This document shows, piece by piece, positions 1 to 64,000 of a stretch of DNA of 64,000 nucleotides. Within the stretch, counting starts at the first letter, position 1. Every line of letters begins with the position of its first letter. This DNA is from Mucispirillum schaedleri ASF457 (GTDB lineage Bacteria > Chrysiogenota > Deferribacteres > Deferribacterales > Mucispirillaceae). The translations under genes and the position numbers were made by a program. The notes below the pieces were generated by a model. It had not been told where the DNA came from. It did not search any database and saw nothing but the letters and a program-made list of their open reading frames with translations. The DNA is taken from NCBI RefSeq assembly GCF_000487995.2, contig NZ_CP097562.1:741001-805000 (forward strand). Direction: 5' to 3'.

Positions 1-381
1 TATAGATAGTAAAATTACATCTTTACCTGCAACTAAATAAACTATTACTAATACTGCATAACTTACATAAGACATGGGTGGTGTTTGAAAAGTATGCAGC
101 ATATAAAACCCTGCTCCAAAAGCAGCAAGCAGAACACCTAAAAGCATCAGCTCATTTTTTACATTAAAACTTTCTTCCTGCTTTTTTTCATGTATAACAA
201 CACCTTTTTCTATTTTATCAATAGCCTGCTGCACCTGATATATATTATCAGTATCTATCATTAATGTTTTTGTGGCAAAAACTACTGCTGCATCTTTTAC
301 GCAGGCAAGATTTTTTACACCTTCTTCTATTTTTGCAGCACACATTGGACAGTCTAAATTTTCAAGTGTATACTTTTTCAT
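1..381 (-). CDS. heavy-metal translocating P-type ATPase, N-terminal part (cut by window edge)
   Basis: Only the first ~127 codons lie in the window; the gene continues past base 1. The protein starts MKKYTLENLDCPMCAAKIE, a heavy-metal-associated (HMA) domain with a CxxC metal site (CPMC), followed from about residue 75 by a charged linker and the first membrane segments. The LDCPMCAAKIE form is typical of Zn/Cd/Pb-exporting P1B ATPases (CadA/ZntA group) rather than of Cu pumps with GMTCxxC, but the substrate-defining membrane motif is outside the window. It starts 5 bases after the ArsR gene and is clearly in one operon with it. Expected role: ATP-driven export of toxic divalent metal across the inner membrane. 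Confidence 0.85.
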   Translation of the reverse strand, partial: MKKYTLENLDCPMCAAKIEEGVKNLACVKDAAVVFATKTLMIDTDNIYQVQQAIDKIEKGVVIHEKKQEESFNVKNELMLLGVLLAAFGAGFYMLHTFQTPPMSYVSYAVLVIVYLVAGKDVILLSI

Positions 382-385
382 TTCA

Positions 386-733
386 TTACCTCTTTTCATT
401 TATATGCTCTAATCCCATTAAAAGAATACTTGTAATATGGTTATCATCAAGGCTGTAATATACATTTTTACCTTCCTGCCGTGATTTTACAATACATGTC
501 TGCCTTAAAAACCTAAGCTGCTGTGAAACAGTAGACTGTTTTAATGATAATGCAGCACATATATCATATACACAAAGCTCTACTTCTTTTAAGGCAAACA
601 ATATTTTTATCCTTGTTGTATCTGCAAATACTTTATAAAAAAGTTCCAGTGCTGCAAAAGAATATTCAGAAGGCAGGCTCTGCCTTGCTGTATGCACTGC
701 TTCTGCATCAATAATTTTGCTTTCATCTCTCAT
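386..733 (-). CDS. ArsR/SmtB-family metal-responsive repressor
   Basis: 115 residues with a winged helix-turn-helix: helix-turn-helix region QSTVSQQLRFLRQTCIV and wing SRQEGKNVYYSLDD. The segment KEVELCVYDICAAL matches the ELCVxD metal-sensing box of ArsR-family sensors, with Cys in the expected first position and another Cys four residues on. It is the first gene of an operon with the P-type ATPase, so it most likely represses that operon until Zn, Cd or Pb binds. The start is well placed behind a strong ribosome site (GGAG, about 7 bases upstream). A palindrome in the upstream spacer is the likely operator. The metal identity is inferred, not shown. Confidence 0.88.
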   Translation of the reverse strand: MRDESKIIDAEAVHTARQSLPSEYSFAALELFYKVFADTTRIKILFALKEVELCVYDICAALSLKQSTVSQQLRFLRQTCIVKSRQEGKNVYYSLDDNHITSILLMGLEHINEKR

Positions 734-761
734 AAAAAACTCCTGTATTTATAACATCAAT

Positions 762-783
762 TCATCATATCATTATATGATGA
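762..783. promoter_or_regulatory. palindromic operator candidate for the ArsR repressor
   Basis: Perfect 9-bp inverted repeat TCATCATAT / ATATGATGA with a 4-bp centre, about 30 bases upstream of the arsR start and also upstream of the divergent response regulator gene. ArsR/SmtB proteins bind A+T-rich imperfect palindromes in such positions. The assignment is inferred from position and symmetry. Confidence 0.55.
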
Positions 784-842
784 TATATAACATTAAAAAT
801 AATACTTGTCAAGAAGAAATTTTCAATGTAAATATATTTATT

Positions 843-1538
843 ATGAGTGATAAAATTAATATATTAATCGTCGAAGACGAAATCAAAGTTGCAGAAACAA
901 TTAAGTCCTACTTAGAAAAAGAAGGCTTTAATGCTTCTTTTGCTATTTTAGGCTCAGCAGCGGTGAATATTTTAAATGAAAAAACATTTAATTTGATTAT
1001 CCTTGACTTAATGCTGCCAGATATTTCTGGTGAAGAAATTTGCAAAATGGTTAGAAAAACAAGCGATGTTCCTATTATCGTCCTAACTGCCAAAAGCTCT
1101 GAGGATTCAAAAGTTAATGTTTTAAATACTGGTGCTGATGATTATCTTATTAAGCCAGTTTCTCCAAGGGAGCTGGTAGCAAGAGTAAAAGCAGTGCTGC
1201 GTCGTGCAGGGCTTTTCAGTGAAAATAGTGCTGTGCCTTACAATGACGGTTTATCCATTGATTTTGCTTCAAGGACTGTTAAGAAAAATGATATAGAAAT
1301 TACCTTAACGCCTAATGAGTATAAACTGCTTAAATTTCTTGCCCAGAATGCTGGCAGGTATTTTTCAAGAGAAGATTTAATTGAAGGTGCTATTGGTGCT
1401 AAATATGACGGATATGACAGAGCAGTTGATTCGCACATTAAAAATCTTCGCCAAAAAATTGAAGATAACCCTAAAAGCCCAAAATATATTGTTACTCAAT
1501 ATGGAGTAGGTTATAAATTTGCTGGAACTAAAATATGA
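843..1538 (+). CDS. OmpR/PhoB-type response regulator
   Basis: 231 residues from the ATG at 843. An open frame extends further upstream, but the receiver domain begins at MSDKINILIVEDE, so the earlier codons are not needed. Receiver domain residues 5-118: acidic pair ED at 11-12, phosphoacceptor D55 (LIILDLMLPD) and conserved K104 (LIKPVS). A C-terminal winged-helix DNA-binding domain follows (LTPNEYKLLKFLAQNAG, then VDSHIKNLRQKIE and GVGYKF). Its end overlaps the sensor kinase start (ATGA), so the two are co-translated. No strong ribosome site is visible before 843, which makes the start slightly uncertain. The regulon is not deducible. Confidence 0.92.
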   Translation: MSDKINILIVEDEIKVAETIKSYLEKEGFNASFAILGSAAVNILNEKTFNLIILDLMLPDISGEEICKMVRKTSDVPIIVLTAKSSEDSKVNVLNTGADDYLIKPVSPRELVARVKAVLRRAGLFSENSAVPYNDGLSIDFASRTVKKNDIEITLTPNEYKLLKFLAQNAGRYFSREDLIEGAIGAKYDGYDRAVDSHIKNLRQKIEDNPKSPKYIVTQYGVGYKFAGTKI

Positions 1539-2872
1539 AATTAAGCATTAAAAAGCAGTTTTTATTGCTTTTTCTGCTTGTTACTATTGTTTCGCTCTTT
1601 ATTCTGTCCTTTATGCTTAGGACCAGTATTGACAGCTGTTTCTATGATTATAAATGGGCAGAACAAAGCAAAATATTTGATTTAATCGTATCCCGTCTTG
1701 AAACATTTTATGCTGAACATAAATCATGGGATAGTTTTAATGGCAATGAAATAGGCAATCTGGCAATGAAAGAAGGATGTTATTTTACCTTATATGATAA
1801 CGAAGGTAAATTAATATGGACTTCTGAGCATACTATTGCTGCCAGAAATAATACTTCATCAGTGCATAGATACTGGCGTAATATTTATCCTGTAAATTAT
1901 AAAAATCAAATAAAAGGTAAAGTGTATATTGTCCAGTTTACTGACAGTATTTTTACTCAAAAAGATATTACTTTTAGAGAAAGTGTTCTTACATATATAC
2001 TAATATCATTAATTATTGCATTACTTTTATCTTTACCTTTTATAATGATATTATCATCGCGGTTTTCAAGCCCTATTACATATCTTCAAAAAAAAGCAGA
2101 AAATATGATTAAAGGCGATTTAACTACTAAAATTAAAATATCATCATCTACTACTGAAATAATAAAACTTTCTATATCGCTTGACAGACTGAGAAAATCA
2201 CTTCTTCAGCAGGAAGATTTAAGAAAACAGCTTGCATCAAATATTTCTCATGAGTTAAGAACACCATTAAATGTTATTCAAAACCAGCTAGAAGCAATAA
2301 TTGATGGTATTTTTGAGCCGACAGAAGAAAGGCTTGACGGGCTTTTACAGGAAGTTATCAGGCTTACAAACTTGGTAGGTGAGCTTGAAAAAATCACAAC
2401 AATAGAATCGAATGAGTTTATTCCAGATATTAAAGATGTAAAACTTGCATCTGTTGTTGAAAATGTATGCTCTACTTTTGAAGCAGCATTTCAAAGAAAA
2501 AATATTGATTTAATAACAAAACTGCAAAAAGGAATAATTGTTAAAGCTCAGGAAGATAAACTGATACAGCTTATTATAAATATTGTAAATAATGCTTTAA
2601 AATATACAGAAAGTGGCAGTGTTACAGTAAGCACTTATATGGAAAACGACCATGCAGTATTTGAAGTAAAAGATACTGGCATTGGTTTATCAGAAGAAGA
2701 CAAAATAAAAATCTTTGAAAGATTTTACAGAGTAGAGAAATCTCGTAATAGAAACACTGGTGGTGCAGGACTTGGGCTTGCTATTGTTAAAAATATAGCA
2801 GATGCTCATGGCTGGGAAATAGAAGTAGAAAGTGATGGTAAATCCTGCACTACTTTCAAAATAAATTTTTAA
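1535..2872 (+). CDS. membrane sensor histidine kinase partnered with the upstream response regulator
   Basis: 445 residues. Two membrane segments (about 8-27 and 152-173) bracket a ~120-residue periplasmic sensor region, followed by HAMP, a HisKA domain with an intact H-box (SNISHELRTPLNV, H239) and an HATPase domain with N-box (NIVNNALKY), DTGIG and GGAGLGLAIV motifs. All catalytic motifs look intact. It overlaps the response regulator by 4 bases. Expected role: inner-membrane autokinase phosphorylating D55 of the partner. The signal is unknown; the neighbouring metal-export operon is divergent, but no metal-binding motif is visible in the sensor region. Confidence 0.93.
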   Translation: MKLSIKKQFLLLFLLVTIVSLFILSFMLRTSIDSCFYDYKWAEQSKIFDLIVSRLETFYAEHKSWDSFNGNEIGNLAMKEGCYFTLYDNEGKLIWTSEHTIAARNNTSSVHRYWRNIYPVNYKNQIKGKVYIVQFTDSIFTQKDITFRESVLTYILISLIIALLLSLPFIMILSSRFSSPITYLQKKAENMIKGDLTTKIKISSSTTEIIKLSISLDRLRKSLLQQEDLRKQLASNISHELRTPLNVIQNQLEAIIDGIFEPTEERLDGLLQEVIRLTNLVGELEKITTIESNEFIPDIKDVKLASVVENVCSTFEAAFQRKNIDLITKLQKGIIVKAQEDKLIQLIINIVNNALKYTESGSVTVSTYMENDHAVFEVKDTGIGLSEEDKIKIFERFYRVEKSRNRNTGGAGLGLAIVKNIADAHGWEIEVESDGKSCTTFKINF

Positions 2873-2908
2873 TATTTAGATTTAACCATACTGCAGCATA
2901 TATAATTT

Positions 2909-2938
2909 AGATACTTCGCCTTTTAGGCTCAGTATGAC
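2909..2938 (+). repeat. short copy of the dispersed intergenic repeat (module A)
   Basis: AGATACTTCGCC..AGGCTCAGTATGAC, the 30-bp core shared with copies near 13.8, 14.0-14.4, 22.3, 24.1, 49.9, 52.4 and 60.2 kb. It contains a small GCCT/AGGC hairpin. It sits between two convergent gene ends. Confidence 0.8.
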
Positions 2939-2973
2939 AATTTAGGGACAAAAAATGAATTTACTAAAAAAAT

Positions 2974-3002
2974 AAGGGAAAAGTCAAATAACCTTTTCCC
3001 TT
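2974..3002. terminator. bidirectional intrinsic terminator (kinase / htpG)
   Basis: Perfect 10-bp stem AAGGGAAAAG / CTTTTCCCTT with a 9-base loop. A U-run follows on either strand, so it can end both the rightward kinase operon and the leftward htpG transcript. Confidence 0.88.
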
Positions 3003-3009
3003 TTTATTA

Positions 3010-4905
3010 TTATTCTAAACCTTTTATCATTAAAGATGCTACTCTTTTTGCAAAAAGTCCTGCATCTACTGGTTTTGCACCTTCTAATATTAAGGCTTCA
3101 TCATAAAGCAAATCTACATACTCTTTTAATACTGGGTTTTCTTTATCTGCATTAAACACTTCATTTAATTTAATAAATAATGGGTGTTCTGCATTTATTT
3201 CCATAGTGCGTTTTGCTGCCATATAAGACTGCCCCATAGCTTTCATAATCTGCTCTATGTGTGGGTCAAAATCTGTTTCGCCGCGAACAAGGCATACTGG
3301 GCTGTCTGTAAGCCTGCTTGAAAGGCGGACATCTGCAACTTTATCTTTTAACTGCTCTTTAATAAAGCCTAAAATAGAGCTTAATTCTTCAGTTTTCTTT
3401 TCTTTTGCAGCTTTTTCTTCATCAGTTAAGTTCATATCGCCTTTTACTACTGATTTAAACTGTTTGCCTTTATATTCATTAAGAGCAGATATTACAATAT
3501 CATCTATATCATCAGTTAATATAAGCACTTCATAGCCTTTATTAGTTAAGCCTTCCATATATGGACTTGCCATAGCTTCTGCTCTGCTTGCTGATAATAT
3601 ATAATAAATATCGTTCTGCCCTTCTTTCATACGGCTGATATATTCTGCAAAAGTTGTATATTTTCCGTCTTCTGTGGCAGTTGATTCTGCAAGAACTAAA
3701 TCAGCAATATTCTCTTTTTTATCATATTCAAAATGCAGACCTTCTTTTAATATTCTGCCAAATTCTTTATAAAATGAAACATACAAATCATATTTTTTAT
3801 TTTTCATATCACTTAAAGCATCAAGCACTCTTTTAGTGATATTTTTACGCATAACTTCAATAAGTTTATTGTTCTGCAGAATTTCCCTTGAAATATTAAG
3901 CGGTAAATCATTTGATTCAACAACACCTTTTACAAACCTTAAATAAGGCGGGAAAAGTTCTTCACAGTGTTCCATAATCTGCACTCTTTTTACATAGAGC
4001 GTAGGTCCTGATTTATATTCTTTATATATAATATCAAAAGGTTTCATTTTTGGTATATATAAAAGCCCTGCAAATTCATGAGTGCCTTCCACTTTAAAAT
4101 GAATTGTTTTTAAAGGGTCAGAATAATCATGAGTTATATGTTTATAAAAATCATTATATTCTTCTTCTGTAATTTCTGATTTATTTCTTAACCATATAGC
4201 TTTGCGGGAGTTTAAAACTTCTTCTTTTATCTCTTTTTCTTCACTTGGTTTGCCTTCTTCATCTTTTTTAGGTCTTTCAATATCCATAACTACTGGATGT
4301 TCTATATAGTCAGAATATTTTGAGACTAAATCTCTTAATGTCCACTCATCAAGATATTTTTTATCATCTTCTTTTAAATGAAGAATAATATCTGTGCCGC
4401 GGTTTGCTCTAACAGCTTCGCCTATTTCAAAAGTGCCAGCTGCCTGACTTTCCCATTTAACACCTTTTTCCTGCCCTGCTTTTCTTGTAATAACAGTAAC
4501 TTTATCTGCTACCATAAATGCAGAATAGAAACCAACACCAAACTGACCTATCAGCTCCACTGCATCTTTGGCATTTTTTTCTTCTAACATTTTCATAAAT
4601 TCTTTTGTGCCGCTGTTTGCAATAGTGCCAAGTGTATTAATTACTTCATCGTAATTCATACCTATACCGTTATCTGATACAGTAAGTGTGCCAGCACTTT
4701 TATTTGGTGTAAGTTTGATTTTCCAGTCAGTATCGTTTTCATATTTGCTTTGGTCCAGCAAACCTTCATAACGGATTTTATCTACTGCATCGCTTGCATT
4801 AGATATAAGCTCTCTTAAAAAAATATCCTTATTAGAGTAAAGGGAATGGATAACAATATCTAATAATTTAGATACTTCTGTTTTAAACTCCATAGTTTGT
4901 GACAT
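3010..4905 (-). CDS. htpG: molecular chaperone HtpG (Hsp90 family)
   Basis: 631 residues, the usual bacterial Hsp90 length. N-terminal GHKL ATPase: FLRELISNASDAVDKIRY (N-box), DNGIGM, and lid/glycine motif GQFGVGFYSAFMV. The middle domain includes the catalytic-loop segment NISREILQNN, followed by the C-terminal dimerisation domain. It lacks the eukaryotic MEEVD tail, as expected for a bacterial protein. It is monocistronic: terminator immediately downstream and a CIRCE operator upstream, so it is probably under HrcA heat-shock repression. Role: ATP-driven folding and maturation of client proteins in the cytosol. Confidence 0.98.
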   Translation of the reverse strand: MSQTMEFKTEVSKLLDIVIHSLYSNKDIFLRELISNASDAVDKIRYEGLLDQSKYENDTDWKIKLTPNKSAGTLTVSDNGIGMNYDEVINTLGTIANSGTKEFMKMLEEKNAKDAVELIGQFGVGFYSAFMVADKVTVITRKAGQEKGVKWESQAAGTFEIGEAVRANRGTDIILHLKEDDKKYLDEWTLRDLVSKYSDYIEHPVVMDIERPKKDEEGKPSEEKEIKEEVLNSRKAIWLRNKSEITEEEYNDFYKHITHDYSDPLKTIHFKVEGTHEFAGLLYIPKMKPFDIIYKEYKSGPTLYVKRVQIMEHCEELFPPYLRFVKGVVESNDLPLNISREILQNNKLIEVMRKNITKRVLDALSDMKNKKYDLYVSFYKEFGRILKEGLHFEYDKKENIADLVLAESTATEDGKYTTFAEYISRMKEGQNDIYYILSASRAEAMASPYMEGLTNKGYEVLILTDDIDDIVISALNEYKGKQFKSVVKGDMNLTDEEKAAKEKKTEELSSILGFIKEQLKDKVADVRLSSRLTDSPVCLVRGETDFDPHIEQIMKAMGQSYMAAKRTMEINAEHPLFIKLNEVFNADKENPVLKEYVDLLYDEALILEGAKPVDAGLFAKRVASLMIKGLE

Positions 4906-4941
4906 AAATATATCTCCTAAATTAAAATAATTTTAAAATTA

Positions 4942-4968
4942 TTAGCACTCATAACTAATGAGTGCCAA
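4942..4968. promoter_or_regulatory. CIRCE element (HrcA operator) upstream of htpG
   Basis: TTAGCACTC - 9 bases - GAGTGCCAA. The established CIRCE consensus is TTAGCACTC-N9-GAGTGCTAA, so 17 of 18 arm positions match and the spacer is exactly 9. It lies about 40 bases upstream of the htpG start. HrcA itself is not encoded in this window. The rest of the spacer up to the next gene (4969-5176) shows nothing further that I can identify. Confidence 0.92.
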
Positions 4969-5176
4969 AGATAATGTAATAAGTATAAGCCATATTGTCA
5001 AGAGATTAAAATTAAATAATCATAATTTATTGTGATATATTATGATGATATACATAACAAACACATAGTATTCTACGCATAATAATATATTAACACAGAT
5101 AAAAATATATAATTCTTGATTTATATACCTTTATTATGGTAAATTATGACTTTAATTATTTTATTTTGAGGATATT

Positions 5177-6031
5177 ATGAAACAGTTTATAATAGTCATA
5201 TCTATAATATTATTTCTTATCACAGGCTGCCAGAAAGAAAAAGTAAATGTTATGGCTGTGCCTATTCAGGCAGAAGATTTTTATGACTTACAGAATAAAA
5301 TAAATATAGTATGTGCCCAGATTAATTCAACTGTATGCTCTTATATTAAAGGTCCAATATCTGTTTATTTACCAGAAGCCTTATCTCAAGGGTATATTCT
5401 ATCAGGTGATGAGGCTGTATTGGCAGAAAGTTTGTATAAAAGACTAAACGGCAAAACTCCAGAACAGATTATTGCAGAATATAAAAAAATATTAAAAAAT
5501 AAGCTTGATGAAGATATGGAGCGTGATAGAAATATTACAAAAATGCTTAACAATATAGAAAAAACATTTAAAAATACAAAAGAATATGCAAATGACATTA
5601 TTATAAAAGATATTAATACTAATATTGGTAATGATAATATTATACAAATTTCTTTCACTCTGGAAAACAAAACACCTTTTAATATTTTACAGTTTTCTGG
5701 TGAAACAGAATTTTTTACTGGTATGGATACTTTTCTTGTCCGCTCAAAAGCTTTCTCTAAAAAAATAGAGCCATATATTCCATCAGGCAGTAATGCACGA
5801 GTTAATGTTATTATCAGCTCTATTAATGATAATGATGTAACTTTAATCCGTGCTGCAAAGGATTTAACTACAAAAGTTATTGTAACAAGTCTGCATACTG
5901 ATTCTAAAGATAATCAAACATCAGCAGTAGTGCTTTCTCTGCCTTATTCTTATTTTCATTTAAGGCAGATGATAGAAGAAAGAGAAAATATATATAATGC
6001 TACACTTAAAAAAATAAATAATATTTATTAG
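5177..6031 (+). CDS. predicted lipoprotein of unknown function
   Basis: 284 residues with a lipoprotein signal: MKQFIIVISIILFLITGC, lipobox LITG|C at residue 18. The remainder is a mixed alpha/beta periplasmic domain: a charged helical stretch near residues 95-140, followed by a beta-rich part (IQISFTLENKTPFNILQFSGE) resembling an immunoglobulin-like or FxLD-type fold. That is a visual impression only, and no family is recognised. GAGG precedes the ATG. It ends 9 bases before the M3 peptidase gene, so the two are probably co-transcribed, which places a membrane-anchored protein next to a peptidase without proving a functional link. Confidence 0.75.
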   Translation: MKQFIIVISIILFLITGCQKEKVNVMAVPIQAEDFYDLQNKINIVCAQINSTVCSYIKGPISVYLPEALSQGYILSGDEAVLAESLYKRLNGKTPEQIIAEYKKILKNKLDEDMERDRNITKMLNNIEKTFKNTKEYANDIIIKDINTNIGNDNIIQISFTLENKTPFNILQFSGETEFFTGMDTFLVRSKAFSKKIEPYIPSGSNARVNVIISSINDNDVTLIRAAKDLTTKVIVTSLHTDSKDNQTSAVVLSLPYSYFHLRQMIEERENIYNATLKKINNIY

Positions 6032-6040
6032 GAGAAAAAT

Positions 6041-7987
6041 ATGTTTATAGATTTTCCATTAGACTGTATAAAAAATTCGTATGAAAATGTTACTGAAATA
6101 ATTAAAAGCAACAAGGAAGAAATTGCAAGACTTTTAAAAATAGAAAATAAAACATATCTTAACTTTATGCGTCCACTTATGGAGCTTGAATGCCGACTTA
6201 ATGACTATTTTACACCTGTTGCACACTTAAACTCGGTATGCGACAGCCCAGAAACAAGAGAAGCTTTTTCTATATGTTTAGAGCCATTAAGTATTTATTC
6301 TTCAGAATTAAGCCAGAATAAAGCAATATATGAAGCTGTAAAAGAAATAAGCACTCAGCATGATTTAACAAGTGAGCAGAAAAAAGTAATTAAAGACAGC
6401 CTGCAATCATTTAAATTAGGCGGTGTTTATCTAGAAGATAATAAAAAGAAAAGATTAATAGAAATAAATACAAGACTTTCAGAGCTTTCTGACAGTTTTA
6501 ATAAAAATCTTCTTGATGCAACTAATGCTTTTGAAATCATATTAAAAGATGATACTCATATAAAAGATATGCCAGAAAGTGACAAAATGGCAGCAAAAGT
6601 GCAGCAGGGATACAGGTTTACACTGCAGGCACCATCTTATATAGCATTTATGACATACTGCAAAGACAGAGAGTTAAGGGAAGAAGTATATAAAGCATAT
6701 ATGACAAGGGCAGAAAATAACAGCCCTGTAATAGAAGAAATATTAAAACTGAAACATGAAAAAGCTAATATGCTAGGCTATAAAAATTACAGAGAAATGC
6801 GTAATGAAACTATGAGCTGCCCAAGTGCAGATGAGGCACTTGCATTTTTAAGAAATTTAAGCAAAAAAGGCAAAAAAATGGCTGAAAAAGAGTTGAAAGA
6901 CTTATCTGACTTTGCAAAAAATAAAGGAATAGATAAAATTGAAAGCTATGATACAGCTTATCTTTCAAATATGCTTAAAAAAGAAGCACTTGGCTTTGAT
7001 AGTGAGCTTTTCAGACCATTTTTTGAAAAAGAAAATGTTGTGCATGGGCTTTTCCTTTTTATGCAGAAACTTTTTAATATTAATTTTCAGGAAGTGCATG
7101 ATATAAAACTATGGCACAAAACAGCTAAATGTTTTAATCTGCTTGATAATAATAATACTCCATTTGCAAGGCTTTATATAGATTTAGAAGCAAGACCTGA
7201 AAAAAGGGGTGGTGCATGGATGAATAACTGGCATACAGGCAGGCTTGATGATAAAAATAATATTCACCTTCCAGATGCTTTTATTGTGGCAAATTTTCCA
7301 CCGTCAAAAGAAGGTCAGCCTTCCCTTTTACGCCATGATGATGTGCACACACTTTTTCATGAAGCAGGCCATGCAATACATCACCTTTTCTCAAAATGCA
7401 AAGAAAGTGATGTTTCAGGTATTAATGGAGTAGAATGGGATGCAGTAGAATTTCCATCTCAGTTTTTAGAAAACTTTGCCTATGAAGAAAAAGTATTAAA
7501 ATTATTTGCCCGCCATTATGAAACTGGTGAAATGATACCTGATGAATTAATTAAAAAATTAATAGATAATAAAAACTTCCAGTCTGGTATGTTTTTAGTC
7601 CGCCAGCTTGAATTTGGTATATTTGACTTATCTATATATGACAATGCTTATACTTATGAGCAGGTGCATAATATTATACTTGAAACAAGAAAAGAAACTG
7701 CTGTGATTACTCCACCTGATTATGTAATATTTGAAAACGGCTTTGGTCATATTTTTGGCGGTGGATATTCTGCAGGGTATTACAGTTATAAATGGGCAGA
7801 GATGCTTTCTGCTGATGCTTATATTGCTTTTAGCGAAAAAGGTGTTTTTGATGAAAAAATTGCCGGAAGTTTTAAAGAAAACATATTAGAAAAAGGCGGC
7901 TCAGATACTATGCAGCAGCTTTTTATAAACTTTATGGGAAGAAGCCCTAGTGAAGAAAAACTTTTACAGCTTATGGGTATGAAATAA
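6041..7987 (+). CDS. M3-family zinc metallopeptidase (oligopeptidase A / PrlC type)
   Basis: 648 residues, in the usual 600-700 range of M3 peptidases. The zinc site is HEAGH at residues 440-444 (TLFHEAGHAIHHLF), with the expected downstream glutamate region GVEWDAVEFPSQFLENF. The C-terminal FGHIFGGGYSAGYYSYKWAEMLSADAY segment is the substrate-binding signature of thimet/oligopeptidase A enzymes. No signal peptide, so cytoplasmic. Role: cleavage of short peptides, including degraded signal peptides. A ribosome site (GGAG) precedes the ATG and the gene lies close behind the lipoprotein gene. Confidence 0.95.
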   Translation: MFIDFPLDCIKNSYENVTEIIKSNKEEIARLLKIENKTYLNFMRPLMELECRLNDYFTPVAHLNSVCDSPETREAFSICLEPLSIYSSELSQNKAIYEAVKEISTQHDLTSEQKKVIKDSLQSFKLGGVYLEDNKKKRLIEINTRLSELSDSFNKNLLDATNAFEIILKDDTHIKDMPESDKMAAKVQQGYRFTLQAPSYIAFMTYCKDRELREEVYKAYMTRAENNSPVIEEILKLKHEKANMLGYKNYREMRNETMSCPSADEALAFLRNLSKKGKKMAEKELKDLSDFAKNKGIDKIESYDTAYLSNMLKKEALGFDSELFRPFFEKENVVHGLFLFMQKLFNINFQEVHDIKLWHKTAKCFNLLDNNNTPFARLYIDLEARPEKRGGAWMNNWHTGRLDDKNNIHLPDAFIVANFPPSKEGQPSLLRHDDVHTLFHEAGHAIHHLFSKCKESDVSGINGVEWDAVEFPSQFLENFAYEEKVLKLFARHYETGEMIPDELIKKLIDNKNFQSGMFLVRQLEFGIFDLSIYDNAYTYEQVHNIILETRKETAVITPPDYVIFENGFGHIFGGGYSAGYYSYKWAEMLSADAYIAFSEKGVFDEKIAGSFKENILEKGGSDTMQQLFINFMGRSPSEEKLLQLMGMK

Positions 7988-8048
7988 CTACACACAACAC
8001 ATACTGCTGCATATATATATCATAATATATTATAAAGCATAATTTAAG

Positions 8049-8081
8049 CTGCAGGAATATATTTGCAAAATATTACTGCAG
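8049..8081 (+). terminator. possible terminator after the M3 peptidase gene
   Basis: CTGCAG repeated as inverted arms (8049-8054 and 8076-8081) with partial pairing of the A+T-rich interior, followed by TTTATATATATTTT. It lies just ahead of the AddB-like gene. The stem is imperfect, so this is tentative. Confidence 0.4.
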
Positions 8082-8107
8082 TTTATATATATTTTAAAGG
8101 ATAAACC

Positions 8108-10732
8108 ATGATAAGATGTTTAAGTATTCCAGAAAATATTACTCCCTATTCTTTTATATATAATCTTGCATTGGAATATGATAAAAAAGATTATAATACC
8201 TGCCTTGTTCTTCCAACAGAAAGAAATCTTAGATATATGGCAAACTGCGATTTTAAATATATAGAGTCTTATGCAGTATCAAACTTTTTTGAAATAATAA
8301 TAGATACTGATAAAAAAATTATGCCAGTTGAACTTAGACCCTTTTATTTAAAAAAAGCAGTTAATAAGCTGACAAATGAAGAAATAACAGCAGTATTTAA
8401 AAGCGATAATAAAGAGTTTTTATCAAGTTTTATCCCTTTTGCTCAAAATACAAAAAATATATTTTCTTTTTTCAGAGAGCTTTTTGCGGAAATGGTAGAT
8501 GTAGAAAGCCTTGTAAATGCTTCTCAATATTCTGATTATGAAAAACAGATAAATATATTAAACCACTTATGGAGCATATATTTAGAAATAATACATAATG
8601 ACGGCTGGATAGATAAATATGAAACATATAAAAATATAAACTTAAATAACATTTTTATAGATAAATATGATAACTATATATTTTTAATAAGCGGATTTCT
8701 TACAAAATATGAACTTACTGTGCTGAAAAAAATAAGTGAAAATAAAAATGTTACAGCAGTATTTAACTATGCAGGACCAAAGCAGAGCCAGCATAAAGAA
8801 TATGAAGCATTTTTTGAAACAAAAACATTAAATGATAAAAATATGCCTTTGTTTTCAAATAATAATATGCAGATATTTTCTTGTGCATCAGATATTTCCC
8901 AAATAGAGCTTATTACAAAAAAATCTTTTGAGTTTAATATTAAGCATAACATTCCTTTTAACAGAATGGCAGTGATTATGCCAGATACAAGCTGTAAAAC
9001 TTACTTTATAAAACTTGATTACTATAATATATTTGATGTATCAGCAGGCAGAGATATTTCATCATGCAGTTTTATAAGTTTTATAAACAGCTTGATAGAA
9101 TTATATTCATCTTTTAAAAGCGGACTTATAGAAGTATCAAGCCTTATTCATATATTTTCTAATGATATGCTGCAAAAAGATAACGAAATGCAGCAATTTA
9201 TAAAAAATTTATATAAAATGCTTGAAAATAATAAACTTTATATGCAAAAAGATGATTTTTTAAATGAAAAAGTAATAAATGAATATTTAGCTTCTTTTTT
9301 AAATACATCAAACAATATTACTGTATTAGAATGTATTAATACATATAAAAAACTGCTTAATAATATTATACCTTTATTTCTGCTTGAAAAGGATATAATT
9401 ACAGAAACTCTGCTTTTACTTGATAGACTTGCAGTAATATATAAAAACATAAATGATTTGCTTTTATTTGAAGAAACTGCATATATTATAATGAATGAAA
9501 TAAACAGCCAGTCTATAGACCTGCCTAAAAAAGAAATAGCAGTAACGGGTATACTTGAAAGCAGAAATGTTGATTATGATGTGCTTTTTATACCATATAT
9601 GACAGAAGAACTTTTTCCGCCAAAAAATGTAAAGGATTTGTTTATTAATACAGAAATAAGAAACCAGTTAAAGCTGCCTACATTTATTGACAGAGAAAAT
9701 TTAATGAAAAACTACCTTTATCAACTTATGAGTAATGCAAAAGTAATAGTTATGTCGTATGCTGAAAATAATTCTGGTGCAAGAAGAAGCAGTTTCATAG
9801 AAGAGATTGTCATAAAAAACCACTTAACAGCACTAAAATATGCTCCAAGCACTATATCTTTAATACAGGAAGATAAATATTATTATCCAAAAGATACAGA
9901 AATAAGTATAGAAAAAACTGATAAAATAATAAGCTTTTTAAAAGATTTTTCTTATTCTGCATCAAATTTAAATATATATACTTCCTGCTCTCTAAGATTT
10001 TATCTGCAGTATGTGCTTAATATTAATGAAAAAACTGAGCCTGTTGCAAGCCTTGATAATAAAGTATTTGGAATAGTCATACACAATGTTTTTAAAAATC
10101 TTTTTGACAGGAAAATATCTGTTACAGACAACACTTATTTAGATAAGTTCCAAAGCGAATTTATTAAACAGATGAAAGATTATGATGCTTATTTATATAA
10201 TAATGTGGAACAGTTTATTGCATCAATTATATATAATAACATACCAAAAATCATAGCTGCTGAGCAAAACCATATAAAAAACGGATATGAAGAAAGCAAA
10301 AGAGAGTATAAAGTGCAGGTTAAATTTAATCAATTTAATATTAAAGGTATAATTGATAAAATAGAAAACTATAAGAATGATATTATAGTTACAGACTATA
10401 AATATAAAGATGATGATAAAATAAAGCCTGTTTTAAATAACAATTTTGAAAAAATAGATGATATTCAACTGCCATTATATGCTCTTTTGCTTGATAAAGA
10501 GATGAAAAAACTGCCTTCTGATTTATTTTATTTAAGTATAAAAGAAAAGTTTGAATACAAGCAGGGCTTTGACATAAGTTTTTATAGTGACTTTAAAGAC
10601 TATTTAGCTGGCATATTAAGTGATATAATTAATATTTCTAAACCTTTTGAGCAGACAAAAGAATATAAACACTGTGATTACTGCCCTTATAATACTGTGT
10701 GTGGGAGGGAAAATGGCTTCTTCTCTAAATAA
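8108..10732 (+). CDS. AddB-like PD-(D/E)XK nuclease subunit of a recombination helicase-nuclease
   Basis: 874 residues. The N-terminal region has a superfamily-1-like layout but no Walker A (the equivalent segment reads CLVLPTERNLRYM), as in diverged AddB proteins. The C-terminal nuclease domain is recognisable from IKGIIDKIE..IVTDYKYKD (Asp and D-Y-K). One Cys in YTSCSLRFYLQYVL and three in HCDYCPYNTVCG match the spacing of the 4Fe-4S staple in AddB-type nucleases. The gene overlaps the downstream helicase by 20 bases, so the pair is translationally coupled. Inferred role: with the helicase, processing of double-strand DNA ends for RecA loading. Confidence 0.85.
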   Translation: MIRCLSIPENITPYSFIYNLALEYDKKDYNTCLVLPTERNLRYMANCDFKYIESYAVSNFFEIIIDTDKKIMPVELRPFYLKKAVNKLTNEEITAVFKSDNKEFLSSFIPFAQNTKNIFSFFRELFAEMVDVESLVNASQYSDYEKQINILNHLWSIYLEIIHNDGWIDKYETYKNINLNNIFIDKYDNYIFLISGFLTKYELTVLKKISENKNVTAVFNYAGPKQSQHKEYEAFFETKTLNDKNMPLFSNNNMQIFSCASDISQIELITKKSFEFNIKHNIPFNRMAVIMPDTSCKTYFIKLDYYNIFDVSAGRDISSCSFISFINSLIELYSSFKSGLIEVSSLIHIFSNDMLQKDNEMQQFIKNLYKMLENNKLYMQKDDFLNEKVINEYLASFLNTSNNITVLECINTYKKLLNNIIPLFLLEKDIITETLLLLDRLAVIYKNINDLLLFEETAYIIMNEINSQSIDLPKKEIAVTGILESRNVDYDVLFIPYMTEELFPPKNVKDLFINTEIRNQLKLPTFIDRENLMKNYLYQLMSNAKVIVMSYAENNSGARRSSFIEEIVIKNHLTALKYAPSTISLIQEDKYYYPKDTEISIEKTDKIISFLKDFSYSASNLNIYTSCSLRFYLQYVLNINEKTEPVASLDNKVFGIVIHNVFKNLFDRKISVTDNTYLDKFQSEFIKQMKDYDAYLYNNVEQFIASIIYNNIPKIIAAEQNHIKNGYEESKREYKVQVKFNQFNIKGIIDKIENYKNDIIVTDYKYKDDDKIKPVLNNNFEKIDDIQLPLYALLLDKEMKKLPSDLFYLSIKEKFEYKQGFDISFYSDFKDYLAGILSDIINISKPFEQTKEYKHCDYCPYNTVCGRENGFFSK

Positions 10733-13700
10733 ATATAATAATCTTGCATTAGAAGCATCAGCAGGCACAGGCAAAACTTTTCAGCTTGCAATGCGTGTTG
10801 CTGGTATGCTTTTAACTGGTGCTGCCCCAAAAGATATTTTATGCCTTACTTTTACTAGAAAAGCAACAGCTGAAATGAAAGAGCGTATTATAAAATTTAT
10901 TAACGGCTTTGCAGAAGGAACATCAGATACAAGTGAATATGAATTTATAGCTCCACTTATGAAAAAATATGCAGAGAAACTTCAAAGACCTTTTGATGAT
11001 AACTTTATAAAAGAAAAAGCAGTAACTGCCAGAGATAATCTATTCAGTCATTTTTCTGAATTAAATATAAAAACGATAGATGCTTTTAATAATACTATTT
11101 TAAGAATATTCCCTTTTGAAGCAGGTTTCCGCCCAGATTTTGGTGTGCATTGCGACGAAGAAACAGCCCAAATTAAAAGAACTGCTTTTTATCAGCTTGT
11201 TTCAGAAATGCTTGCAGATAATAAATGGAAACAAATACTTGATAATATTTATCCTGTTTTAGGTGTGCAGACAGTTTCTCTTATTTCCACACTGCAAAAA
11301 TATGCAGAATATGTGGCAGATAATATACTTAAACTTGAAAGTGCAGTAAAAAATGCACCTAGTCTTGATAATATAATAGAAATGCTTTCAAAAGCAGTAA
11401 CAATGCAGCAGAAAATACCAGAATTATGCCAAAAATTTAAAAAAACATTTGAAAATGATAATCTTAGTGTCAGGCAGGCAAATGCTGTTGAAAAACTTGA
11501 TTACAAAAAAATTCAAGATATATCAGATATACCTTTTTTTAAAAATACATTAGATGAAGCACCTAATTTCAAAAAATATGAGTTCAGCCAAAAACAGTAT
11601 AATCTGCATGAAAATATATTTAATAAACTGCAGGAATACTGGCTTTTATATGGAGATATTATTACAAGCCTTTCTTTAAACCTTGGTAAGCTTCTTAATA
11701 ATAAAATGGATATTTTAAAGAAAGAGAAGAATATGCTTACATACAGCGATATAAGCAATGCAGTATATTATATGCTTGCAGCAGATAACTCTAAAATAGA
11801 TAAAGATTACCTTTATTTCAGGCTTGATGGCAGAATAAACCATTTATTAATAGATGAGTTTCAAGATACATCTATATCCCAATGGCTTACATTAAAACCA
11901 CTAGCAGAAGAAGCAATGGCAGGATTAGGACAGCATGATAAAGTTGGCAGTTTTTTCTATGTTGGAGACCCAAAACAAAATATTTATCGTTTTCGTGGCG
12001 GCAGTTCTTCCCTTTTCAGACTGCTTTTACAAGAATATAAAGATAAACTTTCATCTAAAACACTTGATACAAACTATAGAAGCGGCAAAAATATTATAGA
12101 TATAGTAAATAAAATATCAAATGAAATATATAAACAGTATGGTGAAAATTTTGCAATTTTTAATATTGACCAAAAAGCATATAAAGAAAATGGTGATGGT
12201 TATGTGGAAATAACACATAAAATGGATAAGCAGGATAAAGAAGAAGATGCTTATTATTTAACATACTGTCTTGATAAAATAAATATATGTATAGAAAACG
12301 GATTTCAGTATAAGGATATTGCAATACTTACAGTTTCTAATAACCATGGGAAAGATATTATTGATTATCTTGAAAATAATAATATACCTGTGCAGGCAGA
12401 AACATCTGCAAACTTAACAAGCTCCCCTGTTTTTAATATTATTATGGCATTAGCTGAATTTATAGAAACAGATGATGATTATGCCTTTTTTAGATTTTTA
12501 TACACAAGCCCAAAAGCAGCACATAATAATATTATGCAGGATAAAGGCTTATTCATAAATGAAAAAAATAAAATAAAAAATATGCTTAATAATATAGAAG
12601 GGCTTTCCATATTTGATAAACTGCTCTATCTTTCAAATAAACTTGATTTACAAAGCAGGTTTAGTTCAAGTCCTGATTACTATGTATGTTTTGATATTAT
12701 ATCAAAAACAGCAGCCAATGAAACAAATATTGCTGATTTTAAAGAAACAGTTTTTAAATCAGCATCAAGCGAGCAGGCTCTTTCTGCTGCACAAAAAAAT
12801 GCAGTTACAGTTATGACTATCCATAAATCAAAAGGACTGCAGTTTAATGTTGTTATTCTTCCTAACTTATCAAGAGATATAACAGTTAATGCAAAAAATT
12901 CACCACTATTTATTGCTGATAATAATGTTTTTGGAGATTCTAAACTGTGCTGTGTATATTCTAAAAAACAATATCCATATATTTCTGGAACAAAAGCAGA
13001 AGAATATATGAAAAATGAAAATATGCTTACACTGCAGGACAGTGTTAATATGCTGTATGTTGCAATGACAAGGGCGGAAAAAGCACTTTTTATAAATGCT
13101 GAAATGCCAAAAGATATGCCATTAAAAATATCACATATTGCAGGGCTTTGTTTTCCTGAAAAAGTGCAGCAGGGTATACTTAAAGCAGAAATAAACAAAG
13201 AAAAAGAACAAGTAAAAAGCATAAATATTGAAATAAATATAAACAAACAAAAAGAATTGATTGATACAAAAGCATTTTACAGCAGAAAAGAAGATATTAC
13301 TTTTAATTATTTATCTGCTCTTGCTGGTGAGTGCCTGCATGCGGGTCTTTTTATGCTTGAATATGGCAGGGAAGAAACCATCTCAATAGCAGAAAAATGT
13401 ATGTATGCTAAATATGGCTCTGCACTGGATGATAAAACATTTGCTGATATAAAAAAATATATTCTTACAGTTTATAACAATACCCAGTGGCAGCAGCTTT
13501 TTAATGGAAGAGTGTTTAAAGAACGCCGCATTGGTAAAGATAACAACCTTTATTCTGTAGATATTTATAGTGAAATGGAAGATAAACTTGTTATTATGGA
13601 TTATAAAACTGGTGCATTAAATGACAAAATATTAGATGAATATAAAAAACAGCTTTTCACATATAAAGAAATACTAAAAAAGCTTTATAATAAAAAAACA

Positions 13701-13745
13701 GAATGCTGCATTTTCCATATAGAAAAAGGAATTTTTACTTTTTAG
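10713..13745 (+). CDS. AddA-like UvrD/RecB-family helicase-nuclease
   Basis: 1010 residues from the ATG at 10713, preceded by GGGAGGGA; an in-frame extension upstream lies inside addB and is less likely. SF1 helicase motifs in order: ASAGTGKT (Walker A, ~16-22), TFTRKATAEMKERI (Ia), LLIDEFQDTS (II), GDPKQNIYRFRGG (III), LDTNYRSG (IV), TIHKSKGLQFNVVILPN (V) and VAMTRAEKALFI (VI). The C-terminal RecB-type nuclease carries VDIYSEM..LVIMDYKTG. Shorter than Bacillus AddA (~1230), closer to the compact epsilonproteobacterial versions. Role: ATP-driven unwinding and nuclease processing of broken DNA ends with the AddB-like partner. No terminator is seen before the repeat region. Confidence 0.92.
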   Translation: MASSLNKYNNLALEASAGTGKTFQLAMRVAGMLLTGAAPKDILCLTFTRKATAEMKERIIKFINGFAEGTSDTSEYEFIAPLMKKYAEKLQRPFDDNFIKEKAVTARDNLFSHFSELNIKTIDAFNNTILRIFPFEAGFRPDFGVHCDEETAQIKRTAFYQLVSEMLADNKWKQILDNIYPVLGVQTVSLISTLQKYAEYVADNILKLESAVKNAPSLDNIIEMLSKAVTMQQKIPELCQKFKKTFENDNLSVRQANAVEKLDYKKIQDISDIPFFKNTLDEAPNFKKYEFSQKQYNLHENIFNKLQEYWLLYGDIITSLSLNLGKLLNNKMDILKKEKNMLTYSDISNAVYYMLAADNSKIDKDYLYFRLDGRINHLLIDEFQDTSISQWLTLKPLAEEAMAGLGQHDKVGSFFYVGDPKQNIYRFRGGSSSLFRLLLQEYKDKLSSKTLDTNYRSGKNIIDIVNKISNEIYKQYGENFAIFNIDQKAYKENGDGYVEITHKMDKQDKEEDAYYLTYCLDKINICIENGFQYKDIAILTVSNNHGKDIIDYLENNNIPVQAETSANLTSSPVFNIIMALAEFIETDDDYAFFRFLYTSPKAAHNNIMQDKGLFINEKNKIKNMLNNIEGLSIFDKLLYLSNKLDLQSRFSSSPDYYVCFDIISKTAANETNIADFKETVFKSASSEQALSAAQKNAVTVMTIHKSKGLQFNVVILPNLSRDITVNAKNSPLFIADNNVFGDSKLCCVYSKKQYPYISGTKAEEYMKNENMLTLQDSVNMLYVAMTRAEKALFINAEMPKDMPLKISHIAGLCFPEKVQQGILKAEINKEKEQVKSINIEININKQKELIDTKAFYSRKEDITFNYLSALAGECLHAGLFMLEYGREETISIAEKCMYAKYGSALDDKTFADIKKYILTVYNNTQWQQLFNGRVFKERRIGKDNNLYSVDIYSEMEDKLVIMDYKTGALNDKILDEYKKQLFTYKEILKKLYNKKTECCIFHIEKGIFTF

Positions 13746-13760
13746 TATTTTTGAGTATCA

Positions 13761-13880
13761 GTCATTTTGAGCCTGATTTTTACAGGCGAAAAATCTATAA
13801 TTATATATTTCAGCAGTGCATAATATATTAAAAGTATCTTATTTTTAGATACTTCGCTTATAAATCAAGCTCAGTAAGAC
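13761..13880 (+). repeat. dispersed intergenic repeat, module B plus module A
   Basis: Begins GTCATTTTGAGCCTGA.. and runs through ..GGCGAAAAATCTA.., a CAGCAGTGCATAATATATT segment and ..AGATACTTCGC..AGCTCAGTAAGAC. The same order of blocks recurs near 49.8 and 52.3 kb, and reversed near 38.7 kb. A related but more diverged sequence (GTCTTCCTGAGTGAG..GCGAGCGAAGGAACT) follows at about 13974-14012. The whole spacer 13746-14562 contains these repeats and the tandem array, and no gene that I can support. Confidence 0.85.
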
Positions 13881-14033
13881 ATAAGTTGAAGTGTATGAGT
13901 GCTTTACTTAACTTTGTATATTTTTAATGAAGTAAAATTTTTATGCTGCATACATTTTTGAAATACTAAAATATGTCTTCCTGAGTGAGTATATGCGAGC
14001 GAAGGAACTATTAAGATTATAGATTACTATTAT

Positions 14034-14412
14034 AGATACTTCGCCTTTCAGGCTCAGGATGAGCCGTCTTTAGTGAGCGATAGGCGAACTTGTTTCGGCA
14101 GAGCGTGATTTAAAAAATACAGGGATGTATTTTTTAATAAAAGATAAATTTAGATACTTCGCCTTTCAGGCTCAGGATGAGCCATCTTTAGTGAGCGATA
14201 GGCGAACTTGTTTCGGCAGAGCGTGATTTAAAAAATACAGGGATGTATTTTTTAATAAAAGATAAATTTAGATACTTCGCCTTTCAGGCTCAGGATGAGC
14301 CGTTTTAGTGAGCGATAGGCGAACTTGTTTCGGCAGAGCGTGATTTAAAAAATACAGGGATGTATTTTTTAATAAAAGATAAATTTAGATACTTCGCCTT
14401 TCAGGCTCAGCA
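14034..14412 (+). repeat. tandem array of three ~118-bp repeat units
   Basis: Units start at 14034, 14152 and 14270, with a truncated fourth start at 14387; periods 118, 118 and 117 bp. Units are nearly identical (differences such as GCCGTC/GCCATC, and one base lost in unit 3). Each unit holds the module A core, a GGCTCA/TGAGCC hairpin, a CGAA/TTCG hairpin, and a 12-bp A+T hairpin TTAAAAAATACA-GGGA-TGTATTTTTTAA (first at 14110-14137). No open reading frame spans the units convincingly. Confidence 0.93.
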
Positions 14413-14562
14413 AAACATAGTAGTAGAATTTACCAAAAAATATATGTATAAATAAAAAATAATAGTTTTCAATCATAAAATACCCTATTTTCACTTTTGC
14501 ACTTATCAAGGAAAAGTAAAATTTTACTTGATTTTTCATATTAATATATTCATATTATATCT

Positions 14563-15291
14563 ATGAAAAAATTAAATTTTGTATTAATTGCTGCTGTATG
14601 GTTTAGCTGTGTTTCATATTCATTTGCAGAAACTGCTGATATAGAAATAGAAAATGTGCAGATACAGAAGATAAACAAAAACTTAATCTATCATTTACCC
14701 CCCCCCATCTCTTATGATACAGCATCCAGCAGTGCTGTTAAATATAATTTATATAAATTTAAAGAAAAAAATGACCTGCTTGATTATATATCTAACCCAT
14801 ATATATCTGAATTAAGCAAAACTTTTGATAAAGAAAGCCTGTATACTTATGCTCTTACTTATCACAGTAATATTGCAGAATACGATGTTACTGCATCCCC
14901 TGTAAAAAAATACAGTGCAGGTATTACTACCTTTTCACTTAAAAGTATGAATATATTTTCTACCAGTGATTATGATTCTGCCATTAATGATTCCATATAC
15001 AGTTTTATAATAAGCTCAGTTTTAGGGTTTACTACAAAAGATTTAATTGGCTTAAATATTTGGAGTGGCACAAATAATGACGGTGTTTCAGGCTTTCAGG
15101 CAACTATCCGCCCTTTTAAAAACCTGCATGCAGCCTATTCTTATTTAACAGACCAAAAATATAATAGAAGTATTATTAAACTAAACTATGGATATAAAAA
15201 ATACAGTAATCTTGCCTTTAAAACTATGAATACTTTTAATGACCACCACATAAACACTACTATTGGTATTGAGTGGCAGTTTTATTTCTAG
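14563..15291 (+). CDS. predicted outer-membrane beta-barrel-like protein with a poly-C tract
   Basis: 242 residues with a signal peptide (MKKLNFVLIAAVWFSCVSYSFA|E). The C-terminal half alternates polar and aromatic residues in strand-like stretches (NLHAAYSYL, IIKLNYGYKKYSNLAFK, INTTIGIEWQFYF) and ends in phenylalanine, the usual last residue of outer-membrane barrels. No named family recognised. Nine consecutive Cs at 14698-14706 encode Pro-Pro-Pro at residues 46-48, in an otherwise A+T-rich gene; slippage there would cut the protein to a short peptide. The stop shares the bases CTAG with the stop of the convergent downstream gene. Outer-membrane location is inferred. Confidence 0.72.
   Translation: MKKLNFVLIAAVWFSCVSYSFAETADIEIENVQIQKINKNLIYHLPPPISYDTASSSAVKYNLYKFKEKNDLLDYISNPYISELSKTFDKESLYTYALTYHSNIAEYDVTASPVKKYSAGITTFSLKSMNIFSTSDYDSAINDSIYSFIISSVLGFTTKDLIGLNIWSGTNNDGVSGFQATIRPFKNLHAAYSYLTDQKYNRSIIKLNYGYKKYSNLAFKTMNTFNDHHINTTIGIEWQFYF
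14698..14706 (+). repeat. C9 homopolymer inside an exported-protein gene
   Basis: Nine Cs in a row in frame, coding three prolines shortly after the signal peptide. Long G/C runs in A+T-rich genomes are well-known phase-variation switches in surface-protein genes (for example in Campylobacter). Confidence 0.9.
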
Positions 15292-15812
15292 CCTTTTAAT
15301 TCAAGCCTTTCAAACATTGATTTTATCTGCTTATGGTTTACTATTTTATATGCAATTATCCCCATTAGTATGCCTGTAATAACAGCAGAAAGCAGCAATA
15401 TTCCAGCAATATTTGTATAAATAAGCCCTTTTACATAAAAAATGCTTACAACTGCAAGCTGTGTGATTATATGAAAAACTGCACCAATTACACTGATAGT
15501 TATAATACTTAATTTGTTTTTAAAATAATGATAATTTACAGACATAGCAGCAAATGAAACAAATACAGCAGGCACACTTAAAGACATTTTAAATATAATA
15601 TTGGCAGATAATACTGGCACAATTAAAGCCTTTAAAAAAGATACCTGAAAAGCATATTTACTGCCTGCAAGATACAGCATAATAATAATAGGAACATTAG
15701 CAAGCCCTAATCGGATTGCAGGCACTGGAGTAGGGATAAAATTTTCAATAACACCTAAAATTATACTGCATGAAGCCATAAGCCCCGTTAATATATATAT
15801 ATTTATTTTCAT
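15288..15812 (-). CDS. Gx-transporter / heptaprenyl-diphosphate-synthase component I-like membrane protein
   Basis: 174 residues, almost all hydrophobic, with five to six membrane segments. The segment PTPVPAIRLGLANVPIIIMLYLAG is the hallmark of this family (Pfam Hpre_diP_synt_I), whose members sit next to NusG-II-domain proteins and often FMN-transfer enzymes. True function is uncertain: they were once called synthase subunits but resemble ECF-type substrate-binding components. It overlaps the NusG-II gene upstream by 4 bases, so the two are co-translated. The stop codon overlaps that of the convergent gene. Confidence 0.85.
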   Translation of the reverse strand: MKINIYILTGLMASCSIILGVIENFIPTPVPAIRLGLANVPIIIMLYLAGSKYAFQVSFLKALIVPVLSANIIFKMSLSVPAVFVSFAAMSVNYHYFKNKLSIITISVIGAVFHIITQLAVVSIFYVKGLIYTNIAGILLLSAVITGILMGIIAYKIVNHKQIKSMFERLELKG

Positions 15813-16186
15813 TTCTGAGTAATATCCTTATCTGAACAGTCAATAATAACAGCAACCCTGTTTGGAGCACATATTATAGTATCGCCGCAGTTTTCTATCC
15901 ATGAAGTATTTACACATATCTGGTTTGCACAGTCTGAATGTAATGCCTTTACTCTGCCACCAGCAATTTCAAACTCCATACCTTTATATACACTATGCTC
16001 GTTGCCAAAAACATCTTTAACTTTCCCAAAAAGATTAAAATATCCGTCTTTATATGGTATATAAAAGCTTTCATTTTCTACAACAAGCATTAATTTTTTT
16101 GCTGAATAACTATAAGGCTTAAAAATAAAAACAATAGATAATATAATGAAAAATAAAATAATAATTACATCAATTTTACGAAACAT
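15809..16186 (-). CDS. NusG domain II-containing protein
   Basis: 125 residues: one N-terminal membrane anchor (VIIILFFIILSIVFIF), then a small beta-barrel domain of the NusG_II type (FGKVKDVFGNEHSVYKGMEFEIAGGRVKALHSDCANQICVNTSWIENCGDTIICAPNRVAVII). The pattern SDCANQIC..IICAPN, with three cysteines, is typical of these proteins; it is not the transcription factor NusG. It is exposed outside the cytoplasmic membrane if the anchor is uncleaved. It is the first gene of a two-gene operon with the Gx-type membrane protein, a pairing seen in many bacteria. The molecular role is not established. Confidence 0.85.
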   Translation of the reverse strand: MFRKIDVIIILFFIILSIVFIFKPYSYSAKKLMLVVENESFYIPYKDGYFNLFGKVKDVFGNEHSVYKGMEFEIAGGRVKALHSDCANQICVNTSWIENCGDTIICAPNRVAVIIDCSDKDITQK

Positions 16187-16293
16187 ATATAACCGTCCAC
16201 GGATAAGACTATATTATAATATAGAAAAAGTCAAGTTTGGACTTATATAAAAAAAGTTAGACAAAAACCATATAAGCATCTTATAAAGTAAAT

Positions 16294-16374
16294 AAAGACG
16301 GCTCGTCCTAAGCCTGCTTCCATGTCATATATATAATTTAGATTTTTCGCCTGTAAAATCAGGCTCAAAATGAC
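16294..16374 (-). repeat. dispersed intergenic repeat, reversed copy
   Basis: Read on the minus strand: GTCATTTTGAGCCTGATTTT..GGCGAAAAATCTAAATTATAT, then a GGCTT-AGGAC-GAGCC hairpin (16300-16314) with one G-T wobble pair. It lies directly downstream of the HD-GYP gene. Confidence 0.8.
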
Positions 16375-16396
16375 TGTAATACAAATTATTATCAAG

Positions 16397-17443
16397 TTAT
16401 TTTTCAGGCATAAGATTTTTGAAAACAGCTGCTGCATCATCTATTTTTTCAAGGAATTTTTCAATAATTACTGGGTCAAAATGAATACCAGCTTGACTTT
16501 TTAAATATTCTACAGCATGCTCTAATGTCCATGAATTTTTATATACTCTTTCAGAAATTAATGCATCAAATACATCTGCAACAGCAACAATTCTGCCATA
16601 TAAATGTATGCTGTCCCCTTTTAATCCATTAGGATACCCACTGCCATCATATTTTTCATGGTGTGATAAGGCAATAATGGCACCAGCTTCTAAATACTTG
16701 CTTTTAGTGCCTGAAAGTATCTCATAACCTTTTGTGGCATGAGTTTTCATTATATTATATTCTTCTTCTGTAAGTTTTGATGATTTATTTAATATGCTGT
16801 CTGAAATACCAATTTTACCAACATCATGCAAAGGTGCAGAATAAAGCATTAATTCTATATCTTCATGACTCCCGCCTAAATTTTCCATTATTATAGCAGA
16901 ATATTTGCCTACTCTTAGAATATGGTTTGCAGTATCTTTATCTTTATATTCTGATGCTCTTGCAAGCAAAAGCAGTGATTCAAGCTCTCTTTCCTTAACA
17001 GTTTTTACTGCCTGCTCTATTTCATACTGTAACATATTAGTTTTATTATACAGTTTAAGCCTTGAACCACGAAGACATGCCATATTTTTTAATAATGCCT
17101 GCAATATATGACTGCTTAATGGAAGTAAAAAAAAATCTATTACACCAGCATTATATGCCTTGATTTTTTCTTCTTCACTATCAATATCTGTTATTAAGTA
17201 GATAAGCAAATCTTCATCATACTTATGCACTTTTGAAACTAAATCAATAAGTTCTGCTCTGCCATCATAGTCAATAAAGAATATATCTATACTGTCGCGG
17301 CTCATAATATGCTTCATCACTTCATTAATATCATTAATGTATGAAACACCTATATCTATTGGTATGGCTGCATTTGCTACTATATCCCTGCAATCAGAAA
17401 ATGTATTATAATATAAAAGATTTAACTTTCTTGTATCTGTCAT
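16397..17443 (-). CDS. HD-GYP phosphodiesterase with a degenerate receiver domain
   Basis: 348 residues. The C-terminal HD-GYP domain (from ~150) is complete: H174, LHDVGKIG (H206-D207), KTHATKGYEIL, HHEKYDGSGYP (261-271) and VADVFDAL, so cyclic-di-GMP hydrolysis is expected. The N-terminal 120 residues fold like a receiver (IFFIDYDG, D58 in the phosphoacceptor position), but the acidic pair expected near residue 11 reads LLYYN and the conserved lysine near 107 is leucine (FFLLPLS). Phosphorylation is therefore doubtful. The gene overlaps the large hybrid kinase by 4 bases, so the two are co-translated. Cytoplasmic. Confidence 0.92.
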   Translation of the reverse strand: MTDTRKLNLLYYNTFSDCRDIVANAAIPIDIGVSYINDINEVMKHIMSRDSIDIFFIDYDGRAELIDLVSKVHKYDEDLLIYLITDIDSEEEKIKAYNAGVIDFFLLPLSSHILQALLKNMACLRGSRLKLYNKTNMLQYEIEQAVKTVKERELESLLLLARASEYKDKDTANHILRVGKYSAIIMENLGGSHEDIELMLYSAPLHDVGKIGISDSILNKSSKLTEEEYNIMKTHATKGYEILSGTKSKYLEAGAIIALSHHEKYDGSGYPNGLKGDSIHLYGRIVAVADVFDALISERVYKNSWTLEHAVEYLKSQAGIHFDPVIIEKFLEKIDDAAAVFKNLMPEK

Positions 17444-20400
17444 TTAAAAATCTCAATAGAATGTTTTATTTTATATATAACATCTTTTAGTTCATCAATT
17501 AATGAAAAAACATTCTCATTCATACCATCTTCAACATTCTGCTTAATTTTATAAAGCACATTTAAAGCAAGTGTAAACTGATATTTTTCTGACAAGGCAA
17601 GCAGTTTATTAATAATATATAATGATGAGCCTTCATTAAACTCACTTACTGCATGTAAGAGAGTTTGAGCATAATGCCATGAAATTTGGCAGTATTCATT
17701 CACCGCTGCAGCAATTAATTTATGGTCATCAGATTTAATATACTCTGCAACACCTTTTGCTACATCTTCATTAAACAATATCTGCTCTTTATTTAAATAT
17801 CTGTTTAATACTACTTCCAGTTTATTTTTTACAATAGGTTTTGCAACAAAATCATCCATTCCAGCATTAATATATTCATCAACATCATCTTCTACTACAT
17901 TAGCAGTAAGAGCAATAATAGGAACATGAGGCAGTTTCATTTCTCTTTCATAAGCAACTATTTCTCTTGCTGCAGTTAACCCATCTTTTATAGGCATATA
18001 TACATCCATAAAAATCAAATCATACATGTTTTTCTTATATTTATCTACTGCTATCTGTCCATTTTCTGCTATATCAACTTTAAGCCCCATATTTTTAAGC
18101 AAAATTTCTGAAAGCCTGTTATTTACTTCATTATCATCTACAAGCATAATAGAACCAGAGAAAATATTTTTTTCTGTTTTTTTGTTTTTAGCAAGGTATG
18201 ATTTATTGTAACCAAGTATATCTGACAGCACTGATATAAGTTTTGACATACTAAGGGGTGGAACAAGCGGATACACATTTGTATCACCTAAATCATATAT
18301 TCTATTATCAAGAGAAGTAATACTGAATATGATAAAAGATTTTTCAGGAAACTCATTTACTACTTTTTTAATAAAGTCATATTCATTATCATCATAACTA
18401 ATACCAACTATTTTTATATCATCTGGACGAATATCATCTATATTTGTAGTATAGCGAACTTCAACTTTAAGATTTTTAATATATTCTTCATAAAGCTCTT
18501 TTGCAGGGCAGTTTTCTTCACATCCTAAAAGTATAATATGTGTATTAGAAAAATCTGTTTTCATTTGTGTATCTTTTCTATCAACAACAGGCAGCTCTAA
18601 TGTAAAATAAAACTCACTGCCTTTGCCGTATTCACTGTATACATTTAGTGATGAGTGCATAGACTGAGTTAAACTTTTGCATATTGCAAGCCCTAAACCG
18701 CTGCCGCCATACTGATGGGTAATAGATGTATCTGGCTGTGAAAAAGCATCCATCATCATTTTCTGCTGCTCTTTTGCTATGCCTATACCATTATCTTTAA
18801 TAGATATTCTGATTTTGCATTTATCACTGTTTTTTGAAATTACTGTTGCTCTGACTATAACTCTGCCTTTTACATCAGTAAATTTAATAGCATTAGATAT
18901 AAGGTTAATTATTATCTGCCTGATACGCAGCGGGTCACCTAAAAGATATTTAGGCATATCTATACTAAACAAGCATATTAATAAAATATTTTTATCCATT
19001 GCTTTTGTCGCATAAATTGCAACAGAATCTTCAAAAACTTTCCATGAATTAAACTCTATTGATTCCAGCTGCATTTTACCACTTTCAATTTTAGAAAAAT
19101 CTAATATATCATTAATAATACTAAATAAACCATCTGAACTGGAATTAATAATTTTTAAATATTCTTTTTGTGTAGTATCAAGATTAGTTTCCTTTAATAA
19201 ATCAATAAATCCCATAATACCATTAAGTGGTATGCGAATTTCATTACTCATATTTACAAAAAATTCACTTTTTGTTTTTTCTGCATCTTTTGCTCGTTTA
19301 AGAGCAGCCTGTAACTGCCTATCCTGTTTCTTCCTAAGAGATGCATCTCTTAATATATATAATATACTAAGTTTATCCTGATACATTATTTTAGATATTG
19401 ATATGTCTACAGGAAATTTTGATTTATCAGAGCGAAGTGCTTCAATTTCTAAAGATTTACCTTCTTGAGTATCTGAAAGAATAACATTTTTATATTCATT
19501 TGATATGATATTAGTAATAACAGGCTTGCCTACTAAATCTATATAATCTACTTCAAAAAGTGATTCAAATGATTTATTAACAAGTAAAATATTATTATTT
19601 TCATCTGCAATTAATATTGCATCATAAGCTTTAGAAAATATTCTATGAAACATAGATGCACTTTCTTTATAGCTTTTTTCTGCTTCATATCTTTCTGTAA
19701 CATTTACACCTATTGCAGTTATAAACTGAACAAGATGACCATCTTCAAAATCTCTGCTTGTAAATACAGAAAAAGTCCATTCTATAAAAGCTGTTTTGTC
19801 ATTCAGCTTTATTTCAGTAATTAAATGAAGTACTTGGGCATCACCAGCTCTAAGCATTGATACAATATATACTATTCTTCGTTGATATTCATCAGGCACT
19901 ATTTCTTTATAGTTTAATCCTAGTAAATCTAAATCTGGATAAAAATCCTTAATAGCATTATTTGTTCTAATAATTTTATCATTATCATCTATAACAAATA
20001 TTATAAACCCTTTGGCATCAAGAATACGGGTAATAAAATCTTTTTCTTTTTTTAATTCCTGAGCAATAAGTGCCTTATTAGATATAGTATCTTCTAGCGC
20101 CTTTTTTACTTCTTCTGTCTGCTTTTCATTTTCCATTAATATAGTAATCATTGTATCAAAAGATTTTACCAAATCATTAATCTCTTTATAAGAGCCATGC
20201 ACATCTATTGGTAAACTTTCACCAGAAGCAATAGCCATACAGCTTTTCTGCATCTGTCTGATAGGCTTTGTAATAAAATATGCAAAAGCCGTAGTTACTG
20301 TCAGCAGAATAATAAGGACTGGTATAATCATATTACGCATTAATATTTTAATGGGAACTACTTCGCTAATTATTTCACTTAATTCCATGCGGACAAATAA

Positions 20401-21591
20401 CATCCATTTAAGGTTTCCAATATTAACTGGTGAATAATATGTAACAATATCTATTCCATCAACAGTTTTAGAAAAATCATAACCTTTATTTCCTGCATAA
20501 GCATCTAATGATGGATTTCTTAAAATTGAACCATAGTAAGCAACTGTGCCAAACTGCTCTACCATATCATAAGCAACAGATGGATTTTTAATATTTTTTA
20601 AAAGTGCAAGATAATCCTGCCTGTTTTCAACTAAATACCGCTTATTTGAACGAAACTTATCATTTAAATTTGTAATATAAACATCACCAGTTTTACCTAA
20701 ACCTTCTTTCTGCCAGTTATTGTTATCTGATAATATTGTGTCTATAAATAAAGATGACAAAACTAAAACAATGCTGCCATAATATTTAGAATCTTTAAAT
20801 ATTGGCGAAATAATAAAAAATGCAGGGTATCCATCTAATGGCATATATGGCTGCATATCTACAAAATAATAATCAGTGCCACCTTCATTTACCATAGAAT
20901 GAAATTTTGAAATTTGATTTGAAAGACCCTTTATCCAGTGTGATGATATAAGATTATGACCTAAAACAGAGCTTTTTCGTGGAGTAAAAACTATGTCATC
21001 ATCAGATGACACAAACAATATATTTTCAAATCCTGATGTATCTAAAAGTAGAGAAAAAGTATTAGAAAAATATTCTGACAGCTCTTTATATTTTTTAATA
21101 AATGGCTCATTATAATTAATATCTTTCATAGACTCTATGCCTATTTTCTCCATTAAATCCATACATTGAGCAATAATGCCAGAGTTACTTACAGGCACAG
21201 CATAATTAGATGATATATTAAGATAATTAAGAATTGGCTTATTGTTATACTGCCCTGCATACTGTTTTGAAAGCTCATTTCTGCATACTTCAACAGTTTC
21301 ACTGCTGATACCATTTGACAGATTATTATAAGCATTAAATAATTTATCTAAACCATACGCATCTGAATTAGTCTTTAAAAACCTAAGAATAGGATTTTCC
21401 ATATAGTGAACAGCATTTTGAAGCTGTTTAACTTTTATATTATGAATAATTTCTAAACGGTCAACTCTTGTGTTAATAACATGATTTTTTACTGCAAAAT
21501 AAACAACAGCCATCATTAGTAATATGGCTATTGCACTTGTTAAAAAGAAACCTAAAAAAAACTTTACAGCAATACTTTTGTTACGCAACAT
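17440..21591 (-). CDS. large membrane hybrid sensor kinase-like protein with Asn in place of the phospho-accepting His
   Basis: 1383 residues. Order: membrane segment (~10-32), extracytoplasmic double-Cache-like region with GKTGDVYITN and DIVTYYSPVNIGNLKW (~35-410), second membrane segment (~420-445), HAMP, coiled coil, two PAS domains (~525-790), HisKA, HATPase (NLISNAIKFTD, DNGIGI, GGSGLGLAI), a degenerate receiver-like region, a full receiver (D1196 in FMDVYMPIKDG, K in AKPI) and a C-terminal helical Hpt-like region. The H-box reads MSNEIRIPLNG: residue 783 is Asn (codon AAT) where the family has His. The C-terminal region also lacks a clear Hpt histidine. Likely a pseudokinase or allosteric partner of the co-translated HD-GYP protein. 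Confidence 0.92.
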   Translation of the reverse strand: MLRNKSIAVKFFLGFFLTSAIAILLMMAVVYFAVKNHVINTRVDRLEIIHNIKVKQLQNAVHYMENPILRFLKTNSDAYGLDKLFNAYNNLSNGISSETVEVCRNELSKQYAGQYNNKPILNYLNISSNYAVPVSNSGIIAQCMDLMEKIGIESMKDINYNEPFIKKYKELSEYFSNTFSLLLDTSGFENILFVSSDDDIVFTPRKSSVLGHNLISSHWIKGLSNQISKFHSMVNEGGTDYYFVDMQPYMPLDGYPAFFIISPIFKDSKYYGSIVLVLSSLFIDTILSDNNNWQKEGLGKTGDVYITNLNDKFRSNKRYLVENRQDYLALLKNIKNPSVAYDMVEQFGTVAYYGSILRNPSLDAYAGNKGYDFSKTVDGIDIVTYYSPVNIGNLKWMLFVRMELSEIISEVVPIKILMRNMIIPVLIILLTVTTAFAYFITKPIRQMQKSCMAIASGESLPIDVHGSYKEINDLVKSFDTMITILMENEKQTEEVKKALEDTISNKALIAQELKKEKDFITRILDAKGFIIFVIDDNDKIIRTNNAIKDFYPDLDLLGLNYKEIVPDEYQRRIVYIVSMLRAGDAQVLHLITEIKLNDKTAFIEWTFSVFTSRDFEDGHLVQFITAIGVNVTERYEAEKSYKESASMFHRIFSKAYDAILIADENNNILLVNKSFESLFEVDYIDLVGKPVITNIISNEYKNVILSDTQEGKSLEIEALRSDKSKFPVDISISKIMYQDKLSILYILRDASLRKKQDRQLQAALKRAKDAEKTKSEFFVNMSNEIRIPLNGIMGFIDLLKETNLDTTQKEYLKIINSSSDGLFSIINDILDFSKIESGKMQLESIEFNSWKVFEDSVAIYATKAMDKNILLICLFSIDMPKYLLGDPLRIRQIIINLISNAIKFTDVKGRVIVRATVISKNSDKCKIRISIKDNGIGIAKEQQKMMMDAFSQPDTSITHQYGGSGLGLAICKSLTQSMHSSLNVYSEYGKGSEFYFTLELPVVDRKDTQMKTDFSNTHIILLGCEENCPAKELYEEYIKNLKVEVRYTTNIDDIRPDDIKIVGISYDDNEYDFIKKVVNEFPEKSFIIFSITSLDNRIYDLGDTNVYPLVPPLSMSKLISVLSDILGYNKSYLAKNKKTEKNIFSGSIMLVDDNEVNNRLSEILLKNMGLKVDIAENGQIAVDKYKKNMYDLIFMDVYMPIKDGLTAAREIVAYEREMKLPHVPIIALTANVVEDDVDEYINAGMDDFVAKPIVKNKLEVVLNRYLNKEQILFNEDVAKGVAEYIKSDDHKLIAAAVNEYCQISWHYAQTLLHAVSEFNEGSSLYIINKLLALSEKYQFTLALNVLYKIKQNVEDGMNENVFSLIDELKDVIYKIKHSIEIFK

Positions 21592-21890
21592 ACTATATCC
21601 TTATAATGCAATACTAAGCATTATTTTAACCGCTATATTAAACCATATTTATTATATGAAATCAATTAAAAATCTATGCTGATATATACTATTAAAGATA
21701 TTTAAAACTTTATTTTTAAACTAAATAATCATGTTGCATAAAATGAAACATACATATATATTATAAATGTAAACACTGATTCTCTAATGATGTTAAGTTT
21801 ATTATTAACTATGTTATACAGTAAAATAACCATTAATTTTTTTAAGTGTATGCCGATAAGTTAATAAACCACTTTGCAGGAGTGTCTAGT

Positions 21891-22187
21891 ATGAATTATG
21901 AAGAATATATCACAGATATACAGCAGGCAGCAAAAGAATATTTAAGCACTGGCAATATAATATTTGGTATACTACTGCTTATTGGTATAATTGCAGGTCT
22001 TCTTTTCTTTTTTATATATGTAAGAAAAGAATATTATAGAAAACGCTCAGAAATAGATACTTTTCTTATAGAAGACAAGCAGAAAACAGACATTTTTGTT
22101 CCCGGTCTTTCTGACAAACAGGAAAGAAATCCACATAAAAAAACATTTTTTGAAAAATTATACAGAAAATTAAACCAAGATGATTAA
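21891..22187 (+). CDS. small single-pass membrane protein, unknown
   Basis: 98 residues from the ATG at 21891, chosen because AGGAG lies 8 bases upstream; an in-frame ATG at 21846 has no ribosome site. One membrane helix (GNIIFGILLLIGIIAGLLFFFIYV cut at its centre by Gly residues, ~20-43), then a positively charged KEYYRKRSE stretch and a polar, lysine-rich tail, so the tail is probably cytoplasmic. No family recognised. It is divergent from the hybrid kinase with ~300 bases between them, in which I see A+T-rich sequence and no clear motif. A repeat array follows downstream. Confidence 0.65.
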   Translation: MNYEEYITDIQQAAKEYLSTGNIIFGILLLIGIIAGLLFFFIYVRKEYYRKRSEIDTFLIEDKQKTDIFVPGLSDKQERNPHKKTFFEKLYRKLNQDD

Positions 22188-22246
22188 TTTAGATTTTAAA
22201 ATGATTAAATCTAGAGTTTTTGTAAGTTCAATTATGAATGATATAT

Positions 22247-22651
22247 GTCATACTGAGCCAAAGGCGAAGTATCTTAATAAATTTATATTAAAAAATTCAT
22301 CCATGAATTTTTTAAACCACACTCTGCCGAAACAAGTTCGGCTATCGCTCACTAAAGACGGCTCGTCCTGAGCCTGATTCCATGTCATATATAATTTAGA
22401 TTTTTCGCCTGCAAAATCAGGCTCAAAATGACTGTAATATGAGAACTCTAGGTCTTACTGAGCCACGAAGTATCTTAATAAATTTATATTAAAAAATTCA
22501 TCCATGAATTTTTTAAACCACACTCTGCCAAAACAAGTTCGGCTATCGCTCACTAAAGACGGCTCGTCCTGAGCCTGATTCCATGTCATATATAATTTAG
22601 ATTTTTCGCCTTTAAAAATCAGGCTCAAAATGACTGTAATATGAGAACTCT
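22247..22651 (-). repeat. two ~205-bp copies of the dispersed repeat in tandem, reversed
   Basis: Copies begin at 22247 and 22452 with GTC(A/T)TACTGAGCC. Each includes a perfect 13-bp-arm palindrome TTAAAAAATTCAT-CC-ATGAATTTTTTAA (first at 22288-22315), a GCCGAA/TTCGGC hairpin, the GGCTC/GAGCC hairpin, and module B (..TTTTTCGCC..AATCAGGCTCAAAATGAC). The second copy is cut off by the IS3-family element, and the array resumes on the other side at 24107. Confidence 0.9.
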
Positions 22652-22673
22652 GAACTTACCCAAAAATTTTGAA

Positions 22674-23474
22674 CTAAGCCACTAAATAAATTTCTTTTTC
22701 CTGTAAAGGTGTAAGTCCATTAGCTTTTATTCTGTAATTATTATAGAAATCAATATATTTTTCAAGTTCATATTTAAACTGTTCTATATTTTTGAATTTG
22801 TTAATATAAACCAATTCACATTTTAAAGTAGCAAAGAAACTTTCCATAACAGCATTATCATAGCAGTTGCCACGCCTTGACATACTCTGCTCTATATTAT
22901 TTTCCTTTAATAACTTTCTAAATTGATTAGCCTGATATAATATACCCTGGTCTGAATGTATCATTAACCCTGTTGTATCTTTTGTTTTATCTATTGCCTG
23001 TTTTAAATTATCTATTACCATTTCTTCATTATTATATTTGCTTACACTGTATGCTGTTATTTCTCTGTTATACAAATCCATTATTGCTGATAAATACACC
23101 TTTTCATTATTAATTTTTATCTCTGCCACATCTGTTACCCATTTTAAACATGGTTTCTCACTTGTAAAGGCTCTGTTTAATTTATTGCTGCATATATGAC
23201 TTACTCTGCCTTGTTTATACCTTTTCTTAACCCTGATTATTGATGAAATATTTAATTCCTTCATTAATTTTGCTACTGTCTTCCTGTCATAAGTATAACC
23301 CAGTTTCTCTAATGCCTTTGTTATTCTTGGATAGCCGTAAGTCTTGTTAGATTTTTCATATATTTCTAATATATATGCCTTGACTTCTGCATATTTATCT
23401 AATGCAGCAGGCTTTTTAACATTATAATAGTAAGTGCTTCTTTTCATATTACTCACAGACAACAGGATATCCAA
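22674..23474 (-). CDS. IS3-family transposase OrfB, copy 1
   Basis: 266 residues counted from a TTG codon. The frame is open further upstream (..EKAQIITALRLYYSLDILL..), as expected if it is made as a -1 frameshift fusion with OrfA. The HTH_21-type segment (KTYGYPRI..LEKLGYTYDRKTV) precedes an rve integrase core with DDE residues D115 (WVTDVAEI), D175 (IHSDQGILY) and E211 (AVMESFFATLK), giving the DD(35)E spacing of IS3 enzymes. Role: cut-and-rejoin transposition of the element. Differs from copy 2 only within residues 33-107. Confidence 0.95.
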   Translation of the reverse strand: MDILLSVSNMKRSTYYYNVKKPAALDKYAEVKAYILEIYEKSNKTYGYPRITKALEKLGYTYDRKTVAKLMKELNISSIIRVKKRYKQGRVSHICSNKLNRAFTSEKPCLKWVTDVAEIKINNEKVYLSAIMDLYNREITAYSVSKYNNEEMVIDNLKQAIDKTKDTTGLMIHSDQGILYQANQFRKLLKENNIEQSMSRRGNCYDNAVMESFFATLKCELVYINKFKNIEQFKYELEKYIDFYNNYRIKANGLTPLQEKEIYLVA

Positions 23475-23500
23475 ACTGTAATACAGCCTTAATGCAGTTA

Positions 23501-24058
23501 TTATTTGTGCTTTTTCTGTTGAACTCTCTGTTCCTTTGACTGCATTAAGGCTTCCAGCTTTTTTAAATATGCATTCTCCGCTGACTTGTAATAAAGCTCT
23601 TTTTCAAGCTCTGATATTCTCTCTTTTAATTGTCTTACTTCTTCACTATCATCTGATTTAGTGAGTTTAATATCAGTAGAGTTTGAGTGTTTACTCTTTT
23701 TACTGTTCGGGATATTCTTATCTGACATATTATCTCCAATAAACTTACTGCAAAACTTATTCCAGTCATATATTACTGATGCTGATGGTATATTAAAATA
23801 TAGTGCTGTCTGCTCATAACTTAAATTATTTGATGCCTTATAAGTTAACACATTTAATTTAAAATCTCTACTATATTCATTGCGGGTAAAGCTATGATGT
23901 AAACTTGATTCGCCTGAATGCTTATATCTGTTATAGATATTACATATTACTCCTTTATGAATTTTACAGCATCTTGATAATTCACTGGCACTCATTATTC
24001 CATTTTCTATGACTGTTACTAGATATTTCTTAAACTCATAGCTGTATTTTCTTGCCAT
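23501..24058 (-). CDS. IS3-family OrfA, copy 1
   Basis: 185 residues from the ATG at 24058, which has GGAG 5 bases upstream; a GTG two codons earlier overlaps that ribosome site. N-terminal helix-turn-helix (SASELSRCCKIHKGVICNIYNRYK), a second one (LSYEQTALYFNIPSASVIYDWNKF) and a C-terminal leucine-zipper-like coiled coil (EVRQLKERISELEKELYYKSAENAYLKKLE). DNA-binding partner of OrfB. The end contains an A5G run where ribosomes could slip -1 into orfB. The protein is identical to the copy 2 product. Confidence 0.93.
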   Translation of the reverse strand: MARKYSYEFKKYLVTVIENGIMSASELSRCCKIHKGVICNIYNRYKHSGESSLHHSFTRNEYSRDFKLNVLTYKASNNLSYEQTALYFNIPSASVIYDWNKFCSKFIGDNMSDKNIPNSKKSKHSNSTDIKLTKSDDSEEVRQLKERISELEKELYYKSAENAYLKKLEALMQSKEQRVQQKKHK

Positions 24059-24106
24059 ATACACTCCTTATATGGTTAGTACAACTTTTTCGGGTAAGTT
24101 CACTCT

Positions 24107-24182
24107 ATGTCTTACTGAGCCAAAGGCGAAGTATCTAAAAAATAAATAATTTAAATATATTATACATTACTGCAATATAAAT
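24107..24182 (-). repeat. dispersed intergenic repeat, continuation beyond the IS
   Basis: ATGTCTTACTGAGCC..GGCGAAGTATCT followed by the ATAATTTAAATATATTATACATTACTGCAATAT block. Same orientation as the array left of the IS, so it is probably the third unit of that array. The rest of 24183-24408 is A+T-rich without recognisable features. Confidence 0.8.
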
Positions 24183-24408
24183 AGTATATATATTATTTCA
24201 CTGCTGTAATATATGTAATTTAAAGTATATGCTTCATTAAGCTGTTTTCTATAAAGCCTATTTTGTCAGAAAAATATCCCCGCAAAAAAAGAATATCATA
24301 ATAATATATATTATATAAGTTAAAACATACATTTATCATATTAGTGATTAATTATTTATCAATTATTTCAGTATTATTTTATCATATAAAGCTCTTAAAA
24401 TGAAAAGA

Positions 24409-24438
24409 ACCCCACTTGTTTCTACAGCAAATGGGGTC
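24409..24438 (-). terminator. terminator of the RND efflux operon
   Basis: On the minus strand ACCCCATTTG / CAAGTGGGGT forms a 10-bp stem (one G-T pair), followed by TTCTTTTCATTTT. It lies 24 bases after the RND pump stop. Confidence 0.8.
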
Positions 24439-24461
24439 TAAATCAAATCATATTTTAAATT

Positions 24462-27400
24462 TTATTCAAATTCATCTTCTCTTGGTGGGAAAAGTTTTAT
24501 TGATATCCACATAATCCATTTAAAGAAAAATGGAACAAAAAGCGGCAGTAATATTGTAGCAAATGTCATACCCCCTACAACTGCCCAGCCTAATACATTA
24601 CGGCTGGCAGCACCTGCACCTGTGCTTAAAGCAAGAGGTATTGTTCCAAAAATAAAGGCAAGAGATGTCATAATAATAGGTCTAAACCTAAGCTGAGCAC
24701 CAGTGAATGCTGCTTCTTCTAATGAGCAGCCACCTGCCCTGTATTTTTCTACAGCAAACTCTACAATTAAGATTGCATTTTTAGCTGCAAGACCTACAAG
24801 TGTTACAAGAGCAACTTGAAAATAAATATCGTTACTGTATCCTTTTAAGAAAGTAGCAAGTCCAGCACCAAGAGCTGCAAACGGAATAGATATAACAACT
24901 GCAAACGGAAGCGACCAGCTTTCATACTGAGCTGCTAATATTAAGAATACCATAATCAAAGCAAGAGCAAATACTGTAACTGTGCTGCCAGAAGATTCTC
25001 TTTCCTGATAAGACTGACCTGACCACCCTATTGTATAGCCACTTGGAAGAATATTTTTAGCCACTTCTTCAATAGCAGCCATCGCTTCACCTGAGCTGTA
25101 TCCAACACCATTATTTCCAAAAATTTTAGTAGACGGGAAGTTGTTAAACCGCTCTATAACATAAGCACCACCTTTTTCTGTATATTTCACCATAGTAGAA
25201 ACAGGCACCATATTACCACTGGCACTGCGAACATAGAGCTTATCCAAATTATTTGGAGTAGAACGATATTCTGCATCGGCCTGTGTATATACTTTATATG
25301 ACCTGCCAAATAAGTTAAAATCATTTACATAAGCCTGTCCAAAAGTAGAAGAAAGCACAGAAAATATATCAGATATAGAAACACCCATTGCAAGAGCTTT
25401 TTCCTTATCAACTTCTAGCTGCAGCTGTGGAGCTGTAATACTCATAGATGTTCTTACACCCTGCACTTCTGGTCTTTGGTTAGCAGCCATTACTATCTGC
25501 ATAGCATACTCATAAAGTTTTTCAGATGTATCACCTGCCCTGTTTTGTATCCACATTTCAAAACCGCCTGTGGCACTCATCCCCGGAATAGGTGAAGGAT
25601 TAAAAGCAAAAGTAACACCCTCAGGGGTTACCATACCCATACCATAGATTTTCTTAACAAGTGCATTTGCAGACAAGTCTTCTGTTTTTCTTTTATCCCA
25701 GTGGACAAGGTCAATAAATACAGCTCCTGCATTAGGACGGACAGAGCCTGAAAGCATATCAAATCCAGCTAAACTTGTAAATGCTTCAACAGATGGCTCA
25801 TTTAAAAGTTTATCAGAAAATTCCTGCATATATTTTGCTGTTCTATCCATAGATGTTCCATCTGGAAGCATTGCAACGGATAAAACAACACCTTGGTCTT
25901 CCTCTGGAACAAGCCCTGTTGGAATATGAGTGAATAAATATGCTACACCCGCAATCGTTACTCCAAATATGATTATGGCAACTATATTATTTCTTAAAAT
26001 AAATTTAACACCATGCAGATAGCCCTTTGTCATAAAATCAAAACCTTTATTAAAGCCACGATGTAAAATATGTTTTTCTTCCTTGCCATGTTTTAATAAA
26101 AGCATACAAAGAGCTGGTGTAAAAGTTAATGCCACAATACCTGAAATAATAACAGATATAACAATAGTAATGGCAAACTGTTTATACATTACTCCTGCTA
26201 AACCGCCCATAAATGCAACTGGGATAAAAACTGCAGATAAAACAAGCACAACAGCAATAACAGGACGAGTTACTTCATGCATTGCCTGAGCTGTTGCTTT
26301 TTTAACACTTAAACCAGTAGCCATAAGCCTTTCAACATTTTCTACAACAATGATTGCATCATCTACAACCATACCAATAGCTAAAACCATAGCAAACATT
26401 GTTAATATGTTTATAGAGAAGCCTAGTGCATACATACCTGCAAATGTGCCTATAATAGATACTGGCACAGCAAGAGATGGAATTAATGTTGCTCTCCAGT
26501 TTTGCAGGAATACATAAACAATTATTATAACTAAAATTAATGCTTCTATAAGTGTTTTTACAACTTCTTTTATGGATACTGTAATAAATTTTGTATTATC
26601 AAATATAAAGCTGTGTGTAATCCCTTCAGGAAAATTAAGTGAAAGCTCATCCACTTTAGCCTTTACTGCATCAGCTGTTGCAAGTGCATTTGCATCAGGA
26701 GAAAGATATATACCCATAACTGTTGACATAGCTCCATTATAACGAGATTCAACACCGTATGTTTCAGAGCCTAATTCTAATCGGGCAACATCTTTAAGAC
26801 GCAGAGAGCTTCCATCAGAATTACTTCTAATAATAATTTCTCCAAACTCTTCTGGTGTGCTGTAACGGACAGGCGGAAGCACCTGCCAGTAAACATCAGC
26901 TTGATTGCCATCCATTGGTGCAGCACCTAAAGACCCTGCTGCAAACTGAGCATTTTGAGAGCGGATAACATTTGAAACATCATCAGGTATTAAGCCATAA
27001 TATGCCAGTTTATTAGGATCAAGCCATACACGAATGGAATAATAATCTCTTCCAAAAAGACTTACTTCCCCTACTCCCGGAACTTGTTTTAATTCATCCA
27101 CAACATTTAATAAAGCATAGTTTGCAAGATAAACTTTACTGTAACTATTATCTGGTGAATTAAGAGATACCAGCATAAGCATAGATGGGTTTCTTTTTGT
27201 AACAGTAATACCTAACTGCTGAACTGCAGAAGGAAGTTGAGCAAGAGCTGTCTGCACTTTGTTATTTACATTTATCGTTGCTAAATCAGGGTCTGTTCCT
27301 ATGGCAAAAGTAACAGTAACACTAACATAGCCGGCACTAGAAGAAACAGAGTTCATATATATCATATCATCAACGCCAAATATCTGGCTTTCCAAAACAG

Positions 27401-27605
27401 CTGCAACATTTTGAGCGATAGTTTCTGCATCTGCACCATTATAGTTAGCCTGCACATTAACCTGCGGCGGCGTAAGGTTAGGATACCTTTCAATAGGCAG
27501 TATTTGTATACATATTAAGCCTACCAGTGTTATAATGATGGATATAACCGTTGCAAAAATAGGTCTTTGAATAAAAAATCCTGCTTTTATTTCTTTATTT
27601 TCCAT
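24462..27605 (-). CDS. RND efflux pump inner-membrane transporter (HAE1 / AcrB type)
   Basis: 1047 residues, the usual AcrB length. Twelve membrane segments in the 1+5+1+5 pattern and two large periplasmic loops. N-terminus FIQRPIFATVISIIITLVGL is characteristic of HAE1 pumps. Proton-relay aspartates are present in TM4 (GMVVDDAIIVVENVERLM, ~406-407) and the conserved Lys region in TM10 (LVGLAAKNAILIVEFA). Proton-driven export of hydrophobic drugs, bile salts or detergents through a tripartite complex. The adaptor is the upstream gene, 14 bases away. No TolC-type outer-membrane channel is in the window. Confidence 0.97.
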   Translation of the reverse strand: MENKEIKAGFFIQRPIFATVISIIITLVGLICIQILPIERYPNLTPPQVNVQANYNGADAETIAQNVAAVLESQIFGVDDMIYMNSVSSSAGYVSVTVTFAIGTDPDLATINVNNKVQTALAQLPSAVQQLGITVTKRNPSMLMLVSLNSPDNSYSKVYLANYALLNVVDELKQVPGVGEVSLFGRDYYSIRVWLDPNKLAYYGLIPDDVSNVIRSQNAQFAAGSLGAAPMDGNQADVYWQVLPPVRYSTPEEFGEIIIRSNSDGSSLRLKDVARLELGSETYGVESRYNGAMSTVMGIYLSPDANALATADAVKAKVDELSLNFPEGITHSFIFDNTKFITVSIKEVVKTLIEALILVIIIVYVFLQNWRATLIPSLAVPVSIIGTFAGMYALGFSINILTMFAMVLAIGMVVDDAIIVVENVERLMATGLSVKKATAQAMHEVTRPVIAVVLVLSAVFIPVAFMGGLAGVMYKQFAITIVISVIISGIVALTFTPALCMLLLKHGKEEKHILHRGFNKGFDFMTKGYLHGVKFILRNNIVAIIIFGVTIAGVAYLFTHIPTGLVPEEDQGVVLSVAMLPDGTSMDRTAKYMQEFSDKLLNEPSVEAFTSLAGFDMLSGSVRPNAGAVFIDLVHWDKRKTEDLSANALVKKIYGMGMVTPEGVTFAFNPSPIPGMSATGGFEMWIQNRAGDTSEKLYEYAMQIVMAANQRPEVQGVRTSMSITAPQLQLEVDKEKALAMGVSISDIFSVLSSTFGQAYVNDFNLFGRSYKVYTQADAEYRSTPNNLDKLYVRSASGNMVPVSTMVKYTEKGGAYVIERFNNFPSTKIFGNNGVGYSSGEAMAAIEEVAKNILPSGYTIGWSGQSYQERESSGSTVTVFALALIMVFLILAAQYESWSLPFAVVISIPFAALGAGLATFLKGYSNDIYFQVALVTLVGLAAKNAILIVEFAVEKYRAGGCSLEEAAFTGAQLRFRPIIMTSLAFIFGTIPLALSTGAGAASRNVLGWAVVGGMTFATILLPLFVPFFFKWIMWISIKLFPPREDEFE

Positions 27606-27619
27606 AATAAATACCTGTA

Positions 27620-28789
27620 TTATTTAGCCTGCTGCTGTGGAGCCTGCCCTGCTTTTGACTGCATAGTTTTTGCATCCATAACTAAAGCATTATCACGCAT
27701 AACTTTATTTGTTCCTTCAACAACAATTTTATCCCCAGCTTTTAACCCATCTAAAACCATAAAATAGTTACCCATATTTATTCCCAGTTCAACAGGTGTA
27801 AAATGGGCTCTGTTCTGACCATCAATAACAAGAACAAATTGTTTACCTTGACGCTGTATTATAGATTTCTGCGGAATAACTATTGCATTAGTAAGAGTAT
27901 ATCCATCTAGTGTTGCCCTAACATACTGACCGGGCAGAAGTGCCATATATGGGTTTGGAAATTCTGCTTTAATTTTAATATCACCTGTAGCAGAAGTAAT
28001 CACTTTATCAAAAAAGATAACTTTGCCAGTTTCAGGATATTTTGTATCATCACCAGTATAAACTGTAGATGATAATTCTTCTGCAGCAGTAACTTTTCCT
28101 TCATTTGCTAAAATTCTTAACTGAGTCATAGTTGTTGCAGGAATAGAGAAGTTTACATATATTGGGTTTACCTGATTAATATATGTAAGTGGTGCAGCTG
28201 CACTTGTAGAAATCAAATTACCTTCAGTAAAGTTTGCTCTACTTGTGTATCCTGAAACAGGTGCAATAACATTTGTATACCCTAAACGGATTTTAGAATC
28301 GCTTAAATTACCTTGAGCTGTTTCTACCTGTGCTTTTGCTGTTTCATAAGCAGCAACTGCTGCATCATAATCTTTTTTACTTATAGAATTAGTTTTATAA
28401 AGATTAGAAAACCTATCATAATCAAGTTTTGCTTGAATAAGCTGAGCTTTAGCCATATCAAGATTACCCTTAGCTGCTTTTAATGCTGCTTCATAAGTAT
28501 CTGGCTCAATAGTAAAAAGTACATCGCCTGCATTTACATACTGACCTTCCTGATATAAACGCTCTCTTAAAATACCACCAACCTGAGCTTTAACTTCAAC
28601 AGATTTGGAGCCCTCTGTTATACCAACATATTCTACAACAAAAGGAGTATCTTTTTGTTCAACAGTCATTAACTCAACAATAGCAGGTGTTTCTGTTTTT
28701 TGAGTCTGCTCCTCTTTTTTACAACCTGAAAAAACAAGAAATGAAAAAATAACTAATGGTATTACTTTTGCAATACGGTTTTTATGCAT
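27620..28789 (-). CDS. RND efflux periplasmic adaptor (AcrA/MexA type) lipoprotein
   Basis: 389 residues from the ATG at 28789, chosen because GGAGAG lies 4 bases upstream; an earlier ATG at 28801 overlaps that ribosome site. Lipoprotein signal with lipobox FSG|C (residue 23). Membrane-fusion-protein architecture: barrel-sandwich (VEVKAQVGGILRERLYQEGQYVNAGDVLFTI), alpha hairpin of two helices (~95-160), second lipoyl half (VIAPVSGYTSRANFTEGNLIS) and beta-barrel. Links the RND pump to an outer-membrane channel. First gene of a two-gene operon; no dedicated regulator is adjacent. The C-terminal SKAGQAPQQQAK tail is low complexity. Confidence 0.96.
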   Translation of the reverse strand: MHKNRIAKVIPLVIFSFLVFSGCKKEEQTQKTETPAIVELMTVEQKDTPFVVEYVGITEGSKSVEVKAQVGGILRERLYQEGQYVNAGDVLFTIEPDTYEAALKAAKGNLDMAKAQLIQAKLDYDRFSNLYKTNSISKKDYDAAVAAYETAKAQVETAQGNLSDSKIRLGYTNVIAPVSGYTSRANFTEGNLISTSAAAPLTYINQVNPIYVNFSIPATTMTQLRILANEGKVTAAEELSSTVYTGDDTKYPETGKVIFFDKVITSATGDIKIKAEFPNPYMALLPGQYVRATLDGYTLTNAIVIPQKSIIQRQGKQFVLVIDGQNRAHFTPVELGINMGNYFMVLDGLKAGDKIVVEGTNKVMRDNALVMDAKTMQSKAGQAPQQQAK

Positions 28790-29110
28790 AATACTCTCCA
28801 ATACAATTAATCTTTATGCTTATAAATACAAGTCTATATTTAAAACATATTTTTTTTATTTGAGCAATAGAAACTATTATTAATGTGGACACATTTAATA
28901 ACAATGTTAAATATCACTTCTGTAATTTATTTATACTACAAGACATTATAGAATAATAAAAAGTTCAAAATATTTGACAATATTAAAAGCAATGTTAAAG
29001 TCAATTATTGAAAATAGTTAAAATATTTTATCTGTGAATATAAGCTTGATTTATAGTGAAATATAAAAAAGTTAGATAATTTAAATATATTATACACTTC
29101 TGTAATATAT
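28790..29110. other. spacer upstream of the efflux operon
   Basis: 321 bases of A+T-rich sequence expected to hold the efflux promoter. A TTGAC..GTCAA inverted pair (about 28976-29004) and a TAACAATGTTA near-palindrome (about 28908) are visible but not convincing as operators. From about 29070 it becomes a fragment of the dispersed repeat (GTTAGATAATTTAAATATATTATACACTTCTGTAATATAT), cut by the second IS copy. Confidence 0.5.
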
Positions 29111-29153
29111 GAACTTACCCAAAAAAGTTGGACGAGCCATATAAGGAGTGTAT

Positions 29154-29711
29154 ATGGCAAGAAAATACAGCTATGAGTTTAAGAAATATCTAGTAACAGT
29201 CATAGAAAATGGAATAATGAGTGCCAGTGAATTATCAAGATGCTGTAAAATTCATAAAGGAGTAATATGTAATATCTATAACAGATATAAGCATTCAGGC
29301 GAATCAAGTTTACATCATAGCTTTACCCGCAATGAATATAGTAGAGATTTTAAATTAAATGTGTTAACTTATAAGGCATCAAATAATTTAAGTTATGAGC
29401 AGACAGCACTATATTTTAATATACCATCAGCATCAGTAATATATGACTGGAATAAGTTTTGCAGTAAGTTTATTGGAGATAATATGTCAGATAAGAATAT
29501 CCCGAACAGTAAAAAGAGTAAACACTCAAACTCTACTGATATTAAACTCACTAAATCAGATGATAGTGAAGAAGTAAGACAATTAAAAGAGAGAATATCA
29601 GAGCTTGAAAAAGAGCTTTATTACAAGTCAGCGGAGAATGCATATTTAAAAAAGCTGGAAGCCTTAATGCAGTCAAAGGAACAGAGAGTTCAACAGAAAA
29701 AGCACAAATAA
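29154..29711 (+). CDS. IS3-family OrfA, copy 2
   Basis: 185 residues, identical in sequence to the copy 1 product: two helix-turn-helix segments and a C-terminal coiled coil. The ATG at 29154 follows AAGGAG. The run AAAAAG at 29697-29702 is read as AAA-AAG in the OrfA frame and lies in the overlap with the open -1 frame of orfB, so it is the probable slippage site for the OrfAB fusion (inferred). Confidence 0.93.
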   Translation: MARKYSYEFKKYLVTVIENGIMSASELSRCCKIHKGVICNIYNRYKHSGESSLHHSFTRNEYSRDFKLNVLTYKASNNLSYEQTALYFNIPSASVIYDWNKFCSKFIGDNMSDKNIPNSKKSKHSNSTDIKLTKSDDSEEVRQLKERISELEKELYYKSAENAYLKKLEALMQSKEQRVQQKKHK

Positions 29712-29737
29712 TAACTGCATTAAGGCTGTATTACAGT

Positions 29738-30538
29738 TTGGATATCCTGTTGTCTGTGAGTAATATGAAAAGAAGCACTTACTATTATAATGTTAAAAAG
29801 CCTGCTGCATTAGATAAATATGCAGAAGTCAAGACATCTATATTAGAAATATATGAAAAATCTAACAAGACTTATGGTTATCCAAGAATATCAAAGGTAT
29901 TAGAGAAACTGGGTTATACTTATGACAGGAAGACAGTGTATAAATTGATGAAAGAACTAAAAATTTCATCACTAATCAGGGTTAAGAAAAGGTATAAACA
30001 AGGCAGAGTAAGTCATATATGCAGCAATAAATTAAACAGAGCCTTTACAAGTGAGAGACCATGTTTAAAATGGGTAACAGATGTGGCAGAGATAAAAATT
30101 AATAATGAAAAGGTGTATTTATCAGCAATAATGGATTTGTATAACAGAGAAATAACAGCATACAGTGTAAGCAAATATAATAATGAAGAAATGGTAATAG
30201 ATAATTTAAAACAGGCAATAGATAAAACAAAAGATACAACAGGGTTAATGATACATTCAGACCAGGGTATATTATATCAGGCTAATCAATTTAGAAAGTT
30301 ATTAAAGGAAAATAATATAGAGCAGAGTATGTCAAGGCGTGGCAACTGCTATGATAATGCTGTTATGGAAAGTTTCTTTGCTACTTTAAAATGTGAATTG
30401 GTTTATATTAACAAATTCAAAAATATAGAACAGTTTAAATATGAACTTGAAAAATATATTGATTTCTATAATAATTACAGAATAAAAGCTAATGGACTTA
30501 CACCTTTACAGGAAAAAGAAATTTATTTAGTGGCTTAG
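29738..30538 (+). CDS. IS3-family transposase OrfB, copy 2
   Basis: 266 residues counted from a TTG, with an open frame upstream joining the OrfA region in the -1 frame. DDE catalytic residues D115, D175, E211 as in copy 1. Residues 1-32 and 108-266 are identical to copy 1. Between 33 and 107 there are eight substitutions: A33T, Y34S, T52S, A54V, A68Y, N75K, I79L and K107R (copy 1 to copy 2). Such clustering suggests recombination with a third, diverged copy. Confidence 0.95.
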   Translation: MDILLSVSNMKRSTYYYNVKKPAALDKYAEVKTSILEIYEKSNKTYGYPRISKVLEKLGYTYDRKTVYKLMKELKISSLIRVKKRYKQGRVSHICSNKLNRAFTSERPCLKWVTDVAEIKINNEKVYLSAIMDLYNREITAYSVSKYNNEEMVIDNLKQAIDKTKDTTGLMIHSDQGILYQANQFRKLLKENNIEQSMSRRGNCYDNAVMESFFATLKCELVYINKFKNIEQFKYELEKYIDFYNNYRIKANGLTPLQEKEIYLVA

Positions 30539-30618
30539 TTCAAAATTTTTGGGTAAGTTCAGTATCTAAAAAATAGATAATTTAAATATGTTATACAGAA
30601 CTTTAATATATATACTTT

Positions 30619-30891
30619 CTATTTTCCTACATAAGTATTCATATTTTGAATTAATGCAACAGTATATTCCATTAATGTAGAAAGCATCCATGGAAAAGTA
30701 ACACCTATTAGGACAACCATTACTATAATTTTTGGTATAAATGAAAGTGTCATTTCCTGAATTTGTGTTACTGCCTGAAAAATACTTACTAAAAGACCAA
30801 CTGCAAGCCCTGCTATAAGAACAGGTGCAGATATAACTAATGCAAGCTCTAAACCTTTTGATACAAGTGATACAGCAATATCAGGGTTCAT
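30619..30891 (-). CDS. fliQ: flagellar export apparatus protein FliQ
   Basis: 90 residues with two membrane helices (ALVISAPVLIAGLAVGLLVSIFQAV and IIVMVVLIGVTFPWML) and the TQIQEMTLSFIPK signature between them. Part of the FliPQR gate of the flagellar type III export machine in the inner membrane. Last gene of the motA-motB-fliL-fliN-fliO-fliP-fliQ series, 12 bases after fliP. In most bacteria fliR and flhB follow; here the next thing is a dispersed-repeat fragment and an IS copy. Confidence 0.95.
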   Translation of the reverse strand: MNPDIAVSLVSKGLELALVISAPVLIAGLAVGLLVSIFQAVTQIQEMTLSFIPKIIVMVVLIGVTFPWMLSTLMEYTVALIQNMNTYVGK

Positions 30892-30903
30892 AATAACCTC
30901 CCT

Positions 30904-31695
30904 TTATACTACATAACTTTTTACAAGTCCTGTAACCAAAAGTGACCAGCCATCAACTAACACAAAAAGCAGTATTTTAAACGGCACAGAAATCATTACA
31001 GGAGGCAACATCATCATACCCATAGCTAAAAGCACACTGGATATGACAAAATCTATTATTAAAAATGGTAAAAATATTAAAAAACCTATCTGAAAGGCAA
31101 CCTGCACTTCACTCATAACAAATGCAGCAACAAGCACTAAATCTGGTATTTCATCTACCGTTTTCGGTCTTTCTGTGCGTGATAAGTCTATAAATAATAT
31201 TAAATCTTTTTCACGAGTATTTGAAAGCAGAAACTGCCTCATAGGTTTTCTGGCTTCTTCTACTGCCTGTTTAAAAGTTATTTCTTCATTTACATAAGGT
31301 GCAAAGGAATTTTTATTTATTTCTGATAAAACAGGGGTCATTATATAGAAAGTAAGCAGTAAAGCCATACCTGTTAATATTTGGCTGGGCGGCATAGTCG
31401 CTGTCCCCATAGCTGTTCTCAAAAAAGAAAATACAATAATAATACGAGTAAAACTTGTCATAACCATAATAATAGATGGTGCAAGAGCAAGAATAGTAAA
31501 TATAAACACTACCTGCAAAGAAAAAGCCACATCCTGAGGTGTTTCAGCACCTTCTACACCAAAACGAAATGTTGGTATAGGTATAGTCTGATTTTGAGCA
31601 TAGCTTACCCCTGCAAAGCCTAAAAAGGCAATGCCTAAAAACAAACCAAAAAGTAAAGATTTTTTAATTGTTTTTTTCTTTATAAATTTTGCCAC
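30904..31695 (-). CDS. fliP: flagellar export apparatus protein FliP
   Basis: 263 residues with a cleavable signal peptide (..LGFAGVSYA|QNQ) typical of FliP, and four membrane segments with family signatures MTSFTRIIIVFSFLRTAMGTA and LPFLIIDFVISSVLLAMGMMML. Core subunit of the FliPQR export gate. 8 bases downstream of fliO. The signal peptide, ~40 residues, is longer than average, with a charged start (MAKFIKKKTIKKS). Confidence 0.97.
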   Translation of the reverse strand: MAKFIKKKTIKKSLLFGLFLGIAFLGFAGVSYAQNQTIPIPTFRFGVEGAETPQDVAFSLQVVFIFTILALAPSIIMVMTSFTRIIIVFSFLRTAMGTATMPPSQILTGMALLLTFYIMTPVLSEINKNSFAPYVNEEITFKQAVEEARKPMRQFLLSNTREKDLILFIDLSRTERPKTVDEIPDLVLVAAFVMSEVQVAFQIGFLIFLPFLIIDFVISSVLLAMGMMMLPPVMISVPFKILLFVLVDGWSLLVTGLVKSYVV

Positions 31696-31703
31696 AATAT
31701 CCT

Positions 31704-32537
31704 CTACAACTGCTTTTTCCTGTTTCTAATAGAGTTAAGTTTTTCTTCTACTATTGCATTACTTGATGTCAAATCATCATCAAGATGTGCTTTTCTTTTA
31801 AAAAATGACATATATCCTTTAAAGTCATGTTTTTTTATAAATCCTGAGCGAATTTTAGCAGCTTCTGCCTCATCGCTGATTTTATCAATAACATTCATAC
31901 CATTATCAGTTATTCCAATAATATATATTACATCACCTATTTCATAGAAATAAAGAGATTTTCTTAAATCTAAATCAACCTTGCCTAAAAGCCTGCCACT
32001 GCCGGGAATATCAGAAAAAAGCTGTTTTTTAAAAAATATTTTTAAAACAAAAAATAGTAAAAATATTAATATTACAACAAATATAAGCCCTGAAATCATT
32101 TTTACATAGCTGGATGTTGAAGGCATAGATGGGTTTGCAGCAGGCACCAAAGCAGCAGCTGCATTAATTTCAGGCTTTTTTTCAGGAAGTGGAAAAACAA
32201 TAGAGATTTGCCTGTCTGCTTTATTAACTATTGGCTCTATTATTGTATCTTTAAATTCTATAAAAAAACGCTTTTTATCTTTTGATAAGAGATAAGCACT
32301 TTTTATAGGCATATCAAAGTAATTCTGCCTTTCAAATACTATATCTTCAGAAGTATCAAATGTAAATATAATAGTATTGCGTGTTTCATCTGAAAGCTGC
32401 TCAAAAGCAGAATAACCTTTTTGAAATGTAAAAACATATTCTGCCCTTTTGTTATCTACATCAGCTTTCAGCTCTGCACAATAACCTTGAAATGCAAATA
32501 TTGCAAAAAATATGATAAATAAAAGCTTTTTAGCCAT
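31704..32537 (-). CDS. fliO: FliO-like flagellar biosynthesis protein
   Basis: 277 residues from the ATG at 32537, which overlaps the fliN stop by 8 bases (ATGGCTAA); an earlier in-frame start would extend further into fliN. Signal peptide (MAKKLLFIIFFAIFAFQGYCA), a ~100-residue extracytoplasmic beta domain of AMIN-like character (FTFQKGYSAFEQL..IEFKDTIIEP), one membrane helix (~140-163) and a cytoplasmic domain with GRLLGKVDLDLRKSLYFYEIGDVIYIIGI, the FliO signature. The assignment rests on the C-terminal domain and on its place between fliN and fliP. FliO assists FliP assembly. Confidence 0.85.
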   Translation of the reverse strand: MAKKLLFIIFFAIFAFQGYCAELKADVDNKRAEYVFTFQKGYSAFEQLSDETRNTIIFTFDTSEDIVFERQNYFDMPIKSAYLLSKDKKRFFIEFKDTIIEPIVNKADRQISIVFPLPEKKPEINAAAALVPAANPSMPSTSSYVKMISGLIFVVILIFLLFFVLKIFFKKQLFSDIPGSGRLLGKVDLDLRKSLYFYEIGDVIYIIGITDNGMNVIDKISDEAEAAKIRSGFIKKHDFKGYMSFFKRKAHLDDDLTSSNAIVEEKLNSIRNRKKQL

Positions 32538-32814
32538 ACAGCCCATCTTTAAATTTTTCAACAAGCTGTTCTTTTGTTAATATTTCACTTATACGAATAC
32601 CAAACTTTTCATCAAGCACCATTACTTCCCCATAAGCAAGGGGCTTTTCATTAACAAGGAAGTCAACTGGTTCACCTGAAGTTTTGTTCATGCGTATTAT
32701 CGTGCCACTTTCCCACCTGAGCATTTCACCAATGGTTACTTTTTTCCTGCCAAGCTCAACACTAACATTAAAAAGAACTTCGCCAAAAATCTCTTTTATT
32801 TCTTCCCTAGTCAT
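32530..32814 (-). CDS. fliN: flagellar motor switch protein FliN
   Basis: 94 residues, essentially only the SpoA/FliN C-terminal domain (FNVSVELGRKKVTIGEMLRWESGTIIRMNKTSGEPVDFLVNEKPLAYGEVMVLDEKFGIRISEIL). No long N-terminal extension, so it is at the short end of the family. Forms the C-ring with FliM and FliG, where it takes part in rotation switching and export. fliM is not in the window. Confidence 0.95.
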   Translation of the reverse strand: MTREEIKEIFGEVLFNVSVELGRKKVTIGEMLRWESGTIIRMNKTSGEPVDFLVNEKPLAYGEVMVLDEKFGIRISEILTKEQLVEKFKDGLYG

Positions 32815-32832
32815 ATATTTACCCTTATAACC

Positions 32833-33384
32833 CTATCTTTGGACAGTAAATCCTGTAATATATACATTATATAATCTGCCCTTTGCAAGCATAGCATTTA
32901 TTCTTCTTAAAAATTCATTTTTAAGATTTACTTTACCTTGAGAAGTAGATATTTCTTCATAAGCTTTTGAAGAAAGAATAGTAATAATCATATCTGTAAT
33001 TCTAGGCATTTTTGTTTCTACTTCTTTATAAAGGTCTGAGTTTTTAGGGTCAAACTCTAAGGCCAGCGTAATAGCAAGATAAGTTATACCAGTAGGGTCT
33101 GCTAAATTAACATTTAATGTAGGGATAGGATAAATCTGTCCCATTTCAGCATTTGATACACCCATATCCATTCCGCCGCCCATAGCAGGAGCTGGGGCTG
33201 CTGGCACTTGTTGTTGTGCAGCAGCCTGTTCGTCTGTCTCCCCTTTAGGTGCAAGGACAAGCATATATACAACAGCTAATATAACAACAAGCAGCAGTAT
33301 TGCAATTAAGCCTATTATAATAAACTTTAATTTAGATGATTTTTTCACTACCTGCTGTTCTGTATTTTCATTATCTTCTGGCAT
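32833..33384 (-). CDS. fliL: flagellar basal-body-associated protein FliL
   Basis: 183 residues from the ATG at 33384, placed 5 bases after GGAGG; an in-frame TTG at 33396 overlaps that site. One membrane helix (~18-42), an Ala/Pro/Gly-rich linker (QQQVPAAPAPAMGGGMDMGV), then the FliL domain (YPIPTLNVNLADPTGITYLAITLALEFD..MPRITDMIITILSSKAYEEI..LKNEFLRRINAML). It surrounds the stator and supports torque. Lies directly after motB, consistent with the stator connection. Confidence 0.95.
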   Translation of the reverse strand: MPEDNENTEQQVVKKSSKLKFIIIGLIAILLLVVILAVVYMLVLAPKGETDEQAAAQQQVPAAPAPAMGGGMDMGVSNAEMGQIYPIPTLNVNLADPTGITYLAITLALEFDPKNSDLYKEVETKMPRITDMIITILSSKAYEEISTSQGKVNLKNEFLRRINAMLAKGRLYNVYITGFTVQR

Positions 33385-33408
33385 AATAACCTCCAAATAA
33401 ATACTATA

Positions 33409-34122
33409 TTAAAAAGAACTTTTACCTGATTCAGCAAATTCAGGCGTAACCATATTTATTTCAACACGCCTGTTCATACTTCTATTCTGCTCTGTAATAT
33501 TAGGAAGTATTGGATGATACTGACCATAGCCAGATGCAGAAAGACGAACAGGGTTAAAATTAGCTTTTACAAAATAAGATATTACAGATAATGCTCTATC
33601 TGATGATAATCTCCAGTTTAAATCAGGGCTGCCTGTATCATCTGTATGACCTTCTATATTTATATAATATGAAGAATCTTTTACAATATTAATTATTTTA
33701 TCAAGTATTGGACCAGCCTGTGGCATAAGCTCTGAACTTCCAGGCTTGAAAAGTGCAGAATCTAATATACGGACACTTAAACCTTTATCAGTTTTCACAA
33801 CTGACACCATACTATCCATATTTTGAGCCTGCATCATTGATTTTATCTGGCTTTCTACCTGTTCTTCTGTTTTAGAAACAGTATCTTTTATAGAGCGTTT
33901 TGAAACTATATTCATTTGGCTTAATGGTGTAACACTAGGGTTATTCATAATACCGGAAGAGCCTGCTAATATACCAAAAGACTGCTCTATTTTTACTTTA
34001 TCAAAATTTGCCATAGATAAAAGTAAAACGAAAAATGTCAAAAGCAGAGTTGTCATATCAGAAAATGTTGTCATCCATTTTGGAGCCCCTTTTGGACATT
34101 CTGGGCATTTTTTTTTAGCCAA
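33409..34122 (-). CDS. motB: flagellar stator protein MotB
   Basis: 237 residues from a TTG preceded by AGAGG. N-terminus MAKKKCPECPKGAPKWM has a CxxC pair, common in MotB of related phyla. The single membrane helix carries the ion-binding aspartate (TFSDMTTLLLTFFVLLL). The C-terminal OmpA-like peptidoglycan-binding domain is present (INIEGHTDDTGSPDLNWRLSSDRALSVISYF, SASGYGQYHPI, NRRVEI). It anchors the stator to the cell wall. Paired with motA 13 bases upstream. Confidence 0.97.
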   Translation of the reverse strand: MAKKKCPECPKGAPKWMTTFSDMTTLLLTFFVLLLSMANFDKVKIEQSFGILAGSSGIMNNPSVTPLSQMNIVSKRSIKDTVSKTEEQVESQIKSMMQAQNMDSMVSVVKTDKGLSVRILDSALFKPGSSELMPQAGPILDKIINIVKDSSYYINIEGHTDDTGSPDLNWRLSSDRALSVISYFVKANFNPVRLSASGYGQYHPILPNITEQNRSMNRRVEINMVTPEFAESGKSSF

Positions 34123-34135
34123 AACTTACCTCTTA

Positions 34136-34900
34136 TTAATCAAATTGAGATTTACGCTGAGATGGTGGTAAATATGCATTTAATTTCTGCTCTACAATAC
34201 GCGGGTTGTCTCCTGACTGTATAGCCATAATTCCAGCAAGCATAATTTCTCTTAAATGCTGTTCTTCAATAGAACGGATTTTCATTTTAGTAGCAATCGG
34301 TGTAGCAATCATATTCGCTATTAATGAGCCATAAAATGTGGTAAGCAGTGCAACAGCCATTGCAGGACCAATTGCAGCAGGGTCACTCATGTTTAAAAGC
34401 ATGGCAACAAGTCCAATAAGTGTTCCAATCATACCCATGGCAGGTGCAATATCTATAAAATAACCAACAACTGCAATATTATTATCATGACGCTTTACCA
34501 TATTTTCAAAATCCATCTCTAAAACAGTGCGGATAACTTCAGGCTCTGTTCCATCAACTGCTAAACGGATACCTTTTTTAAGAAATTCATCTTTCATATT
34601 TTCTTCTTCAGATTCAAGAGATAAGATACCATCACGGCGGGCTTTTACTGCAAAATCAACAAGCTGAGAAATAAGATTCTGCTCTGACTGCGGAATATAA
34701 ATAAATGCTTTAGATGCAGATTTTAAACCAACAATAAGTTTATTAATAGGGTTAGCCGCCATTACAATACCAACAGAACCACCTATAACAATTAAAAAAG
34801 AAGGAAAATCAATATACGGCCCAATACCAACCCCAATCACTAATGACCATAATACTAATGCCCATGCAATAACTAAACCTACAATACTTCCTATATCCAT
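34136..34900 (-). CDS. motA: flagellar stator protein MotA
   Basis: 254 residues with four membrane helices and the cytoplasmic loop (KARRDGILSLESEEENMKDEFLKKGIRLAVDG). TM3-TM4 signatures: APAMGMIGTLIGLVAMLLNM and AVALLTTFYGSLIANMIATPIATKM. Ion-conducting stator partner of MotB. First gene of the flagellar operon; the promoter should lie in the A+T-rich spacer up to 35300. Confidence 0.97.
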   Translation of the reverse strand: MDIGSIVGLVIAWALVLWSLVIGVGIGPYIDFPSFLIVIGGSVGIVMAANPINKLIVGLKSASKAFIYIPQSEQNLISQLVDFAVKARRDGILSLESEEENMKDEFLKKGIRLAVDGTEPEVIRTVLEMDFENMVKRHDNNIAVVGYFIDIAPAMGMIGTLIGLVAMLLNMSDPAAIGPAMAVALLTTFYGSLIANMIATPIATKMKIRSIEEQHLREIMLAGIMAIQSGDNPRIVEQKLNAYLPPSQRKSQFD

Positions 34901-35300
34901 CTTCGCTCAATCCCATAAATAAAATAAGTTATACTGCATTACAATAACAAATATTATCATAATTATCAATGACTATTTTTATTTTTACAATTAAAAATGT
35001 CTTTTGTCTATATAATTTCTTATATCGGCTTATATTTATTTTATCTTTAATAATTAATCTCACCATTTTATTTACAACTTTATACTGTTTATATATAAAA
35101 CACCTTTCAAAAAACAAAAAGATTATCATTATACATTATCATATATTCTACTTATTTAAAAAATATCATTTTATATTTATTCATCAAATAGTTACAAAAA
35201 ATTATCATATAAAATGGGAACGATAAAAACTTTTTTATATTGATTTTTTATTTATTTAAGATAATATTAAAGGTTAATCATCACAAAATCGGAGGACATT
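34901..35300. other. divergent spacer between motA and the malic enzyme gene
   Basis: 400 bases, very A+T-rich. It must carry the promoters of the leftward flagellar operon and of the rightward malic enzyme gene. I see no sigma-54 (GG-N10-GC) or other clear promoter signature and no convincing inverted repeat. An open frame at 34969-35226 is rich in Ile, Leu, Tyr and Lys with no ribosome site, and is taken as chance. Confidence 0.5.
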
Positions 35301-37550
35301 GTGAATAAAAAGACTGATTTAGCAGAAAATGCTTTAAATTATCACAGCAGCCCAGTTGCTGGTAAAATAGAAGTTATATCAACAAAACCATGCGATACTC
35401 AAGATGAACTGTCACTTGCTTACACTCCTGGTGTTGCAGTTCCCTGTCTTGCAATAAAAGACCTGCCAGAAAATGCTTACAAATATACTGCAAAAGGCAA
35501 CCTTGTTGCTGTTATATCTAACGGCACAGCAGTTTTAGGTCTTGGAAATATTGGAGCAATGGCAGGAAAACCTGTTATGGAAGGAAAAGGTATACTTTTC
35601 AAAAAATTTGCTGATATTGATGTTTTTGACATAGAGTTAAATTCTGAAAATACTGATGACATAATAAAAACATGCCAAATGCTTGAACCTACTTTTGGTG
35701 GTATTAATTTAGAAGACATTAAAGCCCCAGAATGTTTTATTATAGAAGAAGAACTTAAACGCACAATGAAAATACCTGTTTTCCATGATGACCAGCATGG
35801 AACGGCTATTGTTGGCGGTGCTGCTTTATTAAATGCATTAAAAGCTGCTAATAAAAAAATAAAAGAAGTTAAAGTTGTTATGAATGGTGCTGGTGCATCA
35901 GGGCTTGCTATTGCACAGTTAATAGTGAACCTTGGTGTAAAAAAAGAAAACCTTATATTATGTGACACAAATGGGGTAATATATAAAGGCAGAGAAAAAG
36001 GCATGAATAAATATAAAGAGAAATTTGCAACTGAAAGTTCATGCAGAACTCTTGCTGAAGCAGTTAATGGAGCTGATGTATTATACGGACTTTCTAAAAA
36101 AGGTGCTTTTTCTGATGAAATGATTAAAAGTATGGCACAAAACCCTATTATATTTGCAATGGCTAACCCTGACCCAGAAATCACTCCCGAAGAAGTAAGT
36201 AAAATAAGAAATGATGCTATTATGGCAACCGGCAGAAGTGACTACCCTAACCAAATTAATAATGTTATGTGTTTCCCATTTCTTTTTAGAGGTGCATTAG
36301 ATGTTCGCACAACTATTATTAATGAAGAAATGAAAATAGCAGCAGCTTATGCAATTGCTGAGCTTGCACATACTGCTGTGCCTGATGAAGTAAGTAAAGC
36401 ATATAATGGAAAAAACTTTACTTTTGGTAAAGAATATATTCTTCCTACACCTTTTGACCCAAGACTTTTAACCGCTGTTAGTATGGCAGTTGCCCGTGCT
36501 GCAATGGATACTGGTGTTGCAGAAAAGCCAATAAAAGATTTTGACGAATACAGATTAAGCCTTGAAGCTAGAATGAACCCTGCTAAAAATATGCTTTTAT
36601 CTGCTTATAAACAGGCTAAAAAAAATAAAGGCAGGATAGGTTTTGCATTTGCTGATAAAGAAGCAGTTTTATCTGCTGCAGCTAAATTTCATGAGCTTAA
36701 ATTAGGAACAGCATGCCTGATAGGAGATACTAAAAAAATTAAAAAAACTGCTGACATATTAAATATAAGCCTTGAAAATATGGTTATTATTGACCCAGAA
36801 ACATATAAGGATACTGATAAAATTATACATAAACATTATGAAAAATACTGGAGGTCTGGGCTTACTCAGCAGCAGGCTGCTCAGGAAATAAAACACGGCC
36901 ATTATAACAGGTTTGCTGGTGCTGTTTTAAATAACGGTGATATAGATGCTTTTGTAGGATATGCTTTAAAAGATTTAGAGACAACTTTAGCTGCTGTTGC
37001 AGATACTGTTGATTTAAGTGAAGATTATTACACAGCATCATCTTCTGTGCTGCTTGCAAATAAGCATAAATCACTTATTATTGCAGACCCTGCTCTTTAT
37101 ACAGAACAGGATGAAGAATATTTATCAGAAGTAATTTTACAGACTGCAGATATTTGCAAAGTAGTAGATATTGAGCCAAATATTGCAGTTATATCTAACG
37201 GCTGCTTTGGTAAATCTCTTGACAGTGAAGAAATTATGGAAGCAATAAATCTTGCAAAACAAGCTAATCCTAAACTTAAAATAGAGGGTGATTTAGATTT
37301 AGAAACAGCTTTAACCCCTGCTCTTGCAAAATCATACCCATACACAAATGCAGATGGTAATGCAAATGTGCTGATATTTAGTAATGCTCAGGCAGCTGAT
37401 GCTGCAATTAAATCATTAAAATTATTTGGCGGCTTTAAAATATGTGCAAAAGTTATTCAAGGATTTTCTGCACCTGTGCAGATTGCAGAAAATAATGCAC
37501 TTTCTGAAGAAATATTTAACCTTGCTGTAATTGCAGCTGCAAATATATAG
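35301..37550 (+). CDS. maeB: NADP-dependent malic enzyme with C-terminal phosphotransacetylase-like domain
   Basis: 749 residues from a GTG preceded by GGAGGA. The malic enzyme domain (~1-420) has the SLAYTPGVAVPC segment, VFHDDQHGTAIV metal/substrate motif and NAD(P)-binding VVMNGAGASGLAIAQL. The C-terminal third resembles phosphate acetyltransferase (GRIGFAFADKEAVLSAAAKFHELKLGTACLIGD), which in MaeB enzymes is regulatory. Converts malate to pyruvate plus CO2 with NADP reduction in the cytosol. With aspartase and asparaginase in this window it fits growth on C4 acids and amino acids (inference). A strong terminator follows. Confidence 0.95.
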   Translation: MNKKTDLAENALNYHSSPVAGKIEVISTKPCDTQDELSLAYTPGVAVPCLAIKDLPENAYKYTAKGNLVAVISNGTAVLGLGNIGAMAGKPVMEGKGILFKKFADIDVFDIELNSENTDDIIKTCQMLEPTFGGINLEDIKAPECFIIEEELKRTMKIPVFHDDQHGTAIVGGAALLNALKAANKKIKEVKVVMNGAGASGLAIAQLIVNLGVKKENLILCDTNGVIYKGREKGMNKYKEKFATESSCRTLAEAVNGADVLYGLSKKGAFSDEMIKSMAQNPIIFAMANPDPEITPEEVSKIRNDAIMATGRSDYPNQINNVMCFPFLFRGALDVRTTIINEEMKIAAAYAIAELAHTAVPDEVSKAYNGKNFTFGKEYILPTPFDPRLLTAVSMAVARAAMDTGVAEKPIKDFDEYRLSLEARMNPAKNMLLSAYKQAKKNKGRIGFAFADKEAVLSAAAKFHELKLGTACLIGDTKKIKKTADILNISLENMVIIDPETYKDTDKIIHKHYEKYWRSGLTQQQAAQEIKHGHYNRFAGAVLNNGDIDAFVGYALKDLETTLAAVADTVDLSEDYYTASSSVLLANKHKSLIIADPALYTEQDEEYLSEVILQTADICKVVDIEPNIAVISNGCFGKSLDSEEIMEAINLAKQANPKLKIEGDLDLETALTPALAKSYPYTNADGNANVLIFSNAQAADAAIKSLKLFGGFKICAKVIQGFSAPVQIAENNALSEEIFNLAVIAAANI

Positions 37551-37581
37551 TTTAAATACAATTAATAATTTTGAATATTAT

Positions 37582-37603
37582 AAAGCCCTTTTAAAAGGGC
37601 TTT
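37582..37603 (+). terminator. terminator of maeB
   Basis: AAAGCCCTTTT / AAAAGGGCTTT, perfect 11-bp arms with no spare loop bases (the inner pairs open to form the loop), followed by TATTTTG. Confidence 0.88.
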
Positions 37604-37684
37604 TATTTTGCTGTTATATTATATTCCTGATAAAAAATACAAATTTAAAACATATAAAATAAAGCATTAGCTGGAGAATAATAA

Positions 37685-38659
37685 ATGAAAAAAATATTAA
37701 TGATTGCAACAGGCGGAACTATTGCCTGCATTCCATCTGATAATGGGCTTATACCAAGTTTATCTGGTAAAGAAATAATAGAGCTTGTGCCTGCATTACA
37801 GCATATATGCACTATTGATATTATAAAAATTATGAATATAGACAGCTCTAATTTATCGCCGCATAACTGGATAAGCATGTTAGATACTGTTGAAAAAAAT
37901 TATAATGACTATGACGGCTTTGTTATTACTCACGGCACTGATACTATGGCTTATTCAGCATCTATGCTGTCTTGTGCCATAAATAACCTTAGCAAACCAA
38001 TAGTATTTACAGGCTCTCAGCTTCCTATTAAAGTAGAAGGAACTGATGCCTGTAAAAATATACAGGATGCATTTTTATCTGCATGCAGTGATAACTGCGG
38101 TGTTTTCCTTGCCTTTAACGGACTTATACATAATGGCGACTGCACAAAAAAAGTATACAGTCAAAATTTTACTGGCTTTTTATCTATTAATCAGGAACCG
38201 GCAGGTATTTCTGATAATGAAAAGATTATATGGAATATAGTAAACAAAAAACCAGAAAGCAGCATTTCTTTTAATAAAAATGTATCAGAAAAAGTCTTTG
38301 TATTAAAAATGGTGCCATCATTAAAACCTGAAATTATTGATATACTTATTAATATGGGCTATCTAGGTATAATTATAGAAGGATATGGTGCAGGTGGTGT
38401 GCCAACAGAAGAATGTGAAAATAATTTTATACCTGCAATACAAAAGGCAATTGAAAACGGTGCTGTGATAGTATGTGCTACACAATGCCTGTATGATGGT
38501 GTTCATCTTGATAAATACCCTATGGGAATAATAGCTGAGAGATATGGTGCAATATCCTGCAAAAATATGACTATTGAAAAAACACTTGCAAAACTTATGC
38601 TTGGACTAGGCTCTAAAATGAGTTTAAAAGAATTAAAAGAATATATAGAAAATGATTAA
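37685..38659 (+). CDS. type I (cytoplasmic) L-asparaginase
   Basis: 324 residues. Both active-site threonine motifs are present: IATGGTIAC near the N-terminus and VITHGTDTMAYSASML at ~80-95, with the family segment KPIVFTGSQLPI and the later GYGAGGVP. No signal peptide, so a cytosolic type I enzyme (AnsA/AsnA group) rather than the periplasmic type II. Hydrolyses asparagine to aspartate and ammonia; aspartate could then feed the aspartase at 53.4 kb (inference). GGAG precedes the ATG. Confidence 0.95.
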   Translation: MKKILMIATGGTIACIPSDNGLIPSLSGKEIIELVPALQHICTIDIIKIMNIDSSNLSPHNWISMLDTVEKNYNDYDGFVITHGTDTMAYSASMLSCAINNLSKPIVFTGSQLPIKVEGTDACKNIQDAFLSACSDNCGVFLAFNGLIHNGDCTKKVYSQNFTGFLSINQEPAGISDNEKIIWNIVNKKPESSISFNKNVSEKVFVLKMVPSLKPEIIDILINMGYLGIIIEGYGAGGVPTEECENNFIPAIQKAIENGAVIVCATQCLYDGVHLDKYPMGIIAERYGAISCKNMTIEKTLAKLMLGLGSKMSLKELKEYIEND

Positions 38660-38700
38660 TAGTGTTCTAAAAATTTCGCAATTTTCATTATAAGAAATTA

Positions 38701-38824
38701 ACTCATACTGAAAGTGATTTATAAGCAAAGTATCTAAAAAATAAGATAATTTAAATATATCATACACTATTGCAATATATACAATTTAGATTTTTCACCT
38801 TGAAAAATCAGGCTCAAAATAACT
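38701..38824 (-). repeat. dispersed intergenic repeat, reversed copy between convergent genes
   Basis: On the minus strand: TTATTTTGAGCCTGATTTTTC..GGTGAAAAATCTAAATTGTATATATTG..ATGATATATTTAAATTATC..TTTTTTAGATACTTTGC..CAGTATGAG. It is more diverged than other copies. The next bases, on the minus strand GGAGTTAAAAAATTTTC, faintly resemble the ends of the IS3-family element. Confidence 0.75.
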
Positions 38825-38851
38825 TATATAGAAAATTTTTTAACTCCAATA

Positions 38852-40201
38852 TTACTTAAAACTTATAAGCATATCAATATATGCCTTATATTCCTGCTGT
38901 ATACACTGTCTGTCTATGCTGCACTGGTTTAAACTATCAAGAAATTTTTCTTTCTGTTTTGCTAATTCCTTGCTTTTTTTAGAATTATTTTTTACATCTC
39001 TATATAAAAGATAATACTTTCTGCTGCTTATTTTATCAAGCATTCTTAAAAGAAAACTTTCACATATTATATTCTGCTGCATAGTCATATTATCTCTGCA
39101 TACAAAAGACGGAGATGAGACAAGTCTGTTAACAACCTGATTTCTTATAAGTGTATATGGCCAGACTGTTTTTCCATTAAAGGTTTTATCTATCTTACTG
39201 TATGTAATCTCTGCATAATACGGAGTATCAATATATTGCGGGTTATAATAATTTATTTGAAAAATTTTTTTATCTTCAAAATCCTGCATGCTCAATATAA
39301 ATGTCTGTTTATTAAAAGGAAATATGTAAAAATTATCTTTATTTAATTTCTGCCCCTTTTTATAATCCCATATAGTCCAGTAGTGGTTTACTTTTGTGCC
39401 TTTAATATCAAGCCTAAAATGCTTATTTGTTATAATATCCATATATCCTGCATTTATATAATCTACAAAATATTTTATAATATTACTGCCTGCATAAACT
39501 TCCCTGCTGCTGATAATTGTATAGAAATCTGCATTAAATATATCAAAAAGCCCTTTTTCAAAAATAAGTTTATCATAATATCCATTTTCTAATATATTAA
39601 TAAACTCTTTTGTAATAGATGGATTTTCAGATATATTTGCAATATATGAAAAAAATTTATATCGTTTCTGTCTTTCTTCCCCTTTTATTTCTGGAAAATC
39701 GTCCCCACCAAGCCTGAGCCATTCTTTAAAGATTTTCTTTAATTTATCAAGTTCATAAAGACCATCACTGTATATATATGAAAGTCCTGCAGCAAGATAT
39801 ACAAGGCTTGTTTTATCATGGTCTGGCACATTGTCTAAAACTTCCCTTGCTTTTAAAAGTGCCTTGTTCTGCATTATAAGACTGTTTATTTCAGGATAAA
39901 CCATTGCAGACATTTCTGTAATATTTGTCTGAATTTTATAGTTTTTGATAAAATTGATTACTTCATCTCTTAATATGCGGGAAGTATATATCCCAAAATT
40001 TTTATAAATAAATTCATCATAATATGTTATATCAATTTTAGAAGATAATTCCTGCCAAAGCTGGTTATAATTATTTATATAACTGTAATCTTTGATAATA
40101 TACCGTGATGAATACTCTTCTTCTGGATAATATATCTGCTCATATCCATAAGCACTATGAAAAAGCATAAAAAAGAATATTGACAGTAAACACTTTTTCA
40201 T
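38852..40201 (-). CDS. secreted protein with a C-terminal LprI-like (lysozyme-inhibitor) domain
   Basis: 449 residues. Signal peptide MKKCLLSIFFFMLFHSAYG. Residues ~20-340 form a mostly helical region, rich in Tyr and Lys, that I do not recognise. The last ~90 residues (PSFVCRDNMTMQQNIICESFLLRMLDK..LNQCSIDRQCIQQEYKAYIDML) match the LprI/DUF1311 pattern of four cysteines: C..x10-11..C, then C-x5-C at the end. LprI proteins are periplasmic and some inhibit lysozymes. Here the domain sits on a long unknown N-terminal part. Followed 6 bases upstream by the yjbQ-like gene, so probably co-transcribed. Confidence 0.75.
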   Translation of the reverse strand: MKKCLLSIFFFMLFHSAYGYEQIYYPEEEYSSRYIIKDYSYINNYNQLWQELSSKIDITYYDEFIYKNFGIYTSRILRDEVINFIKNYKIQTNITEMSAMVYPEINSLIMQNKALLKAREVLDNVPDHDKTSLVYLAAGLSYIYSDGLYELDKLKKIFKEWLRLGGDDFPEIKGEERQKRYKFFSYIANISENPSITKEFINILENGYYDKLIFEKGLFDIFNADFYTIISSREVYAGSNIIKYFVDYINAGYMDIITNKHFRLDIKGTKVNHYWTIWDYKKGQKLNKDNFYIFPFNKQTFILSMQDFEDKKIFQINYYNPQYIDTPYYAEITYSKIDKTFNGKTVWPYTLIRNQVVNRLVSSPSFVCRDNMTMQQNIICESFLLRMLDKISSRKYYLLYRDVKNNSKKSKELAKQKEKFLDSLNQCSIDRQCIQQEYKAYIDMLISFK

Positions 40202-40207
40202 AAAATC

Positions 40208-40624
40208 TTATTCACCAATGATTTTAATTAAAAGCCTTTTATCCCGCATACCGTCATATTCGCCATAAAAAATCTGCTCCCATGTTCCAAAATCAAGTTT
40301 ACTGTTAGTTACAGCAACAACAACTTCTCTGCCCATTACCTGCCTTTTCAAATGAGCATCTGCATTATCTTCATATCCGTTATGATTATACTGATTGTGT
40401 GGCTTTTCAGGAGCTAATTTTTCAAGCCATACTTCAAAATCAGAAAGCAGTCCATTTTCATCATCATTTATAAAAACACTTGATGTTATATGCATAGAAT
40501 TAACAAGCACAAGCCCTTCTTTTATACCGCTTTCTCTTAAAGCATCTTCCACTTGAGAAGTTATATTTACATATCCCCTGCGTTTTGGGTATCTGATAGT
40601 TAATTCTTTCCTGTATGATTGCAT
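40208..40624 (-). CDS. YjbQ / UPF0047 family protein
   Basis: 138 residues, the usual family length. Signatures: [35 protein letters not shown], the [37 protein letters not shown] block with its conserved His, and a final RLLIKIIGE. Members have been reported to have a weak thiamine-phosphate synthase activity, but the physiological role is open. Cytosolic. Next to the LprI-like gene in the same direction. Confidence 0.93.
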
Positions 40625-40682
40625 TACTTTTCTCCAATATTTTTATATTCCTGCCAGAATGAATATTTATAAAATTCATTCA

Positions 40683-41354
40683 CTACTCTCCCGATTTTTT
40701 AAACCATTTCACAGCTTCTTTATAATCTCTTTTTACTCCTCTGCCGCTTTGATACATAAAGCCTAAGTTATACATAGCAATAGTATATCCCTGCATAGCA
40801 GCCTTTTTATACCAGTTGACAGCAGCCTCATCATCTCTAGGCATACCTCTGCCGCCTGCACACATTATTCCCATATTATACTGGGCTTTCATATTACCTT
40901 TTTCTGCTGCAGGCTCCAGCCATCTAAGAGCTTCTATATCATTTTTTGGCACACCTTTTCCATTTTTATAGCAAAAGCCTATATTAAACTGTGCTTCTGT
41001 ATGGTCAAGTTCTGCAGCTTTTAAATACCATTTGGCAGCTTTATTAATATCTTTCATAACACCTTTGCCGTTTTTATATATTTCACCAATATAAAACATA
41101 GCATCAGCATTGCCCTGTTCTGCTGCAAGCTCAAACCACTGCAAAGCATATTCATAATTTTTTTTAACACCTGTTCCATAGTATAGAAAAAAGCCTGTCA
41201 GAAACTGCGACTGCGGGTTATTGTTTTTTTTAGCATCTGATACAAAGCACTTAAAAGCAGCAGCAAAATCATTTTTATCTGCTGCCATGGAGCCAAGCTC
41301 ATAAAGAGTATATTTTGGTTTGCGTTTAAATATTTTTTTTAAAAACTTAATCAT
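40683..41354 (-). CDS. Sel1-repeat (TPR-like) protein
   Basis: 223 residues from the ATG at 41354, 7 bases after the stop of the upstream gene; a TTG at 41384 would overlap that gene. After a basic start (MIKFLKKIFKRKPK) come five to six Sel1 repeats of 36 residues (AKWYLKAAELDHTEAQFNIGFCYKNGKGV and similar). Such solenoids mediate protein-protein contacts. No signal peptide. Likely co-transcribed with the upstream membrane protein gene. Binding partners cannot be inferred. Confidence 0.92.
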   Translation of the reverse strand: MIKFLKKIFKRKPKYTLYELGSMAADKNDFAAAFKCFVSDAKKNNNPQSQFLTGFFLYYGTGVKKNYEYALQWFELAAEQGNADAMFYIGEIYKNGKGVMKDINKAAKWYLKAAELDHTEAQFNIGFCYKNGKGVPKNDIEALRWLEPAAEKGNMKAQYNMGIMCAGGRGMPRDDEAAVNWYKKAAMQGYTIAMYNLGFMYQSGRGVKRDYKEAVKWFKKSGE

Positions 41355-41361
41355 AAAAGTA

Positions 41362-41925
41362 TTACATACATTTTGCAGCACCAAGTTCTACCAGCCTGCC
41401 ATTTCGCCTTTCCTTTTCATCATATATTGTAACATTTGATGCCATAATTCCTTTGCTGTGTAAAACAGAGCAGTATGCTGCAGCAATATCATCTTTTCTT
41501 AAACCGTCATTTAAGCTGTATATCCATACAGTAGGGTTTTCCACCTGTGTTGCAAGCTCTATATATTTTATTTCTGGAATTTCTACCATCATCTGCTGAA
41601 AATTCTCATTATGAAGTGCTGTATCGTTTAATATTAATGGTCTGTCTGCACTGACTGCTTCACTGATAGAAGAAGCCTGCTGTTTAGATGCATTTCCCTG
41701 CCCCTGCGAACTCTGAGGCATATCAGATAAACTCTTTCCTTTAACACCTGCCCCGCCTGTGCCAGCTCCATAATTGCTGCTTGATACAGAAGTATTATTA
41801 TTTGCAGGAAAAAAATTCTTTTTAATAATACTATAAGGCACAGAAAGAAGAAGTATTATAATAAAAATACTTAATACTTTATACTCAAACCGCATTTCTT
41901 TAATAAATGTTTTAAATTTTTCCAT
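41362..41925 (-). CDS. single-pass membrane protein, unknown
   Basis: 187 residues: short cytoplasmic N-terminus, one membrane helix (VLSIFIIILLLSVPYSII, ~17-34), a low-complexity Ser/Gly/Gln-rich linker (~40-85), then a compact C-terminal domain of ~95 residues (VEIPEIKYIELATQVENPTVWIYSLNDGLRKDDIAAAYCSVLHSKGIMASNVTIYDEKERRNG). That domain has an alternating alpha/beta character and two Cys. No family recognised. It precedes the Sel1-repeat gene. Confidence 0.7.
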   Translation of the reverse strand: MEKFKTFIKEMRFEYKVLSIFIIILLLSVPYSIIKKNFFPANNNTSVSSSNYGAGTGGAGVKGKSLSDMPQSSQGQGNASKQQASSISEAVSADRPLILNDTALHNENFQQMMVEIPEIKYIELATQVENPTVWIYSLNDGLRKDDIAAAYCSVLHSKGIMASNVTIYDEKERRNGRLVELGAAKCM

Positions 41926-41984
41926 ACTATTACCCTGAATATATATTTTAATAATTATTTTGCAAAAATCGTGCCTGATTAAAA

Positions 41985-43535
41985 CTAAATATTACTTCCT
42001 TTATCCATTTGTAAAAGCATATTTCGTGTCATATATTTTTTCACATTAAACACTTTTTCAGATAAACTAACCTTTGCTCTGTGTGGCTTTACAATTCTTT
42101 TGTATGACCAGTCAAGACAATCCAGCTCATTTTTAGAATTCTGCCTTATTTCAAGCAAAGACTGGCTGCTGTATCTGCTTTCAAATGAGCTTATGTTTCC
42201 ATTGCTTGTATAAACAAGCGACTGTCTTGGCTCGCCTATAATAAATGCAGAACTGTTTACCATATATTTACTGTCATCAAAAATATGCAGAAACCTGCTT
42301 GTGTTTTTATAATCTTCATCATAAAAATATATAAGCGATGTTACATATTCCCCATTTTTATCTTTAACAAATGCACTTCTAAGATTACCGGGTATTGTTG
42401 TCTTCTCATTATGGTTAGATATTTTTAATATATAACTGTTTTCAAGCTCTGATATTTTGCATACTCCACCTAGTGCAGGGTCTCCCCATGCTGTTGCACC
42501 TTTTGTGCCTATGCCAAATGATATATGTTTTATTATATGGCTTTTACCTGCCTGATTAAACTGAGTAAAAATATCCTGAATACTGTTTTCTTCTAAATCA
42601 TTGCTTAAAACGACTGTAACTTTTTTTGTTTCAAGCTGCTCTGATAACTGCTCATAAGCCTGCACTGCAAGATATGCTAAATCGCCGCTGTCAATACGGA
42701 CACCAATTTTCTCCCAGTCATTAGACAATATCATTTTATTTTTATGCTTTAAAAATGCCTTTACTGCATTTTTTAAACCGCTTTCAAGAGTGTTTATAGT
42801 ATCTATTAATAATACAGGCTTGTCTGAATTAATTTCAAGCCATTTATCAAATGCGTCATACTCAGAATCAAATGACTGAATAAATTCATGTCCCATAGTG
42901 CCTGATGACGGTATGCCAAAAATGTTATTTACTTCACAGTTACTTGTGCCGTTAATACCTGCAATATAGGAATAAAGTGATGCTTTTAAACTGTTTTGAG
43001 CCCTGCGTCTGCCAAACTCCATAATAGGACATTCGCAGGCGGCTTTTTTTATTCTGTGCCATTTTGTAGCAACTAAACTTGCAAAATTCATTTCAGAAAG
43101 CAGTATGCCTTCTAATATTCTTGCATCATGCAGGTTAGTTTCTAATATAATAATAGGCTCGTTAGGGAAAGCTATAGTGTTCTCTGGAAGAGCATATATT
43201 TTAACAGCCAGCTTATCCCTTGTTTTAAGATAGTCTGTGTATTCTTTTTTATAACCTTTATTTTCCAGATAAGAAGTTATCTGTTTATACGAAAAATTTT
43301 CCACTTTTGATAAAAATGCCGTAAGACCAGCAGTAATAATATATGAACTGCCAAATGGTGCAGTTCTGTAAAAATATGATTTTACTGCCTTTTTATTATG
43401 AATATTTAAAAGCACATCAGTTTGTGCCATAACAAGATGATACTCATCAAAAGGCAGCAGCTCATCAAACATTTTTGTTTTTAGAAATATATCTTTAAGG
43501 GGTGTATTTAAAAGCCTGTTTTCAAAATTAATCAT
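41985..43535 (-). CDS. pncB: nicotinate phosphoribosyltransferase
   Basis: 516 residues. Family features: N-terminal YHLVMAQTDVLLNIHNKKAVKSYFYRTAPFGSSYIITAGL, the EFGRRRAQ motif at ~170, GTSNCEVNNIFGIPSSGTMGHEFIQSF (substrate pocket with the phosphorylated-His region), RIDSGDLAYLAVQAYEQL and GIGTKGATAWGDPALGGVCKI for phosphate binding. Converts nicotinate and PRPP to nicotinate mononucleotide. The start overlaps the nicotinamidase gene by 8 bases, so the two successive Preiss-Handler salvage steps are co-translated. Confidence 0.95.
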   Translation of the reverse strand: MINFENRLLNTPLKDIFLKTKMFDELLPFDEYHLVMAQTDVLLNIHNKKAVKSYFYRTAPFGSSYIITAGLTAFLSKVENFSYKQITSYLENKGYKKEYTDYLKTRDKLAVKIYALPENTIAFPNEPIIILETNLHDARILEGILLSEMNFASLVATKWHRIKKAACECPIMEFGRRRAQNSLKASLYSYIAGINGTSNCEVNNIFGIPSSGTMGHEFIQSFDSEYDAFDKWLEINSDKPVLLIDTINTLESGLKNAVKAFLKHKNKMILSNDWEKIGVRIDSGDLAYLAVQAYEQLSEQLETKKVTVVLSNDLEENSIQDIFTQFNQAGKSHIIKHISFGIGTKGATAWGDPALGGVCKISELENSYILKISNHNEKTTIPGNLRSAFVKDKNGEYVTSLIYFYDEDYKNTSRFLHIFDDSKYMVNSSAFIIGEPRQSLVYTSNGNISSFESRYSSQSLLEIRQNSKNELDCLDWSYKRIVKPHRAKVSLSEKVFNVKKYMTRNMLLQMDKGSNI

Positions 43536-44337
43536 TAAAAAATACTCTCATATCAGTTGTTTTCATAACTCTTATACCTAAATCAAATGCTCTGTCTAAA
43601 AATATTTCTGATAAATATTCAAATCCATCTACTGATGATACAGCATCTTCTAGTAAAACAAATTTTTTAAAATCTTTTGAAATATATTTTGCAATATCAA
43701 GCAGAGAGTTTGCAACACAATGGCTTAGTGCTTCCCCTGCTACTAATATCATATCATTTGCAGCTACAGTATGGGCTATACGGGAACTTGCATATATATT
43801 ATCCTTTTCTCCCATACTTACATCTGCTCTTAATACAGAATACTGCTCTGTAAAAGAGTTAGTGCTTTTATAGATATATTCTGTTGCATTATATTTTTCA
43901 GAATTATATCTTTCTATCGCATCAAAAAGCGGCTTATAGATATTTGCACCATTTGAGCCAATAATACAATGCGGCGGCCAGATACAAAGCTCATATCTTC
44001 CGTTATTTTCAAGCTCCCATACATAATATTCTGCCAGTTTCTGATAAGCTGGCACTGCTGCATAATATCTGCCTGATAATACATCCTGCTTTTTTATAAT
44101 TGTAAAAAATTCAGGATGAGTGCCTGTTTTACTGTCTATCCAGAAAACGGGACTTGCAATGTGAAAACTTTTATGCACATCAAAAGTAATTGTAATGCCG
44201 CTTAAATGCTGCCTGTATGTATCAATAAAGTCAGCAAGCCTTTGCATATCCTGCTCTGCACCTTTAACATACAATGCACCATCTGGGTCACAAAAATCAT
44301 TCTGTGGATCTATTATTAAAAGATGAATTTTCTGCAT
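43528..44337 (-). CDS. pncA: nicotinamidase-like isochorismatase-fold hydrolase
   Basis: 269 residues from the ATG at 44337, which has AAGGAA 7 bases upstream; a longer frame to 44409 lacks a ribosome site. Isochorismatase fold with IIDPQNDFCDPDGALYVKGA (catalytic Asp10), WPPHCIIGSNGANIY (conserved before the oxyanion site) and the nucleophile in VAGEALSHCVANSLLDI. Hydrolyses nicotinamide to nicotinate, the substrate of the next gene's enzyme. A little longer than E. coli PncA (~213). Gene pairing makes the nicotinamidase assignment stronger than sequence alone. Confidence 0.9.
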   Translation of the reverse strand: MQKIHLLIIDPQNDFCDPDGALYVKGAEQDMQRLADFIDTYRQHLSGITITFDVHKSFHIASPVFWIDSKTGTHPEFFTIIKKQDVLSGRYYAAVPAYQKLAEYYVWELENNGRYELCIWPPHCIIGSNGANIYKPLFDAIERYNSEKYNATEYIYKSTNSFTEQYSVLRADVSMGEKDNIYASSRIAHTVAANDMILVAGEALSHCVANSLLDIAKYISKDFKKFVLLEDAVSSVDGFEYLSEIFLDRAFDLGIRVMKTTDMRVFFND

Positions 44338-44604
44338 TCTAATATTCCTTATTAAAATTATTTTATTATTATACAATGTATATATATAAAAATCAAGTTT
44401 GTTACTCAAAATTTTTTAACAGGACAGGCTTGATTTATACTACCACTTTTCTATTTTTTGTGATAATATATATTAACTTGTTTATTTCATAATCCAGTTA
44501 TAAAATTTAAAACTGCATTATTGCCAGAATTTTTAAAATAATTATTGCAATTTAAGCAATATTTAATGATAATTGATTAAATATTATTTTTAGCGAGGTC
44601 AGCT

Positions 44605-46245
44605 ATGTACGAAAAATGGAAAGAACAGTATGAAAAAACAATCAGTAAATTTCCTGAGCGTAAAAAAGTTTTTAAAACTACTTCCGGATATGTTGTAAAG
44701 CCTTTCTACACTCCAGCAGATATTCCTGATTTTGATTACGAAAAAAAACTTGGTTATCCAAGCATTTATCCACTTACAAGGGGTGTTCAGCCTACTATGT
44801 ATCGCGGTCGTTTTTGGACAATGCGTCAGTATGCAGGCTTTGCAACAGCAGAAGAATCAAATAAAAGATACAGATATCTGCTTGACCAGGGGACAACAGG
44901 GCTTTCAGTAGCTTTTGACCTGCCAACTCAAATTGGTTATGATTCTGATGACCCAATGGCATCAGGAGAAGTTGGTAAAGTTGGTGTTGCTATTGACTCT
45001 CTTGCTGATATTGAAACATTATTTAATGGCATACCGCTTGATAAAGTTTCTACATCTATGACTATTAATGCAACAGCTTCATATCTTTTATCATGCTATA
45101 TTGCTGTTGGTGAAAAACAAGGGGTTTCCTCTGATAAATTAGCAGGAACTATCCAAAACGATATATTAAAAGAATATATGGCTCGCGGCACATACCGTTT
45201 CCCACCTACTCAGTCTATGAGATTAATCACTGATATTTTCTCTTTCTGTAAAGATAATGTTCCTTTATGGAATACTATCAGTATCAGCGGATATCATATA
45301 AGGGAAGCAGGAAGTGATGCTGTGCAGGAAGTTGCATTTACACTTGCAGACGGTATAGCTTATGTTGATGCGGCTATTAAAGCAGGACTTGATGTTGATG
45401 ATTTTGCAGGCAGGCTTTCTTTCTTCTTTAACTGTCATAATAACTTTATTGAAGAAGTTGCAAAATTTAGAGCAGCAAGAAGAATGTGGGCAAAAATTAT
45501 GACAGAAAGATTTAAAGCTAAAAAAGCAAAATCTACTATGCTTCGTTTCCATACTCAAACAGCAGGCTCTACATTAACAGCACAGCAGCCGCAAAATAAC
45601 ATTGTCCGTGTTGCACTGCAAACATTAGCAGCATGTATAGGCGGCACACAGTCTCTGCATACTAACTCTTATGATGAAGCTCTTGCTCTGCCTACAGAAG
45701 AATCTGTTCGCATAGCTTTAAGAACTCAGCAGATTGTGGCAAATGAATCTGGTGCAGCAGATACTATTGACCCACTTGCTGGTGCATATATGGTAGAAGC
45801 TATGACTGATGATATAGAAAAACGCGCATTTGAATATATCCAAAAAATAGATGACCTTGGCGGCATGATGCGTGCTATTGAGCAGGGTTTTCCACAAAGA
45901 GAAATCCAAAACAGTGCTTATGAATATCAAAAAGCTATAGAAGATGAAGATTTAATTATTGTTGGTGTGAATAAATATCATATAGATGAAGAACCACCTA
46001 AAGGTCTTTTAAAAATTGATTCTTCTGTTGAAGTAAGCCAAAAAGCAAAACTTAAAAACTTAAAAGAAACTCGTGATAATGATGCAGTTAAAAGAGCTCT
46101 TGCAGATTTAACAGCAGCTGCAAAAACAAACGAAAATTTAATGCCAAAAATCTTAAATGCAGTTAAAACTTATGCTACTCTTGGCGAAACAATTAATGCT
46201 TTAAAAGAAATATTTGGCGAATACAAAGAAAACATCGTATTATAA
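44605..46245 (+). CDS. methylmalonyl-CoA mutase, large-chain catalytic domain only
   Basis: 546 residues. TIM-barrel acyl-CoA mutase domain: [117 protein letters not shown] and [17 protein letters not shown]. It ends before the B12-binding domain, so it needs a separate small cobalamin-binding subunit, which is not adjacent: a terminator follows and no such gene is in the window. Interconverts methylmalonyl-CoA and succinyl-CoA (propionate route). GAGG precedes the ATG. Confidence 0.92.
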
Positions 46246-46274
46246 AATCAAAAGCCTTTCTGCAATTGATGAGA

Positions 46275-46303
46275 ACCCCATTTATTGGACAAATAAATGG
46301 GGT
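46275..46303 (+). terminator. terminator of the methylmalonyl-CoA mutase gene
   Basis: Perfect 12-bp arms ACCCCATTTATT / AATAAATGGGGT with a 5-base loop, followed by GTTTTTATG. Closely similar in stem sequence to the RND-operon terminator at 24.4 kb. Confidence 0.9.
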
Positions 46304-46445
46304 GTTTTTATGTCATGCAGAATTAAATATTTTTATTAATCAGTTCTGGTTTTAGGCATTCTTTTAAAAAATACATTAAATCTTGATATACTTTAATAAT
46401 ATATATTATTCTTTAATACAATTAATTTATGGTATATTTGACATA

Positions 46446-47306
46446 TCAAGGAACTGTTGGAAATATGTTATCTGGTATTGTTATACCAAGAGAAACTGAA
46501 ATATAATTTATAAGACTGTCTTCTGTAATTTGCGATTTATCATCACGCAGACTTGCTGCAAGCTCACCAAAAACACTGCTGAAACTGTCCTGCCCCAGTA
46601 AATCACCAAGCATTGCTGCTGCATCTTCTGAAAGTTTAAGTCCACTGTCTAAATTATAAAGAAATAAATTATATTCCTTTAAAAATGAAGGTAAACCAAG
46701 CCCTACAACAGTTGGATTAACATCCTTGCCAAAGTCTGTAAGACCTTCTTCTGTAAGCTGCAGTTCATTAGAACCACCCCCACTTGAATTTAAAAGCATA
46801 GCACTAATATTAACAACTGTTCCCATAGTGCCTGCAAGACCGCATAATGTAAGATTAGTATTATTTAAAGTATGATTTGATTGTGCAAGCTCTGTTTTAT
46901 AATCTGCACATATATTAATAGCTTTTTCATACTGTTTGTATAAATACATTGATGTATTCATATCTATCACATTATGTCCAATAACAGCCGCAGCTGTTCC
47001 ATAAATATCATTACCGCCAGTCTGCAATATGCTGTCAAGCCCTTTTACAATATCAAAGCCACTGCATGAAAGAACAGCACTAACATAACTATATAAATCC
47101 TTTTCACTAAGGGATACACTAGAATTAACATAGTCATCATAACGCTCAATAATTACATCACATTCATTTTTTAAAAAACGAAAATCAAAATCATCTATTA
47201 ATGCTTCTTTAGAACTGGTATTTTCTGCACCAGAATATATGCTTTCACCACAGCCTGTTAAAACAGAAAGAATTATTACCAGCAATATTCCAATATATTT
47301 ATTCAC
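46446..47306 (-). CDS. predicted lipoprotein, unknown
   Basis: 286 residues with lipobox LTG|C (MNKYIGILLVIILSVLTGCGES). The rest is helical and polar with small-residue-rich stretches (GNDIYGTAAAVIGHN, LAGTMGTVVNISAMLLNSSGGGSNELQL) and three further Cys (~49, 74 and 132, approximate). No domain recognised. Stand-alone gene between the mutase terminator and the IS481-like element; the element inserted about 90 bases upstream of its start, so its native promoter may be disrupted. Confidence 0.72.
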   Translation of the reverse strand: MNKYIGILLVIILSVLTGCGESIYSGAENTSSKEALIDDFDFRFLKNECDVIIERYDDYVNSSVSLSEKDLYSYVSAVLSCSGFDIVKGLDSILQTGGNDIYGTAAAVIGHNVIDMNTSMYLYKQYEKAINICADYKTELAQSNHTLNNTNLTLCGLAGTMGTVVNISAMLLNSSGGGSNELQLTEEGLTDFGKDVNPTVVGLGLPSFLKEYNLFLYNLDSGLKLSEDAAAMLGDLLGQDSFSSVFGELAASLRDDKSQITEDSLINYISVSLGITIPDNIFPTVP

Positions 47307-47368
47307 ATTTAATACTCCAAATATGCTTTTTAGATATTATAATACATATCGCATTTTTTATCAAGAAA

Positions 47369-47393
47369 TTTAGTATAAAATTAATATAGCTTA
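47369..47393 (+). repeat. left copy of a 25-bp direct repeat flanking the IS481-like element
   Basis: TTTAGTATAAAATTAATATA followed by GCTTA; identical to 48489-48513. Position next to the element end suggests a target duplication, although 25 bp is long for this family. Confidence 0.8.
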
Positions 47394-48488
47394 TCTTAAC
47401 TAACAGGACAAATGTTACACTTTTAGTAAAAAATAAATCTTAACTTAATATAAATCAAGCAATAATTTATTTTCAATAACAATCTCATATGGAGATTTAA
47501 AATTTAAGCATGTTTTAGCAGTATTATTATATCTATCTTCATGCTGTTTAAGAGCCTTAATTAATTCATCTTTGGAATAGAATTTATTATTTGCATATAA
47601 AATTTTTCCATCCTCTCTATGACTTCTTTCCACCTTTCCATTCTGCCAAGGTGAATAAGGTCTTATTCGTTTAATAGTATATCCTTTCTTTTCAGCTGTC
47701 TCTTCAAAATAGCTTTTCTTGTTTGTAACTTCCTTATCATTTACAAACTCATAGCCATTATCCACTTGAATTGTTTTTAGTGGAAAGCCAAATTTACTTT
47801 CCAGTTCGTCTAAAAACTTACCTGTTTCAAATGTGCTTTTTTCTTCTACTATTTCTAATACTCTCATTCTGCTGTATTCATCTATCGCTGTTATCTGATA
47901 ATATTTTTTACCATAGCTGGAAAACATTATACATTCCTGTGGAACATATTTTATATCTATCTGAACCTTGTCGCCTATATACTGACCTGTTATTGGTTCA
48001 TATCTTGTATAGCTCTTTTTTGACTTGTTTAATGACTTTAAGCCTTTCTTCCTTATCTGCATACACATACTGCCAAAACTACGATTATAACCAATTTCTA
48101 GAAGTCTGACATATACCTCCGCATTACCATACAAACCATGCTCGGCATATGTGTTAAATATTAAATCAAGCTCTTCTTTACTATGCTTATTTGGACTGGT
48201 TCTTGGTCTACGACTTTTAAAAGATAAACTCTGAACTGTTCCATCATATTTCTTTAAATGCCTGTATACAAACATACGGTTCACTTGATATTTGCGGGCT
48301 GCTTTCGTTGCTCCTTTTTTTAATGCATACTCACATAACCGTTGACGAAATCGCATTTCTTCTGTTATTATCACTTTATTCATTGTGATACCTCTTAGTT
48401 TAGTTTAGTTTTTTGCTTAATTTTATACTATATACTAAGAGGTATTTTTTTATACTTATTTTTGTAACATATGTCTCATAATCTTACA
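47394..48488 (-). mobile_element. IS481-like insertion sequence (about 1095 bp)
   Basis: Carries one transposase gene. End sequences pair as imperfect inverted repeats: GGACAAATGTTACA on the left and, reversed, GAGACATATGTTACA on the right, within a ~26-base alignable terminus. The ATGTCTC-containing end resembles those of other IS481-group elements. Flanked by a perfect 25-bp direct repeat (47369-47393 and 48489-48513). Exact ends are inferred from that repeat. Confidence 0.8.
47445..48383 (-). CDS. IS481-like DDE transposase
   Basis: 312 residues. N-terminal helix-turn-helix (ATKAARKYQVNRMFVYRHLKKYDG) and a second winged segment with the SFKSRRPRTSPNKHS linker typical of this family, followed by an rve integrase core with D143 (VQIDIKYVP), D208 (IQVDNGYEF) and E252 (GKVERSHRED). 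The gene looks intact. Its upstream side holds a GAGGTATC-type ribosome site (AGAGGT). Role: transposition of the 1.1-kb element. Confidence 0.95.
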   Translation of the reverse strand: MNKVIITEEMRFRQRLCEYALKKGATKAARKYQVNRMFVYRHLKKYDGTVQSLSFKSRRPRTSPNKHSKEELDLIFNTYAEHGLYGNAEVYVRLLEIGYNRSFGSMCMQIRKKGLKSLNKSKKSYTRYEPITGQYIGDKVQIDIKYVPQECIMFSSYGKKYYQITAIDEYSRMRVLEIVEEKSTFETGKFLDELESKFGFPLKTIQVDNGYEFVNDKEVTNKKSYFEETAEKKGYTIKRIRPYSPWQNGKVERSHREDGKILYANNKFYSKDELIKALKQHEDRYNNTAKTCLNFKSPYEIVIENKLLLDLY

Positions 48489-48513
48489 TTTAGTATAAAA
48501 TTAATATAGCTTA
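48489..48513 (+). repeat. right copy of the 25-bp direct repeat flanking the IS481-like element
   Basis: Identical to 47369-47393. It is immediately followed by TTAATTAAATTAG. Confidence 0.8.
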
Positions 48514-48581
48514 ATTAAATTAGTGCTTGAAAAAATTTATATTATTATATAAATTATAGTATAATTTTTTATGAGGATATT

Positions 48582-48947
48582 ATGGAGTCATTTTTTGATA
48601 TAAGTGATTTTGCAAACCTGATTATATATTTTGCAGTATTTATTGGTATTACAATCTATTCTGCATTTAAAACAAAAAATAAAAAATCAAACCAGAATGA
48701 TGATGAAAGTGTTATTATTCAAAACAGTAATCAGAACAATACAGATATAGAAACAAAATTAAAAAGCATTATAAGAAAAAAAAATAATCCATACCAAATA
48801 AACAGAAATAAAAACAATAATCCAATTTTTGCTAATTCTACTAACAACATAAGCTATACTCGCACTCTTATGATTTTTTTAGCTGTGGCAGCTGCTGCTG
48901 TTTTACTTATCGCATATTTTACAGGCACTTATGAAAGTTTTATGTAA
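48582..48947 (+). CDS. small membrane protein with two helices, unknown
   Basis: 121 residues: an N-terminal membrane helix (LIIYFAVFIGITIYSAF, ~13-29), a polar middle of ~60 residues extremely rich in Asn, Lys and Gln, and a second helix near the C-terminus (TLMIFLAVAAAAVLLIAYFTG, ~95-115). GAGGATATT lies directly before the ATG. No family recognised; the Asn-rich centre probably reflects A+T mutation bias. It is followed 34 bases later by the RNase H gene in the same direction. Confidence 0.7.
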   Translation: MESFFDISDFANLIIYFAVFIGITIYSAFKTKNKKSNQNDDESVIIQNSNQNNTDIETKLKSIIRKKNNPYQINRNKNNNPIFANSTNNISYTRTLMIFLAVAAAAVLLIAYFTGTYESFM

Positions 48948-48981
48948 AAATTATTTATTAGTAGTCTGGTTAATCTAAATA

Positions 48982-49575
48982 ATGTATTATGCAGTAAAAA
49001 AAGGCAGAGAAACAGGTATATTTGAAAGCTGGGAAGAATGCCAAAAACAAATCACTGGTTTTTCTGGAGCAGAATTTAAAAAATTTAAAATACTTCATCA
49101 AGCAGAAGAATATTTATCTGCTGACAGCTTAAATGATGAAAAAAATGATGATTTAAGCGGTCTTCATGCTTATATTGACGGCAGTTTTTCTGAAAAACAG
49201 ACAGAAGCTGGCTTTGGTGCCGTTATTTTATATAATGGAGAAATAATACACACAATAAAAGGCAGCAGCAAAAAATATATAGATATGCGTAATGTAGCAG
49301 GGGAACTTTTTGCAGCAGCTGTATCTATTAAATGGGCTGTAGAAAATAAATATAAAAGTATAACACTGCATCATGACTATTCAGGTATTGCTTACTGGGC
49401 AAAAGGACAGTGGAAACGCAAACAGGAAGGCACTATCAATTATAAAAAATTTATTGATGAAATATCTGAAAAAATAAATATTTATTTTGTAAAAGTAAAA
49501 GGACATTCTGGAGATATATATAATGATATGGCAGATAAACTTGCAAAAGAAGCAATAAATATTACAGATGAATAA
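48982..49575 (+). CDS. viroplasmin-domain ribonuclease H
   Basis: 197 residues. N-terminal ~45 residues are a viroplasmin/RNase H1 hybrid-binding domain (MYYAVKKGRETGIFESWEECQKQITGFSGAEFKKF). Residues ~57-195 form RNase HI with active-site Asp in HAYIDGSF, Glu in VAGELFAAAVSIKWA, Asp in LHHDYSGIAYW and Asp in DMADKLAKEA. Removes RNA from RNA-DNA hybrids in the cytosol. This fused form is common in Firmicutes and Bacteroidota. Only a weak ribosome site precedes the start, so coupling to the upstream small gene is possible. A tRNA gene follows. Confidence 0.93.
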   Translation: MYYAVKKGRETGIFESWEECQKQITGFSGAEFKKFKILHQAEEYLSADSLNDEKNDDLSGLHAYIDGSFSEKQTEAGFGAVILYNGEIIHTIKGSSKKYIDMRNVAGELFAAAVSIKWAVENKYKSITLHHDYSGIAYWAKGQWKRKQEGTINYKKFIDEISEKINIYFVKVKGHSGDIYNDMADKLAKEAINITDE

Positions 49576-49647
49576 GGAATAATATGAAAAGTATTGACAA
49601 ATGAATATTATTTATGTTTAATCATTTATCAAATTTATAGTTTATAA

Positions 49648-49729
49648 GCCGAAGTGGCGGAATGGTAGACGCAGCGGACTCAAAATCCGCCGATTTTTAA
49701 TCGTAGGGGTTCAAGTCCCCTCTTCGGTA
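49648..49729 (+). tRNA. tRNA-Leu (anticodon CAA)
   Basis: Class II cloverleaf of 82 bases. Acceptor arms GCCGAAG / CTTCGGT (one G-T at the end) with discriminator A; D-arm GGCGGAATGGTAGACGC; anticodon stem GCGGA / TCCGC with loop CTCAAAA, giving anticodon CAA for UUG codons; long variable arm CGATT..AATCG; T-arm GGGGTTCAAGTCCCC. The 3' CCA is not encoded. Confidence 0.97.
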
Positions 49730-49757
49730 TAATCATCAAAAATATACCCAAATAAGT

Positions 49758-50182
49758 GAACTTATTCAAAATTTTTTTCTCACATTCATTTTAAGCCTGA
49801 TTTTAAAGGTGAAAAATCTAAATTATATATATTAAAGCAGTGTATAACATATTTAAAACTATCTAACTTTTTAGATACTTCGCCTTGCAGGCTCAGTATG
49901 ACCTAGAGCTTTCACATTGCAGTAAGATACGGAAACAGGCTCAGGACGAGCTGTCTTTAGTAAGCGATAGACGAACTTATTTCGGCAGAGGGTGATTTAA
50001 AAAATTTATGGATGAATTTTTTAATACAAATTTATTAAGTCATTTTGAGCCTGACTTTAAGGCGAAAAATCTAAATTATATATATTAAAGCAGTGCATAG
50101 CATATTTAAAACTATATAGCTTTTTATTTACTCAGCCTTATCATTCTCAGTATAACTGATATGCAAAATTTTTAAGTAAGTC
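49758..50182 (+). repeat. composite dispersed-repeat block bounded by IS-end-like inverted sequences (possible MITE)
   Basis: Left border GAACTTATTCAAAATTTTTT matches the IS3-family end GAACTTACCCAAAAATTTTG at 16 of 20 positions. Right border CAAAATTTTTAAGTAAGTC (50164-50182) is, inverted, almost the IS end (two substitutions and one gap). Between them lie module B, module A, the GGCTC hairpin, the CGAA/TTCG hairpin, the A+T palindrome (49997-50024) and a second module B. No gene inside. No target duplication seen. This block accounts for most of the spacer 49730-50297. Confidence 0.65.
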
Positions 50183-50297
50183 TATTTTATTCATCATAAG
50201 ATTATAATATTTGATAAGTAGAAATACATCTAATATATAAATATGTTATTACAGTTTTAATCAAAAATATAAGTAATGCAGATTTTTAATATTTATC

Positions 50298-50711
50298 TTA
50301 TAGTATGCTTATATCCATAATGTCATCAATATTAATTTTTGTATCATTAACAATAATAAGTCTGTTATAAGTATCTATTTTTTTGATAATGCCAGTTACT
50401 TTTACAAATCTGCCACCGCTTTTTCTCTCATCTGCTATAAAATATTTTACATATATATTATTTACAGCATTAGTATTATATAAAATATTCTGCAAAATAT
50501 AATTAATTCTTTCCTTTTCTTCTTCATCAAGACTGTAAGATGTTTCTGTAATTCTTTCTGTTTCTTTCACAGCTTCGCTATGACCTGGCAGGGCAGAAAA
50601 TGGTGCAAACTGGGCAGCACGATTTAATACATTCATTGGAGCATGTATATTAGATATTCTGTGTGGCATATTTATAATATCCCCATAATATTTACAGCTG
50701 TCATTATCCAT
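50298..50711 (-). CDS. YolD-like protein
   Basis: 137 residues. The segment NVLNRAAQFAPFSALPGHSEAVKETERIT is the YolD-family signature (RxxQFxPFxALxGxxE). The C-terminal half forms a small beta domain (AVNNIYVKYFIADERKSGGRFVKVTGIIKKIDTYNRLIIVNDTKINIDDIMDISIL). In Gram-positive bacteria YolD proteins pair with Y-family polymerases of the UvrX/YqjW type. Here its ATG overlaps the polymerase stop by one base (TAATG), a direct sign of translational coupling. Presumed accessory factor in lesion bypass. Confidence 0.9.
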   Translation of the reverse strand: MDNDSCKYYGDIINMPHRISNIHAPMNVLNRAAQFAPFSALPGHSEAVKETERITETSYSLDEEEKERINYILQNILYNTNAVNNIYVKYFIADERKSGGRFVKVTGIIKKIDTYNRLIIVNDTKINIDDIMDISIL

Positions 50712-52225
50712 TATGCTATATGACCACCTATCTGATTATTTCTATCCATTGCAGTAGCACCATCAAAAAGATTCATACATTTTATTACTGAATTTTTGCC
50801 AAACCGCTTTTTTATATTGATTAAAGTTTTCTGTATATCTTTCTCTTTCAGTCTGCTTTTATCATCAGCTTTTTTATCTTCTTCTAAGAAATCTAATATT
50901 GTTAATGGCTTATTCTCTGATTGATATGTATTTTCTGGTATTACATGATTAAATATAACACTTATTCTTCTAATCCATAAATTTTTGTCTACAATGCTGT
51001 CATAAAGGGAAGATACTGCTGCAACTATATCTTTTGTAGATGATGTATAACTTTCTAAATTGATAGTGCCATGAGCACTTTTTGGTTTAATCCTGCCATA
51101 TCTATCTATTTTTAAATCTCCATTATATGCTGGTAAATCATTCCTTGATAAATTTTCAACATCATAACTAACTGCTAAAATTATCTGGTTTGTAACAAGT
51201 CCTTTTTCTACTAAATCAAGGGATAAAATATCTGCCATTTCTTTTGCTACTGTGCGTGCTTTTTCGCTTGTATATGGACTGTGCAATACCTGTGCTGAAC
51301 CTATACTTTTGCTTTCTGACTTATATGCTTTAATATGCGCCATAGTGCATGGTTCGTATCCCCATGCGTGGTCTATTAAAAGCTCTGCATTTATACCAAA
51401 AAGTTTATAAAGCAGTTCTTCATTATAAAAATCATGGTGGCTGATAGAGCATTTTGCAATATCCCCCATAGTAAATATGCCATACTTTTCAAGTTTTTCT
51501 GCATATCCTTTGCCTATCCGCCAGAAATCAGTTATTGGCTTATGGGTCCATAGCTTATAACGGTAAAGTATTTCATCAAGATAAGCGATACGGACACCAT
51601 CTTCATCTGGCAGAGTAATTTTTGCCATAATATCAAGTGCAATTTTTGCAAGATAGAGATTTGTGCCAATACCTGCTACAGCTGTAATACCTGTTTTTTT
51701 ATAAATATCCTGTATCATCATTTTAGCAAGATTGTATGGTGTAATATTATATACTTTTAAATAACTTGTTATATCTATAAAAACTTCATCTATGGAATAA
51801 ACATGTATATCTTCAGGAGCAATATATTTTAAATATATTTCATAAACTAATGTGCTGTATTTTATATAATGAGCCATTCTAGGCGGTGCTGCAATAAAAG
51901 CAAGAGCAAGGCTTGGATTATGCTGCAGCTCTGTAATATTGTATGATTTTCCAGTAAACTGTCTAAATGGCAAATGAATAAGCCTTTCCTGATTAATATT
52001 TTTTACCTTCTGTATCACTTCAAAAAGACGCGGTCTTCCAGTTATTCCAAAATATTTTAAAGCTGGAGTAACTGCTAAGCATATTGTTTTTTCACTGCGG
52101 GATTTATCTGCCACTACAAGATTAGTAGTTATTGGGTTAAGCCCTAAATCAACACATTCCACAGAAGCATAAAAAGATTTTAAGTCTATACATAAATAAA
52201 CCCGTTCTGACACATTTATCTCCAT
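50711..52225 (-). CDS. Y-family DNA polymerase (DinB/UmuC-like)
   Basis: 504 residues, longer than DinB (~350-420). Palm: YLCIDLKSFYASVECVDLGLNP with the first metal-binding Asp, and IHVYSIDEVFIDITSYL with the catalytic SIDE variant. Helix-hairpin-helix/little-finger region WRIGKGYAEKLEKYGIFTMGDIAKCS and RKSxGSAQVL-like segment SESKSIGSAQVLHSPYTS. Translesion synthesis, probably SOS-linked. A near-match to a Gram-positive LexA box (AGAACAAATGTATT, about 52236-52249) lies just upstream but is imperfect. Coupled to the YolD-like gene. Confidence 0.93.
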   Translation of the reverse strand: MEINVSERVYLCIDLKSFYASVECVDLGLNPITTNLVVADKSRSEKTICLAVTPALKYFGITGRPRLFEVIQKVKNINQERLIHLPFRQFTGKSYNITELQHNPSLALAFIAAPPRMAHYIKYSTLVYEIYLKYIAPEDIHVYSIDEVFIDITSYLKVYNITPYNLAKMMIQDIYKKTGITAVAGIGTNLYLAKIALDIMAKITLPDEDGVRIAYLDEILYRYKLWTHKPITDFWRIGKGYAEKLEKYGIFTMGDIAKCSISHHDFYNEELLYKLFGINAELLIDHAWGYEPCTMAHIKAYKSESKSIGSAQVLHSPYTSEKARTVAKEMADILSLDLVEKGLVTNQIILAVSYDVENLSRNDLPAYNGDLKIDRYGRIKPKSAHGTINLESYTSSTKDIVAAVSSLYDSIVDKNLWIRRISVIFNHVIPENTYQSENKPLTILDFLEEDKKADDKSRLKEKDIQKTLINIKKRFGKNSVIKCMNLFDGATAMDRNNQIGGHIA

Positions 52226-52292
52226 ATATAATATAGAACAAATGTATTATATAAGATTTTTTAAAAAAAGAAAAGCAAAAAATAAAATAAGT

Positions 52293-52607
52293 GGGTTTAT
52301 CCTAAAAACTTTGTGCTGTAAGTTACTTTGAGCCTGTTTTAAAGGTTAAAAAATCTAAATTATATATATTACAGCAGTGCATAATATATTTAAAACTATC
52401 CAGCTTTTTAGATACTTCGCCTTACAGGTTCAGTATGACCTGCAGTTTTCACATTGCAGTAAGACACGGAAACAGGCTCAGGATGAGCCGTCTTTAGTAA
52501 GCGATAGCCGAACTTGTTTCGGCAGAGCGTGTTTTAAAAAATACAGGGATGTATTTTTTAATAAAAGATAAATTAAGATACTTCGCCTTACAGGCTCAGT
52601 ATGACTG
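52293..52607 (+). repeat. composite copy of the dispersed intergenic repeat
   Basis: Order: a weak IS-end-like start (GGGTTTATCCTAAAAACTTTG), module B (TTACTTTGAGCCTG..AAATCTAAATTATAT), the ACAGCAGTGCATAATATATT block, module A, a TTTTCACATTGCAGTAAGACACGG link, GGCTCAGGATGAGCC hairpin, GCCGAA/TTCGGC hairpin, the TTAAAAAATACA/TGTATTTTTTAA hairpin, and a final module A ending in CAGTATGAC. It fills most of the spacer 52226-52742. Confidence 0.88.
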
Positions 52608-52732
52608 AATTTACTTTTTTCTAATACTATTACTAAATATTTTGATAATAATAACTATCATTTCTTTCCATATAAGTTTATTATATGGATTAGTTTAAGT
52701 TTTTTTGTAAGAGCAGTATAAAAAACATAAAA

Positions 52733-52756
52733 AAGGCTGCTTTTATTTGCAGCCTT
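52733..52756 (-). terminator. terminator overlapping the end of the lipoprotein gene
   Basis: AAGGCTGC / GCAGCCTT with an 8-base loop; on the minus strand it is followed by TTTTTATGTTTTT. The stem includes the last codons and stop of the gene at 52743. Confidence 0.88.
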
Positions 52757-53282
52757 GACCGATAGAAGAAATAGTAACTTCTCCAAAATAATCTGAAAAT
52801 GTATTATTTAAAACAGTATTATGTCCATTTCCATTATATTCACTTGCAACCATTTCTATTTCAAGACGATATGTGCCATCCGCAATCTCTGCAGCATCTA
52901 TCATACTTTTCTCAATAACCGCTTCTAATGTAACACGAGAATTATATTTAAGATCTTCTGGATGGTCAATTTCTATTGGTATATCATTAAAATAAAGCCT
53001 TGCTCTAGTAAAGCGAAGATAACTGTTTCTAATAACAGGGTCTACATTGCTGGAGCCATAAAGACCTTCTGAGCTGATAGTATATTTTACAGTTCCATCA
53101 CCTTGAATAAAATCTATACATACAGGTGGAAATTTATATGTATTTGTGCCATTAGTTATGCTGTCAATATCAACTGATGCTGTAGTAAAAGCAAAAACTC
53201 CGTTAACTTCATCTGTTGTTTCTTTTTCTAAGGCACACGACATAATGAAAAACGGTATAATCAATGCTGCCCAATATCTCAT
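52743..53282 (-). CDS. predicted lipoprotein, unknown
   Basis: 179 residues with lipobox IMS|C (MRYWAALIIPFFIMSCALEKE). The mature part is beta-rich (FAFTTASVDIDSITNGTNTYKFPPVCIDFIQGD..LRFTRARLYFNDIPIEIDHP..VTLEAVIEKS..TYRLEIEMVASEYNGNG), consistent with an immunoglobulin-like or carbohydrate-binding-like sandwich, with a Cys near the C-terminus that could pair with the Cys near residue 55. No family recognised. Monocistronic, with its own terminator. Confidence 0.72.
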   Translation of the reverse strand: MRYWAALIIPFFIMSCALEKETTDEVNGVFAFTTASVDIDSITNGTNTYKFPPVCIDFIQGDGTVKYTISSEGLYGSSNVDPVIRNSYLRFTRARLYFNDIPIEIDHPEDLKYNSRVTLEAVIEKSMIDAAEIADGTYRLEIEMVASEYNGNGHNTVLNNTFSDYFGEVTISSIGQGCK

Positions 53283-53365
53283 ATTTTAACTCCTTACAAT
53301 TTGTCATGATAGCATAAAATAAAATTAGTTAGCAAGAAAAACATACTATTTTTTACATAAAAAAA

Positions 53366-53386
53366 TGGGCAGCTGTTAACTGCCCA
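53366..53386 (-). terminator. terminator of aspA
   Basis: TGGGCAG / CTGCCCA with a 7-base loop; on the minus strand followed by TTTTTTTATG. It lies 26 bases after the aspA stop. Confidence 0.88.
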
Positions 53387-53411
53387 CTATCATATATGGC
53401 ATTATATGCTG

Positions 53412-54830
53412 CTATTTTTTATGTTTTAATTCTGCCCCAGAAATACCCGGAGTTGTCATACCTACAGGGTCTAAAATAATATTAATTTCTTCTTCTGTAA
53501 GCACTTTATCCCTTAAAATAAGTTCTCTAATTGGTTTGCCAGAAACATATGCTTCTCTAGCAAGCTGTGCAGCTGTTTCATAACCGACATGTGGGTTAAT
53601 AGCTGTAACAATACCAACAGAGTTTTCAACATAAGCTTTCATTCTTTCAGGATTTGCTGTTAAATCTTTAAGCAGATATTTAGTAAAAACTCTGAAACCA
53701 TTTGCCATAATAGTTAATGACTGGATAACATTAAATACAAATATTGGCTCCATAACATTTAACTCAAACTGACCAGCTTCAACACCCATTGTAACTGTAA
53801 CATCATTACCAATAACTTGGAATGCTATCTGATTAATAACTTCTGCTATTACAGGATTAACTTTACCCGGCATAATAGAGCTGCCTGGCTGACGAGGTGG
53901 AAGATTTAATTCAAGTAAACCACATCTTGGACCAGAAGCCATTAAGCGTAAATCGTTACATATTTTAGACATACTTGTCATGCATACTTTCAATAAAGCA
54001 CTTACTTCAAGATATGAATCACAGTTTTGAGTGCCGTCAACTAAATCTTCAGCACCTTTAACAGGAAGACCTGAAATCTCTCCAAGCTGTTTAACAACTT
54101 CTTTAATATATTCAGGCTCTGCATTAAGACCAGTTCCAACAGCAGTAGCACCCATATTTACTGTAAGCATGTGTTCTCTAGCATTAGTTAAGCGTTTAAT
54201 ATCTCTGCCAACAACAGCTGCATGTGCTTTAAATTCCTGACCTAATCTTATAGGCACTGCATCCTGCAAATGAGTTCTGCCCATTTTAATCATACCGTCA
54301 AATTCTTTTGCTTTTTTAAGCATCATATCCTGCATTTCTTTCATTACTGCTATTAATTCATCAAGCAGCATAGCAATAGTTAAATGTGCTGCAGTAGGAA
54401 AAGAGTCATTTGTGCTTTGAGCCATATTAACATGAGAGTTTGGAGAAATAACTTTATAATTACCCTTGCTTTCGCCTATAATCTCTAATGCACGGTTAGC
54501 AATAACTTCATTTGTATTCATATTGATAGATGTGCCTGCACCGCCCTGAATAGGGTCAACTAAAAACCAGTCGTTAAATTTACCAGCAATAACATCATCA
54601 GCAGCTTTTGCAATAGCTTCTGCTTTATCTTTTTCAAGCTCGCCAATTTTTGCATTAGCAAGTGCAGCAGCTTTTTTAACAATAGCCATACATTTAATTA
54701 ATGCAGGATGTATTCTATAACCTGTAATAGGAAAGTTTTCAATAGCTCTTAATGTCTGCACACCATAATAAGCATCTATTGGAACCTCTTTATCTCCTAA
54801 AAAATCATGTTCCATACGAAATTCAGCCAT
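53412..54830 (-). CDS. aspA: aspartate ammonia-lyase
   Basis: 472 residues, the length of E. coli AspA (478). Starts MAEFRMEHDFLGDKEVPIDAYYGVQTLRAIENFPITG; contains the fumarase/aspartase superfamily signature GSSIMPGKVNPV with the catalytic Ser, and GRTHLQDAVPIRLGQEF and NSHVNMAQSTNDSFPTA substrate loops. Members with MEHD..VPxDAYYGVQTLRA are aspartases rather than fumarases. Converts aspartate to fumarate and ammonia in the cytosol, allowing fumarate respiration (inference). Monocistronic. Confidence 0.96.
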   Translation of the reverse strand: MAEFRMEHDFLGDKEVPIDAYYGVQTLRAIENFPITGYRIHPALIKCMAIVKKAAALANAKIGELEKDKAEAIAKAADDVIAGKFNDWFLVDPIQGGAGTSINMNTNEVIANRALEIIGESKGNYKVISPNSHVNMAQSTNDSFPTAAHLTIAMLLDELIAVMKEMQDMMLKKAKEFDGMIKMGRTHLQDAVPIRLGQEFKAHAAVVGRDIKRLTNAREHMLTVNMGATAVGTGLNAEPEYIKEVVKQLGEISGLPVKGAEDLVDGTQNCDSYLEVSALLKVCMTSMSKICNDLRLMASGPRCGLLELNLPPRQPGSSIMPGKVNPVIAEVINQIAFQVIGNDVTVTMGVEAGQFELNVMEPIFVFNVIQSLTIMANGFRVFTKYLLKDLTANPERMKAYVENSVGIVTAINPHVGYETAAQLAREAYVSGKPIRELILRDKVLTEEEINIILDPVGMTTPGISGAELKHKK

Positions 54831-55210
54831 AAGTAACTCCTTCTTTAAATTATTTTACTTTATAGTTTCCTTATACCACACAAACTATTATATTGCAAGA
54901 AAAAATATTAATAAAATTATAACTATGTTATCATTTAGCATTAACTATATATATCAATTAGTTATAAAATATATTTAAAATTATAAATTACATTCTAACT
55001 CAATATAAAACATATTTTACTTTATAATTTATAAGATATAATTTATTATTATATAACATAGTAATGAAAATTAAATTTTATGATTTTTTTAGTTTTTTAC
55101 ATAAAATTTTAATGTGAAAAAATTTTATTAATATATATTTAATACTTTAAATTAATTAAGAACAATGATATAGTATATCACTTTTTTACATAACAGAATA
55201 AGGATTTATA
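54831..55210. other. divergent spacer upstream of aspA and the EptA-like gene
   Basis: 380 bases, extremely A+T-rich. It must hold two divergent promoters; I see only generic TATAAT-like and TTTACA-like hexamers, no palindrome that stands out, and no copy of the dispersed repeat. Confidence 0.5.
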
Positions 55211-56683
55211 ATGGCTATAATAAATATAAACAAACAGTTTTTAAAAATACCTTGGAGCAAAAGAGCTTTTTCATATTATGTGCTGCTTCTGCTGAATACA
55301 TTTTTATATACTTTAATATTTGATGAACCTAGAATACAACTGATGAATTTAAATCATTATAATACTGCTCTTATTATTACACTTGCAGCACTTTTTAATC
55401 TTGTGCTTTTTTTTCTGCTTATGCTTTCCAAATGGGTTTTTATTATTGTAAATCCCGTTTTATTTTATATAGGCTCTGTAGGTGCACTGTATGCGGATAA
55501 ATTTCATCTTGATACAACAGAACATTCTGCAACAAAATTTCTACTGCATAATACAATAAAATCATCTATTTCAGAAAATACAACTTATACTGTTTTTGTA
55601 ACACTTATGTTTTTACTAGGACTTGCATTTGGTTTTATAAGGTTTTTCTTTGCAAGAGATAAATCTGTTATCCGCAGAGGGCAGGCATTTGCAATAATAT
55701 TTCTTATTGCTGTAATATGCTATACTAATCTTTATAATAACTTTAATCAATTTACTATACAGCCGTATGCATTTTTGAAAGGTGTAAAAAATTATACATT
55801 ATCATACCTTTCATACAAATTTTATGCAGATAAAAGGCAGGATAAAGTAAATGCAGTCAAAACAGATGATAATATTACAGGTGTAGTGATATTAATAGAC
55901 AAACTTTCAAATGCACCATTTAAACAAACAAGCTCTCAAATGCCTTTAACAAGCAGCAGTATTATAATATTTGATAATGTTACTACTGATTATGCAAACA
56001 ATTACAGCACAAGAAGTGCAGTATTAACTGGTGCTGCAGCTGAAAATATTAATGACATCAATAACAGCCGCTCTTTTATAAGTCTATTTAAAAATGCAGG
56101 CTATAATACAGTATATTTTGCTGTTTATAATTCTTTATTATCAAAAGATGCTCTTGCTTATAATATTGTAAAAAATGATACAAAAAATATTATAGAAAAA
56201 TATACTAATAACAGCCCAAATCTTTTTACATCACTTGCCTATATTAAAGAATTTGCAGCTGAAAATAACGGCGGTCTGTTTGTTGTAAATGCAGAAGGTT
56301 CTGCTCCATTAATAAGTATGAGATATAAAGATTTTATTAATAATAATACAAATAATGATGAATACAGCCAGTATATTGACTATATTGATGCTTATCTTCA
56401 TGAAACTATTAATATACTAGCAGATAAAAAAGCACTTATTATTTTACAGGGTTTAGAAGGCGAAAAATATAAAGATAAGTTATCTGCAAGTAAAGACAGA
56501 GCTTCAGTTATGATAGTATGGGTATCTGATAAATTAAATAAAGAATATAATATCTCAGGCAGCATTACTGCCCATAAAAATGATGCAGTATTAGATGATA
56601 CTTTATTTAATACACTTTCAGGCTGCTTTCAAATGGATAGTTCTGTATTTAATAATGGAAGAAACTTATGCAGAAAGAATTAA
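55211..56683 (+). CDS. EptA-like membrane protein (phosphoethanolamine transferase family) with degenerate catalytic motifs
   Basis: 490 residues. Five N-terminal membrane helices (~21-39, 52-72, 77-95, 127-147, 157-173), a QPYAFLKGVKNYTLSYL linker like that of EptA/CptA, then an alkaline-phosphatase-fold-like domain (GVVILIDKLSNA, IIIFDNVTTDYANNYSTRSAVLTG, GYNTVYFAVYN, GGLFVVNAEGSAPLISMRY, KALIILQGLEGEKY). The segments where active enzymes have a Cys-flanked catalytic Thr, SHGP and SDHGES metal ligands read STRSAVLTG, EGSAP (363-ish) and LQGLEGEKY (412-420). Metal-binding Asp-His appears lost, so lipid A modification activity is doubtful. Overlaps the cupin gene by 16 bases. Confidence 0.7.
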   Translation: MAIININKQFLKIPWSKRAFSYYVLLLLNTFLYTLIFDEPRIQLMNLNHYNTALIITLAALFNLVLFFLLMLSKWVFIIVNPVLFYIGSVGALYADKFHLDTTEHSATKFLLHNTIKSSISENTTYTVFVTLMFLLGLAFGFIRFFFARDKSVIRRGQAFAIIFLIAVICYTNLYNNFNQFTIQPYAFLKGVKNYTLSYLSYKFYADKRQDKVNAVKTDDNITGVVILIDKLSNAPFKQTSSQMPLTSSSIIIFDNVTTDYANNYSTRSAVLTGAAAENINDINNSRSFISLFKNAGYNTVYFAVYNSLLSKDALAYNIVKNDTKNIIEKYTNNSPNLFTSLAYIKEFAAENNGGLFVVNAEGSAPLISMRYKDFINNNTNNDEYSQYIDYIDAYLHETINILADKKALIILQGLEGEKYKDKLSASKDRASVMIVWVSDKLNKEYNISGSITAHKNDAVLDDTLFNTLSGCFQMDSSVFNNGRNLCRKN

Positions 56684-57162
56684 CTACTGCTGATATTTTA
56701 ATTGAAAAATTAAACCTTGCTCCACATGCAGAAGGCGGATATTTTAGAAGATATTACCAATCCAGCAAATATATCATAAAAGATGATAATACCAAATGCA
56801 GAGCAGGAAGTGCAATATACTATCTTTTGAAACAAGGTCAGTTTTCTGCATGGCATTCAATAATGTCTGATGAAATATGGCATTATTATAAAGGCGGTCT
56901 TTTAGAGATATATGAAATCAAAAAAGACGGCTCACTTAATTATCATAAACTTGGTGACAGTCTTATATATAATAATGCGTCATACAGTGCTGTTATAGAA
57001 AGCGGAAGTATTTTTGCTGCAAAAATTATTGATGGGGAATATGTATTAACTGGGTGCAGCCTGCATCCAGAATTTTCTTATGATGATTTTATTCTTTATA
57101 AAAAAGATGAAATGCTTTTAAAATATCCAAAATATTCTGACATTATTAATATGTTTTACTAA
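56668..57162 (+). CDS. cupin-fold DUF985 protein
   Basis: 164 residues, typical length. Signature blocks: LIEKLNLAPHAEGGYFRRYYQSS, SAIYYLLKQGQFSAWHSIMSDEIWHYYKGGLLEIYEI (metal-type His pattern of the cupin), YSAVIESGSIFAAKI, TGCSLHPEFSYDDFIL. The family is single-domain cupins of unsettled function, some implicated in sugar or polyketide modification. GGAAG precedes the ATG inside the upstream gene. Its stop overlaps that of the convergent transporter. Confidence 0.92.
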   Translation: MQKELTTADILIEKLNLAPHAEGGYFRRYYQSSKYIIKDDNTKCRAGSAIYYLLKQGQFSAWHSIMSDEIWHYYKGGLLEIYEIKKDGSLNYHKLGDSLIYNNASYSAVIESGSIFAAKIIDGEYVLTGCSLHPEFSYDDFILYKKDEMLLKYPKYSDIINMFY

Positions 57163-58097
57163 AATAAGTATTGAAATGATATTACATATAATGGCAGTGC
57201 TATCATACTAACCACAAATGACCATGCAGTAAGTATTGTAGAATATTTATAATCACATCCATAATATTTGCTTAATATTGTAACTTGATTCATAGCTGGC
57301 ATTGCAGCCTGTAAAATATATACTTCCTGCCTTTCTGCATTAAATGATGTAAAAAACATCATAATCAGAAAAACAGCAAATGGAGATATAACAAATCTTC
57401 CTGTCATTACTGCCCAGAAATCTTTTGTAATTTTAAAATCAGATAATTTCATTTCAGCAAAGACCATACCTATAAATAATGTGGCTAATGGTGAAGTCAT
57501 ACTGCCAAGCATACTGGCTGGTTTTTGCAGCATTTCTGGAAGTTTAAAACCAGCAAGGACAAATATTATTGCTACAACTGTTGCTGTAAGTGATGGTGTT
57601 AACAGTGCCTTTAAATTAATACTGCCTTTTCCACTGCCTGATGATTTTTGGATAGAATAAACACCAAGGGTCCAAAAAAGAATAGTGTTTGCAATGTAGT
57701 ATTCAAGAACATAGGCAACAGAGCTGTCTCCAAACAATGCCTGATTTACTGGAAGACCAATAAAGACAACATTAGAATATACAAACAAGGCTAAAAATAC
57801 ACCCATATTTTCATTTTTAACTTTAAAAATCTTACCAGCTGTATATCCTAATGGATAAAGAACTGCTGTTGCAATTAATGCAGCAAAAATACCACCTGCT
57901 GATTCCATAAACTGTGCTTTTGTAAACTGATAAGGCAAGGCTGATAAAATATAAGCAGGAAATGTAAGATTAACAACAAGCCATGCAATGCGTGAACCAA
58001 ACTCAGTAGATAAAATATCTTTTTTGGTAAGAATATAGCCTGCTGCAATTAATAAATATACTGATATAATACTTTGGATAGAATCTAAAAACCCCAT
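57159..58097 (-). CDS. AEC-family (auxin efflux carrier-like) transporter
   Basis: 312 residues with ten predicted membrane helices in two five-helix halves. Family features: SVYLLIAAGYILTKKDILS, LVVNLTFPAYILSALPYQF, NVVFIGLPVNQALFG (conserved N-x-x-x-G-x-P) and AMPAMNQVTILSKYYGCD. Secondary transporter of small carboxylates such as malate or malonate, or of related metabolites; the substrate cannot be read from sequence. The stop overlaps the convergent cupin gene with no terminator between. Confidence 0.93.
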   Translation of the reverse strand: MGFLDSIQSIISVYLLIAAGYILTKKDILSTEFGSRIAWLVVNLTFPAYILSALPYQFTKAQFMESAGGIFAALIATAVLYPLGYTAGKIFKVKNENMGVFLALFVYSNVVFIGLPVNQALFGDSSVAYVLEYYIANTILFWTLGVYSIQKSSGSGKGSINLKALLTPSLTATVVAIIFVLAGFKLPEMLQKPASMLGSMTSPLATLFIGMVFAEMKLSDFKITKDFWAVMTGRFVISPFAVFLIMMFFTSFNAERQEVYILQAAMPAMNQVTILSKYYGCDYKYSTILTAWSFVVSMIALPLYVISFQYLF

Positions 58098-58167
58098 ACA
58101 ACCTTCTTATTCTTTGAAAATTTATCTATATGTATTAAAACTTTTTTTGTATTAAATCAAGTAAAAT

Positions 58168-58782
58168 TTAATAAAACTTACATCTGCCTTTTGTAGCATA
58201 TTTTAGAAACTCTTTATCAATATATCTATATGGCAATAAAGCATTATCCCTGCCCTTTGGGATACCAAGTCTTGATGAAATAAGGATATTTTCAGGTATA
58301 TATCCAATATTTTCTATATATAATTCACCATTAAATGATTTTTTATCCCATAACATTCTTTCAATCATTAGACTTTTACAAAGCAAGGTCTGTCCAGAAG
58401 CAAGATAATGTATATCTCGTAATTTTCCATTTTTTTTATTTATCTGCTGTATAAAAGCAAGTGTATTATAATCATTATCAAGAAAACATATACCCGATTT
58501 TACAAGGACAGCATCACCATATCCTAATGCACTTATGTTAAATGATGCCCCTGCCCTGCTGTGATACATATATATTGTGCCAGCCTCCATAAACATAGCT
58601 GCACGATTTAAGGAATACCCAAGACTTGAATGGCTTGCAGGTTCTGATTTGCTGTATGCTTCTGTTTCAATAATTCTTGCTTTTAATATAAAATTATCTA
58701 TTTTTCTGCATAATACTTTTCCAAGCAGCGATTTAGCAAGTGTTACAACATCTTTTTGAAAAAAATTTTTATCTAATATCAT
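58168..58782 (-). CDS. 3-methyladenine DNA glycosylase (AAG/MPG family)
   Basis: 204 residues from the ATG at 58782 (a TTG two codons earlier is possible). Signatures: LAKSLLGKVLCRK, RIIETEAYSKSEPASHSSLGYSLNRAAMFMEAGTIYMYHSRAGASFNISALGYGDAVLVKSG, with catalytic Glu in IETEAY and the intercalating-Tyr region IYMYHSRAG. C-terminal SSRLGIPKGRDNALLPYRYID matches the family. Removes alkylated or deaminated purines. Downstream of the DUF3781 gene by 20 bases. Confidence 0.93.
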   Translation of the reverse strand: MILDKNFFQKDVVTLAKSLLGKVLCRKIDNFILKARIIETEAYSKSEPASHSSLGYSLNRAAMFMEAGTIYMYHSRAGASFNISALGYGDAVLVKSGICFLDNDYNTLAFIQQINKKNGKLRDIHYLASGQTLLCKSLMIERMLWDKKSFNGELYIENIGYIPENILISSRLGIPKGRDNALLPYRYIDKEFLKYATKGRCKFY

Positions 58783-58802
58783 TAACAAAACCCAGCATTA
58801 AA

Positions 58803-59057
58803 TTATGATTTATATTTTTTTTTATGTGCAGTAATAATAGTAAAACTGCACGCATTAACAGTTATAATGCAGTCATCAAAAGATATATACCAATTTTTGC
58901 CTTTTCTAACTGTATTAATCTTTTTTTGAGATATTTTTCTTTTACACCATTCAATAACATCTTCATAATCATTTAAACATAAATTCTTTTTTATTCTAAT
59001 GATACCAAGCTTTGTAGTATGAAGTTTTTCAAGATTTATTAATAATTCCTTTTCCAT
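58803..59057 (-). CDS. DUF3781-like small protein
   Basis: 84 residues. Pattern LINLEKLHTTKLGIIRIKKNLCL..DVIEWCKRKI..INTVRKGKNWYISFDDCIITVNACSFTIITAHKKK agrees with my recollection of the DUF3781 family, small cytosolic proteins of unknown role. Strong A+T codon bias. Probably co-transcribed with the glycosylase gene. The family name is from memory of the pattern, hence moderate confidence. Confidence 0.75.
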   Translation of the reverse strand: MEKELLINLEKLHTTKLGIIRIKKNLCLNDYEDVIEWCKRKISQKKINTVRKGKNWYISFDDCIITVNACSFTIITAHKKKYKS

Positions 59058-59183
59058 ATTACATTCCTTTATGTAATGCTTATTAATATTATCTTATATT
59101 ATGCTATAATACAACAAAATATCCTATCATATTGATAAATGATATAATTATGGCGGTATACCTATATTTTAAAAAAATAAATA

Positions 59184-59227
59184 TTTTTTGTAACTTTTAT
59201 TTTCCTGCTGCAACATATAAAACATAA
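59184..59227 (+). promoter_or_regulatory. conserved 44-bp upstream block of the first PepSY-like gene
   Basis: Aligns without gaps to 60823-60866 with about 35 of 44 identities: TTTTTTGTAACT at the left and ATAAAACATAA at the right are invariant, CTGC in the centre too. Ends 34 bases before the start codon. Likely shared promoter/operator; ATAAAACAT could hold a -10 element. Confidence 0.65.
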
Positions 59228-59261
59228 GAAGCAAATAATAAATTAAAAAAGGAGCAATCTT

Positions 59262-59684
59262 ATGAAAAAACTATTTGTAACATTTTTTACAGCAGTCATC
59301 TCACTGTTTGCATTTACTGCATTTGCTGCTGATATGCTTATTCAGCCAAATCAGCTGCCACAAAACTCTCAACAGTTTATAAGCAAAACTTTTAAAAATG
59401 CAAATATTGTTGCAGCTAAAAGGGATAAAAACAGTTTTGAAGCTATCCTTAATACTGGTGCAAAAATTGAGTTTAATTTAAGTGGTGAATGGGAAGAAAT
59501 AGAAGCATATTCTGCATTACCTGATGGACTTTTACCTGCTGCAGTTGAAAAAGCAGCAAAAAGCCAAGGCGGTCAAATCATTAAAATAGACAAAGATTTT
59601 GGATATTATGAAGTAAAATTAAATAACAATCTTGAATTAAAAATTGATATGAATGGTAATATTTTAAAAAGAAAAATGGACTAA
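59262..59684 (+). CDS. secreted PepSY-like (DUF2874-type) protein, copy 1
   Basis: 140 residues with a signal peptide (MKKLFVTFFTAVISLFAFTAFA|ADM). Two tandem PepSY-like half-repeats: QLPQNSQQFISKTFKNANIVAAKRDKNSFEAILNTGAKIEFNLSGEWEEIEAYSALPDGLLP, then VEKAAKSQGGQIIKIDKDFGYYEVKLNNNLELKIDMNGNILKRK. Such periplasmic proteins are thought to modulate or bind partner proteins; function not settled. AAGGAG lies 7 bases before the ATG. A terminator follows. Paralogue of the protein at 60911-61333. Confidence 0.88.
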   Translation: MKKLFVTFFTAVISLFAFTAFAADMLIQPNQLPQNSQQFISKTFKNANIVAAKRDKNSFEAILNTGAKIEFNLSGEWEEIEAYSALPDGLLPAAVEKAAKSQGGQIIKIDKDFGYYEVKLNNNLELKIDMNGNILKRKMD

Positions 59685-59713
59685 TCCCATTCCTTTAATA
59701 TATAAACCTATCC

Positions 59714-59739
59714 GCCTGTTTCCAATTTTGGAAGCAGGC
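59714..59739 (+). terminator. terminator of the first PepSY-like gene
   Basis: GCCTGTTTCC / GGAAGCAGGC, 10 bp with one G-T, loop AATTTT, followed by ATTTTTTT. Confidence 0.9.
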
Positions 59740-59887
59740 ATTTTTTTATAAAGTTCATATAGCACCGTCAGAAAAAAGTATCTTTGTAACAACTTGTCAT
59801 AATTATATTATATAGTGCACAGCTGATAATAACATAGATGTTACAATTATGTTATACTAAGACTAAAACGAAATATTACAAAAAAAA

Positions 59888-60204
59888 GGATGTATTTTTT
59901 AATAAAGGATAAATTTATTCACTTCGCCTTATAACTCTCATTATGACATAATTGTAGTAGTTTTATTATTCAGAGCTGCTGTCACACAATGTCTATTATG
60001 AGGATAGCGAAGAATCTTGTATCTATAATGAGGTTAAAACTGCTAACTTTTTAGGATACTGTATAATATAAGTATAAGTATGAATTTAGATATTGCCTAA
60101 ACAGTTAATAATTTATAGAATGTTTAAATTGCAATAATTCTAAATACTATATTGTGGGTTGCAGTTTTTACAATACAGATACTTCGCCTTATGGCTCAGT
60201 ATGA
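59888..60204 (+). repeat. 317-bp segment duplicated at 61668-61978
   Basis: Starts in the hairpin half GGATGTATTTTTTAATAAAGG and runs through a TATTATTCAGAGCTGCTG block, a (T/C)TATT(A/C)TGAG..ATAGCGAAGAATCTT block, and a long GATACTGTATAATATAAGTATAA..TTGTGGGTTGCAGTTTTTACAATACAGATACTT part. The downstream copy is similar over its whole length with scattered substitutions and short gaps. No open reading frame of note. Confidence 0.85.
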
Positions 60205-60214
60205 TATGAATGCA

Positions 60215-60434
60215 GGCTTAGGACAAGCCGTCTGAAAATGAGCGATAGCTGAACTTGTTTTGGTAGAGCGTGATTTTAAAAAACATGGAGAGCATATTTT
60301 ACTACACTGCACTCCGAGTATGTAAAACGACTTGCCATTAATATAGGCAAGACTCTGTTTTTGCAGCACAAGGACTTTCCGAGCAAGCAGCGATGGAATA
60401 AAAAGTCCGCAGCTGGACAGTATTTGAAAATAAA
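60215..60434 (+). repeat. dispersed repeat unit interrupted by a structured insert
   Basis: GGCTT-AGGAC-AAGCC hairpin (60215-60229), AGCGATAGCTGAACTTGTTTTGGTAGAGCGTGA, then the A+T hairpin is interrupted after AAAAAACATGGAG by ~120 bases of higher G+C, before the unit resumes near AAATAAAGGGTAAATTAAGATACTTC. The insert is described separately. Confidence 0.75.
60296..60420 (+). other. G+C-richer insert with several hairpins, possible small RNA
   Basis: CTTGCC / GGCAAG (60331-60336, 60346-60351), GGACTTT / AAAGTCC (60372-60378, 60402-60408) and GTCC-GCAGCT-GGAC (60405-60418), the last competing with the second. No promoter or terminator is clear and no open reading frame was found, so calling it an RNA is speculative. 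Confidence 0.35.
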
Positions 60435-60442
60435 GGGTAAAT

Positions 60443-60562
60443 TAAGATACTTCACTATATTTCAAGACCAGTATTAACATACAGTTTTCACACGATAACT
60501 CATTTTGAGTCTGATTTTATAGGCGAAAAATCTAAATTATATATATTACAGTAGTATATAAA
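60443..60562 (+). repeat. dispersed repeat fragment (module A remnant plus module B)
   Basis: AAGATACTTCACTATATTTC.. followed by CTCATTTTGAGTCTGATTTTATAGGCGAAAAATCTAAATTATATATATTACAGTAG. From 60563 to 60822 I see only A+T-rich sequence. Confidence 0.75.
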
Positions 60563-60822
60563 TCAAAAAATGCAGCAATCTTAAAACAGTATTGACAATT
60601 ATTGCAGCTTATACTAACTAAATTATTCGCATTCGCTCATAATGACAGGTGGCAGCATATCTTTCTTAAAAAGAGCAAAGCGGAGCAAAAGAAATATATA
60701 TCAAAATAAGATAATGTTTAATAAATAAGCAAAATAAATAGATTATTCCATTTGCTTATAATAAATATCCATCCTTTTAAACATTAAGAAACATATTAAA
60801 AATAATAAAATATAAAAACAGT

Positions 60823-60866
60823 TTTTTTGTAACTATTTTCTTTCAACTGCGACTAATAAAACATAA
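60823..60866 (+). promoter_or_regulatory. conserved 44-bp upstream block of the second PepSY-like gene
   Basis: Counterpart of 59184-59227 (about 35 of 44 identical). Ends 44 bases before the start codon. Between it and the gene GGTTTCAAGCC and CCTTAAAAGGAG can form a small hairpin next to the ribosome site. Confidence 0.65.
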
Positions 60867-60910
60867 AGTAAAGGTATAAAAGGTTTCAAGCCTTAAAAGG
60901 AGTTATACTT

Positions 60911-61333
60911 ATGAAAAAAATCTTAGTTTTAACAGCAGCATTTTTAATGACAGCAAGTCTTGCTTTTGCAGATATGGTTATTGCACCAGATGCACTTCCT
61001 GCAAATGTTAAGCAATTTATTCAAGCAAATTTTCCTACTTCTAATATTATGTTTGCAGAGCAGGATTATGATAGTATTGAAGTAAAATTAAATACAGGTG
61101 TAGAAGTTGAATTTTATATAAATGGTGATTGGAAAGAAATTAAAGCATACCAAAACTTTCCAACAGCAGTTTTACCTGCCCCAGTTGCAGATGCAGTAAA
61201 AAATGCTCATCCTCAGGCTTTTATTATAAAAGCAGAAAAAACATGGAATGGTTTTGAAATAAAAACAAGTAATATGATGGAAATATATATTACTGCAAAT
61301 GGTCAAATAATGGGACAAAAATTTGATGATTAA
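60911..61333 (+). CDS. secreted PepSY-like (DUF2874-type) protein, copy 2
   Basis: 140 residues, the same length as copy 1. Signal peptide MKKILVLTAAFLMTASLAFA|DM. Two half-repeats: ALPANVKQFIQANFPTSNIMFAEQDYDSIEVKLNTGVEVEFYINGDWKEIKAYQNFPTAVLP, then VADAVKNAHPQAFIIKAEKTWNGFEIKTSNMMEIYITANGQIMGQKFDD. Roughly half the residues match copy 1. AAAAGGAG precedes the ATG. Ancestral duplication of gene, upstream block and downstream segment is indicated. Confidence 0.88.
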   Translation: MKKILVLTAAFLMTASLAFADMVIAPDALPANVKQFIQANFPTSNIMFAEQDYDSIEVKLNTGVEVEFYINGDWKEIKAYQNFPTAVLPAPVADAVKNAHPQAFIIKAEKTWNGFEIKTSNMMEIYITANGQIMGQKFDD

Positions 61334-61358
61334 TGTTTTAAAAAATAGTATACTCACA

Positions 61359-61382
61359 ACTACCCGTTAAACAACGGGTAGT
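61359..61382 (+). terminator. terminator of the second PepSY-like gene
   Basis: ACTACCCGTT / AACGGGTAGT, perfect 10-bp arms with AAAC loop, followed by TTATTTTTATG. Confidence 0.92.
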
Positions 61383-61476
61383 TTATTTTTATGCTATAAT
61401 CTATTATCTCTTGCAGTTTCTATTATGCTGACTTATTAAAATCACATCACAGTAATTACAATCTTATCACTAACTG

Positions 61477-61978
61477 GACTTACCCCAGAAATTTTATATA
61501 TCAGTCATTTTGAGCCTGATTTTAAAGGTGAAAAAATCTAAATTATATAGTTTTAGATACTTCGCCTTATTACTCTCAGTATGACATGTAAGCAGGCTCT
61601 GGACGAGCCGTCTGAAAGTGAGCGATAACCGAACTTATTTCGGCAGAGCGTGATTTAAAAAATACAAGGATGTATTTTTTAATAAAGGATAAATTTATTT
61701 ACTTCTCCTTATTACTATCAGTATGACAATTGTAGCAGTTTTATTATTCAGAGCTGCTGCCACACAATGCCTATTCTGAGCATAGCGAAGAATCTTATAT
61801 TTATAATGAAATTAAAACTACAAACTTTTTAAGATACTGTATAATATAAGTATAAATTTAGATATTGCCTAAAAGTTAATAATTTATAGAATATTTAAAT
61901 TGAAATAATTCTAAATACTATATTGTGGGTTGCAGTTTTTACAATACAGATACTTTGTCTTATCACTATCAGTATAAC
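61477..61978 (+). repeat. composite dispersed repeat beginning with an IS-end-like sequence
   Basis: GACTTACCCCAGAAATTTT (61477-61495) resembles the IS3-family end GAACTTACCCAAAAATTTT. Module B follows at the same distance as in the 49.8-kb block, then module A, GGCTC-TGGAC-GAGCC, CCGAA/TTCGG, the TACA/TGTA hairpin, and from 61668 the segment duplicated from 59888-60204. It fills most of the spacer 61334-62275. Confidence 0.82.
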
Positions 61979-62222
61979 CTTATTTATCTTAAATTCTCTT
62001 ACTATATTTATTACATTTAAAAGTATAATTTAAACTTAATTTACATGACTGCCTATATTTGTTATAGATTTTACATATCATTTTTTATGTATTTTACAAC
62101 AAGCATTAAATTACATTATAATATCCCTATGCTTTTACAGAAACACAAACTTATTATATATCTTTTATACTTTTATAATATTTATTATAAATCATTTTTC
62201 TTCTATACTAAAGAGTTACTAA

Positions 62223-62249
62223 AAAAGCCACTGATATTCAGTGGCTTTT
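62223..62249. terminator. bidirectional terminator before the chemotaxis receptor gene
   Basis: AAAAGCCACTGA / TCAGTGGCTTTT, perfect 12-bp arms with a 3-base loop. On the minus strand it is followed by TTAGTAAC after a T-run, so it ends the leftward receptor gene; on the plus strand by GTTTTATTTT. Confidence 0.9.
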
Positions 62250-62275
62250 GTTTTATTTTATTGTATTATATATAA

Positions 62276-64000
62276 CTATACATTAAATTTACTTATTAAC
62301 ATTTTTAACCCGTCTGTTCTTTCCTGTAAATGTGCAACAGTTCTATTAACTTCACTTACTGCCTGATTACTTTCTTCAATACCTGCTGCAATTACCTGAG
62401 TATTATCAACAACTGTTAATATTGTGCTGTATTGGTTAGACACACTTTCTGCAACTGTTTTCATTTCTCTGTGTAAGTCCATAACACTTTCAACAGCACT
62501 TTTAAATCCTTCATTAGTTTCGCCAATATTATCAACACCAGCCTGAACGCTTTCTACTGATTTTGTCATCTCAACAGAAGCAAGATTTGATTTCTGCTGC
62601 AATGAGCCTATAATAGATTCTATTTTGCCAGTAGCATGCTGTGTTCTTTCTGCAAGTTTTCTTACTTCATCTGCAACTACTGCAAACCCCCTGCCTGCTT
62701 CACCTGCACGAGCTGCTTCAATTGCTGCATTTAATGCAAGAAGATTTGTCTGGTTTGCAATATCATTAATAACACTTAATATTTCACCTATCTGGTTAGA
62801 GCTGTCTGCAAGCTCTGAAATAACAGCTTCCAATGATACTGTTTCATTTTTTATAGTCATCATATCCTGCTGCACACCATTTAACTGGTCTGCTCCAGAC
62901 TGAGTTTTTACTGCTGCACCTTCTAATATATCCATATTAGTATCAAGAGCCTGTGATGTTTCATTAGAAATATCTCTAACAGTATCCATACTTAAAACCA
63001 TATCAGATATTTGTTTAGCCTGAGAATCAAAAGTTGTTGATAATTCTTCCATTGTAGCTGCAAGCTCATTATTACCTGAAGCAACTTCATTTGTTGCATC
63101 TTTTACTTCTTTAATAATAATCTGCACATTTTCTATAAAAGAATTAACATGTGCTGCCAGCTCTCCAAACTCATCTTTTGATTTAATATCTATTCGTTTA
63201 GTTAAATCACCATCACCATTTGTTAAATTACTTATCCTTGCTACAAGGACATCTAAAGGTTTAATAACACTAATATTTAATGATAATATAACAATGAATG
63301 CTAATATTATAGCCAAAACAGCAAAAAAGGAACTAGTTAAAAGAGCTTTTTTCTGACTGGCAATAATGTTATCAGCTGCTATTCTAACATCATCTGCAGA
63401 AAGTCTTTCATATTCTTCTAATTGAAAAAATAATGTATCCTTGCTGGTATTAACTTTCCCCATAGATGAAGAAAATTCACTAAATAAAGGCTCTGCATTT
63501 TTAGCCATTTTTTCAAGCTCTACAATTTTATTAGAGATATATGTTAAATCATCTATAGATTCTCTTAATCTTGCTACTTTTCTTGCTTCTTGTATATGTT
63601 CTCTCATTTCATTTATTTGCAGATAAATAGAATTATATACTTCCATACTGTAAGTAGCCCCTGAAAGTATTGTATTAGCAATAGATACTGTTTCTAAAGC
63701 ATGCTCTTTTGCTTCACCAAGTAAAAAAGAAAGTTTAAAAAAATTAAGAATACGCTCTTGATCATTTCTATCAATATAATCTTCCATACGATTAGCAGTT
63801 CTGTTTTGTATTCTCTCAGTAGCTGTGAATAAATCATTAGCAGTAGTAAGGAAAGTATCACCATTATCTTTAAGTAATTTAAAAGAATTAGTTACCTTTT
63901 GGGAGCTTACAGCAAAATCTTCAACACCACTATAAAATTCATCTAACTGATTATAATCATAAAACATTTTAGGATTTTTACTCACTATATTTTTAAACTG
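62276..64000 (-). CDS. methyl-accepting chemotaxis protein (N-terminus beyond the window)
   Basis: The frame is open to base 64000, and the expected first membrane helix is missing, so the true start lies outside the window; a GTG at 63985 is inside the sensor region. Visible: ~210 residues of helical extracytoplasmic sensor, a membrane helix ([22 protein letters not shown]), HAMP ([33 protein letters not shown]), and the signalling domain with the conserved hairpin tip ([39 protein letters not shown]). Transmits ligand signals to CheA/CheW and so to the flagellar motor. No C-terminal CheR-binding pentapeptide. Ligand unknown. Confidence 0.95.

Follow-up and report, generated by a model that had tools for sequence, protein, structure and literature searches.

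CGTC/TGTC-type hairpin repeats of Mucispirillum schaedleri ASF457 and the small GIY-YIG nuclease genes that such hairpins bracket

Overview

The intergenic repeats of Mucispirillum schaedleri ASF457 are, as judged from their sequence, a new family of the same kind as the known CGTC/TGTC-tagged REP superfamily. We propose, with a probability of roughly two in three, that they are non-autonomous REPs of the CGTC/TGTC type whose autonomous relatives carry a GIY-YIG nuclease that would cut the hairpins, with repair spreading them. The hairpin displays compensatory changes, occurs as a dimer unit, lies between genes at their 3' ends, and has been gained or lost relative to related species; GIY-YIG genes are bracketed by such hairpins and co-occur with them in relatives. 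What is new here, besides another REP family of a known kind, is this association with GIY-YIG genes, which we did not find in the literature searched.

Repeat family and hairpin structure

The window analyzed here comprises 64,000 nucleotides (positions 741,001–805,000) of the single-contig genome of 2,347,083 bp. A preliminary description of it recognized two recurring modules, A and B. The A core matches 20 times compared with 0.18 by chance, the B core 9 times compared with 0, and the B tail 10 times compared with 0.01; however, A and B are a single hairpin, A being its reverse complement and carrying another stem allele (TAC/GTA in place of TTT/AAA). By a scored scan, the window has 24 hairpin copies and a 464-kb sample of this chromosome has 113, as opposed to one when that DNA is reversed. 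Some stretches of the sample were selected for containing copies; 84% of it is coding, with genes called by a simple hexamer model. A strict hairpin pattern identified 156 copies genome-wide (2.35 Mb) and none in controls, so the family is real and extends beyond the window. These 156 copies, along with a density of 0.24 per kb in the 464-kb sample, picked partly around known copies, bear out the earlier guess of hundreds of copies, and the REP/BIME-like character then suggested is supported. An Rfam scan returned nothing above the gathering threshold except one tRNA. Few strict matches fall within the chromosome's first 260 kb, with copies dense elsewhere, and no hairpins were detected in the sampled stretches G000:C1:20001-40000 and 130001-150000 (L031, L032).

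Read from the tag, both modules have the consensus GTCAT-NN-TGAGCC-loop-GGCGAA-N'N'-ATCT. The stem pairs run A-T, T-A, N-N', N-N', T-A, then G·A and A·G, then G-C, C-G and C-G, giving 5 bp, a tandem G·A in mid-stem and 3 bp, with loops of 3–11 nt. There are two main stem alleles, TTT/AAA (B) and TAC/GTA (A, on the opposite strand), and the minor alleles TTC/GAA, TTA/TAA, TCC/GGA and TGC/GCA. The NN and N'N' positions co-vary; in the window alignment 95.4% of cells are paired, and two-sided changes number 22 as against 8.2 in shuffles. The outer A-T pair is present in 97 of the 113 copies and the second pair, T-A, in every one; the tag GTC is kept in 86 of them, preceded in this genome by A, T or G but never by C, and the 3' tail is mostly CTA or CTT.

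Neighboring copies are arranged head to head (27 cases), tail to tail (20) or head to tail (13). All 27 head-to-head pairs are heterodimers, with no homodimer among them. The mobile unit is this head-to-head heterodimer of ~120 bp, in which two hairpins surround a conserved AT-rich spacer. Tandem arrays with periods of ~118 bp and ~200 bp are also present, and a third, ~90-bp module, C, recurs within composite units (for example, 14064–14150, 22277–22396 and 52480–52574). It contains three short inverted repeats, one of which, AAAAAATACA/TGTATTTTTT, has compensating variants. C-module sequence (window positions 52480–52574, 49935–50039 and 22277–22396) matches DNA in all ten congeners, even in G009, which has no strict hairpin copies.

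Copies in the window

The window opens with a solo TAC/GTA hairpin (2908–2938, minus strand) between convergent gene ends. A head-to-head heterodimer at 13761–13880 consists of a TTT/AAA hairpin (13761–13796, plus strand), a 46-nt conserved spacer and a TAC/GTA hairpin (13847–13880, minus strand). Beyond it, a TCC/GGA hairpin (13975–14009, plus strand) and a hairpin at 14034–14063 (minus strand) make up a head-to-head pair (13975–14063), the second member of which also belongs to a minus-strand tandem array with a period of ~118 bp (14034–14417). This array has four hairpins, starting at 14034, 14152, 14270 and 14387; between successive hairpins lies the ~90-bp C module with its AAAAAATACA/TGTATTTTTT arms. 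A TTT/AAA hairpin at 16340–16374 (minus strand) adjoins a C-module remnant. Two tandem composite units of ~200 bp (22247–22432 and 22452–22634, together 22247–22634) each contain a TAC/GTA hairpin, a C module and a TTT/AAA hairpin, the hairpins being head to head.

The spacer holding these units also contains an IS3-family element (22642–24108, minus strand) flanked by 5-bp direct repeats, ACTCT; it is target context and not a member of the family, and a TAC/GTA hairpin (24109–24136, plus strand) lies beyond it. A second IS3-family copy (29118–30561) is embedded in REP DNA. Of the repeat copies previously placed near 29.1 and 30.6 kb, dimer-spacer remnants are present on both sides of this element but a complete hairpin is not. 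An IS481-like element at 47392–48488 has about 28 copies in the genome, most of them nearly identical.

Further along, a head-to-head dimer between convergent genes (38702–38823) combines a degenerate TAC/GTA hairpin (38702–38735) with a TTT/AAA hairpin (38788–38823, minus strand), and a head-to-head heterodimer (49785–49902) is located downstream of a tRNA gene (49648–49729). A TTT/AAA hairpin with dimer spacer occupies 50039–50072 (plus strand). The segment 52323–52605 contains a degenerate TTT/AAA hairpin, a TAC/GTA hairpin (52410–52439), a C module and another TAC/GTA hairpin (52576–52605). Two mosaics complete the set. The one at 60177–60646 includes C-module DNA and hairpins at 60177–60205 (minus strand), 60499–60533 (plus strand) and 60620–60646 (minus strand, TTA/TAA). 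The other, between convergent genes at 61504–61796, includes a degenerate TTT-type hairpin (61504–61541), a TAC/GTA hairpin (61555–61585, minus strand), a C module and a TTC/GAA hairpin (61770–61796, plus strand).

Placement at gene ends

As the preliminary description had stated, the copies lie outside genes and favor gene 3' ends, particularly convergent ones: none of the 113 copies in the 464-kb sample falls in a predicted gene, and 64 are in convergent, 40 in codirectional and 9 in divergent spacers. Random placement, which that description had considered as evidence against its own view, was not seen. Counted by spacer in the same sample, copies occupy 28 of the 48 convergent spacers, 19 of the 224 codirectional ones and 4 of the 52 divergent ones.

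This preference for convergent spacers, like the compensatory changes that preserve the stems, would be expected of functional 3'-end elements, terminators or stabilizers of mRNA 3' ends, under selection at convergent gene ends. We consider that highly improbable. No T-run follows the stem, both orientations are equally frequent (19 copies in the same orientation as the upstream gene and 21 in the opposite one, that is, without bias), two congeners (G009 and G001) have at most one strict copy (0–1), and purifying selection against other insertions accounts for the placement. In addition, at the one orthologous spacer compared, the block 52291–52717 is absent from four congeners, which have ~30 bp there instead and retain a terminator-like GGCTGC..GCAGCC hairpin beside the downstream gene. 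Since the block is missing where the terminator is kept, the role in termination or RNA processing envisaged earlier finds no support as the reason for its existence. The missing block also indicates that insertions or losses have occurred and that these are not ancestral 3' ends.

Relation to known repeats and distribution

Several defining features of the repeats match those of the CGTC/TGTC-tagged REP superfamily, so the earlier statement that no named family fits them no longer holds. This superfamily, which includes Neisseria dRS3 and Rickettsia RPE-4/RPE-6, is characterized by an unpaired CGTC tag at one end, often TGTC or CCTC, a stem of 8–9 bp, a loop of 4–5 nt and a short 3' tail, mostly CCA; it was reported to "apparently lack" a dedicated transposase, no RAYT/IS200 gene being flanked by CGTC units (Di Nocera, De Gregorio, Rocco 2013, PMC3733652). 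The M. schaedleri repeats resemble it in a tag of the form [NT]GTC at one end. They share with it a stem starting with A-T/T-A, a short tail left unpaired, a head-to-head dimer arrangement in which heterodimers are frequent, location in spacers downstream of genes, and the lack of a linked RAYT. In contrast to that superfamily, their stem is broken by a conserved tandem G-A (TGA/GAA), the loop is longer and more variable, so that stem and loop fall outside the 8–9 bp and 4–5 nt limits, the tail is CTA and not CCA, and the first tag base is A, T or G, never C. The differences in tandem G·A, loop and tail are the reason for regarding the repeats as a new family. The five phyla listed for the superfamily do not include Deferribacterota (PMC3733652).

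The GTAG REPs and REPINs associated with RAYT (Y1/HUH) proteins are likewise short tagged palindromes in paired units, present in high copy and mostly at gene ends, and movement by IS200/RAYT-type Y1 transposases, as thought for GTAG REPs, might be invoked for the present repeats because they fall into the same broad class (short palindromes with a tag, dimers, placement at 3' ends); congeners do in fact encode a Y1 protein of 152 aa. We give this idea very little credence. The tag here is GTC, the associated gene is GIY-YIG and not HUH, and no Y1 transposase (Y1_Tnp, PF01797) is found in this genome. In relatives, the DNA flanking 30 Y1 loci contains no strict hairpin; in hairpin-bearing genomes, 92 kb of DNA surrounding Y1 loci contains 5 hairpins, none of which closely brackets the gene, and no Y1 gene flanked by CGTC units was found in 2013 either (PMC3733652). 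RAYT/IS200 was accordingly rejected as mobilizer. In a check for elements of MITE type, the GIY-YIG gene was the only gene found with similar ends, and no target duplication was seen in the dimer flanks listed.

A literature search with the consensus sequences returned no paper on bacterial repeats and a single paper on Cycas mitochondria. The Bpu elements of Cycas and Ginkgo mitochondria have an identical core, CCTGAGCGTAGCGAAGG, the likeness having been compared for the core only, and in a Ginkgo variant C-G replaces the T-A pair next to the tandem G-A, a compensatory change. They differ in having AAGG terminal direct repeats, a 36-bp unit and no GTC tag (PMC8297867).

Strict copies number 156, 40, 23, 17 and 13 among the ten congeners, falling to 0 in others. 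The strict pattern is patchy in the phylum: it is absent from other genera of the family, and one member of another genus has 74 strict copies, its sister species 0 or 1. A scan of GTDB species genomes left the four central stem bases free, counts being those of the matches listed. Among these matches are Bacteroidota, Chloroflexota, Clostridia, Cyanobacteria, Omnitrophota, Acidobacteria, Patescibacteria, Campylobacterota and others. The free stem positions are fully complementary in 103 of 110 hairpins read among the matches listed (chance 1/16), and across phyla the base before GTCA is T in 77 and C in 28 of these 110. Spread by host recombination, slippage and gene conversion alone, with no dedicated enzyme, would suit the tandem arrays of ~118-bp and ~200-bp period and the similar spacers of dispersed dimers, yet it too is very hard to credit: single dimers dispersed in unrelated spacers, together with presence or absence of a block at an orthologous site, require insertion, and the patchy pan-bacterial distribution suggests horizontal spread.

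Small GIY-YIG genes between hairpins

Clustering of ORFs near hairpins yielded one suggestive family, small GIY-YIG nucleases. By Pfam searches, most genomes that bear hairpins have small GIY-YIG genes. This genome has exactly one (L250; 1,774,261–1,774,605; 114 aa), bracketed by TGTCTATTCTGAGCAAAGCGAAGAATCTGA and an inverted partner (inverted-repeat score 30.5). Only 1 of 373 other genes of this REP-rich genome has hairpins on both sides. The alleles flanking the GIY-YIG gene are TTC/GAA and TTA/TAA and not the abundant ones. The encoded protein has a GIY-YIG domain (1.5e-18); it is one of 78 proteins among which the catalytic-type positions (Y, Y, G, R, H, E, E) are conserved. In PHROGs and NCBIfam it gave no more than weak homing-endonuclease matches, and in a PDB sequence search no match. 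The modeled relative L146 (pLDDT 81) resembles UPF0213 and Slx1 weakly (E 1e-3 to 0.1), BH0048 (1zg2) and Slx1 being closest. Slx1 is a branched-DNA nuclease that acts with Slx4. No hairpin or REP association of UPF0213/Slx1-like small GIY-YIG proteins was found in the literature searched.

Small GIY-YIG genes are associated with bracketing hairpins. Strict hairpins flank 30–31 of 78 such genes, as opposed to 1–2 of 39 uvrC genes. A motif-blind inverted-repeat test, which compared the upstream 200 bp with the reverse complement of the downstream 200 bp, gave a score of at least 15 for 41 of 76 small GIY-YIG genes, compared with none of 375 shuffles, none of the uvrC controls (19 loci only) and 39 of 824 ordinary genes (p 7e-28 against small GIY-YIG); 49 of the 76 reach at least 13, and about a third of small GIY-YIG genes lack a flanking inverted repeat. 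The GIY-YIG nucleases encoded between two such hairpins are ~90–115 aa long and of the UPF0213/Slx1-like group. In compact cases a hairpin is followed by ~25 bp, an ORF of ~92 codons, 1–20 bp and an inverted hairpin, with the tags facing outward.

Among 40 relatives, small GIY-YIG genes are present in all five genomes with at least 20 hairpins and in 4 of the 35 others (Fisher p 1.9e-4, a value that ignores phylogeny; the genomes are not phylogenetically independent). The correlation is weak in 148 Bacteroidota (Spearman rho 0.29, p 3.5e-4), some of which are rich in hairpins and lack a small GIY-YIG gene, namely G247 (114 hairpins), G137 (65) and G179 (26). A Helicobacter MAG has only a uvrC-sized GIY-YIG match. 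These exceptions, the weak correlation, the flanking alleles of this genome's own gene and the third of genes lacking flanking repeats speak against a mobilizing role of the nuclease.

A plasmid search with one GIY-YIG protein found relatives in Rhizobium, Sinorhizobium, Sphingobium, Novosphingobium, Azospirillum, Shinella and Neisseria, many of which are groups where CGTC REPs were described. Inverted repeats bracket the GIY-YIG gene at 12 of 16 loci of such organisms and are mostly plainly of the CGTC type, as in A. lipoferum (CGTCATCCCCGCGAAGGCGGGGATCC) and N. gonorrhoeae (CGTCATTCCCGC..GCGGGAATCC, dRS3 type). CGTC families already described from Neisseria, Azospirillum, Sinorhizobium and Sphingobium bracket GIY-YIG genes too. 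In Azospirillum lipoferum 4B (L361, NC_016623.1 254818–256484), a GIY-YIG gene and three identical CGTC REPs split sufB from sufC; A. ramasamyi, A. oryzae and strain B510 keep both genes with no insertion between them and with flanks 95–97% identical. At a Sphingobium site, some strains have REP–GIY-YIG–REP, two have a solo palindrome (REP) and one is empty.

The main rival to mobilization by GIY-YIG enzymes is that the gene is a homing-type parasite landing in REP hairpins as safe sites while something else spreads the REPs, which we regard as unlikely. REPs are known insertion targets of other mobile elements (PMC1525189), and tandem GIY-YIG arrays are nested in tRNA 3' ends as well. The solo REP of two Sphingobium strains, set beside REP–GIY-YIG–REP in others, is what insertion into a REP would produce; these Sphingobium alleles are compatible with both explanations. 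A homing parasite would, however, leave the spread of CGTC REPs unexplained, as no other gene was found, Y1 being absent here and unlinked elsewhere. It also does not account for the regularity of the compact loci, with hairpin, ~25 bp, ORF, ~5–15 bp and inverted hairpin and tags outward, or for the high copy number that accompanies the gene in relatives.

Proposed mode of spread

The small GIY-YIG nuclease is the best candidate for the missing enzyme that moves CGTC-type hairpins. In the mechanism we propose, the nuclease would act on single-stranded or extruded DNA, where it would recognize the folded hairpin by its tag, A-T/T-A base and tandem sheared G-A and would make its cut at the hairpin. 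GIY-YIG enzymes cleave DNA but do not join it, which makes it necessary to assume a host repair step; repair would then place copies of the dimer, or of the form with the gene, at new or homologous sites. Cutting of hairpins by the nuclease could in this manner cause their spread in trans. Copies would survive in spacers only, mostly at gene 3' ends, because selection removes other insertions. It is fairly probable, moreover, that the CGTC-type REPs of many phyla, perhaps together with plant Bpu elements, derive from a minimal element of ~350–450 bp, a GIY-YIG gene between two hairpin termini, moving by hairpin recognition and host repair with no transposase.

CGTC REPs have since 2013 been a large and widespread class of bacterial repeats without a mobility gene, and a nuclease gene consistently bracketed by them makes the question of the missing gene testable. 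If the proposal is correct, these would be a new type of mobile element using a GIY-YIG endonuclease in place of a transposase, and it would suggest a role for many small genes annotated as "GIY-YIG nuclease family protein". We found no paper linking GIY-YIG to REPs or palindromes in a search largely of openly accessible journal papers; RepRanger 2025 and a GIY-YIG phylogenomics paper do not mention such a link.

DNA comparison of the GIY-YIG copies revealed no recent dispersed duplicates. The GIY-YIG gene occupies the same locus in G000 and G004, so no movement is visible since their split. Tandem arrays in which the small GIY-YIG genes are identical or nearly so were observed at L340 (G258:C1), L343 (G202:C2) and L341 (G193:C97), with repeat units (317, 345 and ~377 bp) that include the 3' part of the adjacent tRNA gene and a short palindrome.

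Follow-up and report, generated by a model that had tools for sequence, protein, structure and literature searches.

The window analyzed here (contig positions 741001-805000), a 64-kb stretch of DNA from the genus Mucispirillum with a GC content of 30.6%, contains nine copies and one fragment of an intergenic element of about 100 nt, found with the covariance model R1 and a repeat-family search. Assignment to the genus is secure, as all named FliW proteins related at 84-96% identity belong to Mucispirillum, and the species is probably M. schaedleri. Each unit carries four hairpins (hp1 to hp4) in fixed order. The copies and the associated repeat are the following:

14022..14048, plus strand: flanking end repeat AGATACTTCGCC..AGGCTCAG, recurring after each unit (repeat family D2)
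14047..14144, plus strand: copy 1 of 3 in a tandem array; hp1 14051-14065, hp3 14083-14099, hp4 14110-14137 (R1 108.1 bits; blast reference unit, 100%)
14165..14262, plus strand: copy 2 of 3 in the array; hp1 14169-14183, hp4 14228-14255 (R1 107.0 bits; loop scan)
14283..14379, plus strand: copy 3 of 3 in the array; hp1 14287-14301, hp4 14345-14372 (R1 102.4 bits; loop scan)
16293..16333, minus strand: 5'-end fragment consisting of hp1 only, with a G-U pair (16300-16314); repeat family D14, absent from the R1 matches
22281..22378, minus strand: copy; hp4 22288-22315 with loop ATGGAT, hp1 22360-22374 with loop AGGAC (R1 107.0 bits; loop scan)
22482..22579, minus strand: copy; hp4 22489-22516, hp1 22561-22575 (R1 103.9 bits; loop scan)
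49934..50031, plus strand: copy; hp4 (49997-50024) contains a T-G pair (R1 97.2 bits; sequence check)
52471..52568, plus strand: copy; hp1 52475-52489, hp4 52534-52561 (R1 112.2 bits)
60211..60453, plus strand: long form; hp1 60215-60229, hp3, and an hp4 stem opened around an extra folded domain of ~150 nt (R1 match 60211-60309)
61591..61689, plus strand: copy; hp4 61655-61682 with loop AAGGAT, hp1 with loop TGGAC (R1 101.6 bits; A1 alignment)

The genome from which the window is taken (home genome, 2.35 Mb) holds at least 90 copies when R1 candidates are scored. Its R1 listing comprises 85 matches, with window copy 52471..52568 scoring best, and a blast search with unit 14049-14166 as query returned 62 matches. 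The open-licence literature searched yielded no paper describing the repeat family, nor any dealing with CsrA RNAs of Mucispirillum, Geovibrio or Deferribacteres.

Read on the sense strand, a unit consists of end repeat, hp1, hp2, hp3, the motif GAGCGTG, hp4 and again an end repeat. Hp1 has a 5-bp stem and the loop AGGAX or ANGGAX, hp2 appears in relatives as TCGCTT/AAGCGA, hp3 combines a variable stem with a loop of about YTTRY, and hp4, following hp1 at a spacing of about 60 nt, closes an ANGGAX loop with an A+T-rich stem of 11 bp. Tandem arrays of two to five units account for 17 of the 58 arrays in the home genome and 15 of the 66 in relatives, the remaining units being single. The end repeat AGATACTTCGCC..GGCTCAGTATGAC, which presumably resembles a widespread bacterial intergenic repeat, was located by pattern search at 86 places in the home genome, both as direct repeats flanking units and alone. 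In the long form, the A+T stem of hp4 encloses an extra folded domain of up to ~150 nt, located by blast at contig positions 801295-801453 (window 60295-60453); a 166-base query gave 40 matches. Within this domain, a compensatory switch between GGACTTT/AAAGTCC and GCATTTC/GAAATGC surrounds a conserved GARYA loop (A2 alignment, 28 copies), and the domain may represent a second functional module. Near one long-form copy, a cobalamin riboswitch was detected (L049:1174-1346, plus strand, 75.5 bits).

Two further repeat structures were observed in the window. An AcrB/HlyD efflux gene pair is bracketed by two inverted copies of a 1453-bp sequence with an rve/HTH_21 transposase (22650-24102 and 29110-30562; 99% identical). 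At 59262-61963, two PepSY-like genes occur together with flanking intergenic repeats, which suggests a duplication of about 1.7 kb.

Pairing and turnover of the stems

Compensatory base changes with pairing kept had been proposed from hairpin variants within the window, and all of these are in place: the long A+T hairpin reads TTAAAAAATACAGGGATGTATTTTTTAA at 14110-14137, TTAAAAAATTCATGGATGAATTTTTTAA at 22288-22315 (minus strand) and TTAAAAAATTTATGGATGAATTTTTTAA at 49997-50024, hairpin 1 appears as GGCTTAGGACGAGCC at 16300-16314 (minus strand) and as GGCTTAGGACAAGCC at 60215-60229, and a third hairpin occurs as GCCGAACTTGTTTCGGC near 52.5 kb and as GCTGAACTTGTTTTGGT near 60.25 kb. The proposal also holds genome- and order-wide, well outside what chance would produce. 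In alignment A1, comprising 44 of the 62 blast matches from the home genome (40 distinct; fragments, long forms and other variants omitted), 97.3% of the stem cells are paired and the covariation score reaches 0.220, compared to 0.062 after shuffling and at most 0.048 with partners slid. Both sides have changed in 10 of the 22 stem pairs, and the hp1 stem alone occurs as GGCTC/GAGCC, GGGAC/GTCCC and GAAGC/GCTTC. In the hand-picked alignment A3, spanning genus and order (29 copies: 15 of 17 extracted from relatives and 14 from the home genome), the score of 0.361 drops to 0.095 on shuffling and to 0.112 at most on sliding, and both sides have changed in 17 of 22 stem pairs. Between lineages, the stems differ almost completely.

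A covariation test of the R-scape type, as had been suggested in the first-pass annotation, was performed by simulation against a tree-based null with 141 copies. These were derived from 176 covariance-model matches via 162 unique sequences, 146 of which are 88-112 nt long and 141 have at least 90 aligned letters; the set includes a few weak and probably false matches. The column pairs ranking first to sixth overall are proposed stem pairs, namely 8-16, 7-17, 6-18 and 5-19 in hp1, 41-49 in hp3 and 73-82 in hp4, five of them with E<0.05 and pair 5-19 with E ~0.07. As the rows were found by a structure-aware model and realigned without structure, some ascertainment towards pairing persists in this result. 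Covariation thus exceeds a null preserving relatedness, as expected of a conserved structured RNA, and the three types of control (shuffle, slide and tree null) agree in supporting that the stems are under selection for pairing while their sequence drifts. Folding energies of six representative copies correspond to z-scores of -3.3 to -4.9. Counting against the model, hp1 is not formed in the minimum-energy single-sequence fold of a window copy, where its GCTC pairs with a downstream GAGC.

The G-U intermediates, on the other hand, had been read as a pointer to RNA, and this argument falls away. Counted as distinct column-states, G-U and A-C are about equally common, at 6 versus 4 in A1, 9 versus 4 in A3 and 5 versus 6 in A2 (28 of the 29 long or mid forms, the truncated L078 being dropped); without a clear excess over A-C, G-U pairs alone do not indicate RNA. 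The near equality would also suit a non-functional repeat whose compensatory changes stem from template switching repairing quasi-palindromes instead of from selection, as would the observation that several stem pairs switch as blocks (TTTAAAAAATAC to TTTTTCAAATTC). This explanation is nevertheless judged highly improbable in view of the loops, in which fixed bases stand beside free ones across families while the stems turn over.

Loops and the CsrA-type site

On top of hypervariable stems, hp1 and hp4 share the conserved loop pattern C-A(N)GGAX-G, in which N and X vary. Among the 141 copies, the hp4 loop has C in 125, A in 137, G in 137, G in 131, A in 120 and the closing G in 128, while its N position is occupied by A in 50, T in 31, G in 28 and C in 17 copies, with 15 gaps. 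At N, 41 changes are inferred, the highest value among the columns printed (median 14 and maximum 42 over all columns), compared to 3-9 at the fixed loop bases. Hp1 follows the same pattern as C-A-G-G-A-X-G. This composition rules out a GNRA-tetraloop hairpin, the assignment originally made from the window copy: what is conserved is an A(N)GGAX loop that accepts any base at N, and GGGA is only one of its forms. The CsrA-type character of the loops is overlooked in the first-pass annotation.

Loop conservation survives the removal of recent duplicates. Counted by distinct stem, GGA loops are present in 32 of 46 hp1 and 25 of 52 hp4 hairpins, the latter including long forms without a local hp4 hairpin, and in 4 of 47 middle hairpins. 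Hp1 hairpins bear GGA in 56 of 70 cases in the home genome (14 without) and in 60 of 68 in relatives. Neutral repair would not hold A, G, G and A constant while leaving N and X to vary, which argues against template switching.

According to PMC4005645, RsmE/CsrA bind best to a stem-borne hexaloop, A(N)GGAX, whose N and X are looped out, and affinity drops when N is omitted. The home-genome hp1 is mostly of this lower-affinity, pentaloop form. For CsrB, the repeats are given as CAGGA(U/A/C)G placed in hairpin loops; the CsrA SELEX consensus is RUACARGGAUGU (PMC7652899). The hairpin at 14110-14137, AUACAGGGAUGU, fits this consensus letter for letter; its 11-bp stem exceeds in length most of the SELEX hairpins (PMC7652899). 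In the window, ACARGGATGT occurs five times versus 0.16 expected, always within family copies. The two strands of the window together form 740 hairpins of at least 5 bp with loops of 5-6 nt; A(N)GGAX loops cap 16 of them, and 14 of the 16 are family copies. Separately, the start of the AcrB-like gene (27605) lies within a hairpin at 27594-27611 (minus strand) that has a 6-bp stem and the loop ATGGAA; this hairpin is possibly a CsrA target or a chance occurrence.

The CsrA encoded in the home genome is closest to solved carbon storage regulators, including 2jpp, and retains L4 and R44, the roles of which are described in PMC7652899. In pattern, the predicted loops of hp1 and hp4 are the published CsrA/RsmE site. 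Selection for CsrA binding would be expected to fix A, GGA and the closing pair and to leave N and X free on paired, drifting stems, as observed, and among the readings considered only such selection would account for the conservation pattern in detail.

Genomic context and distribution

Gene context was assigned with a simple ORF caller. The 58 arrays of the home genome comprise 25 convergent, 7 divergent, 7 sense and 15 antisense co-directional and 4 ORF-overlapping cases; hence, convergent over divergent positions are favored and a sense bias is not found (7 versus 15, p=0.13). All seven sense co-directional arrays are at least 177 nt away from the next start. In relatives, a sample of 66 arrays biased towards best matches shows 30 sense versus 11 antisense cases (p=0.004), besides 4 convergent, 1 divergent, 15 overlapping an ORF and 5 at edges. 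Here, fewer than 50 nt separate the end of many sense copies from a start codon with its Shine-Dalgarno motif. The bias in relatives indirectly supports an RNA role. From the lack of sense bias and the preference for convergent positions it follows that some home-genome copies would need their own promoters; a simple scan for sigma-70 promoters and terminators found one promoter-like site in 13700-14600 versus 5.0 in shuffles.

A coding function in the home genome is ruled out, with only 5 of 85 copies overlapping an ORF of at least 80 aa by more than 40 nt (22 of 91 in relatives). An intrinsic terminator is likewise dismissed, as the U-run lies inside the hp4 stem; the terminator scan flagged only hp1, followed by a weak T stretch that is not conserved in other species.

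The proximity to start codons would fit a purely cis-acting mRNA leader or spacer through which CsrA or a nuclease determines translation or stability for the neighboring gene alone, without any sponge effect. In three Mucispirillum relatives, units indeed lie immediately before the RNase E/G gene (L105 identified by Pfam). However, the genes downstream in relatives do not share a common function, encoding RNase E/G, Mu Gam-like and SU10 capsid proteins, a Cys/Met enzyme, a SpoIIE-type regulator, FliH, an epimerase, a permease, a histidine kinase and a glutamate-kinase-like amino-acid kinase with PUA domain (scan of 20 of the 30 listed proteins, four without family), and in the home genome the few sense co-directional arrays are all distant from the next start. 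Restriction to cis effects is regarded as rather unlikely. As for the RNase E/G leaders (L104, L105, L106 and L248), units in the three relatives are accompanied by a possible hairpin remnant in the home genome, where only a sequence resembling the 3' half of hp4, GATGTATTTTTAACAGGAGATTATATG, was recognized by eye and R1 gave no match; these leaders may hold a conserved target site. In two further loci of relatives (L109 and L139), units are found just upstream of the phage genes encoding the Mu Gam-like and SU10 capsid proteins.

R1 matches were obtained in 23 of the 45 genomes of the order. The genus contributes all 10 of its genomes, with 11 to at least 90 copies each; a second genus of the family is represented with 2 copies, and family f6 accounts for 12 genomes with 1 to 63 copies (39-63 per genome in one genus). 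Laxer filters yield up to 85 matches in the f6 genome G031. Among the genomes holding the named FliW loci, those of Mucispirillum have 19-30 matches, those of Denitrovibrio 1-3 and those titled Seleniivibrio 3-10. A csrA gene is present in 37 of 45 genomes, that is, in 23 of 23 with and 14 of 22 without the element, and the element does not occur in any of the eight csrA-less genomes; fliW is found in 38 of 45, among them all 23 element-bearing ones. By chance, none of the 23 would lack csrA with a probability of about 0.0015, without correction for kinship, and the association, running along family lines, counts as weak support. A scan of the csrA/fliW loci in 12 genomes gave no R1 match, so these loci show no sign of csrA being autoregulated in a simple manner through a copy close by. 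In genome G032, one weak R1 match lies ~240 nt after csrA.

Stems specific to a species and common to many copies in one genome, such as CTTTC/GAAAG in G032, indicate lineage-specific amplification. Together with the tandem arrays, hairpins with the same tip at both ends, the avoidance of divergent promoter regions by home-genome copies and the missing G-U excess, this would be compatible with a MITE- or REP-like mobile DNA whose end hairpins fold as single-stranded DNA and whose GGA tips are recognized by a transposase or recombinase, the likeness to CsrA sites then being coincidental. Direct end repeats flank the units. Y1_Tnp (PF01797), however, though present in 19 of 45 genomes, including some element-bearing relatives, was not found in the home genome (G000) or in G016, G030, G031 and G032, the four f6 genomes with the highest copy numbers (19-63). 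Where the element is most amplified, the Y1 transposase expected for a REP/RAYT or IS200/IS605 system is therefore missing. Moreover, the loops agree position by position with A(N)GGAX in what is fixed and what is free, and relatives show the sense-strand bias. A mobile DNA with merely coincidental CsrA-like tips is considered improbable, though the element may still be mobile.

Proposed function and known systems

With a probability of roughly 0.6, we consider the repeat a dispersed intergenic element that has been amplified within lineages and is under selection to fold as a single strand, most probably RNA, presenting putative CsrA-binding hairpins. The element would be read within mRNAs, at 3' ends in the home genome and in leaders and intercistronic spaces in relatives. 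As CsrA is a homodimer acting on paired GGA motifs (PMC4333381), the hp1 and hp4 loops of one unit might bind one dimer. Copies would then jointly titrate CsrA as a distributed sponge, and those adjacent to start codons may place the respective gene under CsrA control as well. It is the conservation pattern, the homodimeric CsrA and the two hairpins per unit that favor such a sponge with cis effects near starts. More tentatively, and held below even odds, the order might buffer CsrA by this repeat-element sponge alongside FliW, with a capacity set by the copies in active transcripts and evolving by expansion.

If this is true, a repetitive intergenic element gains a defined protein partner, and dispersed repeats may serve as a genome-wide CsrA sponge or as mRNA switches. 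CsrA-sequestering sRNAs of the Csr/Rsm type are stated to be identified in Gammaproteobacteria only (PMC4333381, from 2014), whereas PMC7652899 describes fliW as absent from Gammaproteobacteria and a joint action of FliW and sRNA as still to be established for any species. With 23 genomes encoding CsrA and FliW and bearing repeats with CsrA-type hairpins, the question of FliW plus RNA becomes testable.

REP/BIME, ERIC and BOX elements are short, intergenic and modular, and occur in many copies per genome and in tandem arrays. The element shares all these properties, but differs by loops conserved and stems hypervariable across families and, in the home and top-copy f6 genomes, by the absence of a Y1/RAYT transposase. 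CsrB/CsrC and RsmX/Y/Z resemble it in possessing several CAGGA(U/A/C)G or ANGGAX hairpins (PMC7652899 and PMC4005645), its tandem arrays multiplying such sites. Like these RNAs, it has GGA in A(N)GGAX/CAGGA(U/A/C)G hairpin loops and, in each of the 23 genomes, coexists with an encoded CsrA. In contrast to them, it is an intergenic unit of ~100 nt dispersed in up to ~90 or more copies, and it occurs together with FliW in every element genome. Rfam families of CsrA RNAs gave no match, so the element is not filed as a CsrB/Rsm-type member. TwoAYGGAY (RF01731) and Bacillaceae-1 (RF01690) are proposed CsrA-binding RNAs with two strong matches each to the CsrA hairpin motif (PMC4333381). Differing from both, the element does not match either family, is multi-copy and belongs to another phylum. 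The flaA leader of Campylobacter reportedly may titrate CsrA. It is comparable in being part of an mRNA, instead of a dedicated sRNA, in a FliW organism (PMC4894983), with the difference that it is the leader of a single gene, whereas the element constitutes a dispersed repeat family.
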